DNA of 47,790 nucleotides from a virus. The stretch is from IMG/VR virus record IMGVR_UViG_3300006793_000056, positions 1-47,790 of that record, one strand, 5' to 3'. A model generated the notes under the pieces. The model was not told the origin of the DNA. It did not search any database and saw nothing but the letters and a program-made list of their open reading frames with translations. This document shows, in pieces, positions 1 through 47,790 of this stretch. Made by a program: the position numbers and the translations under genes. Positions within the stretch are counted from its first letter, which is position 1, and each line of letters starts with the position of its first letter.

Positions 1-236
1 ATACGTGATTGCTCATGTAAAAACTGTAGAAAATAGGTGTCTATAACGCTGTATAAGCGTCATACACGCTAACTAATACTGTAACGAGTACAAATACGTA
101 CGAACTACGCTAGAACACGTTTAAGAGCCATTTAAACACCAAACATCCAAAAAGAACACTTTATAAGCACAGTCAAAAGCATGTAGGATAAATACTGGGT
201 CATTTAAATACAGTTGCACTCCAAAAGTAACCAGGG
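1..236 (+). other. Non-coding stretch with hairpin and late-promoter-like boxes
   Basis: I see no convincing gene here. A small hairpin can form at 46-60 (ACGCT, loop GTATA, AGCGT). Two T4-late-like boxes lie at 187-194 (GATAAATA) and 204-210 (TTAAATA), just ahead of the small ORF at 237. By position they are probably promoters for that ORF, but this is inferred from the motif only. Confidence 0.4.
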
Positions 237-479
237 GTGGTCAAAAGGAACTGTACAATTTTTTTAAAAAAACGCTATCAATTTTGTGTGTACACACGTC
301 AAACTGAATTCAAAGAAGTGGTTGCATGGTGCTCGACTAACGATCTAGACTATGAAATACACCTAGCAAGAACACGCTTTTGGGTGCCCAGAGGACGATT
401 GTTGACACAGTTTTTACTACGGTGGGGAACAGTGTGCAAGAACGTGGACGGAGAGAAGGACCACAGCCTGGGTAGATAA
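237..479 (+). CDS. Small hypothetical phage protein
   Basis: An 80-codon ORF starting with GTG. The centre (VYTRQTEFKEV, AWC, then FWVPRG and FLLRWG) has the look of small proteins I remember from marine T4-like phages that end in a LRW motif; that is recollection, not a search result. No membrane segment or signal peptide is seen and the function is unknown. The start is uncertain: the AGG before GTG is very close, while a better AAAGGAA lies a few codons inside the ORF with no ATG after it. Late-promoter-like boxes at 187-210 support expression on the plus strand. It could also be a chance ORF. Confidence 0.5.
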   Translation: MVKRNCTIFLKKRYQFCVYTRQTEFKEVVAWCSTNDLDYEIHLARTRFWVPRGRLLTQFLLRWGTVCKNVDGEKDHSLGR

Positions 480-577
480 AAATGCTACCGCTTGTCGCTT
501 CGCTCTAGTAAAAAAATTTCCGCAAACGCTTCGCTTGTTGTTGGCCTAGAACCACCCCCACACAGCATGTACACACA

Positions 578-584
578 CTAAATA
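578..584 (+). promoter_or_regulatory. Late promoter box CTAAATA
   Basis: CTAAATA matches the T4/cyanophage late-promoter element. It lies 5-6 nt before the first paired base of the riboswitch candidate at 590-636, so the predicted transcript would begin almost exactly with the aptamer. Confidence 0.6.
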
Positions 585-589
585 CACAT

Positions 590-636
590 ACGTTCAGACA
601 ATAGTCCGGAAGTAGCATAATGCGAAGGAACGCACC
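590..636 (+). promoter_or_regulatory. Glutamine riboswitch (glnA / Downstream-peptide class) candidate
   Basis: The order of elements matches the glutamine aptamer class: CGTTC (591-595), a short helix, CGGAAGTAG (607-615), a second short helix, then GAAGGAACGCACC (624-636). CGTTC pairs perfectly with GAACG (628-632) to give P1. GAC/GTC (597-599 with 603-605) and GCA/TGC (615-617 with 621-623) can form the two small inner helices. Downstream-peptide RNAs of this class are known upstream of very short ORFs in cyanobacteria and in marine and phage sequence. Here the element sits 24 nt before a 63-codon gene with a strong ribosome-binding site. I identified it from remembered consensus, not a covariance search. 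Confidence 0.8.
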
Positions 637-660
637 TAACTTTAACAAAAGGAGGGTGAA

Positions 661-852
661 ATGAGCAGATTCGATCATCTACACAAACAGTACAGAGAGG
701 CTCGTGTGAAAGCACGTAAGAATGCCATACTTGCACGTAGTCGACTAAACGTTGACACTAATGCAGGTGGTACTAGTGGATACACTGTCAAGCACGGAGC
801 CAACACAGGTCTTGTGCTTAACCATATAACTGTATCCAAACGAACTATATAA
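661..852 (+). CDS. Small basic protein downstream of the glutamine riboswitch
   Basis: A 63-residue ORF with ATG preceded by AAAGGAGGGTGAA, the strongest Shine-Dalgarno sequence in this part of the window. The N-terminal half is rich in Arg and Lys with Ala (residues about 10-28), likely helical; the rest is Gly/Thr-rich. There is no membrane segment and no domain I recognise. Its position directly after a glutamine-aptamer-like leader fits the known association of Downstream-peptide RNAs with short ORFs. That suggests expression tied to the nitrogen state of the infected cell. The molecular function is unknown; a role in host nitrogen physiology is inference from the riboswitch only. Confidence 0.75.
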   Translation: MSRFDHLHKQYREARVKARKNAILARSRLNVDTNAGGTSGYTVKHGANTGLVLNHITVSKRTI

Positions 853-900
853 CGACACTCAGGGGCTTGTTCAAACGATGAGTCCCTGTGCGTACACTCG

Positions 901-907
901 TTAAATA
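901..907 (+). promoter_or_regulatory. Late promoter box TTAAATA, 5 nt before ATG
   Basis: TTAAATA ends exactly 5 nt before the ATG at 913 and no Shine-Dalgarno sequence is present, so the predicted transcription start falls on the start codon. It is one of nine such arrangements in the window. Confidence 0.5.
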
Positions 908-912
908 CACAT

Positions 913-1593
913 ATGCGTAAGTACATATGGCGACATCACGAAATACCCTTTGCACAACAGTTCACAGATCTAGCACCTCAATTGATGCAAGACTTTTTAC
1001 AAGTTCATCCTGAAGTACTAGAACAACAAGAACAGCAGAGCAAGGGCGATGAAGAAAAGTATTGGCATGACATCAACGGGTGGGTGCCTTTGGGCGTACT
1101 CTATCAAAAGCAGTGGGCAGACAAAGAACGTGTGATCAAAAAAAACTATCCCACAGCACACAAACTAGTAAAGATGTTTGGCGATGATGTAAACGTAGCA
1201 AGTTATAGTTTGCTCAAACCAGGTGCAAAGATTCCACTACACAACGGAGATGAAGAAAACCGTTACTGCAAATACATAAGATGTCATATACCTTTGATGA
1301 TACCTGAAGGTGACATGGGTCTTTGGGTTATGGGTCAACGCATAGGTTGGAGAGATGGTGTGTTTGGTTTTGACAACTCAGGCGTACACATTGCATGGTC
1401 AAATGCTACCACAAACAGATTGGTTTTTATTATAGACATACACAGATCAGCATTGGGAATTCCACCCAACAAGTACATGCGTAGTCGTTGGGACTGGTGG
1501 GAATACACCAAGTTATGCACCGCCGCAGTGTTTAGAACTGTGGTAAATACGTTTAACAAGGAGATACTCTATGGCACAAAAAGAAGTAGATAA
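913..1593 (+). CDS. Aspartyl/asparaginyl beta-hydroxylase-like 2OG-Fe(II) dioxygenase
   Basis: A 226-residue protein with the pattern of the Asp/Asn beta-hydroxylase (double-stranded beta-helix) family. H110 in a HNGDE segment stands for the first iron ligand, a second segment YIRCHIPL follows (H125), then WRDG, FDNSGVHIAWSN with the distal His H159, and NRLVFIIDIHR with R169 placed to bind 2-oxoglutarate. Such enzymes hydroxylate Asp or Asn side chains, or related substrates, using Fe(II), O2 and 2-oxoglutarate. The first 90 residues are not recognised. The last 23 bases overlap the next small gene. The start is fixed by the late-promoter box 5 nt upstream. The substrate is unknown. Confidence 0.8.
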   Translation: MRKYIWRHHEIPFAQQFTDLAPQLMQDFLQVHPEVLEQQEQQSKGDEEKYWHDINGWVPLGVLYQKQWADKERVIKKNYPTAHKLVKMFGDDVNVASYSLLKPGAKIPLHNGDEENRYCKYIRCHIPLMIPEGDMGLWVMGQRIGWRDGVFGFDNSGVHIAWSNATTNRLVFIIDIHRSALGIPPNKYMRSRWDWWEYTKLCTAAVFRTVVNTFNKEILYGTKRSR

Positions 1594-1753
1594 ACAAGGT
1601 ATGATCAAGCAAGGCGAATTTACAGGTCAAAAGCCTACAGTAGATTCTGCAACAATCAATAAACCCGCTGAACGTGAAAACAGTAAAGCATATCAACGTG
1701 CGGCTGATGGAAAAATTAAAACTACAACCCAGCAGTTAAAAAAACTAAGATAG
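1571..1753 (+). CDS. Small hydrophilic hypothetical protein
   Basis: A 60-residue ORF overlapping the end of the hydroxylase gene. Its ATG follows AAGGAGATACTCT, a good ribosome-binding site located inside the upstream gene, which argues for translational coupling. The product is very polar (Lys, Gln, Glu, Thr), with no hydrophobic core, and is probably disordered. No family is recognised. It is followed 9 nt later by the YqgE/AlgH gene on the same strand, so the three probably share a transcript. Confidence 0.6.
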   Translation: MAQKEVDKQGMIKQGEFTGQKPTVDSATINKPAERENSKAYQRAADGKIKTTTQQLKKLR

Positions 1754-1762
1754 GACTCTAAC

Positions 1763-2323
1763 GTGTATTCCGGACCTAACAGTTTGCAGGGTAAAGTTCT
1801 AATATCTCAACCAACCACAAATAGTCCTTTCTTTAATGAAAGTGTTATACTTGTTTGTGAGCATCATGCCAAAGGTGCTTGGGGATTGGTAGTCAACAAA
1901 CCACATCCTAGTTTAGATCTAAAAACAGTTTCACAAGGTATTGATTGCGGAATATATTCCAACGAACATGTGTTCCAAGGTGGTCCTGTAGCACAAGAAG
2001 GCCTGCATTTTATTCATACACCAGACTGTACTGTTAGTGATACGTTTAGTGTAACTCCAGGTTTGTGTGTTACCAGCAGTGAAGCAATGCTACGTGAAAT
2101 AGGTGAGAACCGTGGTCCAAGCAATTGGAGATTGTGTGTTGGTGTTAGTACTTGGCAAGCAGGACAACTAGAAGGTGAAATGGGAGGAGAACCTCCATGG
2201 ACGCCACAACACAAATGGTTGTATACAACTTGTCCAATCAATCTATTAGAAATTCCTATACAGACTCTGTGGCAAAGTGCTACATCAGAAAGTATCAGTG
2301 AGAGTGTAAAAAACTTATTTTAA
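1763..2323 (+). CDS. YqgE/AlgH (DUF179) family protein
   Basis: 186 residues, full length for the YqgE/AlgH family. Typical features are visible in order: the N-terminal GKVLIS segment, the FNESVILVCEH strand, a GAWGLVVNKP motif, VFQGGPV, LHFIHT, and the C-terminal RLCVGVSTWQAGQLEGE stretch. The biochemical role of the bacterial family is not settled; AlgH has been linked genetically to alginate regulation in Pseudomonas. The start codon is GTG, with AGGA 7 nt upstream. The gene is last in the plus-strand group, and its stop overlaps the 3' end of the convergent helicase gene by 4 nt. A phage copy is unusual and may be host-derived. Confidence 0.88.
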   Translation: MYSGPNSLQGKVLISQPTTNSPFFNESVILVCEHHAKGAWGLVVNKPHPSLDLKTVSQGIDCGIYSNEHVFQGGPVAQEGLHFIHTPDCTVSDTFSVTPGLCVTSSEAMLREIGENRGPSNWRLCVGVSTWQAGQLEGEMGGEPPWTPQHKWLYTTCPINLLEIPIQTLWQSATSESISESVKNLF

Positions 2324-3753
2324 TCAGAGTCAACGTTTAGATTCTTAAGCATGTCACGTAGTTTACTGCTTTGTGCTTTACCGCTTATCTTACCTATTGT
2401 ATCACCATCGCCTGGCTCACGTAGTGCAGTTTCTTCTCCTGCATCATGACTTGATTCTGTTACAGTTGATTGTTTCTTTATACCGCTTACAATTGAACTA
2501 CCTGTGCTTTGATATGATTGTTGTTCATCTTCTGCAAGATCTCTAATACGCAAACTGTCTACATCAAATTCTAAATCTACTTTTTGTCCTACACCACTAG
2601 ATGATCTAGTTTTCATAAACTGTATTTGATATCTTCCACGTTCTTTCATTGCTCTACTTGTAAAGATACCTATCACGTTATCAGCAGTTTGTATCTTACT
2701 CAACCCTCCACTGATGTGCGAGTGATCAAATTCTATTTCTTCTACTGCCGCTCTGTTTAACTGCGATGCTGTCACAAACACACACTGCATTTCCATTGCC
2801 AAGTTACGTAGTTCTTCACTTACATATTTGTCTTTAACAAACAAATCACTTGGCGATACTTTAATACTCAACGGCATCATCAAATCTAAATAGTCAATCA
2901 ATAACACATCTGGCTTACACTTGTTTTTAATTGACCATTCTTTAACATAACTTCTTAGATCATTTGCGTTCTTACCACTTGGCATATACTTAATTTGTAT
3001 GCGTCCGCTTTTCTTGCCCATCATCTTAACTTTCATTTCTATGTCATCAAGATTCTTAAACACATCTCTAGTAGCAACTCCTGTAAGCATACTATCAATA
3101 CGCATTGCCGTTAGTGCTTCTGAAAGTTCTAAACTAATATACAACACGTTCATGCCTTCTAGTGCAAAGTTCACAGCCATATTCTGCAAGAACAAACTCT
3201 TACCTGCACCTGATCCACCTGCCCATATATTAAGTTCACCTCTGTTGAATCCACCAAACAGTTTTCTATCAATGCTTGGCCAACCTGTGCTTACTTGTCC
3301 GTTGTTGTCTTTTAGTCCTTCTAGTCTACCTTTAGGATCAGCAAAGTAATCTGTACCCATATCTTTTGCAAGACCAATTTGTATTGCTTCTTTTACTAGT
3401 CCTTCAACTGGACCATACTCACCTTTTTCAAGTAAGTCAGCACTCTTAAGAATTGCACGTTCTAGTGCTTTGTGTCTACTAAACTGTTCAAATGTATCCA
3501 ACAACCAATCTGTGTGTTCTTGTCCTATACTACTTGCATCTTTTAATGTTGTACCACAACTAGTGTTAACAATATCAAGTTCAGGCATAACTTTGTATTC
3601 ATCAACATACTTGCTAATAAATTCTGCACCATCACGTAGTTGTTGATCAAAGTTTTCACTTTCAAAAATGCCTTGACATCTAACAAATGCTTCTGCATCT
3701 GAAAGAAACATTTCTAAAAACAACTTCTGTATTTCTTGATTAAAATCTTGCAT
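2320..3753 (-). CDS. 41: Replicative DNA helicase, T4 gp41 / DnaB-like
   Basis: A 477-residue ring helicase that unwinds the replication fork and works with primase gp61, encoded next to it. The N-terminal DnaB-type region is followed by a RecA-like ATPase domain: Walker A GGSGAGKS at 179-186, a LYISLELSE strand, Walker B VLLIDYLDLM near 285, and a VTASQLNR sensor segment near 330. The C-terminal 70 residues are Ser/Glu-rich and probably disordered. The gene lies 24 nt after the primase stop. A TATAAT box lies only 6 nt before ATG with no Shine-Dalgarno sequence, so this message may also be leaderless. Confidence 0.95.
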   Translation of the reverse strand: MQDFNQEIQKLFLEMFLSDAEAFVRCQGIFESENFDQQLRDGAEFISKYVDEYKVMPELDIVNTSCGTTLKDASSIGQEHTDWLLDTFEQFSRHKALERAILKSADLLEKGEYGPVEGLVKEAIQIGLAKDMGTDYFADPKGRLEGLKDNNGQVSTGWPSIDRKLFGGFNRGELNIWAGGSGAGKSLFLQNMAVNFALEGMNVLYISLELSEALTAMRIDSMLTGVATRDVFKNLDDIEMKVKMMGKKSGRIQIKYMPSGKNANDLRSYVKEWSIKNKCKPDVLLIDYLDLMMPLSIKVSPSDLFVKDKYVSEELRNLAMEMQCVFVTASQLNRAAVEEIEFDHSHISGGLSKIQTADNVIGIFTSRAMKERGRYQIQFMKTRSSSGVGQKVDLEFDVDSLRIRDLAEDEQQSYQSTGSSIVSGIKKQSTVTESSHDAGEETALREPGDGDTIGKISGKAQSSKLRDMLKNLNVDSD

Positions 3754-3759
3754 AGTTAT

Positions 3760-3788
3760 ATTATACTACCTTTTTGTTTATTCTGCAA
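3760..3788 (-). promoter_or_regulatory. Possible sigma70-type promoter for gp41
   Basis: TATAAT (3760-3765 on the reverse strand) is perfect, but the -35 region 17 nt away is only TTGCAG (3783-3788), a weak match. The -10 box ends 6 nt before the helicase ATG, so a start near the A of ATG would be expected. Confidence 0.4.
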
Positions 3789-4794
3789 AGTAAGTTTTCG
3801 CCAATAGTTGAATCTTCAAGCCTGTTACTTTAGATGATACTATTTTTTGCATTGTGTATATCTTACCGTATCGTTCAACTGCTTCTGCGACATCTTTAAT
3901 ATCGTTGTCGGGCCATTCAGGAAACGAAACGCTCCATCCATATTTAACTGCATCGGTTACCAGTTGTTCTCCACTTTGATCCTTGTCAGGAACAACTATA
4001 ACTTCACGTTGTAGACTGTTAATAAGCATACTCTGTTGATCGTTTACTTCATTACGTAGTACTGCTACACCGCCTACACTAATAGCATCAAACGGACCTT
4101 CTACTACAATTACAAACTGTCTATCATATCCTTGACCATCTAAGTTAAACACATAGCCTGGTTGACTATCTGTAATATACTTAGGTGAGCCGTCGCCTAG
4201 TTTACGAGCAGTGTATCCGACTATGTCCCCTTGATAATAAAATGGAACTATCAGCCTTGACTTGTATGATCCTTCGCAGGTCCACATAAAGTCGTAGTCC
4301 TCAATATCAAGGCCACGATCGTTAACTATATATTCGACGGCTCTAATGAACTCTGGATCTAATCCACTTGGTTCGAGTGCTTTCCAATCATGCCACTCCA
4401 TTATAGGTTTGGCACCAACTGGCAGTTCTTTCTTTTCAAATACAGGCAACTGTATAGTAGGTGTTCCACCGTCTATGACGTGCTCCTCTTTTATACGTAG
4501 TGCCTCCAAAGCAATTTTGGTTATCTCTGAGTTTGGCATTCCGAACCATCCAAGTAGTTTCTTCATCTTGTAAGATAAGTTTCTACCCGGAATGAATGAT
4601 GCTGTATAGCCACAGTTAAAACAGTGATAACTCACTGTACCGTCACCATTAAACATTATTCCACCACGCTTACGTTTGTCTGTGCTTTCGCCGTTATGAA
4701 CACAGCATGGAGCATCAAAAGAAATCCACCCACTAGGAGTTTGCTTTCTTTTTGCAGGCAAGGTAGTCGTAATGCTAGATTGTATCGAATTCAT
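3778..4794 (-). CDS. 61: DNA primase, T4 gp61-like
   Basis: 338 residues. The N-terminus has a zinc-binding module (CC at 30-31, H33, then C58 and C61 in CFNCGY). A Toprim domain follows: the catalytic Glu is in VVEGPFDA (about 230-237) and the acidic DKD motif in VVPDKDQSG (268-275). It makes RNA primers for lagging-strand synthesis and acts in the primosome with gp41, encoded immediately downstream. The length matches T4 gp61 (342). The ATG is preceded by a weak ribosome-binding region. There is no clear own promoter; the TGTCAA/AGTTTA pair at 4801-4829 is a poor match. Confidence 0.93.
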   Translation of the reverse strand: MNSIQSSITTTLPAKRKQTPSGWISFDAPCCVHNGESTDKRKRGGIMFNGDGTVSYHCFNCGYTASFIPGRNLSYKMKKLLGWFGMPNSEITKIALEALRIKEEHVIDGGTPTIQLPVFEKKELPVGAKPIMEWHDWKALEPSGLDPEFIRAVEYIVNDRGLDIEDYDFMWTCEGSYKSRLIVPFYYQGDIVGYTARKLGDGSPKYITDSQPGYVFNLDGQGYDRQFVIVVEGPFDAISVGGVAVLRNEVNDQQSMLINSLQREVIVVPDKDQSGEQLVTDAVKYGWSVSFPEWPDNDIKDVAEAVERYGKIYTMQKIVSSKVTGLKIQLLAKTYFAE

Positions 4795-4803
4795 ATTACT
4801 AGT

Positions 4804-5631
4804 TTAACTTCTAACTAGTACTTTGTCAAGTGTTCCGGTGTTCGAATTGTCAGGTAAATGCTTTATTTTGAAGTAATTATATACTCCTGTAACATTAGCA
4901 TAACCAATTGTGTCTTGGTTTGTTAAACTAATAGTAGTTAAATCTACCCAACTAGTATCAGCAGTAACTTGGCTGTCTAATGTACCTTGTATTGTAACAT
5001 CGCCTGTGTACGCATTACTATAGTGTGTAAACGTATGTATAGCATTGTTGCGTTTGTACTCTGCTTGTGCATCTACAATACTACTAAAGTATTCTGTAAT
5101 CTGTCCGCCATATGTATAAAAATGTGACGTAGTAGGACGAGTAAACTCTGTGTTTGGTAATTCAACACTGTTTGTAAATGCAGGATATACATGATCAACA
5201 ATTTCTAAAGTACCAGCAACGCCATAGTGTGTGTTTGCATAAGTTGCATGGTTACCTGAACCGCCAATAGTTCTAGTAACACTAAACTTATAAAACTTGC
5301 TTACTAAAGACGCCGTATCGCTCTCTGTAAGCGTGATTGTAGCAACACCCTTTGTAGATGTTGTACTGCCGTCATCAAGTGTTGTACATGCTTTTTGTAG
5401 GTGTACAGCACCGGTTTCGTTGTTCACTAAATTAAATGTTAGTGTTTCGCCGTTGATGTCTAACGGTTTCTGGTCTTGGTTTTTAACGGTAAATTTAATG
5501 GTGTTTGTAACACCCTTAACTACCTGAATATCTTTCTGGTACATTGGCGTATATCCTTGTTTTACGGCCCCGTCCAAATCACTGAACAAGGTAAATCCGG
5601 TTTCATAAATATATATGGGTAACTTATGCAT
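4804..5631 (-). CDS. Putative virion or baseplate-associated beta-sandwich protein
   Basis: 275 residues, beta-strand-rich, Thr/Ser/Asn-rich and low in Cys. The segment from residue 30 (YQKDIQVVKGVTNTIKFTVK, then NQDQKPLDINGETLTFNLV) resembles the N-terminal Ig-like domain of phage baseplate upper proteins, an impression from pattern only. The C-terminal half contains AEYKRNNAIHTFTH and ends in FKIKHLPDNS. Homologues as I recall them in marine T4-like phages are annotated as structural or hypothetical. A late box (AATAAATA, 5653-5660) and AGGAT before ATG support late expression. An internal Met at residue 30 is an alternative start. Confidence 0.6.
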   Translation of the reverse strand: MHKLPIYIYETGFTLFSDLDGAVKQGYTPMYQKDIQVVKGVTNTIKFTVKNQDQKPLDINGETLTFNLVNNETGAVHLQKACTTLDDGSTTSTKGVATITLTESDTASLVSKFYKFSVTRTIGGSGNHATYANTHYGVAGTLEIVDHVYPAFTNSVELPNTEFTRPTTSHFYTYGGQITEYFSSIVDAQAEYKRNNAIHTFTHYSNAYTGDVTIQGTLDSQVTADTSWVDLTTISLTNQDTIGYANVTGVYNYFKIKHLPDNSNTGTLDKVLVRS

Positions 5632-5652
5632 ATTGAGTTCATCCTATAATAC

Positions 5653-5660
5653 TATTTATT
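5653..5660 (-). promoter_or_regulatory. Late promoter box AATAAATA
   Basis: The reverse strand reads AATAAATA, 21 nt before the ATG at 5631, with an AGGAT Shine-Dalgarno between. It is in the divergent gap between the structural-type gene on the minus strand and the small plus-strand gene at 5669. Confidence 0.5.
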
Positions 5661-5668
5661 GGAAAGAC

Positions 5669-6043
5669 ATGACAACAGTACAAGAAGATTTACAAGAAAA
5701 GTTTCCGTTTTTAAGTTGTTTAAAACACGGTGATAATGAATACGTTGGTATAATCATTAACCAAGATTCAAGTGTTACAAGTATATATGATTATTCTACA
5801 TGTAACAACGATGCACAAAAACTACGTCTACTAGAATGTGGCGATAGTTGGTGGTGGGAGTCTAATAGAAAAATACCAATCAACATCTTTATGAAACAAG
5901 ATATGGCGCCGTTCAGAAGTCTTATTAAGACGTTTGCGACAAAAGATGTAGAATTATTATTCGGACCTATGGTTAGGTTAAATGATATAACTGAAAAAAG
6001 AATTAAAAGAAAGAGTATTCAGTTAGTAAGAAAGATCAAATAG
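5669..6043 (+). CDS. Conserved hypothetical phage protein
   Basis: 124 residues from the ATG at 5669, chosen because GGAAAG lies just upstream; the longer reading from 5615 would overlap the divergent gene start. Visible features are a YVGIIINQDSSVTSIYDY strand pair, a DSWWWES Trp cluster (about residues 64-70), and a basic C-terminus ending in repeated Lys/Arg. The pattern looks like a small protein I associate with marine T4-like phages, but I do not know a function. It is the only plus-strand gene between the two long minus-strand runs, and its 3' end overlaps the next convergent gene by 8 nt. Confidence 0.7.
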   Translation: MTTVQEDLQEKFPFLSCLKHGDNEYVGIIINQDSSVTSIYDYSTCNNDAQKLRLLECGDSWWWESNRKIPINIFMKQDMAPFRSLIKTFATKDVELLFGPMVRLNDITEKRIKRKSIQLVRKIK

Positions 6044-6272
6044 TATTTGTATTTTTATACCTTAACCAAGCAAAATAATCAACAACTAAAAACTGTAACA
6101 ATATTCCTAAAGGTACTAAAGTCCCTCCGAATAGTATCCATGGAAGAATAAACATCCACAACAAAAGCCTAAACAGATACTTCATAACAAGTTCACTAGG
6201 TACAGTCCATGTCAACCATGGACCTGGATCTTTAATATTTTTTTGTCTATAATCTTCCCACTCGTAATTCAT
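6036..6272 (-). CDS. Small membrane protein
   Basis: 78 residues with two hydrophobic stretches: about 30-50 (YLFRLLLWMFILPWILFGG) and about 51-66 (VPLGILLQFLVVDYF). An aromatic-rich soluble N-terminus precedes them. It is probably a two-span inner-membrane protein. No lysis-protein motif is recognised; a holin-like role is possible but unsupported. The start overlaps the stop of the upstream zinc-finger gene by one base. Confidence 0.65.
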   Translation of the reverse strand: MNYEWEDYRQKNIKDPGPWLTWTVPSELVMKYLFRLLLWMFILPWILFGGTLVPLGILLQFLVVDYFAWLRYKNTNTI

Positions 6273-6523
6273 TAGACAAACCTTTCTTTTACACTAGCAC
6301 AATCTACACAAAGTTCTACACCGGGTACTAGTTCTTGTCTTGCTTTAGGTATTTCGTTACCACATTCAATACATTCTTCTAGACTTGGTTTTAGTTTTTG
6401 TTTGGCTAGTTTCTCCCTATGCTTTCTTAATACTGCTTCGTTCTCTAGTAATGCACTTACTTGTGCAATCTCTTGTTCTTCAAATGTGTCGTTGTTAAAA
6501 ATAAATTGTTCTTCATTATTCAT
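6272..6523 (-). CDS. TraR/DksA-type C4 zinc-finger protein
   Basis: 83 residues from the ATG at 6523. A GTG at 6535 would add four residues, but the ATG has GAAGAA upstream and sits almost on the stop of the preceding gene. A helical N-terminal part carries many Glu and Lys residues. The C-terminus holds C51-x2-C54 and C72-x2-C75 around GNEIPKARQELVPG, the standard TraR/DksA zinc finger. Such proteins bind in the RNA polymerase secondary channel and alter initiation, mimicking DksA with ppGpp. This phage copy may retune host transcription during infection; that role is inferred from the family. Confidence 0.85.
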   Translation of the reverse strand: MNNEEQFIFNNDTFEEQEIAQVSALLENEAVLRKHREKLAKQKLKPSLEECIECGNEIPKARQELVPGVELCVDCASVKERFV

Positions 6524-7085
6524 ATATTTCTTCACAGATTAAATTCATATGTACCACAATCGCATGTGCATAAGCAACTGCGTGTGCCTTTTTAAAGTAG
6601 TATTCATCACCTGTCGGTTTTGTCCACACTTCGTTCATTATCGTTTGCCAGTCCTTGTTCGCTAGATGTCTTTTCGCTGGACGAATTATCGCTAGTGTCG
6701 CCGCTAATTTTTCTACCGAGTTGGGCTTCAATACTTTCAATAGTTCGCTGTGCCCGTTTAGATGAAAGACTCTTTCGCTGAAGTCTTCGTGTTCCAATAG
6801 TTCCCATAATGGTTCCTTTCCCATAAGTCTTTGTAAATGTTCTTCGTTCTTGACATGCTCATATATGTGAACATTAAGCATATCAATTTTAAAGTAACCA
6901 CGTTCATCTGCAACTTTATGATCTAAAGTACAGCGTCCAGTAAACGGATCAAGCGGAGCATTGTGAAAGTATACACCTGTGTTATGTTTCTTTAATTGAT
7001 CTTTTTCATTTCGTGATCCTTTAATATGCTTAAACTTTGTTAGCACATTATCACGATCAAAAAAATCTAAATCAATATCAGGCAT
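6516..7085 (-). CDS. Truncated DnaE-like (Pol III alpha, C-family polymerase) protein
   Basis: 189 residues that read as a collapsed bacterial Pol III alpha subunit. The N-terminus MPDIDLDF matches the PDIDxDF palm motif carrying two of the catalytic Asp residues. Further on come KHNTGVYFHNAP, an ERGYFKIDMLNVHIY segment, LAATLAIIRPAKR, and YYFKKAHAVAYAHA, which resemble conserved DnaE palm/fingers segments. Full-length DnaE exceeds 1,100 residues, so PHP, thumb and clamp-binding parts are absent. As I recall, similar short DnaE-like proteins occur in marine T4-like phages. Whether it polymerises DNA is unknown. The start TAATG overlaps the upstream stop. Confidence 0.75.
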   Translation of the reverse strand: MPDIDLDFFDRDNVLTKFKHIKGSRNEKDQLKKHNTGVYFHNAPLDPFTGRCTLDHKVADERGYFKIDMLNVHIYEHVKNEEHLQRLMGKEPLWELLEHEDFSERVFHLNGHSELLKVLKPNSVEKLAATLAIIRPAKRHLANKDWQTIMNEVWTKPTGDEYYFKKAHAVAYAHAIVVHMNLICEEIYE

Positions 7086-7300
7086 TATTTTTTACTCTTT
7101 GCTTCGTATTCGTCTTTTAGTTTTTGTAAGTGCGGAGGTAAATCCCAACCAAACACTGCCGCAAGTTGGCCGCCACTGTTTTCCCAGTCTGAACTTTTAA
7201 TACCTTTTTTCATACCAAATCCTAATCCGCCTTTTGTTTTAGTGTGTATCTCCGGATCGTATTGTGAGTGATCCGAATATTTGTTACTTTGTTTTTTCAT
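7085..7300 (-). CDS. Small hypothetical protein
   Basis: About 71 residues from the ATG at 7300; an ATG at 7315 would add five. The product is polar and Lys-rich, with a Gly-rich centre (KGGLGFGMKKG), a GGQLAAVFGWDLPPHL segment near the middle and a charged C-terminal helix. No known domain is seen. It is packed between overlapping genes on the same strand, directly upstream of the DnaE-like gene, sharing TAATG. Confidence 0.6.
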   Translation of the reverse strand: MKKQSNKYSDHSQYDPEIHTKTKGGLGFGMKKGIKSSDWENSGGQLAAVFGWDLPPHLQKLKDEYEAKSKK

Positions 7301-7487
7301 ACATTTGTCTATCATTTGCGATATCTCTTGCTAGTGCTTGGATATCTTGAACAAGTTCATTTATTAGATGTTCTTGCTCGTTAGTTCTATCCCCTTTTGG
7401 GATATCATATTTAAGTCTACGTAAGTTCATAGACTTGTTATACATTACACTTACTTTATCACATAGTTGACTGATCTTGTGTAGCAT
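7284..7487 (-). CDS. Small helical hypothetical protein
   Basis: 67 residues, almost entirely predicted helix from residue composition, with heptad-like hydrophobic spacing in QEHLINELVQDIQALARDI. It could form a short coiled coil. No family is recognised. It overlaps the genes on both sides by 15-30 nt, as is usual for this compact minus-strand run. Confidence 0.6.
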   Translation of the reverse strand: MLHKISQLCDKVSVMYNKSMNLRRLKYDIPKGDRTNEQEHLINELVQDIQALARDIANDRQMYEKTK

Positions 7488-7773
7488 CAGTAACCTCCTC
7501 TGTTACATCTTCCTCAATAATATCTATATTATATACTGGAAATCCACTTCTGTCAAATGTTCTTTTGTCATCTGTGACGTAAATATGTGATTTAAAATTG
7601 CCATCTTTGCCTTCAACAAGTATAGACTTCTTGCTGATTTTACCTTTGTATTCTGTTCCGTCTTTTTGGATCATACGTAGTCTTAGATGTTCGCCTCCGT
7701 ATATGCGGTCGATTGGTTCACCATTACGCATATTACTTACTACTCTCCATTCTCCTCTTTCTTCGTCAGTCAA
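7459..7773 (-). CDS. Hypothetical protein, TTG start
   Basis: 104 residues. The start is TTG at 7773, supported by a perfect AAGGAGG six nt upstream; no ATG fits better. The body appears beta-rich (GEHLRLRMIQKDGTEYKGKIS, then KSHIYVTDD, VYNIDI) and the C-terminus is acidic and probably disordered. There is no membrane segment or recognised motif. It lies between the C2H2-finger gene and the small helical protein. The unusual start with such a strong Shine-Dalgarno may set its expression level. Confidence 0.65.
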   Translation of the reverse strand: MTDEERGEWRVVSNMRNGEPIDRIYGGEHLRLRMIQKDGTEYKGKISKKSILVEGKDGNFKSHIYVTDDKRTFDRSGFPVYNIDIIEEDVTEEVTDATQDQSTM

Positions 7774-8449
7774 TTTGAGCCTCCTTGATAATTTCTTTAG
7801 TTAATTCTACATCGACAGGTTTTGCTTTAAACTGTCTTGTCCAAAACGGAACATCTAATGCTGGCTCAACTATTGCTAGTTGTTCGTCATTAAAGTTTTG
7901 CAACATTGCTTGTCCTGTTTTTGAATTCAGTAATATCCAAGGACTAATCAGTCCATTTCTAATATCATTTACAGCACGATTAATACCACAATATCTAAAG
8001 TAGTCGTTGTACTGTGCGTCTTGTTTGTCTGCCCATTCCATCATTGTTTTTACACTACGTTCAAGTGCAGATTCAGTTGGTTCTATTTTAATCATTTCAA
8101 ACATATACTTATCATACAGTTCGTCACGACACCAATGATCTAATTTTACATTTGATTTAATAACAAAGTCAATAAACTTTTCTGGATACAACGGATTAAT
8201 GTTTGTAACAAAACTACCAAACTTTACAAATGCATTGTAGTAACTACTCTTACAAAACTCTGCATATGTTTTCTCTTTGCTTCGTTGTACTAATACATAA
8301 AACTTATTAAATGCTAAGAATCCTACTTGTACACGCTTCTCGTCTTTTTGTAAGTATCGACGTTTGGGCTCACACATATGCGCCATCAGAGTTTTTTCTT
8401 TTTGAAAACTCTTACCGCAGTGTACACATTTGAATTCTTTATTTTGCAT
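7766..8449 (-). CDS. C2H2-type zinc-finger phage protein of unknown function
   Basis: About 227 residues from the ATG at 8449 (MQNKEFKCVHCG); longer readings run into the upstream gene. The N-terminus has a single finger-like motif, C-x2-C then H and C in GKSFQKEKTLMAHMC, followed by EPKRRYLQKDEK. The rest is helical with DHWCRDELYDKYMFEMI, YFRYCGINRAV and SPWILLNSKTGQA. I recall similar proteins as widespread unannotated neighbours of replication genes in marine T4-like phages. Role unknown; DNA or protein binding through the finger is likely. It overlaps the probable clamp-loader gene by 11 nt, suggesting coupling. Confidence 0.75.
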   Translation of the reverse strand: MQNKEFKCVHCGKSFQKEKTLMAHMCEPKRRYLQKDEKRVQVGFLAFNKFYVLVQRSKEKTYAEFCKSSYYNAFVKFGSFVTNINPLYPEKFIDFVIKSNVKLDHWCRDELYDKYMFEMIKIEPTESALERSVKTMMEWADKQDAQYNDYFRYCGINRAVNDIRNGLISPWILLNSKTGQAMLQNFNDEQLAIVEPALDVPFWTRQFKAKPVDVELTKEIIKEAQID

Positions 8450-8891
8450 TTGGATCATGGTCTTTAATGTATTGGCTTTGTTCCTTCTTTGACATAATAC
8501 TTGATAATAATTCTGCATCATCTAACTTCATATTTGGATTTTTATCTAACAATGTTTGTGTAAATTTGTTCTTTGCTTGTTTCTTAGGAGCCGCTTGATA
8601 TGTATGAAAGAAGTTTTCATATGCTCCACACATTGCCATTAGTTTCCATAACAAGCCTTTATGATTCTTACTTAATGACCAATGATGTTTATTAACAAAT
8701 TCATTACACATTTCTAAATAGTGTTCTTGAAAAAATGTATCACCCTTAACACTACTTACATAACGCATAGCAATAAACGGAGCAAATAACTTTTTATCGT
8801 CATCGCTGAGTCTGTTATACCAATCTTTGTCACGACGGTCAACTGCACCTAACATTGCTTTTAAATCTAAAAACTTTTTCTTCTGTGCCAT
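8439..8891 (-). CDS. Possible clamp-loader small subunit (gp62-like)
   Basis: 150 residues, mostly helical. The segments DWYNRLSDDDKKLFAPFIAMRYVSS, NEFVNKHHWSL and LLWKLMAMCGA resemble, in order, the pattern I remember for divergent phage clamp-loader small subunits (the FMVNRGLS and neighbouring region of gp62-type proteins). T4 gp62 is longer (187) and direct identity is not evident. A run of Lys near the middle and a Ser/Lys C-terminus follow. The partners expected in that case, gp44 and gp45, are not in this window. Treat the assignment as tentative; an unrelated replication accessory protein is equally possible. Confidence 0.45.
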   Translation of the reverse strand: MAQKKKFLDLKAMLGAVDRRDKDWYNRLSDDDKKLFAPFIAMRYVSSVKGDTFFQEHYLEMCNEFVNKHHWSLSKNHKGLLWKLMAMCGAYENFFHTYQAAPKKQAKNKFTQTLLDKNPNMKLDDAELLSSIMSKKEQSQYIKDHDPNAK

Positions 8892-9115
8892 TAATCTTCC
8901 TCTATGCTTATGTTGTATACTAGTTTAACTTCTTTTAATAAATTTTGCAAGGTTTTATTTCCATCTTCGGCTAATTCTTGTATTTCATGAAACTCATATT
9001 CTGTAATGTGCCATTCTGGAAATACAGGTTTCTCAATACATATACGCTCACCTGAATCTGTATCTCGTTCGTACACAGTTTTGCCTCCGTCCGGTGATTC
9101 GTATATCTTTACCAT
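8891..9115 (-). CDS. Small acidic hypothetical protein
   Basis: 74 residues. The N-terminus is beta-like (MVKIYESPDGGKTVYERD), followed by PEWHITEYEFHEIQELAE, a probable helix. No Cys pair or membrane segment is visible, and no family is recognised. The stop shares TAATG with the next gene start, so it is probably translated with it. Confidence 0.65.
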   Translation of the reverse strand: MVKIYESPDGGKTVYERDTDSGERICIEKPVFPEWHITEYEFHEIQELAEDGNKTLQNLLKEVKLVYNISIEED

Positions 9116-9823
9116 CTAATCCTTTAATAGTCTCTTCTTCATATCTCTATAAGCATTTACAAATTTACTTTTTATATTAAGTTCATTCATTCTATAAACT
9201 TCTTTTAGTTCATCTGTATTTTCACTTACGTTAAGTTTCCATTCATCTCTTTTAACAGGCATGTACATACACAACGGTGTTCCTCTTTCTAGTGTGTATC
9301 TACCATAACCTTTCATAGCCATTTGTTGATTCATTGCATGATGTATGTCACTGTATATTGCTCCAGGTAATACATCAAACGGCTGATCGTAGTGATAAAA
9401 CATTGGTAGTTGAAGTACATTATATCCCGGAGGAGTCTTTACTTTCCATGGACAAACTGCCTTTAATACAAACTTATAGTCTGTGTTTACATGTTCTAAA
9501 AACTGATTCTTATGATGTCCTTCGAATATAAACTCTGGGTTACTTGCTTTATATCTAAAACCTTGTTCTTGTATTTCAACTTCTAAGTCACACCATAAAG
9601 GTACAACAAACGCATTAGCAAACATGTCAACTATAGCAGGACATCTTTTAAATGTTCCTTGGTCTTCTACACGAGGATCGCCAACTCCGCTAAATTGTGG
9701 CATCTTCTTAAACCAACTAGGCAAGTATTCGTTAGCACGTTTAATAGGTACTATCTTTTCCACTCCGTCAACTACACTCCAAAAAGTGATTTCAGTATCA
9801 TTGTTGGTTTTAAAATTTAACAT
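9116..9823 (-). CDS. DUF6065-like hypothetical protein, paralogue of the gene at 45594
   Basis: 235 residues. It shares an ordered set of motifs with the protein at 45594-46319: LPSWFKKMP, FKRCPAIVDMFANAFVVPLWCD, then a W.VKTPPGYNVLQLP segment, a Y.D-type acidic motif, GTPL and a VKRDEW near the C-terminus. These Trp/Pro-rich signatures resemble a phage-associated family of unknown function. The family name is from memory. No membrane segment is seen. The cupin gene at 9823 is directly upstream and overlaps by one base, so the two may be functionally linked. Confidence 0.65.
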   Translation of the reverse strand: MLNFKTNNDTEITFWSVVDGVEKIVPIKRANEYLPSWFKKMPQFSGVGDPRVEDQGTFKRCPAIVDMFANAFVVPLWCDLEVEIQEQGFRYKASNPEFIFEGHHKNQFLEHVNTDYKFVLKAVCPWKVKTPPGYNVLQLPMFYHYDQPFDVLPGAIYSDIHHAMNQQMAMKGYGRYTLERGTPLCMYMPVKRDEWKLNVSENTDELKEVYRMNELNIKSKFVNAYRDMKKRLLKD

Positions 9824-10182
9824 TACTTAATTTGTGTACCTACTGTTCGTCTTACAATGTCATCGTGATTAAACTCTGCCCAGTACAATTCAAATGCAAC
9901 ACCATCTTCTAAGCCTTCAAACTGATGTATCTTGCCTGGCTTCACTTGTGTAAATTGTCCTGCTTCAAGAATAGTTTCATCAACTAGTCCTTCTTGATCA
10001 GCATCTTGCCATACACGTACAATCATCTTTCCTGACTCTACATAGAAGCCATTCCACTTGTAACGATGCTCATGTTCTGAACACTTAAAACCTTTTTTGT
10101 ATTCAATACGGTGAAACTCTAGTACACCGTTTGCGTGAATCAATTCTGTTTGACCCCAAATTTTTCCTGCTTTCATTGTCAT
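9823..10182 (-). CDS. Small cupin-domain protein
   Basis: 119 residues forming a single cupin barrel. Metal-binding-like residues are visible: H37 and H39 in CSEHEHRYKWNGFYVESG, and H86 in VKPGKIHQFEG. Small cupins of this type are often sugar-phosphate isomerases or epimerases, or metal-binding sensors. Here the reaction is not determined. ATG at 10182 follows AAAGGACG with a second AAGGAG further up; a second Met two codons in is an alternative. It overlaps the next gene by one base. Confidence 0.75.
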   Translation of the reverse strand: MTMKAGKIWGQTELIHANGVLEFHRIEYKKGFKCSEHEHRYKWNGFYVESGKMIVRVWQDADQEGLVDETILEAGQFTQVKPGKIHQFEGLEDGVAFELYWAEFNHDDIVRRTVGTQIK

Positions 10183-10199
10183 ATCGTCCTTTCTCCTTA

Positions 10200-10703
10200 T
10201 TACCAGACTAAACTAAAATCAATTAGTTCACTTTGTCTACTTACTTCCTTTACAAAAAAAGCACAGTTTGGATCTTTCTTTTTTTGTATTGGTGTTGTTA
10301 ATAACTGTCCATTTTTAAGTTTTGGAAAATAAAACTTTACATCTTGATAAACGTTAATAACGTCTACTGGAAGAAAATTAGGACGGTTACTTGTTAGTGG
10401 ATTAAAGCAAAACGCTTCAAACCCTCTATCATTTAAACTTGTTAACGGAAGTACTTCTAAGTCACCCACTTCTGAGTTACCTACCACCATACTCCATTCT
10501 AGTGGCATCTGTACTTGATGTTCTCCTACCTGCAAAACTACAGCCGGTGAACTAAAACTTTCTAAATAAATTAAAGGTACAAAAAAGTAATCCGGATCTT
10601 TAGGATCTGAATTGTCTAATACGCTGTATCTAATGTCTTTGTCTATTTCTTTAGGCAAAGTGTTTAGATCAAAGTATTCGTTATCTAATGTTAATATTTG
10701 CAT
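10200..10703 (-). CDS. Conserved hypothetical protein next to uvsW
   Basis: 167 residues. It has an N-terminal LTLDNEYFDLNTLP segment, YFFVPLIYLE, QMPLEWSMVVG, a GDLEVLPLTSLNDRGFEAFCFNPL block and CAFFVKEVSRQSE near the C-terminus. I recall this as a well-conserved, unannotated protein near uvsW in marine T4-like phages. The sequence gives no catalytic motif. ATG follows AGGAG at a good distance, and the gene lies 8 nt after the uvsW stop. Confidence 0.75.
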   Translation of the reverse strand: MQILTLDNEYFDLNTLPKEIDKDIRYSVLDNSDPKDPDYFFVPLIYLESFSSPAVVLQVGEHQVQMPLEWSMVVGNSEVGDLEVLPLTSLNDRGFEAFCFNPLTSNRPNFLPVDVINVYQDVKFYFPKLKNGQLLTTPIQKKKDPNCAFFVKEVSRQSELIDFSLVW

Positions 10704-10711
10704 TTGTTCTC

Positions 10712-12172
10712 CTAGTCAATGGCTATCTTTTCAATAGTGAAAGGATAGTTTGCTTCTTTATAATATTTTTTTCTTTGTGTTAGGTGTCGCTTCGCAAATT
10801 TACATCTGCTTGTTATATCCCAAATTTGCACGAAATCTTTGTCTTCTGCCTTTCTAACGCCTCTGCCAATAGACTGAATGACGCGAACAAAAGACTTACC
10901 AGGCTCAATAAGAACCAAGTTAAAAATGCGAGGGATATTAATACCAACCGCGGCAACTCCATAAGTAGCAATAATAATTTTATTGGTACTATCTTTAATG
11001 GAATCATAATGTTCCTTTCTGTCGGCTCCTTTAGTTTCTCCTGATACAAACACGGAACCTTCTAGTCTTTCTTCTAGCATTTTACCTGCTGAAATACGGT
11101 CAACTAAAATTAATGTATTGCCGGAGTCTTTTACTTTGTTTAATAGTTTTGCCATCCAATCAATTCGATGCTCACTAGTAACCAAATATTTTAATTCTTC
11201 TTGATAGTTACCAAATACCTGTGTGTCATCTGTTTGTACAATGTTCACATGACACTCTGCTAGTACACCTTTTTGTTGCAAGTCGTGTGCTGATATATGA
11301 TTAATAACTTCTCCTAGTCCTGCTTTAATACCTTGAAACTCAAACTGTTCTTTTGGTATTGTACCTGTTAGTCCCCAACGTATAGGAACATGTGCAAAGT
11401 TTTGTGTAAGCAAATTCTTAAGAACATCTGCTTTTGCTTGGTGTACTTCGTCAACAATAACACATCTTACATCTTCTAAAAATTCTGTTAGTGTAAGTTT
11501 TGCTTCATGGTTCTTTGACTTCTTATCTAATACATTAAGACTCTGCCATGTAATAATAGTATGCTTATGTCCTAGTTCTTTTCTATCACCAAAATATACA
11601 CCTACATCTAATCCACAGTTAATATAATCTTCTTCTGTTTGTGTTACAAGTGACTTATTAGGAACAATAATAATACTGTTACCATACGGCTCACATATTT
11701 TACTTAATGTTGCAGTGATAATAGTTTTACCTGCACCTGTTGCAACTTCCTGTAAACTTTGTGGATTGCCAATAAAGTTGTTGATAACCTCTACTTGATA
11801 ATCACGTAATACAATTGGTTGCCCTTCTGCTACATGTCCTTCTGGCCATACTGCACCTTGATCTTTCCAATAGTCTTCTGTGATGTTTGTAAAGTTTAAT
11901 TGTGTAGGGTCTCGCTGATCTTCAACTTCAACATACCAACCTTTTTGTTCTAATAAAGGTAATGCATCTTCAAGCATACTAACATATGTAGTTCCGCCTA
12001 GTCCAAAGAAACTAACTTTGCCATCCCAGCGTCCTAATTTATATGCTGGCAGATAACGAGCATACGGAATGTCATACTTGAACTTGTTAGTTAATGTCTT
12101 ACGCATTTCTAAATCAAGTCCTTCAAACTTAACGTTTACTTCGTCTTTAATTATTAATTTACATGTCGGCAC
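10712..12172 (-). CDS. uvsW: UvsW-like SF2 helicase
   Basis: 486 residues. The N-terminal domain (about 1-100) has the UvsW-type fold pattern (KLGRWDGKVSFFG). The helicase motor follows: Walker A ATGAGKT at 144-150, motif II DEVH at 241-244, motif III LTGT near 270, motif IV/V segments including TLILVDRISAGKML, and motif VI QSIGRGVRK near 437-445. UvsW unwinds branched and R-loop structures and drives the switch to recombination-dependent replication. The start is GTG, overlapping the stop of the upstream gene by 14 nt. Length is close to T4 UvsW. Confidence 0.93.
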   Translation of the reverse strand: MPTCKLIIKDEVNVKFEGLDLEMRKTLTNKFKYDIPYARYLPAYKLGRWDGKVSFFGLGGTTYVSMLEDALPLLEQKGWYVEVEDQRDPTQLNFTNITEDYWKDQGAVWPEGHVAEGQPIVLRDYQVEVINNFIGNPQSLQEVATGAGKTIITATLSKICEPYGNSIIIVPNKSLVTQTEEDYINCGLDVGVYFGDRKELGHKHTIITWQSLNVLDKKSKNHEAKLTLTEFLEDVRCVIVDEVHQAKADVLKNLLTQNFAHVPIRWGLTGTIPKEQFEFQGIKAGLGEVINHISAHDLQQKGVLAECHVNIVQTDDTQVFGNYQEELKYLVTSEHRIDWMAKLLNKVKDSGNTLILVDRISAGKMLEERLEGSVFVSGETKGADRKEHYDSIKDSTNKIIIATYGVAAVGINIPRIFNLVLIEPGKSFVRVIQSIGRGVRKAEDKDFVQIWDITSRCKFAKRHLTQRKKYYKEANYPFTIEKIAID

Positions 12173-13352
12173 AGTTGTCTACTCCACTTGGTTTGGAACT
12201 AGTATAATATATAACATTAGGTTTACTTTCTAACCAAGCCTGTGTTTTATAATGGCTAGGTTGTGTAGGAAGCAAACTAAAAATTAGTTGCGGATCAATA
12301 TTGTTACTTAACAACGGCTTAGGAATCTTTTCGTTAATAATAAAAATTTTCTTATTAGGAGCAAATGAGTTTACACCCTTGTTTTTAATAAATTTATTAC
12401 CTTCAAAATAATCCTTGTTTTTAGTAAACCTAAACATAACACAAACGTCATCGCCTGTATAACCATTATCAAATAAGTTGTCTACAACAGTTTGTAACTG
12501 TTCTATACTATTACTACTACACATAATTATACACTGATCTACGGTATTAAGCAATGAAAATATATCCAAATAGGGTATTAAGTTTGAATTAATAAACCAT
12601 TTTTGACTATCCCCTAATAACATTTTATCCAAAGGTTTCTTTGGTTTCATGCTTTCAACAACACTATCATCAAACACATTACACCCTAGTAACTTCGATT
12701 GCATTACTGCACGTCTTGGGTCGTTTACTTCAATTACATTATTGTTATAAACATATCCATTTGTTTCTTTAGTTAACATAGGATAATGATCTAACGCATT
12801 CTTTTTAAGTTCAATAATACTTTGGTAATCATCTTTTATTTTTTGATCTATATTAAAGTTCATTCCTTTAATTAGATTAACCATAAATTCAACATTAGGC
12901 TCATTGTAATCAAATGCCCATTCTTTAGATTCTGCTTGATATATTCCTTTATAGTAACTAGGTGTTTTTCTTTTTTTAACTTTGTTTACAATGTCAGCAA
13001 TAAACGGGCTCTTTAGTACAATTTGTTCTCCGTCAATATATAAACTTTTAGTTCTATCAATAGTTCTAAAAGGCCATTTGAATGTTTGCTTATCAAGTAT
13101 TGTTTCCGGATCAAACCCAGTACGTGCTAATAACGAACTGTATTTTTTAACAATACGTAATCCAATATAACTTTGCTTTTGTGTAAATGGACTATTTGAA
13201 CCTAACTGCTTACCTAAACTTTTTACAATAGCATAATCATATTGATCAATAGATACTTCGTCTCCAAAAATGTAATTACCTTCTCCAGAAAGATACATAA
13301 TACATTCTTCGATATTCTGATCGGTGGCTGGTAAAGATTCACCCATATTCAT
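12159..13352 (-). CDS. Hypothetical protein in operon with uvsW
   Basis: 397 residues. Its start is preceded by AAGGATTAGA. Segments visible include FTQKQSYIGLRIVKKYSSLLAR, FKWPFRTIDRTKSLYID, and a C-terminal half with alternating strands and helices (IIMCSS, KIFIINEKIPKP, VIYYTS) that could be a RecA-like or helicase-associated domain. No Walker A is present, so I do not call it an ATPase. Genes in this position in related phages are usually unannotated. It has a probable sigma70-type promoter upstream and overlaps uvsW, suggesting early or middle expression with it. Confidence 0.7.
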   Translation of the reverse strand: MNMGESLPATDQNIEECIMYLSGEGNYIFGDEVSIDQYDYAIVKSLGKQLGSNSPFTQKQSYIGLRIVKKYSSLLARTGFDPETILDKQTFKWPFRTIDRTKSLYIDGEQIVLKSPFIADIVNKVKKRKTPSYYKGIYQAESKEWAFDYNEPNVEFMVNLIKGMNFNIDQKIKDDYQSIIELKKNALDHYPMLTKETNGYVYNNNVIEVNDPRRAVMQSKLLGCNVFDDSVVESMKPKKPLDKMLLGDSQKWFINSNLIPYLDIFSLLNTVDQCIIMCSSNSIEQLQTVVDNLFDNGYTGDDVCVMFRFTKNKDYFEGNKFIKNKGVNSFAPNKKIFIINEKIPKPLLSNNIDPQLIFSLLPTQPSHYKTQAWLESKPNVIYYTSSKPSGVDNCADM

Positions 13353-13375
13353 TCTAATCCTTAAGTTATGTAAGT

Positions 13376-13404
13376 ATTATAACACGATTATGTGTTTTGA
13401 GCAA
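13376..13404 (-). promoter_or_regulatory. Probable sigma70-type promoter for the uvsW pair
   Basis: TATAAT (13376-13381 reverse strand) is perfect, with TTGCTC (13399-13404) 17 nt upstream. It overlaps the 3' end of the glycosyltransferase gene and lies 24 nt before the ATG at 13352. The -35 box matches 4 of 6 positions. Confidence 0.55.
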
Positions 13405-14317
13405 GAACTAATTTCTCTAATCTAGGAAGTAATCTTACCAATGGCAAGCCGTCTGCTATTTCATCAATAAAATATTCAGTGTATAGTAAGTTATTAAACC
13501 AAATTAATCGATCAGGTTTATGTAGATCTTCAATCCTACTATAGTCTTTATTTGACACATCATATGCTAAACTTTCTTTTCCTACAAACACAGGAACACC
13601 TGCTACAACTGCTTGAAGTCCGGGATTGCTACTATGACTAATAACACAATGGGCACCGTCTAAAGCCGCATCAAAATCAAATTCATCATATGTTTGTTGA
13701 TATCGTTTTGGATATTGTAAATCTACATTTTTGTAATTAAAGTTAAGTTGTCGAATAGTACTAGGATCAATTGGACTACGAGGGTGTGGTCTTATTTTTA
13801 TATCTCTGTTAGTATGTTTTCTTATCTGTTTGATCTGTTCTTCTAGCCACTGGTCAACTGGAGGCATAGATCGCCATTGATGACTTTTGTTGTGCTGTGT
13901 ACATATCAATATGTATTTGTTGTTTGCTGTTTCTCTCCATGGTTGTAAGTCTAAGTCAAACTTCTTTTGTCTAAACTTACTAGCATTCCTCAACCAATTG
14001 TTAACACTACTTTTGGATCCTTCACCAAAGTATGCTTCTCTATTAATACCGTCAATAGCAACTTTCCAACTTTGGTTACGTTGCAGTCCGCCGACTTCTA
14101 GTACAATTATAGGTTTATTATTTGCCTTACAATGATCCCATACTTCTTTGTTTCTAGCCATACGACCATTCCACAACACTGACCATATAACAGCAACATT
14201 ACACATATTAATATTCTTAGTCCATGGTACACCTGCTTTATCAAGACTAGATTGGAAAGCACCAAACACAGGTCCTGAATTCATTGCACCAAACTCGTTA
14301 AACATTCCGAAGATCAT
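13388..14317 (-). CDS. GT-B-type glycosyltransferase (KpsC/KpsS-like), paralogue 1
   Basis: 309 residues. The signature of capsule-polysaccharide-type GT-B enzymes is visible: IKIRPHPRSPI near 195-206, DGAHCVISHSSNPGLQAVVAGVPVFVG near 240-265, and a C-terminal WFNNLLYTEYF segment. The N-terminus has IWSVLWNG and a GGLQRNQSW motif. It probably transfers a sugar from a nucleotide sugar to a surface or virion glycan; donor and acceptor are unknown. Four more proteins of this family lie within 9 kb. It is transcribed away from the plus-strand genes at 14377-16342. Confidence 0.75.
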   Translation of the reverse strand: MIFGMFNEFGAMNSGPVFGAFQSSLDKAGVPWTKNINMCNVAVIWSVLWNGRMARNKEVWDHCKANNKPIIVLEVGGLQRNQSWKVAIDGINREAYFGEGSKSSVNNWLRNASKFRQKKFDLDLQPWRETANNKYILICTQHNKSHQWRSMPPVDQWLEEQIKQIRKHTNRDIKIRPHPRSPIDPSTIRQLNFNYKNVDLQYPKRYQQTYDEFDFDAALDGAHCVISHSSNPGLQAVVAGVPVFVGKESLAYDVSNKDYSRIEDLHKPDRLIWFNNLLYTEYFIDEIADGLPLVRLLPRLEKLVLAQNT

Positions 14318-14337
14318 TTGTCACTTATCCTATTAAA

Positions 14338-14344
14338 CTAAATA
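14338..14344 (+). promoter_or_regulatory. Late promoter box CTAAATA
   Basis: CTAAATA lies 32 nt before the ATG at 14377, in the divergent gap. It would serve the three plus-strand glycan genes, which also have GGAG before their first ATG. Confidence 0.5.
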
Positions 14345-14376
14345 TACGCATATAATGTTATTTATGGAGTTTATAT

Positions 14377-15210
14377 ATGTCACGCAAATTTGCTGTATTA
14401 ACAACCTTTAATCAAAAAGGTTTACAACTATACGGTCAACGAATGATCAATAGTTTTGATGATCGAATGCCCCGAGAGATTGATTTGTACATCTATGCAG
14501 AAAGATGTTTACCAATAAACCGTAAAACAAAAAGAGTTATTAATATATTAGATCACGAGAAAACTTTACCTGCTATGGTAGAATTTAAAAAGAAGTATAT
14601 TGGTGATCCTAGAGCAACAGGACAAGGTCCAGATGGTAAAAGACTAGATGCTAAAAAAGCATTTAAGTGGGACGCTATTAAGTTTTGTAATAAAGTTTAT
14701 GCAGTGTGCGATGCCGCAAGACGAGCAAAAGAAGATGGTGTAGATGTACTATTATGGATGGATGCAGACAGTTACGTACATACTCCAATGCCTTTAAACT
14801 TCTTAGAAAAGTTTGTTCCTGAACATGTGTTTACTTGCTTTTTAGGTAGAGGACCAAAATATACTGAATGTGGTTGGTACACACTAAACTTAAATCATGA
14901 ACACTGTGACAAGTTTATAGATGAATTTCAACGTATGTATGACGATGCTGAAAACGGTATCTTTAAAGAAAAAGAATGGCACGACAGTTACATTTATGAT
15001 GTAGTTAGACGTTGGCATGAAACTACATATAACGTAACAAACAAAGATATATCAAGCGGAATACAAGGTGAAGGACACCCACTTATTAATAGTGAACTAG
15101 GACAATTTTTTGATCATATGAAAGGCGATGATCGCAAACGCCAAGGTCAAAGCAAACGCAAAGATTTAAAAATACAAAGACATGAAGACTACTGGAAGAG
15201 TGTAAGATGA
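14377..15210 (+). CDS. GT-A-type glycosyltransferase
   Basis: 277 residues. N-terminal FAVLTTFNQKGL is a typical Rossmann-like start. The metal-binding DxD motif is in LLWMDADSYV (D129-D131), followed by an acceptor-region segment CGWYTLNLNHEH. The C-terminus is Lys/Arg-rich. It resembles the minus-strand protein at 20445-21293 over the first 130 residues and again near the C-terminus. Probably adds a sugar to a glycan in the same pathway as its neighbours. Shares ATGA with the next gene, so expression is coupled. Confidence 0.75.
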   Translation: MSRKFAVLTTFNQKGLQLYGQRMINSFDDRMPREIDLYIYAERCLPINRKTKRVINILDHEKTLPAMVEFKKKYIGDPRATGQGPDGKRLDAKKAFKWDAIKFCNKVYAVCDAARRAKEDGVDVLLWMDADSYVHTPMPLNFLEKFVPEHVFTCFLGRGPKYTECGWYTLNLNHEHCDKFIDEFQRMYDDAENGIFKEKEWHDSYIYDVVRRWHETTYNVTNKDISSGIQGEGHPLINSELGQFFDHMKGDDRKRQGQSKRKDLKIQRHEDYWKSVR

Positions 15211-15782
15211 AGAGCCCATTAATAGATAATTTTTATAGAATATTTGATGTAGTAAGGCCAGCATCGATATGTGAAATAGGAACACACGATGGTAAGAGTG
15301 CAAAACAGATGTGCGAGTATCTTTTAGAACTAGGCATAGATGTTAACTACACAGGTTACGATTTGTTTGAAGAAGCAAACGATGAAACACATAAGATTGG
15401 ACACAATGGTAAAGGAACTGGTAGATTGAGTATTGCTACTGCAAAGTTACAATCAGTACGTGAAAAATATCCTACAAGATTTAATTATATATTACACAAA
15501 GGCGATAGTACTAAAATTTTAAACACACCACAAAAATATGACTTTGCTTTTATTGATGGTGGACATAATTACGAAATTGTAAAGCATGATTATTCTATGT
15601 TAAGTGAAACTCCAGTTGTTATTTTTGATGATTATATTATTAAAGGTGTAGCAGAAGCAGTTGACGAAATAGATAATGTATGGCAAATAGATACAAAATG
15701 TAAACGTAATAAACGCAAACAAGCAGTACGATTTTTAGATAGTAGTATTGTTGATAAACTTGCACAAGGAGTTATAAAATGA
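15207..15782 (+). CDS. Class I SAM methyltransferase (Methyltransf_24-like)
   Basis: 191 residues. Motif I is SICEIGTHDGKSA near 20-32, with an acidic TGYDLFEEAND after strand 2 and an FAFIDGGHNYEIVKHDY segment near 110-126. That IDGGH signature is typical for small-molecule or sugar methyltransferases of this family, often with a metal near the Asp and His. It lies between the GT-A gene and a second methyltransferase, both overlapping it by 4 nt (ATGA). A role in decorating a phage- or host-derived glycan is inferred from context. Confidence 0.8.
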   Translation: MKSPLIDNFYRIFDVVRPASICEIGTHDGKSAKQMCEYLLELGIDVNYTGYDLFEEANDETHKIGHNGKGTGRLSIATAKLQSVREKYPTRFNYILHKGDSTKILNTPQKYDFAFIDGGHNYEIVKHDYSMLSETPVVIFDDYIIKGVAEAVDEIDNVWQIDTKCKRNKRKQAVRFLDSSIVDKLAQGVIK

Positions 15783-16342
15783 GTTTACCCGAACACCTAG
15801 GTGGACACAAAAATAGAACACACTTGGACAACGGATCATTAGATCATTGTATTAAAACATTTAACATCAAATCAATGTTAGACATTGGTTGTGGTCCAGG
15901 TGGAATGGTAGAACTTGCTAAAAGCAAAGGTTTAAAAGCATACGGAATTGACGGAGACTTTGAAGTTAAGCGTTCTAAAAAAGTATCTAAGTTTATAACA
16001 ATACACGATTACGAAACAGGTCCAAGTTCATTAGATGTTGATGTGGACTTAATATGGTCAGTAGAGTTTTTAGAACATGTTTGGGAAAAGTATCAAGACA
16101 ACTATATGAAAGACTTTCAACGTGGTAAGTTTGTTATTTGTACATTTAGTGAAAAGAACGGACACCATCATGTTAATCTAAAACCAGCATCATATTGGAT
16201 AGACGTTTTTAAAGATTACGGTTTTAGTCACGATGCTGACATGACAAAAACAATTAGAGAAGTTACTACATTAAATATTACAGGAAAATTTGCACACAAA
16301 CCCTTTGTTAAGACTCATGGATTGTGTTTTGTTCGAAACTAG
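15779..16342 (+). CDS. Class I SAM methyltransferase
   Basis: 187 residues. Motif I SMLDIGCGPGG at 32-42, then GIDGD at the end of strand 2, and VDLIWSVEFLEHVW near 90-105 as motif IV. It is a small Rossmann-fold methyltransferase of the Methyltransf_11/12 type. Last gene of the plus-strand trio; its stop meets the convergent TylF-like gene, overlapping by 4 nt. The substrate is unknown; context points to glycan or nucleotide-sugar modification. Confidence 0.8.
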   Translation: MSLPEHLGGHKNRTHLDNGSLDHCIKTFNIKSMLDIGCGPGGMVELAKSKGLKAYGIDGDFEVKRSKKVSKFITIHDYETGPSSLDVDVDLIWSVEFLEHVWEKYQDNYMKDFQRGKFVICTFSEKNGHHHVNLKPASYWIDVFKDYGFSHDADMTKTIREVTTLNITGKFAHKPFVKTHGLCFVRN

Positions 16343-16998
16343 TTTGTTACAATAATACTAGTTTGACAATGATTGCTTCTAGATAAAATATCAAACGATC
16401 TGTTATACTTTTTAATCCATTTGCCTAATGCTTTGTATTCATGCTCTTTCCAAGTAGTGAACCATTTTTTATTTGTCCATGGATAAAATTCATCAAACAC
16501 TATTACTGTACCTTTGTTTATTTTTGAATTTAAGCAATCAAATATTGTTTTAGCACTACTATATAAGTCACTGTCTACATGTAAAAAACTTATATTGTCA
16601 AAGTTATTTGATTCTATAAAAGCAGGTAATGATGTATCAAACCAACCTTGAATTAGTTCAACATTCTTTTTTACTTTTGGAAACTTCTTAACTCCGCTAG
16701 GTCTACCAAAGTGTCCTGCTTTGATTGTTTTCGTTTTATTAAGTTGCCATTCTTCAGGTAGTCCTTCAAAACTATCAAAGCCGTATATAGTTTGATTAGG
16801 TAATGCTTTTGCAATATGATTTATTGTAGTTCCCCTACTAACGCCAAATTCTAACACAAGTCCATTAGTGTTGATGTGTGCAAGTGCATTATCTAAATTA
16901 CTTAATCTTGCATCACCTTTCCAATGTAGTTCAGGATACTTTGATTCTACAACCATAGTATTATGAAACTTTTCGATGTTATAATCTGTTGAATCCAT
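16339..16998 (-). CDS. TylF/macrocin-O-methyltransferase-like enzyme
   Basis: 219 residues from the ATG at 16998, which forms TAATG with the upstream stop; an ATG at 17025 would extend it by nine residues. Motif I LVLEFGVSRGTTIN near 47-60 and YGFDSFEGLPEEW near 70-82 are diagnostic of the TylF family. HVDSDLYSSAK and VIVFDEFYPW provide the metal-binding acidic residues typical of this group, which O-methylates sugars. Fits a role in capping or methylating a glycan. Confidence 0.85.
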   Translation of the reverse strand: MDSTDYNIEKFHNTMVVESKYPELHWKGDARLSNLDNALAHINTNGLVLEFGVSRGTTINHIAKALPNQTIYGFDSFEGLPEEWQLNKTKTIKAGHFGRPSGVKKFPKVKKNVELIQGWFDTSLPAFIESNNFDNISFLHVDSDLYSSAKTIFDCLNSKINKGTVIVFDEFYPWTNKKWFTTWKEHEYKALGKWIKKYNRSFDILSRSNHCQTSIIVTN

Positions 16999-17933
16999 TA
17001 TACATATTTTCTCATATGTTCCCATGCTTCGCCCGATGTTAGTTCATCAAAGTTCCAATGACACATGCTTAACTTTTGTAACCATAATTCTCTATCAAAT
17101 ACGTCTGGCATTTCAATATTTGCAATATCACTATTACAAACATCTTGTGCTTGGCAATCAATAGGATCATCTACAAATACAGGTATTCCTTCTATTGCAC
17201 TTGCAACTGCTGGAGAACTATTATAAACTACTGTACACCAAGCATTGTTTAAGTCCATTTGTAAACTTCTATTAAGACGATCACTTATATGTACATTATC
17301 AAGACCGTGTAGTTTATATGCTTTTTCTTTTGGATTTAAATACTTTCCTGCTCTACGATCACCTGGATGTCCTCTAATAATAATTGGACGATCACTAAAC
17401 TGTCTAATACGAGTTATAACATCTCTTGCCCAGTCTTGGTTATCTAAACCTTTCATTGACCACCCACCGTTACGTTGCAAACAAATTAAAATATGATTGC
17501 CTTGTGTTCTCCATTCTCTTGTGCGTATGCCTAAGTCTTGACTAACTTTAAGCCAACGTTTTGGATCAGGATTATCTGAAAAATAATTCCCTGTGGTAGG
17601 AAACACACCGTCCATACTATAACGCAAATAACGTTTAGTATTTTGTTTATCTAAGTATAAAAATAAATTACTGTCTACAATAATAGTTCTACGATTACGT
17701 TTTGCTTGTTCGTCTAATACTTGTTTGCGTAATTGTAAGTGCGGAGTATGTGGACTATCTTCGTGTACGTATCCTTGTAATACTGCAACATCACTAGGTG
17801 TGTAAAGACCGTCGTGTGCTATGCCTACATCACCGTGTACTTGTACACCTTGTACAAAACGTTTAAGAACTTCTGGCTTTTCTGGATTCTTATTACTACC
17901 AGGTATACCTTTTAGGTAACTTACAACTTTCAT
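16998..17933 (-). CDS. GT-B-type glycosyltransferase (KpsC/KpsS-like), paralogue 2
   Basis: 311 residues. Shares with its paralogues PIIIRGHPGDR (near 190-200), an AWCTVVYNSSPAVASAIEG segment followed by PVFVDDP (near 235-260), and a C-terminal WLQKLSMCHWNFDEL then GEAWEHM. The N-terminal part has ILICLQRNGGWSMKGLDNQDW near 150-170. It probably acts on the same glycan as the other four family members. No clear Shine-Dalgarno; start overlaps the upstream stop by 4 nt. Confidence 0.75.
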   Translation of the reverse strand: MKVVSYLKGIPGSNKNPEKPEVLKRFVQGVQVHGDVGIAHDGLYTPSDVAVLQGYVHEDSPHTPHLQLRKQVLDEQAKRNRRTIIVDSNLFLYLDKQNTKRYLRYSMDGVFPTTGNYFSDNPDPKRWLKVSQDLGIRTREWRTQGNHILICLQRNGGWSMKGLDNQDWARDVITRIRQFSDRPIIIRGHPGDRRAGKYLNPKEKAYKLHGLDNVHISDRLNRSLQMDLNNAWCTVVYNSSPAVASAIEGIPVFVDDPIDCQAQDVCNSDIANIEMPDVFDRELWLQKLSMCHWNFDELTSGEAWEHMRKYV

Positions 17934-18964
17934 TCTGTTGGCTCAGGCTTGCCACACAGGTCAACAACTTTTGGCCATATGTGTGTCCATGCTCTGCCTT
18001 GTGCCATTTCTGCTCGGTCCCATTGACAATATGAAAGATCATTAAACCATTGTTGAATTTCTTCACTACTTGCAAGTGCAGGAGTTTCAACTGCTTCTAA
18101 TTGTTTGCTAGATACATGATATGCAAAGTTTCCTTCATCTACTGCAATAGTAGGAATACCATATGCAATAGCATCAATAGCACTACCACTACTATAAGTA
18201 ATACAAGTTTTTGCTTCTTTTAAATCTTCTTGTAATGTTCTTGCAATTCCGTCACTCCATACTATGTTAGGATAATTTTTAAATACTATTTTTCCTATGT
18301 CACCAAAAAAGTTTTCATGTCCTTTTTCACTCATTGCAGGGTGAAATCTAATTCTTATTTCACGTTTTGTAATACTTCTAAGTTCTTCTATTGTGTCTAA
18401 TAACCATTCGCCATGATCGGATCCACGTAGACTAGCATCGCCGGGTAACTGTGTAAGTATTAAAATGTTACCGTCTTTGTTATTAATCCAACCTTTCCAT
18501 CTAACATATAAGTCACCAAATTTACTAAGTCTATCACCGTTTGAATTTTCGTTATTAAATTCTCCAGCACCACTTAGAAAGCCATTAAGTCCAATTCTAT
18601 ACATATCATGGTTACTTTGTTTTACAATACTTCTAGCAAGTAACGGAGTTTCAAGTACAATATAATTTTTACATTTTTCAATTACACTATTTCTTACACG
18701 ATGATGTAAATTTTCTCTTTCTTTTGCACTACCAAATATGATACCGACGTCTGCTGTTTCGTCTGCAACTTCGCCGTAATCTAAACTAATCTCTACACCA
18801 ATTTTACGGATTTCTTTAATATACTTTTGCATATTGAATTCTGTTAGTTCTTCTTTTACTTTTACACTTTGCGAAAAGTGTGTAACAAGGCCGCGATAGT
18901 ATGCACGTAATACATCTTTTTCGCCGTTGTTTTGTCCTGTTAACATGTAGACTTTAATTTTCAT
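17930..18964 (-). CDS. GT-B-type glycosyltransferase (KpsC/KpsS-like), paralogue 3
   Basis: 344 residues, the longest of the five paralogues. The shared motifs are IRIRFHPAMSEKGH (near 200-213), KTCITYSSGSAIDAIAYGIP followed by TIAVDEGNFAYHVSS (near 250-285), and WFNDLSYCQWDRAEM then GRAWTHIWP at the C-terminus. The start ATG follows GGAGAG and overlaps the upstream gene by 11 nt. Reaction inferred from family; donor and acceptor unknown. Confidence 0.75.
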   Translation of the reverse strand: MKIKVYMLTGQNNGEKDVLRAYYRGLVTHFSQSVKVKEELTEFNMQKYIKEIRKIGVEISLDYGEVADETADVGIIFGSAKERENLHHRVRNSVIEKCKNYIVLETPLLARSIVKQSNHDMYRIGLNGFLSGAGEFNNENSNGDRLSKFGDLYVRWKGWINNKDGNILILTQLPGDASLRGSDHGEWLLDTIEELRSITKREIRIRFHPAMSEKGHENFFGDIGKIVFKNYPNIVWSDGIARTLQEDLKEAKTCITYSSGSAIDAIAYGIPTIAVDEGNFAYHVSSKQLEAVETPALASSEEIQQWFNDLSYCQWDRAEMAQGRAWTHIWPKVVDLCGKPEPTE

Positions 18965-19739
18965 TCAATACTCTCCTTGCTGTTCCGTCGTATAGTTCTT
19001 GTATATGATACTGTCCGTATGCTAGGTGACATGCCCATTTGTGAACCAAGTCACTGTCCGGATAGTATGGTGTTTCAATTTTAGTTATATCATTAGATGC
19101 TACTGGGGTACTAGCATTGGGTGCAAGTCCAAAAGCAGGTATTCCGTATAATACTGCTTCAGTTGCCGCAATACTTTGTAGTGTAACAACAGCATGTGCA
19201 TTATCTAATTCGTCATATATAGTTTTAACAATACGTTCTGGACGACTTGCCTTTTCACGTACAACTATAGGACGATCAGTATATTCTTTTATCTTACTAA
19301 TTGTTTGTTCACGCCATTCGTTCATATCAATATCATAAAATTTTGCAGGTTTCTCACTTGGCATAACAACAAGAATATTACGTCCGTCTTTTTTCCATTT
19401 TGGAATTTTGTATTGTAATTTTTCCCATCTATCACTAGGTCTATCAATTATAGTGTTGTGTTGTAGATCATTTTTTACTATTCTATGAAACCATTTCCAG
19501 CCATTAGGATTGATAGGAGATTTGTAATTACCTAAGTATCCACTATCCATATAGTAAAAATCTCTTTTATCTTCCCAACACTTTTTCATAATCTTATGTT
19601 TTAGTATACCACGTAGCACTATTGGTTGTGGTGCAGTTGTATCATAATCAAATGTTTTATCCGATGTAGGCTTAGCATTACACCCGTCTGCAAACATATT
19701 AACGTATTCGTCTGTGCCGTTTTTACTTAAAAATATCAT
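18954..19739 (-). CDS. GT-B-type glycosyltransferase paralogue 4, degenerate motif
   Basis: About 261 residues from the ATG at 19739, chosen for GGAAAG upstream; a reading from 19790 overlaps the neighbour more deeply. It has the family's AHAVVTLQSIAATEAVLYGIP and AFG segment and the C-terminal WACHLAYGQYHIQEL. The usual R-x-H-P motif is replaced by VVREKASRPERI, so the His is missing. It is also shorter at the N-terminus. It may be an inactive or altered-specificity member; this is inferred from the missing residue. Confidence 0.65.
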   Translation of the reverse strand: MIFLSKNGTDEYVNMFADGCNAKPTSDKTFDYDTTAPQPIVLRGILKHKIMKKCWEDKRDFYYMDSGYLGNYKSPINPNGWKWFHRIVKNDLQHNTIIDRPSDRWEKLQYKIPKWKKDGRNILVVMPSEKPAKFYDIDMNEWREQTISKIKEYTDRPIVVREKASRPERIVKTIYDELDNAHAVVTLQSIAATEAVLYGIPAFGLAPNASTPVASNDITKIETPYYPDSDLVHKWACHLAYGQYHIQELYDGTARRVLNEN

Positions 19740-20457
19740 GTTGATAATCTTTCCAATATACATGTTCTGACATACGTTGTTTAAATTCATCTAACAAGTC
19801 TGCATAACTGTTGTTCTTTTCTAATCGTTCTGTTGATAGTAAACTTTCGTTAACTCTATTAGGATCATAAAAAAATATGTTTACACTATTACTACTAATA
19901 CTAAAAAATTTATATCCTATACTTTCAAAATAGTTTCTGTATTTTTTATAACTTACCCCGTGCCATATTGTTTTACTATATTGATTACAATCTTCAATAA
20001 AAGGAAATGATCCTACAGCATCGTAACTAAACTTTCTATTAATCTCTGCACAAATAATACTAGGACGAAAGTTTAAATTAATTAAGTTAGTCATAACTTC
20101 ATAATCGTAACTGTCAATATCTAAACTAAACACATCTACATTTTTGTCAAATAATTGTATAATTTCTTTGCATTTATTAGGAGTAATACGTCCTCTATGA
20201 AAAGTAACATTCTTATGCAGATTGATTTGTCGTTTCATATCAAATGCTGTGCAATGATACTTGTGATTCTGTACTAAATTCTGTGTACAATTTATTGATA
20301 TACCTGTAGGACTTTTTACATCACTGCCCCAACCAATTTCAACACATTTTTTTGTAGGTTCTTTAAGTGCTTTTACTAAATGTAAAATTATTCCATCTTC
20401 GTCTGATTGGCAATGATGCCTTTCACTGTAAGGTAATCTAAACTTCATTTCTTCCAT
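19723..20457 (-). CDS. FkbM-like SAM-dependent methyltransferase
   Basis: 244 residues. A Rossmann-type start KCVEIGWGSDVKSPTG near 37-52 replaces the usual glycine-rich loop. VDVFSLDIDSYDYEVM near 107-122 and RPSIICAEIN near 131-140 match the acidic motifs of FkbM-type methyltransferases, which O-methylate sugars. Located between glycosyltransferase genes with short overlaps. ATG follows AGGAC. Substrate not determined. Confidence 0.65.
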   Translation of the reverse strand: MEEMKFRLPYSERHHCQSDEDGIILHLVKALKEPTKKCVEIGWGSDVKSPTGISINCTQNLVQNHKYHCTAFDMKRQINLHKNVTFHRGRITPNKCKEIIQLFDKNVDVFSLDIDSYDYEVMTNLINLNFRPSIICAEINRKFSYDAVGSFPFIEDCNQYSKTIWHGVSYKKYRNYFESIGYKFFSISSNSVNIFFYDPNRVNESLLSTERLEKNNSYADLLDEFKQRMSEHVYWKDYQHDIFK

Positions 20458-21293
20458 GTCCTAAAGTTATTCTCTAACTCTTTAAGTTTGCCGTGTTTTT
20501 TATTTTTCTTTTCTTGCTTATCAAGATCCTTACGTTCTGCACCTGTAGTAATTTTTTCAATATACTTGTCCATTTTGGGATCTTTCTTTCTTGCACCTTT
20601 AAAGTGTCTAAAATATTTGCCTAGTACAGTTTCTTTAAGTGGACTGTGTGCAGTACGTTGTGGATGGAAGTCAATTACCTTCACTCCGTTGCTTATTGCA
20701 TCAACTACACAATCAGCAAACACATATGCATCATTTGGTTTAGGAAATCTACTTCTATCATTAACACTACGTGATAGATATATGTCTTCATATCTGTTTA
20801 CAAATGTTTCAGCATAGTTGTGTTTTGTGTTAAACCAATATATACCTGTATCTGCATGTTGTATATTAGTACCAGCATACTTACCTTTATTCATTGTTAC
20901 ACCCATGTACGCCGCAATATTATCTATAGGACACTGTTGCTCTAACCACTCTTGTGTTATATCTCTGTAAGTAACACTGTCTGCATCTAAGTATATAATT
21001 GTGTCTGCATCAATATTTCTACAAGCATGTACCCAACTAAATGCTTTGTAAGCAAAGCCTCTACTAAAGTGTTTTCCGATATAATCTAAATATTCTTTTA
21101 AAGGTTCGCCACATGCTTCGTATACATCTAGTTCTTTAAGTTTAGATGAACTTAAAGGTAGTTTCATATCTTCAGTGTAGCAATACAATGGAATATCACT
21201 AGGCCAAAACTGTAGATAGGTTTCTACCATTTTGTTTGCCATTGAGTCGTAGTAGTCTTTATTAAATGTTGTTATACACGCAAATTTACGCAT
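20445..21293 (-). CDS. GT-A-type glycosyltransferase, paralogue of 14377
   Basis: 282 residues from the ATG at 21293, which has TTGGAG six nt upstream; a TTG at 21305 would add four residues. N-terminus MRKFACITTFNKD parallels the protein at 14377. The DxD motif is IIYLDADSVT (D103-D105). NIQHADTGIYWFNTKHN forms an acceptor-side segment. The last 60 residues are very basic with repeated Lys, perhaps for membrane or nucleic-acid contact. Likely transfers a sugar in the same glycan pathway. Confidence 0.75.
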   Translation of the reverse strand: MRKFACITTFNKDYYDSMANKMVETYLQFWPSDIPLYCYTEDMKLPLSSSKLKELDVYEACGEPLKEYLDYIGKHFSRGFAYKAFSWVHACRNIDADTIIYLDADSVTYRDITQEWLEQQCPIDNIAAYMGVTMNKGKYAGTNIQHADTGIYWFNTKHNYAETFVNRYEDIYLSRSVNDRSRFPKPNDAYVFADCVVDAISNGVKVIDFHPQRTAHSPLKETVLGKYFRHFKGARKKDPKMDKYIEKITTGAERKDLDKQEKKNKKHGKLKELENNFRTWKK

Positions 21294-22248
21294 TGTTATC
21301 TCCAAATACTAACGGTTTTAGATGTGCCCAACTTTCGCCTTTTGCATGTTCTCTTTGTGTCCATTGAGTGTATGCAATATCATTACACCATTGTGTTCTA
21401 TCTATATCGTAGTTTAAATTTTCTATAGTTTCTAAACCTTGTTGTCTTATAGGCCAAATCATACTACCATCTTCAAATGCAAAAGTTGGAACACCTTCAC
21501 ATATTGATTCTATTGAACTTAAACTATTATATGTAATTACGCAATGTGCATCTTCAAGGTCTCGATATAGGCCGTCTGCTGTACAGTTATTATTCTCGTC
21601 TGGCAAGTAACTATGCAATGAATCTACATTTTCACTTACACTTATATCTAATCCTGGATATCTTTTTTTAAGTCTAAGCGACATCTTTGTTCCTCGACTT
21701 AAATTTCTAGGATGAGGTCTTAAAAGTATTGGACGATCTTTATGCTTTTTAATCTCTAATATAATGTGTTCTACCCAATCGTAAAAACTATTATAATCTT
21801 TGTACAAATTTAAAAGGCTACTATCACCTTCTTTTTGTCCCATAATAATAATTTTATCACCACGACTTTTCCAATCTTTTAATTTTACACCACTTTCTTT
21901 TTCAAATTTATTCCAACGATCTGGTGGACTATTTTCATTACCAAAGTTTCCTTCAGTCCATTTATAACTTGTCCAACCTAGCCTAGTCCAACCTAAGTGT
22001 CTTCTAAAACAAGAACTTTCATTAACTAGAAATGGCTTACCACTGTCACGTATAAAACGGTACATAGGTCCTTGCCAGCCATTGTTAATTTTTGGTTTTA
22101 ATAAATTTGTTTGTATGTAAGCATCAGCATTGTGCGGTACGTCAATGTTATCAACTATCTGAAAACTATCACCGTGACGTACTAATCCTTTTGTTAGACA
22201 AACTTGTAATGATTTTACTGAGCCTTTAATTCCTACAAGGGAGACCAT
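21286..22248 (-). CDS. GT-B-type glycosyltransferase (KpsC/KpsS-like), paralogue 5
   Basis: 320 residues. The clearest family member: PILLRPHPRNLSRGTK (near 175-190), DAHCVITYNSLSSIESICEG then VPTFAFEDG (near 235-265), and WCNDIAYTQWTQREHAKG then ESWAHL at the C-terminus. An insertion with NVDSLHSYLPDENNN precedes the second motif. The start overlaps the upstream gene stop by 16 nt. Probably acts in polysaccharide or glycan assembly. Confidence 0.78.
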   Translation of the reverse strand: MVSLVGIKGSVKSLQVCLTKGLVRHGDSFQIVDNIDVPHNADAYIQTNLLKPKINNGWQGPMYRFIRDSGKPFLVNESSCFRRHLGWTRLGWTSYKWTEGNFGNENSPPDRWNKFEKESGVKLKDWKSRGDKIIIMGQKEGDSSLLNLYKDYNSFYDWVEHIILEIKKHKDRPILLRPHPRNLSRGTKMSLRLKKRYPGLDISVSENVDSLHSYLPDENNNCTADGLYRDLEDAHCVITYNSLSSIESICEGVPTFAFEDGSMIWPIRQQGLETIENLNYDIDRTQWCNDIAYTQWTQREHAKGESWAHLKPLVFGDNNA

Positions 22249-22928
22249 TCTGTACCTGTTTTGTTTGCAGTTTCAATCCATAAGTTAGCATAGTCTACAT
22301 CTTGTTTTCCTTTAAACCAAGGTCCACCTTCTGTAAAATGAATTGCTTTTGGTTTACCATCTTTTGGTTCTTTATACCAACCTTCTAACCAATTCCATTC
22401 ATGACTAATTTCGCCGATCTCTTCATCTTTTAACCAACTAAAACGGTGCATAAATTTTCCTGTTTCTTTGTTTACCATACTAGGTATAACTTGCTGATTG
22501 CTTGGATGTCCGCAGTTCCATAATACCATTGAACTCCAATTCTTACGTGGATATAAATGCTGTGTTTTACCGTCCATCTTATCTGAACCATCTGTAGGAG
22601 TATAGTCATGATGAACACACATAACAGCATACTTGTCATCTCTTTGTTGTAGTAGTTTATCTACATCATCTAACCAAAGAAAGTCGCAATCACAAAATAA
22701 TGCCCAACCTTTATAACCTTGTAGATGTGGAATTAAAAATCTACTAAATGTAAATTCAGTAGACCCTAATGCGTCTGTTTCTCTAGTATAAACTCCACTG
22801 CGTTTAAGTTCAGGTAATTTAAGATATTTAATATCAATGGGTTCTTCTGTAGTGTGACGTAAACTATGCTCACAAACATCACTAGCAATTTTTTCTCTGC
22901 TGTCATAGCCAATGTATATGGTATTCAT
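22233..22928 (-). CDS. GT8-like glycosyltransferase
   Basis: 231 residues. N-terminal IYIGYDSREKIASDVCEHSL resembles a nucleotide-sugar-binding strand of GT-A/GT8 enzymes. The metal motif is WALFCDCDFLWLDD (D80-D82). The C-terminal AIHFTEGGPWFK carries the His/Gly residues typical near the active site of this family. ATG follows AGAGAGGAAT. It is the second gene of the run that starts with the cytidylyltransferase-cupin, so it may use the activated sugar made by that enzyme; this link is inferred. Confidence 0.8.
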   Translation of the reverse strand: MNTIYIGYDSREKIASDVCEHSLRHTTEEPIDIKYLKLPELKRSGVYTRETDALGSTEFTFSRFLIPHLQGYKGWALFCDCDFLWLDDVDKLLQQRDDKYAVMCVHHDYTPTDGSDKMDGKTQHLYPRKNWSSMVLWNCGHPSNQQVIPSMVNKETGKFMHRFSWLKDEEIGEISHEWNWLEGWYKEPKDGKPKAIHFTEGGPWFKGKQDVDYANLWIETANKTGTEWSPL

Positions 22929-22930
22929 TA

Positions 22931-23713
22931 TTATTCCTCTCTGCGTTCAATATCTTCTTCAACGCATAATTCTCCGTGTTGAACTTCTAGTACATGACAC
23001 GGTTCTTGGAAAGGATTGTATCCTTGGTGCCAAACTTCCTTGTCAATATCATAACCTTTTGTTAAGTGTGGTAATGTAACATCACTTACATGGCCGTTAT
23101 ATTCTGTTTTAACTTTACAACACCCTTTAAGTACATACCACATCTCAGCACGTTTAAAATGCTTTTGCATTGATAGTTTTTGTCCTGGTGCAATAACAAG
23201 TTCTTTAACTTTTACACCTTTGCCGATTGTATACAAATCTCTATACCAACCCCATGTGCGTTCAACTTTAGGATGTTTCCATTCTTCTAATATCCAACTA
23301 CTTGAATTCTTTTTATTTTCTCCACCTATGCCAAACTTAAACTCAACATCAGGATCATCTCCATATGTAAGCATTTCGGGAATGTTTGTCCATGTTCGAT
23401 CTCCGCCGTTAGCGAATATAATTTTATCACCTAAATCATTTAAGTTTTTTGTTTTGAAAATTGCACCACATGCACTATCGTCACTATCATCAAAGTCGAT
23501 AACAACGTCTACCATATAGAATCTTTTTGTAATTTCAACACGTTCTTTAAGTGGCATAAAAGGTTGCCCTTTCTTGCGTGTTAGCCAATCATCTGAGTTA
23601 AGTCCTACCCAAAGTTCGTCGCCTAACTTCTTTGCTTCTTCTAAGTATGCTAAATGTCCACTGTGTATAGGATCAAAGCCGCCTGTTACTAGTACTATTG
23701 TTTTCTGTTTCAT
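22931..23713 (-). CDS. Cytidylyltransferase-cupin fusion
   Basis: 260 residues in two parts. The N-terminal half is a nucleotidyltransferase of the RfaE/TagD/cytidylyltransferase type: TGGFDPIHSGH gives the HxGH motif (H17, H20), and RKKGQPFMPLKERVEI the second conserved block. The C-terminal half (about 160-260) is a cupin with LVIAPGQKLSMQKH, WYVLKGCCKVK and VWHQG, close to mannose-6-phosphate isomerase type II C-terminal domains. It likely activates a sugar or polyol phosphate. First gene of the minus-strand glycan run, 48 nt after the terminator, with a late box 5 nt before ATG. Confidence 0.82.
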   Translation of the reverse strand: MKQKTIVLVTGGFDPIHSGHLAYLEEAKKLGDELWVGLNSDDWLTRKKGQPFMPLKERVEITKRFYMVDVVIDFDDSDDSACGAIFKTKNLNDLGDKIIFANGGDRTWTNIPEMLTYGDDPDVEFKFGIGGENKKNSSSWILEEWKHPKVERTWGWYRDLYTIGKGVKVKELVIAPGQKLSMQKHFKRAEMWYVLKGCCKVKTEYNGHVSDVTLPHLTKGYDIDKEVWHQGYNPFQEPCHVLEVQHGELCVEEDIERREE

Positions 23714-23718
23714 AGTAC

Positions 23719-23726
23719 TATTTATG
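23719..23726 (-). promoter_or_regulatory. Late promoter box CATAAATA, 5 nt before ATG
   Basis: The reverse strand reads CATAAATA, then GTACT and ATG. No Shine-Dalgarno precedes the ATG. It gives the glycan run a late promoter independent of the terminated RNA upstream. Confidence 0.55.
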
Positions 23727-23760
23727 TGCGTATATTATTGTGTAATTTTATTTGAAAGTC

Positions 23761-23787
23761 AAAAAAAAAGACTCCGAAGAGCCTTTT
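23761..23787 (-). terminator. Intrinsic terminator with UUCG tetraloop
   Basis: On the reverse strand AAAAGGCTC pairs with GAGTCTTTT (one G-T wobble) around a TTCG loop, and nine T residues run from the 3' arm to the end. This is a textbook intrinsic terminator for minus-strand transcription. It ends the RNA locus at 23791-24009. Confidence 0.85.
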
Positions 23788-24009
23788 AAAAATATAAGCA
23801 AAATAGGTAGGACTTGGGTACACCTACAAGCACGGACCGAAATACCATTTCTAAACCGTACAACCTGTCCCCGCGGGTTAGTGCGATGTGACTCAGCGTA
23901 TTTCTACTACCAAGCCTGGGTACCACCCCTGGACAGTCAAGTTCGACTCTTTTGGTAGGAGCCTCTTCCTTGCACTATAAACAAAAAGTAATTAATTTTT
24001 TGTTGCTTA
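23788..24009 (-). ncRNA. Candidate structured RNA (standalone sRNA or attenuator leader)
   Basis: No credible ORF is present on the minus strand. The interval has its own sigma70-type promoter upstream (24017-24045) and ends in an intrinsic terminator, giving a transcript of about 245 nt including the terminator. Helices seen on the reverse strand: CTACCAA (23958-23952) with TTGGTAG (23913-23907), enclosing AGTC/GACT and GGGT/ACCC hairpins; GTACGG (23861-23856) with CCGTGC (23835-23830), containing GAAAT/ATTTC; GTAGG (23827-23823) with CCTAC (23811-23807). GAAATAC (23904-23898) can alternatively pair with GTATTTC, a pseudoknot. AAGAGGCTC (23967-23959) nearly duplicates the terminator 5' arm and could replace it. 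The RNA family is not identified. Confidence 0.65.
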
Positions 24010-24016
24010 TGTAACT

Positions 24017-24045
24017 AATATAGCAAATAATACTATAAAAGTCAA
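24017..24045 (-). promoter_or_regulatory. Sigma70-type promoter for the structured RNA
   Basis: TTGACT (24040-24045, reverse strand), a 17-nt spacer, and TATATT (24017-24022). Both boxes match 5 of 6 consensus positions. The same TTGACT-17-TATAAT layout precedes gp32 and the dNMP kinase. The predicted start is near 24009. Confidence 0.8.
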
Positions 24046-24080
24046 CCTTATTTTAAATAAAAGTTTTCCAAAATGATATA

Positions 24081-24536
24081 TTATACGGAAGCGTCTTCCA
24101 TACCTGCTACACGTAGTTTAACAATATTAGTAATTTGCCATTGTTTCATGTCAATACCTTTCATTACTCCTAACCACTTGTTACGTAGTAGAGCAAACTC
24201 GTTAATGATCTTTTCAAAGTCTACTACATCTGCTTCACCATCAACGTATTTTTCAACGTCACGACTGCTTAATGCTCTTTGATAGTTTTCTAAATATTGT
24301 TTAAAAAACTTTGATCTAGTTCTACGTAGTTCTATATTTAAATATTCTAGTACTGCCTCAATCTCTTGTAATTGTCCAAAACGTTCTTCAACAACTCCTG
24401 GTAGGTTTGCGGCCTGCTTTTCTAAGTTGCCAAATAATCTTGTCTGCTTACGTGCTTCTTCAAGTTCGCCTTCATACCACAGAATAGCCGGGGGTATGTT
24501 TGCAATATCTTGAGTAATTCTAGAATACCAATTCAT
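24081..24536 (-). CDS. uvsY: UvsY recombination mediator
   Basis: 151 residues, close to T4 UvsY (137). The helical core has RRTRSKFFKQYLENYQRALSSRDVEKYVDGE near 70-100 and INEFALLRNKWLGVMKGID near 110-128, the pattern of marine T4-like UvsY. UvsY helps load UvsX recombinase onto gp32-coated ssDNA. The gene is two genes downstream of uvsX in the same run as gp32. ATG overlaps the stop of the preceding small gene (TAAATG). Confidence 0.88.
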   Translation of the reverse strand: MNWYSRITQDIANIPPAILWYEGELEEARKQTRLFGNLEKQAANLPGVVEERFGQLQEIEAVLEYLNIELRRTRSKFFKQYLENYQRALSSRDVEKYVDGEADVVDFEKIINEFALLRNKWLGVMKGIDMKQWQITNIVKLRVAGMEDASV

Positions 24537-24797
24537 TTAGTTCCACTCATCATCATCACTGCTATACGGGTCTTCGTCCCAATTATCGCTATCTTCGTCC
24601 TTATACTTTTCACCTTGTAGGTCATTTACTGCTTCTCCTAAGTATGGATCTTCAGCACCTACGGCATAAAGTGTATCTTCGTCGATACCGTTATCTTGAC
24701 ACCATTTAACGTATTGCATTGCTAATTGTTCTTTGTTAGTCTTTGGGACATACTCCGAAAAGATATCCCAAAGATCAATCAGTTGGTCTTCACTCAT
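24537..24797 (-). CDS. Small acidic protein between uvsX and uvsY
   Basis: About 86 residues from the ATG at 24797; a GTG at 24806 is also possible. The N-terminus is helical (LIDLWDIFSEYVPKTNKEQLAMQYVKWC), the C-terminal third is extremely acidic (Asp, Glu and Ser runs). The acidic tail could bind a basic partner or mimic DNA. It overlaps the uvsX stop by 8 nt, implying translational coupling with the recombinase. No family is recognised; a recombination accessory role is context inference. Confidence 0.65.
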   Translation of the reverse strand: MSEDQLIDLWDIFSEYVPKTNKEQLAMQYVKWCQDNGIDEDTLYAVGAEDPYLGEAVNDLQGEKYKDEDSDNWDEDPYSSDDDEWN

Positions 24798-25908
24798 TTC
24801 CGTCACTTATTTTTTCCTCAATTTTAACATTTTCTGATTCTACAACTTCATCTTCTATAGATGTTTCTGCTTCTTCGTACTTATGTCTAATTTTAGAAAA
24901 GTCGTCCATCACGAGTTGTAATTTTTCACCAGTCCAGTCTTTACGGTAGTGTAAAATTTCCTCGTTCTTACTGTTAACGAATTTAAGTCTGTTACCTTGT
25001 TGTGTAAGAAGTCCTTGTTTTTCAAACAAGTCTACTAATCCACTGTAAGGATCCATTCCTGTTTCATAAGGGATCTTTACTTGTACGCCTTCAAAAGGTT
25101 TTGCGTAACGTGTTTTCATTACCTTACATGCGGCTCTAATACCACGTACATCTGTTACCTTTTTGCCATCAGCATCTTCTTTTAGTTTTAGTTTTTTCAT
25201 TGCTACAACAATTGAAGATGCATACACAAATCCTTGTCCTCCACTGATTTTATCATCAGGATCAAACATATCTTGTGATGCATACGTATGGTTAGTACAT
25301 ACCATACCTACATTATACGCACCAAACATGTTAACTGTATTACGTACAAGTGCTGTCAGTGCCTTAGGTTTTCTACCCATATCACCTTTCAAATCACCTT
25401 TACCAAACTGGTCAACATCTGTTGGTGTTAATAACATACCCAGTGAGTCAACAACAAACAATACCTTAGGTCTGTCTTCTGCGTCTACAGAATCATAGTC
25501 GTTTCTGTAGTCTTTCATAAACTCACTTATAGTTTTAGCAACATCATCAATCATTGACATTGACAGTCTAAGCAATTTGCCTTCGTCTGTATCAACACCT
25601 AATGCTTGTAGCCACTTTTCATCAAGTGCATTCTCTGAGTCAATTAAAACTACAAAGATACCTTGATCTTGTGCCGCCTTTACAATGTTACCACTTGCAA
25701 AGTATGATTTACCTGCGCCGGATTCACCTGCAAACACTGTCACCTTACCTAGAGGAATTCCTTTATAGAAGTCCCCTGAGATAAGATGATTAAGTGCGTA
25801 ATTGCCGGTTGAAACCCAGTCAGTTGGATCGTTAAAACCTGTACCTAATCCTGTAATAGACTTGGTGAGGTTCTTACGAAATTTACTAACGTCGAATGGT
25901 TTCGCCAT
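24790..25908 (-). CDS. uvsX: UvsX RecA-like recombinase
   Basis: 372 residues. Walker A GESGAGKS at 61-68, Walker B KVLFVVDSLGMLL near 148-160, and a loop region GQGFVYASSIVVAMKKL near 225-240 are RecA-like. It assembles on ssDNA with UvsY and gp32 and carries out strand exchange for recombination-dependent replication. The acidic C-terminus (Glu-rich) is usual for UvsX. ATG follows AAGGAG. It lies 9 nt after gp32 and is probably co-transcribed from the promoter upstream of gp32. Confidence 0.95.
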   Translation of the reverse strand: MAKPFDVSKFRKNLTKSITGLGTGFNDPTDWVSTGNYALNHLISGDFYKGIPLGKVTVFAGESGAGKSYFASGNIVKAAQDQGIFVVLIDSENALDEKWLQALGVDTDEGKLLRLSMSMIDDVAKTISEFMKDYRNDYDSVDAEDRPKVLFVVDSLGMLLTPTDVDQFGKGDLKGDMGRKPKALTALVRNTVNMFGAYNVGMVCTNHTYASQDMFDPDDKISGGQGFVYASSIVVAMKKLKLKEDADGKKVTDVRGIRAACKVMKTRYAKPFEGVQVKIPYETGMDPYSGLVDLFEKQGLLTQQGNRLKFVNSKNEEILHYRKDWTGEKLQLVMDDFSKIRHKYEEAETSIEDEVVESENVKIEEKISDGNE

Positions 25909-25917
25909 AATTACTCC

Positions 25918-26913
25918 TTACGATTGACGGTTGCGAATCATTGCTAAAATATCATTAGCACGTTCACTACTTGGTTTTTCTTCTGTTGCACTTGCAGTAG
26001 GTGCCACCGCTTCAGCAGTTGGTGCTGGAGCCGCAGGTGCTACTGTTTCTGCTACTGGAGTAGGAGTCGCTGTCGGTGCCGCTACAGGCGCTGTTGCCTT
26101 GTTCGGATCACCAGTTGGAGCACTCATGCCTGGAGCACGAAAGTACTGCCCAAAACGCTCTGGATCATATGCTTCACCATCAACAGATGCTTCAAACATT
26201 TCTTGGATAACTTTAACTTCAACGTCTGTTGGCTTTTTAGGTAAAAAGTCTGACAAGTTATGCAATCCATGTGTATCAATTGCTGTTTTTTCTTCTTCAG
26301 TTATTGCACGTTCTCTACGTGACCAAGTTGAAGTTGAATAATCAGCATATCCACCTTTAGATGTTTTCTTAACTCTAAAGTCCACACCACGTACATAATC
26401 TGTAGGTAGTTCTTCCATCTCAGGATCCATTAATGCACCCTTAATGATTTGGAAAATTTGTGGTCCAATAATAAAACGTCTAATTGGATTCTCTGGAGTA
26501 GTATCTTCACTGATTGGATTTTCTGCTACAAAGCCTTGGAAAATATAAGAACGTTTCTTCCAATATTTTCTACCTTGTTGCTCCAATGCAGGATCTTTGA
26601 ACCAGCCACGTACTTCTTGTAGTACTGGACATGCTTCACCATACATTTCCATACATGGAACGTTAACTGTCACTGGACGTGAATCAGTTTGTCCTTTAAT
26701 ACCTGCAAAAGGAAGTTTGATCATTAAGCGTTCTTTCCAAAAGAAAGTTGCTTCAGGATCAGAGTCAGGAAGAAAACGAAGTACTGCTTCGCTACCTTCT
26801 GCCATATTCCAATGTGGGTAAATTGCGTTGTCGCCGCCGCTTTGTTTGTTGTTGCCACTTGTGCGTGACTCTTGTTCGCGTAATTTTGCACGAATTTCTG
26901 CTAATGTTGCCAT
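25918..26913 (-). CDS. 32: Single-stranded DNA-binding protein, T4 gp32-like
   Basis: 331 residues, near T4 gp32 (301). The N-terminus (LAEIRAKLREQESR) is a basic helix matching the gp32 cooperative-binding region. The central DNA-binding core has HWNMAEGSEAVLRFLPD, WKERLMIKLPF, and a Cys segment (PCMEMYGEACPV) in the zinc-binding area. An Ala/Pro/Thr-rich linker runs about 270-310, before an Arg/Ser C-terminus, less acidic than T4. Coats ssDNA for replication and recombination. ATG follows AGGAGG; leader and promoter described separately. Confidence 0.93.
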   Translation of the reverse strand: MATLAEIRAKLREQESRTSGNNKQSGGDNAIYPHWNMAEGSEAVLRFLPDSDPEATFFWKERLMIKLPFAGIKGQTDSRPVTVNVPCMEMYGEACPVLQEVRGWFKDPALEQQGRKYWKKRSYIFQGFVAENPISEDTTPENPIRRFIIGPQIFQIIKGALMDPEMEELPTDYVRGVDFRVKKTSKGGYADYSTSTWSRRERAITEEEKTAIDTHGLHNLSDFLPKKPTDVEVKVIQEMFEASVDGEAYDPERFGQYFRAPGMSAPTGDPNKATAPVAAPTATPTPVAETVAPAAPAPTAEAVAPTASATEEKPSSERANDILAMIRNRQS

Positions 26914-26953
26914 AATTTAAGCCTCCTATATGTTTTGCCTTTATGTGCCTGTT

Positions 26954-26968
26954 GTTCGATTATCGAAC
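26954..26968 (-). promoter_or_regulatory. Hairpin in the gp32 mRNA leader
   Basis: GTTCGA and TCGAAC (six base pairs, 3-nt loop) form a perfect hairpin in the leader, about 41 nt before the ATG of gp32. T4 gp32 represses its own translation through a structured leader, so this may be an operator. That role is inferred. Confidence 0.45.
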
Positions 26969-27000
26969 GTTTCGATATGTTTCTCTAACAACATATCTAT

Positions 27001-27029
27001 ATTATAGTTACCTTTTGTTATAAAGTCAA
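27001..27029 (-). promoter_or_regulatory. Sigma70-type promoter for gp32-uvsX-uvsY
   Basis: TTGACT (27024-27029), 17-nt spacer, TATAAT (27001-27006), reverse strand. Near-consensus, so host RNA polymerase should read it early. It leaves a leader of about 80 nt. Confidence 0.85.
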
Positions 27030-27044
27030 CTAATAATTCTGAAT

Positions 27045-29045
27045 TTATCTAATTAATTTAGCCAATTTGTCTTTAATGTATTCTAGGTCTTCGTTCGTCT
27101 TTGCCATTGCCTTACGGACTTCGTCTGGACTCATGTCCAACTCTTTTGCTATTTCCTCATCGCTGTGGCCTTTGGCTTTAAGACTGTGCATATACTTAAT
27201 GCTACCTTCTTCTACATCTTGATCATCTTCAACTTGTACCTCGTTACCTGAAAGTTTAGATACAAACTTTTCGACTAGATCCCCTACGGAATCACCAAAA
27301 CGCTTACGAGCGGAAATAACCACGCCAGTTTCACCTTTTGGAAACGCTCCAGTTTCTGTGTCATAGAATGAGCGAACAAACTCAATGATATCTTCGGTAG
27401 ATGCTTTTTCATCTTTTGGCTCTTTGTCGTCGCCTGCTAATTTCATAGCACCGTCTTTATCAATAGTTACATCTGTAGTATCGTTATCATCTTCCATGGT
27501 CATATCACCAAAGTCTAGATCATCTAGTGCTTCAGGATCGTTTTGTTTAAGATAACGATAGATAGCGGGTCTAGCACAGGACTCTGGGTCGCTTTCTGCT
27601 AAACTTTTTAGTTCGTTCATTAGTCCTTCGTCTTCAATAATACCTTTGAGACTGTTTATTGCATTTGTTGCATCAGGACCTACTGGTAGTGATTTGCCAA
27701 TCATTTTGTTTAACATATCAATACGTTGTTTGTCTAAGGCTTCATCAATTACAGAGTCTGCCCATTCTTCAAATTCGTTTTCAGGTGTGTTACTAGATTC
27801 AAACCCTGCATCACGTTGCATATCTCTATAATTATCTGCTTGGTCGGCCATATTATCCATATAGTCCATATATACCCAGTCATTTAATTCTGGAAGTTGA
27901 TATAAATCATCAATTTCTTCTTCCGGAACTTCTGAACCGTCTGTGTAATACACAGGAGCATTTAATTGATATATGCCATCACTAACATCTTCCATGTCGT
28001 AATCTAGTTTGCCAGTATCAATTTCTTTTCCTTTAAAGATAACTTTTTCACTTTCATCTAACACATCATCTAAACTAACTGTAGTTTCAGCAACACGCTT
28101 TTGATGAATACTGTGTAGTAACGGGAACATATCTTTTAGTTCTTCATTAAATTGCGGAATTGTAAATGCATTGGTAAGATCATTTATAATGTCTTCTCCC
28201 AATTCTTCGCCTGTACTTTCAACAGGAATAAAATTTTCTTTTGATTGTACGTAGTATCCTTGACCTTGTAATTTTTTAAGATGTGATCTTAAGTTATCAA
28301 GTTCTAAATTACTTCCTTCAATAATATCATTTGAAGTTGTATTCATAAAATCTTTTTTACCTACAAATCTTTTAAATGCAGTAAGTTTAGCAATGTTTTC
28401 AGAAGTTGCAATAATATGTTTGCCAAAGTCGTCATGAGGGACGCCACTATTAGCAACATGTCTAGCCATTGCTCTAGCACCTGCTAGATGAGCAAAAGGA
28501 TATTTAAAACGTTCTCCTGATTCATTTTCAATAAACAAAGAACTAATATGTCTAGTTCTAGCACCTGACTGTTCTGGTGTAATTTCTTTTTTATGTCTGA
28601 TAATGAGTTTTGTTTTGTCTAGTTCCTCATAACTAGATTTAGTTGTTCCGTACATTGTTGACTCCTGAACTTGTTTGTTTGCCAAGTATTGATAATCTCG
28701 TTTGTCTAAATTTGATTTTGCTATGTCTCTAGTATCAAAACCCATCATGTGCTTTTTAGCAAAGAAACGCATTTCTTTTAAAAAGTTATACCATTCGTTT
28801 TCAATAGGCTCTGGTAAGTTTTCTAACATGTTTTGACTGTAATAAACCTTTAATGATTCCGCTTCACTAATGCTAATACTAACGGCGCCTTGGTTCTCGC
28901 CATTTACAACCCAATCAAAGTCATAAAATCGTGCTTGGCCTTCATCTGATGTAGGTGCGCCATTTTCGTCTCCCATTACAATTTTTGGAAAACGACTACG
29001 AATTTTTTCAAATAACTGTTTTGCTATGCTGTCTAATCCTGTCAT
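27045..29045 (-). CDS. Large conserved hypothetical, probably virion-associated
   Basis: 666 residues. N-terminal GLDSIAKQLFEKIRSRFPKI, then GAVSISISEAESLKVYYSQ, WYNFLKEMRFFAKK, FDTRDIAKSNLDKRDYQYL and FKYPFAHLAGARAMARHVA. The pattern is familiar from large unannotated proteins near the terminase of marine T4-like phages. Residues about 310-560 are very acidic. The C-terminal HSDEEIAKELDMSPDEVRKAM is a helix-turn-helix-like tail. Its late box 5 nt before ATG and its place beside the terminase gene fit a late virion or packaging role, which is inference. Confidence 0.7.
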   Translation of the reverse strand: MTGLDSIAKQLFEKIRSRFPKIVMGDENGAPTSDEGQARFYDFDWVVNGENQGAVSISISEAESLKVYYSQNMLENLPEPIENEWYNFLKEMRFFAKKHMMGFDTRDIAKSNLDKRDYQYLANKQVQESTMYGTTKSSYEELDKTKLIIRHKKEITPEQSGARTRHISSLFIENESGERFKYPFAHLAGARAMARHVANSGVPHDDFGKHIIATSENIAKLTAFKRFVGKKDFMNTTSNDIIEGSNLELDNLRSHLKKLQGQGYYVQSKENFIPVESTGEELGEDIINDLTNAFTIPQFNEELKDMFPLLHSIHQKRVAETTVSLDDVLDESEKVIFKGKEIDTGKLDYDMEDVSDGIYQLNAPVYYTDGSEVPEEEIDDLYQLPELNDWVYMDYMDNMADQADNYRDMQRDAGFESSNTPENEFEEWADSVIDEALDKQRIDMLNKMIGKSLPVGPDATNAINSLKGIIEDEGLMNELKSLAESDPESCARPAIYRYLKQNDPEALDDLDFGDMTMEDDNDTTDVTIDKDGAMKLAGDDKEPKDEKASTEDIIEFVRSFYDTETGAFPKGETGVVISARKRFGDSVGDLVEKFVSKLSGNEVQVEDDQDVEEGSIKYMHSLKAKGHSDEEIAKELDMSPDEVRKAMAKTNEDLEYIKDKLAKLIR

Positions 29046-29050
29046 ACTGT

Positions 29051-29058
29051 TATTTATG
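29051..29058 (-). promoter_or_regulatory. Late promoter box CATAAATA, 5 nt before ATG
   Basis: CATAAATA, then ACAGT and ATG on the reverse strand; no Shine-Dalgarno. It is placed in the 16-nt gap after the terminase stop. Confidence 0.55.
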
Positions 29059-29061
29059 CTA

Positions 29062-30654
29062 CTAGAATGAAATAAACACAGGCATGGGCATTACGCTAGA
29101 TTCAGAATCTGCATCACGCATCTTCTCATATATAGCAGGATCCCATTCTGCAAGTATCTTTTGCATACGAACATTAAGCATAGTACTCATTACTAGATCG
29201 TCATGTTCGCCTGTTTTAGCACCAAATGTAGTGCCGTGTGCAACAAATGCTTTTAGTTCTGATATTAGTGGTTTAGATTTGATTTTAAGTTGGCCGCTTT
29301 CAAGCAGTTGTTTGAATTTAGCACATGCTGATATCTTTGTTTTATGTGTAGTATTAAATCCTTTTCTAAACTTACGAACATGCCCTTTACGTGCAGGCTC
29401 ACTTAAAAACATTCCATATATGTTTTCTTCGCCGTAGTCAGCAATTGACACTAATACTGCTTCTCCTATAGAATTATTTTCTACACTGTAATATACTTGT
29501 GGAAGTTTTTGCCCTCGGCGTTGCCCTTCTTCCATAATAGTTTTGTTAATGTCTGCAAGTATTCTTACTTGTGCTTGTATTGGTGTAGTATTATGTTGCC
29601 ATTCTGCTACTTGTTCAAAACTTGGAAGTTCAAATACCTGTATTGCGGCATAGTCACCTCCTGTACCTAAACTAGGATCTAAACTTACAACATATGTAAA
29701 GTTAGGATTAATATCTTTATACCAACGTGTTTGTCCAAATTTTCTTAAAGGATCTGCACCTTCTAGTTCTGCAAGTTTAACACTATTAATTAATGTTTCG
29801 TCAAAGATTAAGAATTCACACTCGTGTTCACGTCTAAAACGTTCTTCACCAATACGTGATTTTTCTTCTGCGGCCCATGCTTCATCTCTATCAGGATGTT
29901 CACTCCAATGTGCAGAAAAAGCGTAGAAGCCGTTTATACCAACTTCAGTATCATTACCGTGTTCGTCAAAACGCTTCATTGCTTCTGTCCAAATAAGTGC
30001 AAACTGATCTTCATCACTGTTAGGTGTTGAAGTAATAATTGCTTTACCGCCTGTTGCTAGTGTTGGAGAAATAGCAGTCCAGAATTCTTTGGCAATAGTA
30101 GGATTAACAAACGCAAACTCATCACAATATAATAATGATATGGACATACCACGTCCAGTATTGTCTGTTGTGGTTTGTGAAACTATTCGCGAGCCGTTAT
30201 CAAATTCCATTGACCCTTTGTTGTATGAAGTTACACCGCATCTAATATGATCTGGACAGTCTTCGTAAGCATAGCGAATACGATGCATAATTTCTTGAGC
30301 ACCTGCATATTTGTGAGCGGCAATAAGAACAGTTACGTCTGGATTAAACATTGCATACCATAACAAGTAACCAGCCGCTGTAGTTGACTTACCTGTTTGT
30401 CGAGGTAGCATGTTAATATTAAATCTATAACTGTGATACGAGTCTACAAGTCTTTCTTGAAACTCAAAAGGTTCAAACAACAACTTACCTTTTGTAGGAT
30501 GTTGTATGTAAAAGAAATTATCCATAAAGAATTTAGCACCAGTGTCAGGGTTTGCACATGCTCTTAGTTCTTGAACTTCTTTTTCTGTATATCTAGTCCT
30601 TGTGTGTGCTTTTTTGACAAGTACACCGTCAAGGCTTTTTGCGTTTTGTGCCAT
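29062..30654 (-). CDS. 17: Terminase large subunit, T4 gp17-like
   Basis: 530 residues. ATPase: Walker A LPRQTGKS at 83-90 and Walker B LLYCDEFAF near 172-180, then TSTPNS (motif III). C-terminal RNase H-like nuclease: YVVSLDPSLGTGGDYAA with the first catalytic Asp near 327, SVENNS and a distal EHDDLVMS acidic motif. It powers DNA packaging and cuts the concatemer. T4 gp17 is 610, so this is slightly shorter. Late box GTAAATA 5 nt before ATG. Gene 16 is not adjacent; two or more genes intervene. Confidence 0.95.
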   Translation of the reverse strand: MAQNAKSLDGVLVKKAHTRTRYTEKEVQELRACANPDTGAKFFMDNFFYIQHPTKGKLLFEPFEFQERLVDSYHSYRFNINMLPRQTGKSTTAAGYLLWYAMFNPDVTVLIAAHKYAGAQEIMHRIRYAYEDCPDHIRCGVTSYNKGSMEFDNGSRIVSQTTTDNTGRGMSISLLYCDEFAFVNPTIAKEFWTAISPTLATGGKAIITSTPNSDEDQFALIWTEAMKRFDEHGNDTEVGINGFYAFSAHWSEHPDRDEAWAAEEKSRIGEERFRREHECEFLIFDETLINSVKLAELEGADPLRKFGQTRWYKDINPNFTYVVSLDPSLGTGGDYAAIQVFELPSFEQVAEWQHNTTPIQAQVRILADINKTIMEEGQRRGQKLPQVYYSVENNSIGEAVLVSIADYGEENIYGMFLSEPARKGHVRKFRKGFNTTHKTKISACAKFKQLLESGQLKIKSKPLISELKAFVAHGTTFGAKTGEHDDLVMSTMLNVRMQKILAEWDPAIYEKMRDADSESSVMPMPVFISF

Positions 30655-30659
30655 AATAG

Positions 30660-30666
30660 TATTTAC
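30660..30666 (-). promoter_or_regulatory. Late promoter box GTAAATA, 5 nt before ATG
   Basis: GTAAATA, then CTATT and ATG; no Shine-Dalgarno. It overlaps the last codons of the preceding gene. Confidence 0.5.
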
Positions 30667-31091
30667 TTTAAAATTGAGGCGGTTTTACGTTTATTGATAC
30701 TAGCATCTATTACAGTACGTAACAAATCAAAATGTGTGCTTAAACTGTCAAATAAATCAATGTTTAAGTATTCACTAGCCATGCTATAACTACTTTTTCC
30801 TATGTTACTATAGTAAGTTATGTCTAAACCTTTATTGCGTCCGTATGAAGGGAATACGCCTGTTACAAACAAGCATGTATCACCTAGTTGCTTTGCATTT
30901 TGTGTATATGGGCGTTGTAATTTTAAATATGATTGAGCAAATGTTTGTTGTGGCAAAAAGTCTGGCTTTTCAATGTGGCTTGCCAAAAGAAAAACAACGT
31001 ACGACTCTAGTTCAACTGGAAGTTCGTAACCGTATGTTTCTTTTGCCTCACATACAACCTCGTAGAAGGCGTTGGTGTACTCCGTCTTCAT
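30663..31091 (-). CDS. Conserved hypothetical protein
   Basis: 142 residues. Features: FYEVVCEAKETYGYELPVELESYVVFLLASH near the N-terminus, QTFAQSYLKL, KQLGDTCLFVTGVFPSYG, then YYSNIGKSSYSMAS and SLSTHFDLL. It resembles an unannotated family I have seen in proteobacteria and phages. No catalytic motif is clear. It sits between terminase and a second small protein; its late box is 5 nt before ATG. Function unknown. Confidence 0.7.
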   Translation of the reverse strand: MKTEYTNAFYEVVCEAKETYGYELPVELESYVVFLLASHIEKPDFLPQQTFAQSYLKLQRPYTQNAKQLGDTCLFVTGVFPSYGRNKGLDITYYSNIGKSSYSMASEYLNIDLFDSLSTHFDLLRTVIDASINKRKTASILK

Positions 31092-31096
31092 ACAAA

Positions 31097-31105
31097 TATT
31101 TATTG
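31097..31105 (-). promoter_or_regulatory. Late promoter box AATAAATA, 5 nt before ATG
   Basis: CAATAAATA, then TTTGT and ATG on the reverse strand; no Shine-Dalgarno in this AT-rich region. Confidence 0.5.
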
Positions 31106-31111
31106 TATTTT

Positions 31112-31444
31112 TTATAAATCGTTGTAGTAACCTTGATCATAGCGTAAATCAAATAGTTTACGTCTATCTTGTTGTATTAGTACAGGTACAGGACTAGCGA
31201 ATTTTCCATAATTAGGTTCACTCCATAACCATTCGTATTCATAACTTACATTTAATTTTTTACAAAGTTTTTTAAGTCGTCTACGATTAATATCTTTAAA
31301 TGTATATACTATTGCTTGATTGTTTTCTAAAGGTTCCCATGTTCCTGACCATTCGACTATTTTAATTTCGTTCTTCTTCCATGCCACTAAACTCCACGGA
31401 CATACAGGTTTTATTTTTTGGAAATATTCTGCCCAATCAATCAT
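31112..31444 (-). CDS. Conserved hypothetical protein
   Basis: 110 residues, rich in Trp. MIDWAEYFQKIKPVCPWSLVAWKKNEI at the N-terminus, then LKKLCKKLN, EYEWLWSEPNYG and SPVPVLIQQDRRKLFDLRYD. The PVPVLIQQ and Trp motifs fit an unannotated family I associate with marine T4-like phages. No known active-site motif is visible. Late box 5 nt before ATG, directly after a terminator, so it is transcribed independently of the next gene upstream. Confidence 0.7.
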   Translation of the reverse strand: MIDWAEYFQKIKPVCPWSLVAWKKNEIKIVEWSGTWEPLENNQAIVYTFKDINRRRLKKLCKKLNVSYEYEWLWSEPNYGKFASPVPVLIQQDRRKLFDLRYDQGYYNDL

Positions 31445-31449
31445 ATGAA

Positions 31450-31457
31450 TATTTAAT
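31450..31457 (-). promoter_or_regulatory. Late promoter box ATTAAATA, 5 nt before ATG
   Basis: CATTAAATA, then TTCAT and ATG on the reverse strand, immediately downstream of the terminator at 31458-31485. No Shine-Dalgarno. Confidence 0.5.
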
Positions 31458-31485
31458 GAAAAAAATAGGCGCCGTAGCGCCTATT
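31458..31485 (-). terminator. Intrinsic terminator
   Basis: AATAGGCGC (31485-31477 reverse strand) pairs perfectly with GCGCCTATT around TACG, then a T run. Strong 9-bp stem. It ends the minus-strand structural group beginning upstream; the next gene has its own promoter 1 nt later. Confidence 0.85.
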
Positions 31486-31506
31486 GAATCTGTTATTATT
31501 TTTGAA

Positions 31507-32649
31507 TTATTTCTTTTTACCTTTGCCGCGTCCACGTCCTTCTGATGTTTTAACATCTTCTGATTTGCCACGTCCACGTCCAGCCATTAACTTATCTTTA
31601 CCACGTCCACGTCCAGCCATAACTTTACCACGTCCAGCCATAACTTTACCACGTCCACGTCCGGCCATTACTTTGCCTCTGCCTTCGCTTGTATGTTCTT
31701 TACCATCTGATAGTTCGTTCCAAAGTTCTTCTTTGAATGTATCATAAGCAGATCTTAAATTATTTTCAATTGACTCTAAAGGATTATCTCCACTCTTTGC
31801 TGGTACTTGTTTAGTTTTTCTTGTTGCCGCACCTGCATCTTTTGCATAGTCTGGATCATAACCTTTGTATGTAGGTTCTTCTTTTTCGTCACCCATTGAG
31901 TTAGCAAAACCTTCTGCAGTATCTTCGTCTTCGTTTTCAATACCTGCTAAATGTGCTAAACGTTCTTGTTCGCTATAACTCATGTCTGGCTCGCCGTCTT
32001 GGTCTAAATCAAAATCTATACCTGTATCTGTTTTTGTAACAACTGCATTATCGTCATCTTCGCAACCACAATCGTCATCGTTGTTAGCGTTAATGTCATC
32101 ATCTGATTTCATCATTGGAACATTATCTGCATCTGGCATCATATCAGGTGTTACAGTTTTCATTCCTGCAAGTTTCATAATCTGTGCAATCATTGGTAAG
32201 TCTGATTCGCTGTCAGCACTAATAGTAATTGACTCATTAACAGATTCTGCAACATCTGGAATACCATTACCATTTTCGTCTTTCCAATATGATCCTAATT
32301 CATCATGTGAATCATTTTTGCAATCACAATCTTTATCGCACTTGTGCATTTCACAACCACAATCTTCGCAAGTATAAGTTTTACCTGCCATTAATTTTTT
32401 TACTGCTGGTGGAGCAGTTCTTGATTCTTTAACGTCTTCTTTTTTAAGATCGTCTTTGCCTTTACCGTCTATAGCATAATCCGGAACCATTTTACCTGTC
32501 TTAGGATCTTTTACCATCTTCTTTTTTGCCTCTTCGACTGGAGGATTTAATTTCTCTGTATTTTCTAATGCATCTGAATGTACATTAGGATTAACTTTAT
32601 CTAGATCTCTTAAACGGTCTAGTACGTCGATCATTTCACGTGATGCCAT
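31507..32649 (-). CDS. Acidic protein with Cys cluster, Ca-loop-like motifs and RG-repeat tail
   Basis: 380 residues, mosaic. An acidic body carries a Cys-rich motif CEDCGCEMHKCDKDCDC near 95-111, which could bind metal. DENGNGIPD (near 127-135) and DLDQDGEPD (near 218-226) look like DxDxDG calcium loops. ESITISADSESDLPMIAQIMKLAG near 137-162 fits structural proteins of marine T4-like phages. The last 60 residues are tandem GRGK/RGRGK-MAG repeats, strongly basic. Could be a head or core component that contacts DNA through the tail; this is inference. Start TAATG overlaps the preceding gene stop. Confidence 0.7.
   Translation of the reverse strand: MASREMIDVLDRLRDLDKVNPNVHSDALENTEKLNPPVEEAKKKMVKDPKTGKMVPDYAIDGKGKDDLKKEDVKESRTAPPAVKKLMAGKTYTCEDCGCEMHKCDKDCDCKNDSHDELGSYWKDENGNGIPDVAESVNESITISADSESDLPMIAQIMKLAGMKTVTPDMMPDADNVPMMKSDDDINANNDDDCGCEDDDNAVVTKTDTGIDFDLDQDGEPDMSYSEQERLAHLAGIENEDEDTAEGFANSMGDEKEEPTYKGYDPDYAKDAGAATRKTKQVPAKSGDNPLESIENNLRSAYDTFKEELWNELSDGKEHTSEGRGKVMAGRGRGKVMAGRGKVMAGRGRGKDKLMAGRGRGKSEDVKTSEGRGRGKGKKK
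31523..31685 (-). repeat. Tandem coding repeats (GRGK / MAGRGRGK)
   Basis: The 3' end of the preceding CDS is built of near-identical units of 18-30 nt encoding MAGRGK, MAGRGRGK or related text, with at least five copies. Such repeats can change copy number by slippage or recombination. Confidence 0.75.
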
Positions 32650-33158
32650 TATTCTGCTCCCTTGTGACGCTCTTTTTGTTCTTTTGCTAACTGTTGTAAA
32701 AACGTCTCTTTACCTTTTTCAGTTGCAACTAATTCATCTTTATCCACTTTAGGTGCATCTTTATATTCACCATCTAAAAGTTTATCATCATACGGCTTAT
32801 CTTCATCTCGTTCTGCTTGATATTCTTCTGTTGGTTCACCTGGTTTACGTACACGGATCATATCATCTTGCATATTAAGTACGCTTGATAGATACGCTCT
32901 AAGTTCGTGCTGTGTAGTTGGATAGTTTACTGTTGTTTCGTATACTGTAACTTCTGTATTAGTTAATTCAGGGAAGTCTAATGGAACACTTTGTATTGGT
33001 GTTTTCTTACCCGCAGTTAAATTTGCAACATCAAATTTCTTTAATGCTACCTCTAAACTATCTTCAAAATTTTCATCTAAAACGCCTGCAATTTTAATAA
33101 CAAAGTCGTATTGCTTTGATGCTTCTGCTAGGTGTTTTTTAAATGTGCCTGCCATCAT
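32649..33158 (-). CDS. Conserved hypothetical virion-type protein
   Basis: 169 residues. N-terminal MAGTFKKHLAEASKQYDFVIKIAGVLDENFEDSLEVALKKFDV resembles a small ACT-like or ferredoxin-like fold. VYETTVNYPTTQHELRAYLSSVLN then leads to an acidic and Lys-rich tail with EEYQAERDEDKPYDDKLLDGEYKD. Similar proteins are found beside the acidic protein in marine T4-like phages, where they are taken as virion or core proteins. ATG follows AAAGGAG; late box GATAAATA lies about 20 nt upstream. Confidence 0.7.
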   Translation of the reverse strand: MMAGTFKKHLAEASKQYDFVIKIAGVLDENFEDSLEVALKKFDVANLTAGKKTPIQSVPLDFPELTNTEVTVYETTVNYPTTQHELRAYLSSVLNMQDDMIRVRKPGEPTEEYQAERDEDKPYDDKLLDGEYKDAPKVDKDELVATEKGKETFLQQLAKEQKERHKGAE

Positions 33159-33176
33159 ATTCTCCTTTAACTACGT

Positions 33177-33671
33177 TTATTTATCTTGATCATTGTTTAA
33201 AATCTTATCTAAGATGGCGTTGCGATCCATAACTACATAGCCCTCAGCATCAACTGTGTCTGCATTATCACCTTGTTTTTGATCAATATTTGCTTTTTTA
33301 AGTTGTAATTCAACCATTTTAAGTTTTTTATCAAGTTTTTGACTTTTAGCATCAATAGCATTTTTAAGCATATTACTTGCTGTTTCAAAAACTCTACCCG
33401 CATAACGGGACTCAACATTCATGCCCAAATCCATTAGATCTTCATAACTTTGTTTGGCTTTCTCTGCTAGATCATCTAGTTCTTTATCTGCTAATTCTCC
33501 AAGTCCTTTTACCATGGGTAAAGCGGCAGATATTTTATCAAATTCTGCTATACTCCGCTCAAGGTTGTCAGTTTCTTTTTTGACCTCAACGACGGCTTTT
33601 GGTTCTTCAACCTGCTCCATAGTTTGTTTAACTTCTGGTAGATCTAACAATTCTTCTAATTTCTTTGTCAT
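33177..33671 (-). CDS. 16: Terminase small subunit, gp16-like
   Basis: 164 residues, as T4 gp16 (164). A central coiled-coil-like region LMDLGMNVESRYAGRVFETASNMLKNAIDAKSQKLDKKLKMVELQLKKANI (about residues 80-130) matches the conserved oligomerisation core of marine gp16 proteins. The N-terminal part starts KKLEELLDLPEVKQTMEQ. It recognises DNA and regulates gp17. Separated from gp17 by four genes (30663, 31112, 31507, 32649) rather than adjacent as in T4. A late-box variant GATAAGTA lies 5 nt before its ATG. Confidence 0.82.
   Translation of the reverse strand: MTKKLEELLDLPEVKQTMEQVEEPKAVVEVKKETDNLERSIAEFDKISAALPMVKGLGELADKELDDLAEKAKQSYEDLMDLGMNVESRYAGRVFETASNMLKNAIDAKSQKLDKKLKMVELQLKKANIDQKQGDNADTVDAEGYVVMDRNAILDKILNNDQDK
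33178..33185 (-). promoter_or_regulatory. Late promoter box GATAAATA
   Basis: GATAAATA on the reverse strand, 19 nt before ATG at 33158, with AAAGGAG between. It overlaps the stop of the terminase small subunit gene. Confidence 0.5.
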
Positions 33672-33679
33672 ATTAATAC

Positions 33680-34126
33680 TTATCTTCTTTTGCCAGTGTG
33701 GAATAAATCTTTTTCAGTAACTACTCTAAATTGGATGCCTTTTTGTTTACAATACTTTGCGGCCGCTTCCCACTTTGCTTTATTTTTAATATATTGTGCT
33801 TGGTTGTAAACACTCTTTCCAACACTTTCTTTTACAGTATGATTTTCTGGTTTAATTTCAATCACTTCTGCTTTAGTTTTACCTTTACTGTTTGCATATA
33901 CAATAAAGAAGTCTGGAACATATATAGTATACTTACCGTCTAAGGGATTTCTATAAGGAATCTTGATACTTTCACTTGCCCATTTTGCAATAGCAGGATG
34001 ATCATCGCACATCTTCATAAAGTGCCATTCCCAACTTGATCTATAAGTTGGAGTTTTAGTTCCTATGTATTTTTCTGGGTTCTTGAGTTCGTACCTACCA
34101 CGGGCAAAGTTTCCTAATCGTGCCAT
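33680..34126 (-). CDS. 4: Head completion nuclease, T4 gp4-like
   Basis: 148 residues, as T4 gp4 (150). PD-(D/E)xK-type residues are visible: E33 in RSSWEWHFM, D72 in VPDFFIVY, and E90-x-K92 in AEVIEIKPENH. The N-terminus is basic (FARGRYELKNPEKYIG). Head completion proteins of this type trim packaged DNA ends and allow tail attachment. It lies in the late gene run between gp16 and the tail genes, overlapping the next gene's stop by one base. Confidence 0.87.
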   Translation of the reverse strand: MARLGNFARGRYELKNPEKYIGTKTPTYRSSWEWHFMKMCDDHPAIAKWASESIKIPYRNPLDGKYTIYVPDFFIVYANSKGKTKAEVIEIKPENHTVKESVGKSVYNQAQYIKNKAKWEAAAKYCKQKGIQFRVVTEKDLFHTGKRR

Positions 34127-34512
34127 TATGCAATGATATTCCTCTTAGCCGGGTTATCGCCTGTATCAAGTTTTGCAGTACCTAATGCTGAAACATTTAT
34201 TCTATTGATATTTAAAATTTCACCTAGTACATTATCCAATTGAGTTACTTCTAAACTTCTTAATTGGTCAAGTAATTCAAACGGACTAACTTCGTCAAGT
34301 TTGCATTGTTTTAAAAAAATAAATGCAACACTTTTTGCCGCTGGTTCTTCCATTCCTCTTTTTAAAAAGAATGCAATGGCCGCATCACTTTCACTGGCTT
34401 TAAATTGTAGTTCTGCCTTGTTGAGTGCATCAAAATATAAAATAGAATCTTCGTTACTATCTTTCTTTTTAATTTGTACATCCAATGGTAAGTTTGAAAA
34501 AGTTTCTTTCAT
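34126..34512 (-). CDS. Baseplate-associated conserved protein (gp26/gp51-like candidate)
   Basis: 128 residues. SILYFDALNKAELQFKASESDAAIAFFLKRGMEEPAAKSVAFIFLKQ is a helical block typical of a small unannotated protein in this position in marine T4-like phages. It is then followed by SPFELLDQLRSLEV and VLGEILNINR. Its neighbours are gp4 and a baseplate protein, which suggests a baseplate hub role, but no functional residue is visible. Tentative. Start follows AGGAAAAATA. Confidence 0.65.
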   Translation of the reverse strand: MKETFSNLPLDVQIKKKDSNEDSILYFDALNKAELQFKASESDAAIAFFLKRGMEEPAAKSVAFIFLKQCKLDEVSPFELLDQLRSLEVTQLDNVLGEILNINRINVSALGTAKLDTGDNPAKRNIIA

Positions 34513-34523
34513 TATTTTTCCTA

Positions 34524-35906
34524 TTAGTTTTCTAGTGGAATAACAGTAATGATCAATTGTTCAGCACCACCACCTGGTTCCCACTCTGCAGGTTTACCGG
34601 AATTGATCCAAGCATAATAATCTGTAGTATTTAGGAACTCTGTTTTCCGTCCAGTGTTAGGATCTATAGGATCAACTATTTTTCCACCAGTAGTTGTGGT
34701 ACCTTCTCCTGTGTTATTACCTGCGTTTACGCTTTTTTGAATAGTCGTAGTATCTGCAACTTCTTCTTCACCGTCTTGTTTTGTTAATGCTACTTGTGTT
34801 GCTTTAGTATCATTTACTTTATTAAGTCCAAATATTTGAACACTGTCTTCTATAGTATTTGTTATAGCACCTGTTGCAATACTTGATACTTCGTTTTTAA
34901 TTCCTGCTTTAGTAAGTTGTTTAGCATTGTCTATTGTGTTTTTTGCTTTGATTGCAGTTCCTAGTAATGCTAGTGGATTGCTTGTTACATTTGGATCTAA
35001 CAAATCACCAAACACATCAAGTCCACCTGCAACTACACCATTTTGTCCAAATAGTGTGCTACTACCTCCGCCCATGATACTTAATGGACTTGGAGATTTA
35101 TCATAATGTAATTGTGCAAAGCCATCTGGATTATCATTTCCTACTCTACCTTGAGCGTACTTGATACCTTCGTATATTAATACCATTTGGTTTTCAGCAG
35201 GCTGACTACTTGAAGAATTTAATTGTGGTCCTTGCCAACTTTGAATTATTGGATTAATTAATGTGTACTCAAAAAAGTTATGTCTACTTAATTGATATAT
35301 ACTAATTTTGTTAAAGAAGTGTCCTGGAAAATCACTGTTAATACCAAACCCTACTTTTTGACTTTGTATAGGAGATGTTCTATAAGGACCTGCACCTGAT
35401 GTATTTCCGGTTGGATCATCGCCTTGTGCGTCTGCACCACCTGGTCTGCTGTAAGTTGGTTGTACTTTCAACTCTTCTGGAAATACAGAATCAGCATAAT
35501 AATTTTTAAAATATTGTTGCCACATACCACTAATTAAATTTACATTATCATCATGGAATGTTATATTAATCGGAGTGTATTGTACTTGGGTTTGAATATT
35601 AGTCTTCTTACCGTATTGATTTTTAGTTTCAGTGTTAAGTGTTACTCCTGGAACTTGACATGCTTTAACTAGCATACCTACTTCGATGTTTGGTTCAGAT
35701 TTTGACCAACCTACAGGGCCACCTGGACTACGTGCCGCGGCCTTATTAATATCAAAATGTACATGATATAAAAATTCAACCTTGGGTGCAAGACGCATGT
35801 AATCGTCTGTAAACAATCTTGCGGCATGTTTATAATCTTTCATGTCGCCTTCAGAACCAAATATTCCTCCGACTACACTTCCTAAAAATTTAGTTACTTT
35901 GCTCAT
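34524..35906 (-). CDS. Baseplate / tail-tube-associated protein (gp48 or gp54-like)
   Basis: 460 residues. N-terminal GDMKDYKHAARLFTDDYMRLAPKVEFLYHVHFDINK is followed by IEVGMLVKACQVPGVTLNTETKNQYGKKTNIQTQVQYTPINITFHDD and a GMWQQYFKNYYAD segment. This is the tube-fold pattern shared with gp19, consistent with the baseplate-tube proteins gp48/gp54, which cap the hub and start tube assembly. Which of the two it is cannot be decided here. The C-terminal 150 residues are low-complexity Thr/Gly/Glu. Late box CTAAATA 5 nt before ATG. Confidence 0.75.
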   Translation of the reverse strand: MSKVTKFLGSVVGGIFGSEGDMKDYKHAARLFTDDYMRLAPKVEFLYHVHFDINKAAARSPGGPVGWSKSEPNIEVGMLVKACQVPGVTLNTETKNQYGKKTNIQTQVQYTPINITFHDDNVNLISGMWQQYFKNYYADSVFPEELKVQPTYSRPGGADAQGDDPTGNTSGAGPYRTSPIQSQKVGFGINSDFPGHFFNKISIYQLSRHNFFEYTLINPIIQSWQGPQLNSSSSQPAENQMVLIYEGIKYAQGRVGNDNPDGFAQLHYDKSPSPLSIMGGGSSTLFGQNGVVAGGLDVFGDLLDPNVTSNPLALLGTAIKAKNTIDNAKQLTKAGIKNEVSSIATGAITNTIEDSVQIFGLNKVNDTKATQVALTKQDGEEEVADTTTIQKSVNAGNNTGEGTTTTGGKIVDPIDPNTGRKTEFLNTTDYYAWINSGKPAEWEPGGGAEQLIITVIPLEN

Positions 35907-35911
35907 ACTAT

Positions 35912-35918
35912 TATTTAG
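35912..35918 (-). promoter_or_regulatory. Late promoter box CTAAATA, 5 nt before ATG
   Basis: CTAAATA, then ATAGT and ATG on the reverse strand, immediately after the terminator at 35923-35953. No Shine-Dalgarno. Confidence 0.6.
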
Positions 35919-35922
35919 CCAT

Positions 35923-35953
35923 AAAAAAAAGGCCGAGTTTTACCCCGGCCCTT
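35923..35953 (-). terminator. Intrinsic terminator after gp19
   Basis: GGCCG and CGGCC (5 GC pairs, extended by AAA/TTT with a bulge) followed by T8 on the reverse strand. It ends transcription of the tail-tube gene before the next late promoter. Confidence 0.8.
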
Positions 35954-35980
35954 TGTAAACAGATGACTACTAATTAGGTA

Positions 35981-36607
35981 TTAGCCTGTTGCTAAAGTTC
36001 TAATTGTTCTTCCGATAGCACTACCAATACCGTTTGGCTGACCAGCACCATTAGTTTGGATTGCGTTATCGTATTGCAGTGACATAGTAATGTCAACTGG
36101 ATTTGAATCTGAGTATGTTAACTGATTGTAGTTAATGTCTTGTACAAAACAACCAACTAATTCAAATGTCTCAAGTACGCTTGGTGTGTTAGCACCGTTA
36201 CCACCGTCTAAGATTTCAATTCTAGTTTTGAATTTGTAATCTATTCCGGAAGCCGCACTCGATTGTTCGAAGAAATCGAATTGTTTCTGTAATTGTTGAC
36301 CTGCACTCTTACTCACAGCGTTGTTTACATCATCACGTAATGTGATTGTAATCGGTTGCCATGTGTGTTTACCAGCATAGTAAACTTTTGAGTTGTAAAC
36401 ATCAATCGCAATTGATTCGAAGTTTACATTTGGTCTTGTAACATCAATTACCTGTTTTGTTAGTTCAATGTTAGGAGCCCCAGCACCAAAATTTTCAAGG
36501 CTCACTCTAAAGCGATACTTGAGTTTTGGCATCAACAAGCCTTGTGAACTTGCTGATTGGTCACTCGCCAACGGAACTGTAAATTTGCTTAAACTTGAAA
36601 TAGCCAT
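35981..36607 (-). CDS. 19: Tail tube protein, T4 gp19-like
   Basis: 208 residues; T4 gp19 is 163. RFRVSLENFGAG, VDVTRPNVNFESIAIDVYNSKVYYAGKHTWQPITITLRDD and VLETFELVGCFVQDINYNQLTYSDSNPVDITMSLQYDNA are the tube-fold elements. Polymerises into the inner tail tube inside the gp18 sheath. ATG follows AAGGAG; late box GATAAATA 23 nt upstream. Followed by a strong terminator, as expected for an abundant transcript. Confidence 0.9.
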   Translation of the reverse strand: MAISSLSKFTVPLASDQSASSQGLLMPKLKYRFRVSLENFGAGAPNIELTKQVIDVTRPNVNFESIAIDVYNSKVYYAGKHTWQPITITLRDDVNNAVSKSAGQQLQKQFDFFEQSSAASGIDYKFKTRIEILDGGNGANTPSVLETFELVGCFVQDINYNQLTYSDSNPVDITMSLQYDNAIQTNGAGQPNGIGSAIGRTIRTLATG

Positions 36608-36630
36608 CTAATTTGCTCCTTGTATAGTTT

Positions 36631-36638
36631 TATTTATC
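36631..36638 (-). promoter_or_regulatory. Late promoter box GATAAATA for gp19
   Basis: GATAAATA on the reverse strand, 23 nt before ATG at 36607, with AAGGAG in between. Confidence 0.6.
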
Positions 36639-36642
36639 CACA

Positions 36643-39600
36643 TTATTGATTGCCCAAAGTTGCAATTTCACCTGTGTTCTTTAAGCGTAATGGAATATAT
36701 ATAAACTCCACACTCTTCACTGGTTCAATTGCTACGTCAACGTATAACTCGTTGCGATCAATTCTTGCAGATGTGTTGTTAGTGTCATCACATACAACTA
36801 GGAAGTCATAAAGTGCTCTTTGACCTACAAGTTCAAGTAATAAACTTTCAGTTGCTTGTTTGATTTCATCACGTGTAATCTTATCGTTTGGTTCAAACAT
36901 GAACGGTTTAGCAAGTAGCGTCATTTGACGTCTTAAGTATGCAACTAATCTTGCAACGTTAATTCTATCTAATGAACTTGCGTTCTTTGCTCTAGTGTGT
37001 TGACCAAAGTTAACTAATCCGCTACCAGTAATAAATGTTAGTGGGTTAATTTTAACTCCTGCCATTGTTTCACGTACACCGTCATTTAATGCAACTGCGT
37101 TAAATTCGCCTTCGTTATCAATGTAACCTACACTTGATGCATTACTAATGCCACCACGTCTTGTTCCTGCTGGAGCAAACCATGGAAACGATACTGCATC
37201 ACTTACTGCAATAGTACGTAGCATCATGTGACTTGGCGGAACAACAATGTTCTTACCTGACACATCAGTTGTTAAACCTGCTGGATAAAACGCCGCCATA
37301 TACTCATCATATGATACTAAGCCATCTTCTCCGTCTGCACTTGCGCCTGCTGTATTATTACCGTAGTTTTGTAGTGATGTTGCATTTGGTGCTAATCTAA
37401 ACGGAGTATCAGCAACAACAAATCCTGTTAAGCCTCTGTCTACGTTTAGTCCAATTAAGTTACTTGCAAGTTCTGGATATCCAGGAGCACTTAACAATGT
37501 AAAGTTACGTGTTTCTTCATCACGTAGTAACTCATTTGCATCTACTGCACTTTTAAGTCCTGCAACAATAGTTTGACGTTGTGAATGTCTACCAAACAAT
37601 CCTGAACCGTCTGCATTAACTGTGTTCCAGCCAATCCAACGTGCAGTTTTATAGTTTGCCATTGCTTCATCGCCAAAGCGTTTGTTTAGTCCACTGTTTG
37701 CTGTTATATCAATTTGATTTGCTACAAATTTCTTAACATTAAAACCTGAACGTCTTGTATTCCATAATAACATACCTCTTGGGTATAAGTCTGGATCTGG
37801 AGCATCTGGATCAACATAGTTTGAACTTAACAACGTTTCAATTGTTGCCGCTGTATCACCTGTTGCACCACTTGAACCGTAACGTGCATCTGCAAAAAGA
37901 ATTCCATCTTCTGTAGTTTGATCTGTTACGTCAATTAATACCCATTCAGTTGCTGAATTATCCCAACGGTAAACTTTTGCACCGTATTGGTCAACGTCAG
38001 CAGTTGAAATCCAAATATCGCCTTCAACTAAATCACTAGCATCTGACTGTCCACCTGTTTTTAATGGAGCAGTTGCTGATACAATAGGTCCTTTAGGATC
38101 AGTTGCACCTGCTAATGGTGTGTAGTTTAAATAACCTACCCACTTGCTTCCATCATGTACCATAATGTCTGCTTCGTCTAGTGTAGTGTTATACCATAAC
38201 GTACCATCTGCTGGAGTTGCTGTTGGAGCATTATCACTTGCTTCATATACAAGTGGTTTCCAGTTACTAATGATATGTGAATGATTGTCATCTGCGCCTG
38301 CTGTGTAATAATTTGCTGTACCTGTTTCAACACCTGCACTTGAACGTGCCCATGCTGTGTAACCTGCACTTGCTAAAATACTTGACGCATCTGTAATTTT
38401 AATTTCGCCACCTAATGCATGACTAATTGAAAGGTAACCATTACTTACTGTTGCAGTAATGTGTTCAAAGCCTGCCGCACTAATTGCTGAAGCAACTCCT
38501 TCAACTGTCGCTGTTGATACTGTTACAGTTTTAGCAGTTTGATAAACGTTACTACCGTTATCTGTTTCTGCCATTGTAAGTGTTCCTGTTGCAACAACTG
38601 GATTTGCACCTTGTTCAATACCTGTTACGCTAGTTGGTGAACTTGTTACTCTTCTGTATAATTTAAAGTTTACAAGTTTTTCAACACCTGTTGTACTATC
38701 TTCTGATGTTCCTCTACCTGTAATGTTTGCAAGAGCAAATACTGTACCTGCAGGTATAAGTGTTCCACCAGTAGCATCAATTGTGTTTACTGCTTCTTCT
38801 CTAGTGTTGTAAAGTGGAGCAACTGTTGTTGACCATACACCTAAACTGTCATTCCAAACTTGAACTTTAAGATTAGCACCTAAGTTTGGTGAAGTAGTTT
38901 TCATCCAAACACTTCCGCTTGGTTTAATTCCGCTTCTAGAAGTTCCTGCTACTGTTACAGTATCAGTTGACTTCCATGTTGGAACATTTGAGTGTTTTGA
39001 AATTTGTACAGCCGCACCTGAATAATAAGTTGCTGTAATTCCAGTGTCTGCTTTTAATGTACTTCCTACTAAATCTTCAATAACAATAGCACCATCATCT
39101 GTAGTACCATCTGAAGTTGAAGTTCCGTCACTGTATATTTCTAAAATGCCTGTGCTTGTAACTTTTGCACCAACACCTGTTATACTTGCACCGTTAATTG
39201 CGTTTGCAAGTGCAGTAACAGTTGTACCTGAAAGTGTAACACTTGTTCCGTTAATTACAAGTCCTTGACCATTTCCTAATGTTGGACTTGCTACTGTGCC
39301 TTGTATTGTTGGCCAACTTGATGCCCAACTATCTGAAGTAAAAGTTGAATCACCACTTGTTAAAGCGGCAATGTTTGCACTAGTTGTTGAACCTACTTTA
39401 ACCCATGCATTATCTGCATTTTTATAGTAAGCATCGTTTGATGTTCTAGCAGTTACGATTGCGTAATCACCTTTTGCACCTACGCTTGGTTTTGGATCAC
39501 CGGAAGATAAATTACTAACAAGTTGTGTAGCGGAGTTAAGAACTAAAGGAATCTTGTTTGTAAATTTTTGTGTTGCTCGGTTCCATTCAAATATACCAAA

Positions 39601-40029
39601 TAATGAATCGTTTGTATCTAACCAATATGTGCCATCTGCTGGCGTACCTGCTGGTGCTGATGCAGAACCTTTAAGTTCTCCTAAGTCAGCATCTGCTCTT
39701 ACAATGTATGCTCTATTTGCTACACCTAAGAATGAATATGCAGATTGTAGTCCGTATTCATTTAGTTCATTGCCGTGTAATGGATTGTTAGATGAATCTG
39801 TATAAAACGTTGGATTACCAAACGTTTCTGTTAATTCTCTTTGTGATGTAATTAGGTATGGTGTACCAGCATTAGATTTAATTGTTCCTTGTGCTGTTCC
39901 TGTACCTGCGCCGTTTGGCTTATTAGCGGCAGTTGCTACGATAATTAGTGGTACCGTTGCGGCCGCGGCTGGCGTATAAAAACTTTCGTCTATTACGCTA
40001 ACTTCAACTCCTGGTGATGTAAGTGCCAT
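36643..40029 (-). CDS. 18: Tail sheath protein, T4 gp18-like, greatly enlarged
   Basis: 1128 residues against 659 in T4. The N-terminal sheath domain (about 1-115: TSPGVEVSVIDES, AYSFLGVANRAYIVRADADL) and C-terminal domain (about 738-1128: RRSGFNVKKF, WFAPAGTRRGGI, NFGQHTRAKNASSLDRINVARLVAYLRRQMTL) are canonical. Between them lies an insertion of about 600 residues, Thr/Gly/Ala/Ser-rich and beta-type. It has repeated short signatures such as PADGTYWLDT (130-139) and PADGTLWYNT (near 605), and W-S-T type segments. The insertion would project outward from the sheath. ATG follows AAAGGAG, late box CTAAATA 32 nt upstream. Confidence 0.93.
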   Translation of the reverse strand: MALTSPGVEVSVIDESFYTPAAAATVPLIIVATAANKPNGAGTGTAQGTIKSNAGTPYLITSQRELTETFGNPTFYTDSSNNPLHGNELNEYGLQSAYSFLGVANRAYIVRADADLGELKGSASAPAGTPADGTYWLDTNDSLFGIFEWNRATQKFTNKIPLVLNSATQLVSNLSSGDPKPSVGAKGDYAIVTARTSNDAYYKNADNAWVKVGSTTSANIAALTSGDSTFTSDSWASSWPTIQGTVASPTLGNGQGLVINGTSVTLSGTTVTALANAINGASITGVGAKVTSTGILEIYSDGTSTSDGTTDDGAIVIEDLVGSTLKADTGITATYYSGAAVQISKHSNVPTWKSTDTVTVAGTSRSGIKPSGSVWMKTTSPNLGANLKVQVWNDSLGVWSTTVAPLYNTREEAVNTIDATGGTLIPAGTVFALANITGRGTSEDSTTGVEKLVNFKLYRRVTSSPTSVTGIEQGANPVVATGTLTMAETDNGSNVYQTAKTVTVSTATVEGVASAISAAGFEHITATVSNGYLSISHALGGEIKITDASSILASAGYTAWARSSAGVETGTANYYTAGADDNHSHIISNWKPLVYEASDNAPTATPADGTLWYNTTLDEADIMVHDGSKWVGYLNYTPLAGATDPKGPIVSATAPLKTGGQSDASDLVEGDIWISTADVDQYGAKVYRWDNSATEWVLIDVTDQTTEDGILFADARYGSSGATGDTAATIETLLSSNYVDPDAPDPDLYPRGMLLWNTRRSGFNVKKFVANQIDITANSGLNKRFGDEAMANYKTARWIGWNTVNADGSGLFGRHSQRQTIVAGLKSAVDANELLRDEETRNFTLLSAPGYPELASNLIGLNVDRGLTGFVVADTPFRLAPNATSLQNYGNNTAGASADGEDGLVSYDEYMAAFYPAGLTTDVSGKNIVVPPSHMMLRTIAVSDAVSFPWFAPAGTRRGGISNASSVGYIDNEGEFNAVALNDGVRETMAGVKINPLTFITGSGLVNFGQHTRAKNASSLDRINVARLVAYLRRQMTLLAKPFMFEPNDKITRDEIKQATESLLLELVGQRALYDFLVVCDDTNNTSARIDRNELYVDVAIEPVKSVEFIYIPLRLKNTGEIATLGNQ

Positions 40030-40061
40030 CTTGTTACTCCTTTAAATTAAGTTCTTAAACA

Positions 40062-40068
40062 TATTTAG
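40062..40068 (-). promoter_or_regulatory. Late promoter box CTAAATA for gp18
   Basis: CTAAATA on the reverse strand, 32 nt before ATG at 40029, with AAAGGAG between. Confidence 0.6.
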
Positions 40069-40125
40069 CCATGTTAGGCAAATTTGCGGTATTACATATG
40101 GCGAAAAAGGTAAGGAAAAGGGCTG

Positions 40126-40132
40126 GTAAATA
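40126..40132 (+). promoter_or_regulatory. Late promoter box GTAAATA, 5 nt before ATG
   Basis: GTAAATA ends 5 nt before the ATG at 40138. This is why the ATG at 40138 is preferred over the ATG at 40132, which lies inside the box. Confidence 0.5.
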
Positions 40133-40137
40133 TGTAT

Positions 40138-40476
40138 ATGACTAGACCTTTATGTAAAACATGCAACCGTAGGCCCTGTGCAGTCAATTATAAGAAGGCT
40201 CGCAAGACTTATTATAGAAGTAAATGCGAACAATGTGCAAGGGGTAGAACACCTACAGTTCCACTATGGCATCAACTTGGTTATAGACAAAAGGATAAAT
40301 GCGATAAGTGTGGATTTACAAGTAAGCATGAAGAACAGTTTGCAGTATATCATATTGATGGTAATCTAACAAACTGTCGACATAATAATCTTAAAACAGT
40401 ATGTGCTAATTGTCAACGTGTATTACACAAGGAAGGATTTACTTGGAAGCAAGGTGATTTAACACCCGATTTCTAA
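40138..40476 (+). CDS. HNH-type endonuclease-like protein
   Basis: 112 residues. N-terminal zinc ribbon: C4-x2-C7 then CEQC further on. A second Cys pair CDKCGF precedes the HNH-like core VYHIDGNLTNCRHNNLKTVCANCQRVLH, where H-I-D-G-N and H-N-N mark the metal/His positions. Size fits small phage HNH proteins, either a homing nuclease or a packaging-associated nuclease; it is not inside another gene here. Its 3' end overlaps the convergent dNMP kinase gene by 38 nt. Confidence 0.8.
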   Translation: MTRPLCKTCNRRPCAVNYKKARKTYYRSKCEQCARGRTPTVPLWHQLGYRQKDKCDKCGFTSKHEEQFAVYHIDGNLTNCRHNNLKTVCANCQRVLHKEGFTWKQGDLTPDF

Positions 40477-41089
40477 GGAATTCAACAGTACCATTATTTT
40501 CAATAGTAGCATCAAAATCAACATTACACCATGCCCATTCTGATATGTGTACTTCAGGATGATTTTCTTCCATCTTATGTGCAACTACAATATTCTTAGC
40601 ACCTTTGTTACTATTAACTTGACGCATTTGATGTTGTGCAGTACTCCACCATTCAGGGTCATCTCCACGTTTTACACGCCAAAGATATCCGCCTATTGAA
40701 CGTAGCATATTTGCTTCGTTTTCAAAACGCACATCTGGAATTACAAATTTTCCTTGTGGATTATCTAATAGTTGTTTTTTAACTAAACTAACCCATATGC
40801 CATCGTAGAATCCGTTACGCATACAATCAGTTCCAAATAGTTGTAATACTAGTCTTGGTGTAACAGGACTTCCTGTTTCAGTACTCCAATAAGGATCAAC
40901 TTTTTCACGCCATGCACGAGAGTCTGGGTTATTGCCTTCAAGCATTTCTCTGTCCCAGCCAAATACACTAGCAACGCCGTCTTTGAGTTTGTCTGCAAAA
41001 GATAGTTTTGTAAATCCCTGTTGTTCAACTAAAAAGTCTGCAACAGTTCCTTTACCTGAACCTATAAGTCCACAAATACCAATTATCAT
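40439..41089 (-). CDS. 1: Deoxynucleoside monophosphate kinase, T4 gp1-like
   Basis: 216 residues from the ATG at 41089. A longer reading from 41131 is rejected because its ATG lies upstream of the predicted transcription start and AAGGA precedes the 41089 ATG. P-loop GICGLIGSGKGT at 4-15, then FADKLKDGVASVFGWDREMLEG and WREKVDPYWS, LVLQLFGTDCMR, and FVIPDVRFENEANML. It phosphorylates dNMPs to supply DNA synthesis. Separate sigma70-type promoter indicates early expression in a late region. Confidence 0.9.
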   Translation of the reverse strand: MIIGICGLIGSGKGTVADFLVEQQGFTKLSFADKLKDGVASVFGWDREMLEGNNPDSRAWREKVDPYWSTETGSPVTPRLVLQLFGTDCMRNGFYDGIWVSLVKKQLLDNPQGKFVIPDVRFENEANMLRSIGGYLWRVKRGDDPEWWSTAQHQMRQVNSNKGAKNIVVAHKMEENHPEVHISEWAWCNVDFDATIENNGTVEFLRNRVLNHLASK

Positions 41090-41118
41090 AAAAGATTCCT
41101 TATTAAAAGTATCTCTAA

Positions 41119-41147
41119 ATTGTATAGTCATTGTGTAGGAAAGTCAA
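41119..41147 (-). promoter_or_regulatory. Sigma70-type promoter for dNMP kinase
   Basis: TTGACT (41142-41147), 17-nt spacer, TACAAT (41119-41124), reverse strand. Start predicted near 41112, giving a leader of about 23 nt with AAGGA. Confidence 0.75.
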
Positions 41148-41154
41148 GTGTTTT

Positions 41155-41916
41155 TTAGCCAATTACGAATGATAATGGTTTAGAACCATCTACGTAATTT
41201 GCCAAGTCCATTTCCAATTTCTCCATTTCGGCCATTGCATCTGCTTTGAGAGCATCACCGTTGAGTGAAGTTCCGCCTTGCGGTGTTGATATGGTTGCAA
41301 ATTTGCTTCTTGCTTCACCTAGCATATATTTACATACTGCTAGTGTGTAGTCTTTAAGCCATTGTCCAGCATAAGGATCACTTAATAGATTAAAGTCTGG
41401 ACGATAATTGTATAGTTGCATTAATACTTGTTCGTCTGATCTAGGACGTTGCATAATTGTAAGTTTCTTACTTACAGGATCAAACTTAAAGTTAATAAAA
41501 CTACCAAACATTTTACCAACTAATTCTTGATATCCTGCAAAAGCATAATACGTACCAAGTCCACCCATTTGTGATGAACTTAAAAGATATGAATTTGAAT
41601 AAGCCAAGTTAAACGGTTCGAATAATGTTCCACCATCTCCGCCACCTGAACGTGAACCAATTGAACGTCTAAAAAGTTCTCGTACTTCTATTACTTCATT
41701 AGGTAAAATATAATCGTTTGTGTCTTCTTGAAACTCCAGTATAGCATATGATTCTTCTACAGCGTTTTCACTACGTTGTCTAAGTTTGCCAAGTGCTTTT
41801 TCTAATGCTACATCATAGTGGTTAGGATCAAGTTCAACGTCGATCATACCATCGCCGAGCATTGTTCTAACGTAATTAAAGACTGCCTGTTTCTTATTTT
41901 CTAAATCATTGCTCAT
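41155..41916 (-). CDS. 13: Neck protein, gp13-like
   Basis: 253 residues. VFNYVRTMLGDGMIDVELDPNHYDVALEKALGKLRQRSENAVEESYAILEFQ, then VIEVRELFRRSIG, QELVGKMFGSFINFKFDPVSKKLTIMQRPR, and QWLKDYTLAVCKYMLGEARSKF near 200-225. This is the pattern of marine T4-like gp13, which with gp14 joins the head to the tail. It is transcribed away from gp14, instead of in the same direction. ATG follows AGAGGAAAC; late box AATAAATA upstream. Confidence 0.75.
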   Translation of the reverse strand: MSNDLENKKQAVFNYVRTMLGDGMIDVELDPNHYDVALEKALGKLRQRSENAVEESYAILEFQEDTNDYILPNEVIEVRELFRRSIGSRSGGGDGGTLFEPFNLAYSNSYLLSSSQMGGLGTYYAFAGYQELVGKMFGSFINFKFDPVSKKLTIMQRPRSDEQVLMQLYNYRPDFNLLSDPYAGQWLKDYTLAVCKYMLGEARSKFATISTPQGGTSLNGDALKADAMAEMEKLEMDLANYVDGSKPLSFVIG

Positions 41917-41938
41917 ATAAAGTTTCCTCTGTTAAACA

Positions 41939-41955
41939 TATTTATTCTATAAATA
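41939..41955. promoter_or_regulatory. Back-to-back divergent late promoters
   Basis: Reverse-strand AATAAATA (41939-41946) and forward TATAAATA (41948-41955) are separated by one base. They face outward towards gp13 (minus) and gp14 (plus). The forward box is a perfect T4 late consensus. Confidence 0.7.
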
Positions 41956-41963
41956 CAATTACT

Positions 41964-43112
41964 ATGCCCAGACTCAGTTTATATAAACCGGAGAAATCCG
42001 CAGATTATCGCTTTATAGACAGGAATGTTAACGAATCCTTTCAAGTAGGCGGTACAGACATATTCATACACAAGTACGAAGGTCCTATCGATCCTGGTGC
42101 TGATAAAAGCACCCCAAGTCAACCTTATGGAACAAACGATATACCTGAGACAAAAATACAAGATTTATTGTTTTTAGAAAACAGAGATAGAAAATATTCA
42201 GATGATGTGTATGTTATCCGCGGCATTTACAACGTACAAGATTTAGACTTTGATCTTTCACAATTTGGAATGTTCTTACAGAATGATACTATTTTTATAA
42301 CATTTCATATGAATTCAAGTGTTGAAAATTTAGGGCGTAAATTAATGAGTGGTGATGTATTAGAACTGCCACACTTAAAAGATGAATATGCACTTAATGA
42401 TTATGGTGTTTCACTTAAACGTTTTTACGTAATAGAAGATGTAAGTCGTCCAAGTGAAGGATTCAGTCAAACATGGTACCCACATTTATTAAGAGCAAAA
42501 TGTAAACCAATACTTGATAGTCAAGAATTTAAAGAAATATTTGATAAAGATAGTGGCGAAGGAACAGGATCAACAATACGTGATGTACTATCAACATATG
42601 AAAAAGAAATGCAAATTAACGAAGCAGTTCTTAACCAAGCAAATGAAGATATTACAGGCGATCCTGAACAACCAGTAATTAGTGGTTATGATACAAAGCA
42701 ATACTTTGTAGTACCAACTGATGATAAAGGTAACATTGATATTAATGACGACGGGTCAAGTACTCCAACATTAAAAACTGCAAAAGGAAACTTTTATGTT
42801 GGTTATCTTACTGAACAAGGAGTTCCACCAAACGGTGCTTTATACAGTTTTGGATCTCAGTTTCCACAAGCGGCCAGTGATGGTGAATTCTTTTTAAGAA
42901 CTGATTACTTTCCAAATAGACTTTTCCGTTACAACGGTAATAGATGGGTTAAATATGAAGATGCTGTAAGAGTTGAAACACCTAGCAGTGATACTGCTAA
43001 AAATCAAATTGGTACATTTGTTAATAACAAAAGTAAAAATACTATTAACGATAAAGAAGTTGATGAACGTCAAGCATTATCACAAGTACTTAAACCAAAG
43101 GCAGATAATTAA
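41964..43112 (+). CDS. 14: Neck protein, gp14-like
   Basis: 382 residues. MPRLSLYKPEKSADYRFIDRNVNESFQVGGTDIFIHKY at the N-terminus and VYVIRGIYNVQDLDFDLSQFGMFLQNDTIFITFHM, LKRFYVIEDVSRPSEGFSQTWYPHLLRAKCKP are the conserved gp14 core. A C-terminal extension (about 220-382) carries a beta-rich motif (DGEFFLRTDYFPNRLFRYNGNRWVKYED) similar in style to the sheath insertion repeats. Partner of gp13. No clear Shine-Dalgarno before ATG; the late box is 8 nt upstream. Confidence 0.88.
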   Translation: MPRLSLYKPEKSADYRFIDRNVNESFQVGGTDIFIHKYEGPIDPGADKSTPSQPYGTNDIPETKIQDLLFLENRDRKYSDDVYVIRGIYNVQDLDFDLSQFGMFLQNDTIFITFHMNSSVENLGRKLMSGDVLELPHLKDEYALNDYGVSLKRFYVIEDVSRPSEGFSQTWYPHLLRAKCKPILDSQEFKEIFDKDSGEGTGSTIRDVLSTYEKEMQINEAVLNQANEDITGDPEQPVISGYDTKQYFVVPTDDKGNIDINDDGSSTPTLKTAKGNFYVGYLTEQGVPPNGALYSFGSQFPQAASDGEFFLRTDYFPNRLFRYNGNRWVKYEDAVRVETPSSDTAKNQIGTFVNNKSKNTINDKEVDERQALSQVLKPKADN

Positions 43113-44539
43113 TGCAACATTTTTATGATGGACAAATAAGACGCTTTGTAACACAGTTTGTTCGTGTTATGAGTAACTTTAGTTACAAAGATAGTGCAGG
43201 CACTTTACGTAAAATACCAACAAGTTACGGAAATCTTACTAGACAAGTAGCACATATTATTAGAGATAATAGTGAAAATAAAGTTGTTAGTGCGCCTCGT
43301 GTAAGTTGTTACATTACAGGTTTAGAATATGCACGTGATAGAGTACAAAATCCAACACATGTTAGTAAAGTACATTTACGTGAAAGAGATTACGATTCAG
43401 CAACAGGTGAATATTTAGATACCCAAGGACCTGGTTATACTGTTGAGCGTGTTATGCCAGTACCATTTAACTTACAAATGAAATGTGATGTATGGTCAAC
43501 TAACACTGATCAAAAATTACAAATTATGGAACAAATGCTAGTATTGTTTAATCCTAGTTTAGAAATACAAAGTACAGCAAACTATGTTGATTGGACAAGT
43601 TTAAGTTTAATTGAACTTCAAAGTGTAAACTTTAGTACTAGATCTATTCCACAAGGAACAGAAACAGAAATTGATATTGGAGAACTTACATTTACAATGC
43701 CTATATGGATTACACCTCCAGCAAAAGTAAAACAGTTAGGTGTAATTGAAAAAATTGTAATGAGTGTATTCGACGAAACAGGAAGTATTTCAGACGGTAT
43801 TATTGACGCCGCTGATCCAATGGCAACAGTAAATGTTACACCAGGAAACTTTGGCTTGTTAGTATTAAACAATACTGCTAAATTATTAGCACCTGCTGAA
43901 GGAGTATCAGAACCAACACCAGGTAACTTTGATAGAACCGGAGAGGCTGTTAGTTGGTTTAAACTATTAGATCAATATCCAGGCAAATTTAGAGCAGGAT
44001 TAAGTACAATAAGATTAGCAAAAGCAGACGGCAATGAAATAGTTGCAACAGCAAGTGTAAATCCAACTGATGACACACAAATAGTTTTAAACTTTGATAG
44101 TGATACAGTACCTGGAAATACAATTCTTACAGACAGTGTTGCTAGTAGAGGAACTATTGATGCTATAATTGATCCATTAACATTTAATCCAGACTTAGAC
44201 AACCTAGCACAAGGTACACGTTATCTAATTCTAAATGACATACATCAACACTTAAAGAATGACAGTTCAGATTCTAACATGAATGCTTGGCAAAATGCAG
44301 ATGGTACAGTTGTACAAGCAAGTACAAATGATATCATTACATGGAATGGAAGCAACTGGGAAATTACTTTTGATGCAGGCTCTAATGATGAGCGTGCCGA
44401 TTCTAGCGTAGCACAGACCCCTGTCTACATAACTAATACATATACAGGAGTACAGTACAAGTTCACAAATGATGCTGGCGCCTGGTTAAAAAGTTATGAA
44501 GGTGAGTATTTAAAAGGGTCATGGCGACTAGTACTATAA
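43112..44539 (+). CDS. 15: Tail sheath stabiliser, gp15-like
   Basis: 475 residues against 272 in T4. MQHFYDGQIRRFVTQFVRVMSNFSYKD, RQVAHIIRDNSENKVVSAPRVSCYITGLEYARDR, ERVMPVPFNLQMKCDVWSTNTDQKLQIMEQML, SLIELQSVNFSTRSIPQGTETEIDIGELTFTMPIWITPP are the conserved core (about 1-215). The C-terminal 250 residues are an extra beta-rich part ending in W-x-K and GSWRLVL. Terminates tube and sheath growth near the head. Overlaps gp14 by one base and the Nudix gene by 19. Confidence 0.87.
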   Translation: MQHFYDGQIRRFVTQFVRVMSNFSYKDSAGTLRKIPTSYGNLTRQVAHIIRDNSENKVVSAPRVSCYITGLEYARDRVQNPTHVSKVHLRERDYDSATGEYLDTQGPGYTVERVMPVPFNLQMKCDVWSTNTDQKLQIMEQMLVLFNPSLEIQSTANYVDWTSLSLIELQSVNFSTRSIPQGTETEIDIGELTFTMPIWITPPAKVKQLGVIEKIVMSVFDETGSISDGIIDAADPMATVNVTPGNFGLLVLNNTAKLLAPAEGVSEPTPGNFDRTGEAVSWFKLLDQYPGKFRAGLSTIRLAKADGNEIVATASVNPTDDTQIVLNFDSDTVPGNTILTDSVASRGTIDAIIDPLTFNPDLDNLAQGTRYLILNDIHQHLKNDSSDSNMNAWQNADGTVVQASTNDIITWNGSNWEITFDAGSNDERADSSVAQTPVYITNTYTGVQYKFTNDAGAWLKSYEGEYLKGSWRLVL

Positions 44540-44967
44540 AAGATAAAAACATTGTTTGCAGTGGAGCATTATTTTATGCTCGTAATACCAAACGATTTCT
44601 ATTCTTAGAACGCACTAAAACAAAAACTGCTGGACAGTGGGGACTTGTTGGCGGAATGGCTGAAGGAAATGAAACTCCTTGGACAGCACTTGAACGTGAA
44701 ATAAGTGAAGAAGTTGGAAAAACTCCAACAATTAAAAAAGTTATTCCTTTAGAAATGTTTACATCAAACGATAGTAAATTTCATTTTCATACATATCTTG
44801 CTATTATTGATAATGAATTTATTCCTATATTAAATGACGAACATAGTGGTTATGCTTGGACTAATGTTAACTGTTGGCCTAAACCATTACACATAGGATT
44901 GCGTAATACATTACAAAATCGTGTAATAAAAGATAAGTTACAAACAGTTTTAGATTTAATTGTTTAA
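44521..44967 (+). CDS. Nudix hydrolase
   Basis: 148 residues. The Nudix box GX5EX7REUXEEXGU is perfect: G45, E51, R59, E60, E63, E64, G66 in GGMAEGNETPWTALEREISEEVG. The enzyme hydrolyses a nucleoside diphosphate linked to another group, for example an NDP-sugar or a modified dNTP; substrate unknown. Start overlaps the gp15 end, so it is made late with neck genes. The stop overlaps the convergent 2OG oxygenase gene by 4 nt. Confidence 0.92.
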   Translation: MATSTIKDKNIVCSGALFYARNTKRFLFLERTKTKTAGQWGLVGGMAEGNETPWTALEREISEEVGKTPTIKKVIPLEMFTSNDSKFHFHTYLAIIDNEFIPILNDEHSGYAWTNVNCWPKPLHIGLRNTLQNRVIKDKLQTVLDLIV

Positions 44968-45563
44968 GTTACGTTTGATAAATCAAGATAGTTATAATCC
45001 ATCTTAATACCTAAACTTTTTGGAAGTATGTTGAACGCAATAGTTACACGTTCTTTATCGCTTGGCTGACTATCATGTACTAGATAACTTGGAAATAATA
45101 ATAATCTTCCAGGCATAGCATTAATAGTAAATATTTCACTTGTAAATGCAGTATTTTCTGCACTGCTAGTTTTTATAATTTGTCTTGTTTTATCGTGATT
45201 GTAAATTCTAGTTGGAGTATTTTCTTCAAAATATAATACACCACTTATTAAACTGTTTGAGTGAAAGTGTGAATAGATATTTCCGCCTGCTTTTTCGTCA
45301 GTGTTTGGTGCATACTTATTACCCCACATCTGAGTAATAAAATATTCTTCTTTCCTCCAACCTACTGTTTCACTAAATGCACATGCACTATCTAAAATAC
45401 TTTTTACAGTATCTTTCATATAATCTTTTTTATGTAAGTCATCTTCACTTTGTAAGAAACTATCACCTTGTACCCAATTTATTTTGGATATATCTGGAAG
45501 ATCAATAGTTGTAGTTGCAATTGGTATTGGAAAGATACCGCTAATGTTCAGTTCATTCTTCAT
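44964..45563 (-). CDS. 2OG-Fe(II) oxygenase (PF13759-like)
   Basis: 199 residues. YSHFHSNSLISGVLYFEE gives the first iron ligands (H99 or H101, with Asn), and NAMPGRLLLFPSYLVHDSQPSDKERVTIAFNI gives the distal His (H163) and an Arg (R172) for 2-oxoglutarate. This is the common small 2OG oxygenase family of marine phages; substrate unknown. A variant box TATAACTA is 5 nt before ATG. Confidence 0.85.
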   Translation of the reverse strand: MKNELNISGIFPIPIATTTIDLPDISKINWVQGDSFLQSEDDLHKKDYMKDTVKSILDSACAFSETVGWRKEEYFITQMWGNKYAPNTDEKAGGNIYSHFHSNSLISGVLYFEENTPTRIYNHDKTRQIIKTSSAENTAFTSEIFTINAMPGRLLLFPSYLVHDSQPSDKERVTIAFNILPKSLGIKMDYNYLDLSNVT

Positions 45564-45593
45564 ACAAATAGTTATATAATAAGTACTATTACA

Positions 45594-46319
45594 ATGGACA
45601 AACTGAAGATTAAATTTACTAAACCCCCCGGAGCAATTAATAGTTTAACAGCACAACAAGTAGTTGTTGATAAATTTGAAGATTGGGAAGAAATTCCTGA
45701 TCCTATGCCTGCTACAAAGATGGTACCTGATTGGTTTAAACAGACTAAACCATTAGGAGGTCCTATTGATACTATGCCTACTATTAAGAAATGTCCACCA
45801 TTTTTAGATGCAATAACATCAGGATATATAATTAATTTTTGTTCTACACTTAATGTTAAACACATTACAGATTCACAAGTTTCTAAAACAGGTAAAGGGT
45901 CAATGTTTATGAGTTCACATGCTATTGGACAGTTTGAAAATGCTCCGTGGTATGGCAAACCTGTATTAAAATTTGCTAGTCCGTGGATTATTGAAACTCC
46001 GCCAGGTTGGAGTTGCTTTTTTACTCACCCATTAAATGTTCCAAATGATCAATATCATATGTTGAGTGGTATAGTTGATACAGATACGTACAGAGTTCCT
46101 GTTAATTTTCCTTTTGTAATGAACACACCGTTAGGAGGAGAATTTAATTTTGATACTAAAACTCCAATGGTACAAGTTATTCCTTTTAAAAGACAAGATT
46201 GGGAAATGGAAGTTGGTACAACAGATTGGGACGAATGGAAGACTCACCAAGGAGTATTAGGAAACTCTGGTGACGAGGCTTATAAAAAGAACTTTCATAT
46301 AAAGAAAAAATTTACTTAG
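45594..46319 (+). CDS. DUF6065-like hypothetical protein, paralogue of the gene at 9116
   Basis: 241 residues from ATG 45594; a longer reading from 45468 would overlap the divergent oxygenase gene. [86 protein letters not shown], and [17 protein letters not shown] correspond in order to the motifs of 9116-9823. It lies among an oxygenase, a J protein and a halogenase. Function unknown. Confidence 0.68.
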
Positions 46320-46620
46320 GAGTAACTGTAACAGTGCCCATGCCCTGTTTTACTTCAAACTTAACACCTTTATCATCGCCTACAATTTGAATGTCAGGAC
46401 CACTAATACGCACAAGGTTAATCATTATATCGTAACGACTGCGTTTATCAGGGTTACTTAATATATCATATGCTTCTTTAACTTTTTGAAAAACTTTTGG
46501 ATCACCTTTTCTATCAGGGTGAGTTTTCATAGACAATTTTCTGTATGCTTCTTTAATTTCACTTTGAGAAGCACTAGCGTTAACGCCTAAAACTTTATAT
46601 AAATTATCTTCTTGCGTCAT
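46312..46620 (-). CDS. J-domain (DnaJ-like) protein
   Basis: 102 residues. [58 protein letters not shown] is a complete J-domain, with the HPD motif at 34-36. The short C-terminus has a small beta region and no Gly/Phe or zinc modules. J-domains stimulate DnaK ATPase, so this may recruit host DnaK to phage targets. Start overlaps the upstream gene by 17 nt. Confidence 0.9.
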
Positions 46621-46948
46621 AGAGCAAATCGATTTCAGTAATTGAAATTTTAGCGTCTACAAACGTACTATCTTCGCCGTATTTAATTGGCTTAACTGCA
46701 ATAAACCCACCGCGAACGTTTGGCATTATTTCAACACAGTTAGGTGGAATAATAAGATCATAATTTTCAGCAGTAATCAATTCGTTTTGTGAATTTTCAT
46801 CTGTTGTAAATCTTAAATGAAATGCCGAATTACTTGTTGCTACTCTTACTTGTTCAGTAAAGAATGGCCCCATTCTAAAACTTGCATCACCTGTGACGTC
46901 TGTTACTTCATATACGTTGGTTGTATAAAATCTTTTAATCATGCTCAT
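46604..46948 (-). CDS. Hypothetical protein coupled to J-domain gene
   Basis: 114 residues, beta-rich with no Cys cluster: [45 protein letters not shown], then [27 protein letters not shown]. It reads like a jelly-roll or small virion protein; no family is recognised. Late box ATAAATA 5 nt before ATG suggests late expression with the J protein. Confidence 0.65.
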
Positions 46949-46953
46949 ACAAC

Positions 46954-46960
46954 TATTTAT
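46954..46960 (-). promoter_or_regulatory. Late promoter box ATAAATA, 5 nt before ATG
   Basis: TATAAATA context: reverse strand ATATAAATA, then GTTGT and ATG. No Shine-Dalgarno. Confidence 0.5.
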
Positions 46961-47790
46961 ATGTTCTTATACCATTTTGTGAGATAGTCATAATGGTTGT
47001 CTAAGTCACGCATTGTACGATCTATACGATAGTTTTCACTATCAACATAACTTTCTGAATATTTCAAATAATCATCACTCATAAAAGAAATACTTTTGTC
47101 ATAAAAGTCACTGCCGTATAACATTTCAAACCATTGTCCTGTATGAAACATACTAGTGATTCCAGGTAGGAACATACTATCTTTTGGACCGGGTACAAAC
47201 ATTTCTAACCTTTTCTTACATGTATCTGGAAGTTCTTTGCTTGTAACATCTCTCCAAAATTGTGTGTCTTTTCTAGAAGCAAATTTATAGTGTGTAAAAA
47301 TAAAATCTCTAATTTCATAGTACATTGATAACCATTGATTATTAATATAATGTAAATTATCCTTACCCCATGCACCGTCACTAAATCTTAAACTTTCTAC
47401 TAAAAATTCAACTGACTTTGTAGTAAATGTTATTCCTGTTGCTTCTAATGGTTCTACAAATCCTGCACTTAATCCTATTGCTACTACATTATCGTGTGCA
47501 ATACCTTCGTGTGTACCAATACGCATTTCTAAATGATTTGCAGGAGCATCAAACTCACCAATTGCTTCACGTAATTCTGCTTCTGCATTTTCTTTTGAAC
47601 AGTATGCATCACTGTAAACATAGCCATTACCAATACGATCATAAGTTGGAATAGTCCAACGCCAACCGTTTTTCATAGTAGTTGCTTTTGTATAAGGATG
47701 ACATTCTTCTTGTGGATTTTTATATTGTGTAGGAATAGCAACTGCTCTATTACATGGTAAATTTTCACTTTCGTCTATATATCTAACACC
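46957..47790 (-). CDS. Tryptophan halogenase, 5' end cut by window edge
   Basis: The frame runs without stop from the edge (47790) to 46957, so the Met at 47676 is internal. CNRAVAIPTQYKN, then GWRWTIPTYDRIGNGYVYSD, HLEMRIGTHEGI, VAIGLSAGFVEPLEATGI and SLRFSDGAWGKDN match the C-terminal half of FAD-dependent tryptophan-halogenase-type enzymes (PF04820). The FAD-binding N-terminus and catalytic Lys region are outside the window. Such enzymes halogenate Trp or related aromatics; the phage substrate is not determined. Late module of accessory genes. Confidence 0.88.
   Translation of the reverse strand, partial: GVRYIDESENLPCNRAVAIPTQYKNPQEECHPYTKATTMKNGWRWTIPTYDRIGNGYVYSDAYCSKENAEAELREAIGEFDAPANHLEMRIGTHEGIAHDNVVAIGLSAGFVEPLEATGITFTTKSVEFLVESLRFSDGAWGKDNLHYINNQWLSMYYEIRDFIFTHYKFASRKDTQFWRDVTSKELPDTCKKRLEMFVPGPKDSMFLPGITSMFHTGQWFEMLYGSDFYDKSISFMSDDYLKYSESYVDSENYRIDRTMRDLDNHYDYLTKWYKNI

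Follow-up and report, generated by a model that had tools for sequence, protein, structure and literature searches.

The closest described system is the type-1 glutamine riboswitch (RF01739) of cyanobacteria, where glutamine acting on the gifB riboswitch raises IF17 synthesis; a 2018 review called glutamine riboswitches restricted to cyanobacteria (PMC6316151). In the glutamine-I fold a long-range pair closes off P1, and glutamine-II has an equivalent one (PMC6698751). Glutamine riboswitches have also been reported in the phages Melnitz, Mosig, AG-345-P14 and S-CREM1 (PMC9004378, PMC9964418), that of Melnitz being assigned to tmRNA in the report on this phage. The occurrence of such a riboswitch in a phage, noted in the preliminary description of the present locus, had thus already been reported for Mosig, Melnitz and cyanophages (PMC9004378, PMC9964418). 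A survey of pelagimyophages found no glutamine riboswitch (PMC7029224), and the accessible parts of two surveys of SAR11 motifs describe other structures (PMC2704228, PMC6429828).

The window analysed here, a stretch of 47,790 nucleotides, is a 47.8-kb IMG/VR record (IMGVR_UViG_3300006793_000056) whose source phage was placed in the T4 superfamily. Its closest sheath and terminase proteins were those of large PA5oct-like, Atu_ph07-like and Rak2-like phages (~40–55% identity); near DNA relatives were sought among named phages and none was found. The features of the locus are collected in Table 1. They probably form a late, translational ON switch by which glutamine controls a phage copy of a SAR11-order protein, an explanation that joins the computed aptamer, late box and spacing, Shine–Dalgarno (SD) arm covariation, protein family and host homologues to a presumed SAR11-like host.

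Table 1. Features of the locus and of related loci. Coordinates refer to the window unless a contig (L number) is given.
Feature	Position	Strand	Remarks
T4/cyanophage-type late box CTAAATA	578–584	+	From sequence; predicted transcript start ~590 by T4 spacing
Type-1 glutamine riboswitch aptamer	589–636	+	RF01739, 46.9 bits, gathering score 35, E 3e-7 (whole window)
Aptamer helices	P1 591–595/628–632; P2 597–599/604–606; P3 615–617/621–623	+	Pair coordinates
Expression platform	633–658	+	Anti-SD arm CACCU 633–637 with GGGUG 654–658; inner CUUU 640–643 with AAAG 648–651
SD sequence GGAGGG	651–656	+	Mostly within the hairpin
63-residue basic microprotein, family phrog_32989	661–852	+	Match of the window protein by itself weak, E 0.0014
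Hairpin after the ORF, without T-run	860–888	+	Fold −18.3 kcal/mol
Next late-type box TTAAATA	901–907	+	Precedes Asp_Arg_Hydrox gene 913–1593
Tandem-pseudoknot leader	L352 1443–1500; ~30 further SAR11-order loci within L351–L383; L422, L423, L603–L605		
Freshwater-2 RNA (RF02980)	L125 6648–6717; L126 3941–4010; L131 6498–6570		

Aptamer, late promoter and expression platform

The window contained a single RF01739 match, aligned over the full length of the model (positions 1–53), with the conserved CGGAAGTAG and GAAGGAACGCA beside P1, P2 and P3. Judged by sequence and pairing the element is a type-1 glutamine riboswitch aptamer, with glutamine as its predicted ligand. The preliminary description had named the glutamine aptamer and proposed two covariance models; the glnA model confirmed the assignment well above its cut-off, and the Downstream-peptide model (RF01704) gave no match in the window up to an E-value of 10. 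P1 was formed by five perfect pairs, as described, and in relatives showed compensatory changes (CGTTT/AAACG and CGTTG/CAACG). Blastn matches of the aptamer to S-RIM2 were discarded as chance; they lie inside a gene and have no Rfam match. Elsewhere, a tandem pair of glutamine aptamers before one small ORF was seen on the viral contigs L008, L041, L078 and L110.

T4-type late promoters consist of a TATAAATA or CTAAATA box ~6 nt before the transcript start and are used late in infection with phage factors. The CTAAATA box of the preliminary description was found in place, and T4 spacing from it puts the start so that the aptamer would begin at +1 or +2, in keeping with the +1 that had been suggested. 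TAAATA started at −19 to −11 (peak −12) in 90 of 144 distinct viral aptamers with 60 nt of upstream sequence among the matches listed (~1.06 expected), and the extended boxes were in the majority TATAAATA (n = 43) or CTAAATA (n = 34). A viral scan by the aptamer alone, independent of the protein, covered at least 120 viral contigs and gave a late box for 53 of 106 aptamers among the matches listed, compared with only six of 167 aptamers in cellular genomes. Within the window, 19 of 48 NTAAATA sites lay 8–80 nt upstream of ORF starts (2.2 at random), including those before the sheath and tube genes. Box and spacing fit a T4-type late promoter, and from them we infer the transcript start and late timing.

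The preliminary description had concluded that nitrogen sensing would act on phage late expression. The late box, aptamer and ORF on which this rested were all recovered, and the position of the aptamer at the predicted +1 would suit control of late expression at large; its reach appears narrower, being limited to translation of one microprotein. The next gene has its own TTAAATA box and a hairpin stands between, and the other late-type boxes of the window lack an aptamer, so that broad control is very unlikely. A canonical terminator was sought after the microprotein ORF and none was found; the intervening hairpin, kept with a G-U to G-C change in the close relatives L121 and L122, is a possible stabiliser or transcript end. 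This hairpin and the separate box suggest that the transcript is apparently monocistronic, in which case glutamine would switch translation of the 63-residue protein only. Further downstream, an AlgH/DUF179 (YqgE-like) gene was identified at 1763–2323 (PF02622, E 5e-32), without a PHROG match.

The very strong ribosome-binding site noted earlier corresponds to the GGAGGG of Table 1. Folded alone, the hairpin that covers most of it had an energy of −8.7 kcal/mol. The two arms covaried across a set of 102 distinct leaders, with a score of 11.27 where re-dealt partners gave 9.91 ± 0.13 (z = 10.3, a value inflated by relatedness of the leaders, though the helix types are diverse); the arm pairs seen were CACCC:GGGTG, CACTC:GAGTG, CACTT:AAGTG, CATCT:AGATG and CAATCT:AGATTG. 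The SD is paired with the 3′ flank of the aptamer in a covarying helix, as in a translational, SD-sequestering platform. In the minimum-energy fold from ViennaRNA, a model that does not include ligand or tertiary contacts, P1 was broken and the SD hairpin kept, which would speak against the switch proposed below. From its position, C633, the first anti-SD base, is expected to supply the long-range pair that ends P1, and ligand binding would therefore compete with the SD hairpin.

A similar SD-sequestering layout (GCCTC..GAGGC) was found before cyanobacterial IF7A and DUF4278 genes. Because the SD is buried, this layout is alike and gifB is reported to be ON, translational ON switching is the most likely mode of action of the phage leader, its direction being taken by analogy from gifB. 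The phage would make a short mRNA late in infection, with the aptamer at its very start. Without glutamine, CACCU on the 3′ side of P1 would pair with GGGUG and hide the SD; with glutamine, C633 would be drawn into the P1-ending pair, the SD hairpin would open and the 63-residue protein would be made in the late phase.

Because the tertiary base C633 is the only overlap between P1 and the SD hairpin, the opposite logic has also to be considered: glutamine would stabilize P1, which would stack on the SD hairpin, and the microprotein would be made when glutamine is scarce. The two helices are adjacent (632/633), so that stacking is possible, and an OFF switch would be sensible before the glutamine synthetase and transporter-like genes that follow the aptamer in SAR11-like, SAR86 and SAR116 genomes. 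Those cellular leaders, however, carry other 3′ platforms, and that of the phage is of the cyanobacterial IF7/DUF4278 type reported as ON; OFF switching is accordingly considered unlikely.

The microprotein and its homologues

The ORF was, as described, small and basic. Compared with a 73%-identical copy (L123), mismatches by codon position were 8/7/17 and 14 of 31 altered codons were synonymous, which places it under protein-level selection. The phrog_32989 profile was matched by 20 of 22 aligned family members (best E 3e-34), and IMG/VR held 183 relatives. Relatives were also collected from IMG/VR with the protein as the only query; in all 14 that had complete upstream DNA, RF01739, itself preceded by a TAAATA box, stood a short way upstream of the SD. 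Together with the recurrent box position in 90 of the 144 viral aptamers, this puts the element beyond chance. The IMG/VR loci recovered through the protein and having 100 nt or more of upstream sequence numbered 88. A strict aptamer was present in 51 of them, all with a late box; by eye, the remainder had a variant aptamer (eight), a decayed one (two) or none (27). That the element arose by chance or has decayed, and regulates nothing, might be suspected from the few relatives with decayed aptamers (for example L167 and L168); the 46.9-bit model match, the conserved promoter, the platform covariation and the compensatory changes in P1 make it scarcely credible.

Homologues were also found in the pelagiphages HTVC019P and HTVC011P (T7-like), Kolga (a siphovirus) and HTVC008M (a myovirus), and these four copies were without an aptamer. 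The HTVC008M copy is unannotated and frameshifted; it lies between a DNA end protector and a baseplate gene (HTVC008M 18220–18410; L139 2400–2590) and may be a pseudogene, a sequencing error or a programmed frameshift. Since riboswitch-less relatives occur in other phages and in most hosts, the protein does not depend on the switch for its role. Three further observations concern single contigs or groups. On L136 (1–347) the conserved tail of the microprotein ends a longer open reading frame without an aptamer; in one phage group a freshwater-2 RNA (RF02980) lies ~350–450 nt downstream of the microprotein gene; and a riboswitch-led microprotein family ending in NPFYP is common to the viral contigs L054 and L088 and the SAR86 genomes L301 and L338.

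Outside viruses, a whole-genome profile search gave a homologue, in some cases with a modest E-value, in 217 of 297 genomes of the order to which L272, a Pelagibacteraceae record, belongs and which we take to be the SAR11 order. A narrower profile (A2) had found viruses and missed these homologues in genome contigs. In a class-wide sample two of 289 genomes matched, both of them also in the order sample. The chromosomal homologues adjoin rlmN or other housekeeping genes. RF01739 is rare before these genes: two of the 297 genomes carry the aptamer, and in a short-protein tree these group among phages that bear the aptamer (98/93 with L048 and L102), which would fit transfer between phage and host. 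The phage protein would be a copy of the SAR11-order small protein, and because bacteria of this order carry it widely, the phage probably uses it to modulate some host process when glutamine is abundant in the late phase.

AlphaFold2 predicted an N-terminal helix (residues 5–27, pLDDT ~84–91) and a conserved, low-confidence tail. Profile matches in the PDB comprised designed repeat proteins only, over ~14 residues, and were taken as spurious. Riboswitch-led viral ORFs had a pI above 9.5 in 91% of cases, compared with 40% of control ORFs. If the microprotein were a virion or lysis-module component, glutamine would only tune its dose. This would suit the 27 aptamer-less loci, including those of T7-like phages, where it stands in late clusters next to genes for an M15 peptidase and a membrane coiled-coil protein, as well as the nearby PAAR and gp25 genes on T4-like contigs and the frameshifted HTVC008M copy among structural genes. 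It agrees poorly with homologues on most SAR11-order chromosomes beside housekeeping genes and with a single helix and flexible tail unlike known virion or lysis proteins, and is judged improbable to about the same degree as OFF switching.

True homology to the glutamine synthetase inactivating factors IF7/IF17 was suggested by the shared riboswitch and platform, by the similar size and basic helix and by cyanobacterial IF7A genes that follow the same aptamer class. Alignment of IF7 with 11 viral families by hhalign gave probabilities below 1%, there was no NCBIfam match at E-values up to 1 with the IF7A model in the library, and the ORF had no DUF4278 match. Homology to IF7, IF17 or DUF4278 was rejected on these results and is highly improbable for IF7/IF17; functional analogy remains an option. 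The riboswitch-controlled IF proteins of cyanobacteria offer such an analogy, on which we tentatively favour inhibition or modulation of glutamine synthetase or another nitrogen-metabolism protein as the activity of the microprotein, at rather less than even confidence.

A tandem-pseudoknot leader in SAR11-order bacteria

Upstream of 30 of the 40 chromosomal microprotein copies that were read (mostly the best-scoring ones) a leader without an Rfam match was found. It consists of two consecutive H-type pseudoknots with the pattern NCCAT-loop-ATGGN-A-rich-GTGR, then CGAT-CTAC-ATCG-TTAAAA-GTAG; in inspected examples it starts soon after sigma-70-like sequences and ends 7–20 nt before the SD. In 15 leaders of the short type the four helices paired in 99.6% of cells, with double changes at eight pairs, and the covariation was 0.406 compared with 0.197 after shuffling and at most 0.07 after sliding. 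Module 1 was confirmed on 22 leaders; pair counts for module 2 were taken from the 15 short-type leaders only, because MAFFT misplaces hairpin 2 of the long subtype.

A covariance model of the two hairpins gave 40 strong matches in the 297 genomes, one per genome, so that the leader occurs in at least 40 SAR11-order genomes. Of these matches 38 lay directly before a phrog_32989-type protein and two before a second microprotein (MFYKDF..SRPRAK..QKGI), which is related to phage proteins behind the glutamine aptamer (50% over 42 residues, E 2e-14). In genomes of the class sample the leader preceded a third protein of ~40 residues (n = 3). The proteins that follow it are always small and basic and belong to three unrelated families. 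Five weak matches (L424–L428, E 7e-4) look to be a single conserved sequence without an SD-led ORF behind it and were dropped. Two pattern scans for leaders with CAC and CTC loops, combined with the covariance model, gave no such leader among the viral matches listed.

In bacteria the pseudoknots lead two unrelated families that in phages follow the glutamine aptamer, and a shared signal is suspected for this reason. The leader, which some alphaproteobacteria outside the SAR11 order also carry, is thus a candidate for a new RNA that senses glutamine or nitrogen. It may represent a third class of natural glutamine riboswitch, or respond to the same nitrogen signal, a possibility that we consider less likely than not; the main alternative is a protein-binding or autoregulatory role. 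If the leader does share the signal, phages would have swapped sensor and promoter and kept signal and output.

Comparison with known systems

The type-2 glutamine riboswitch (RF01704) likewise precedes short basic ORFs, in marine picocyanobacteria, and has a different fold. Contrary to the view of a restricted distribution, the type-1 aptamer is widespread outside cyanobacteria: in SAR11-like, SAR116 and SAR86 genomes it stands, often in tandem, before genes for glutamine synthetase and transporter-like proteins (L229–L348). The family phrog_32989 is the one described from T7-like, sipho- and myo-pelagiphages, whose examined isolate copies lack a riboswitch; its chromosomal kin in SAR11 and its two RNA leaders appear to be newly described here.

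Compared with the riboswitches reported in Kyanoviridae-like marine phages, the RNA class is the same, and Mosig shares with the window the layout of late box, aptamer and basic microprotein. In Melnitz (MZ577097, L226 1485–1660) the match to the tmRNA model ends at 1477, and the aptamer (1485–1533) lies past it, immediately before an unannotated 32-residue basic ORF, MTLYQQWCYLKAQKEYRRRQKILMYFRIRLKG, with its own SD-sequestering arm; this suggests that the riboswitch may belong to an overlooked small gene. Late-box spacing, platform covariation and homology to SAR11 proteins are absent from the published reports. A literature search covering the main texts of mostly open-access papers found neither coupling to a late promoter nor the pseudoknot leader, and the late-promoter design, the phage platform, the SAR11 identity of the gene and the host leader appear to be new.

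With the cyanobacterial gifB leader the phage element shares a passing Rfam score, an SD-sequestering platform and small basic downstream proteins. It differs in its T4-type late promoter, with the aptamer at the predicted +1, and in a downstream protein unrelated to IF7, IF17 and DUF4278. The riboswitch class itself is known and its regulatory setting is new: a metabolite riboswitch would here be a recurring module of marine T4-like phage late promoters, and late mRNAs would begin with its aptamer. The small protein under its predicted control is also carried by most SAR11-order bacteria, which are among the most abundant cells of the ocean.
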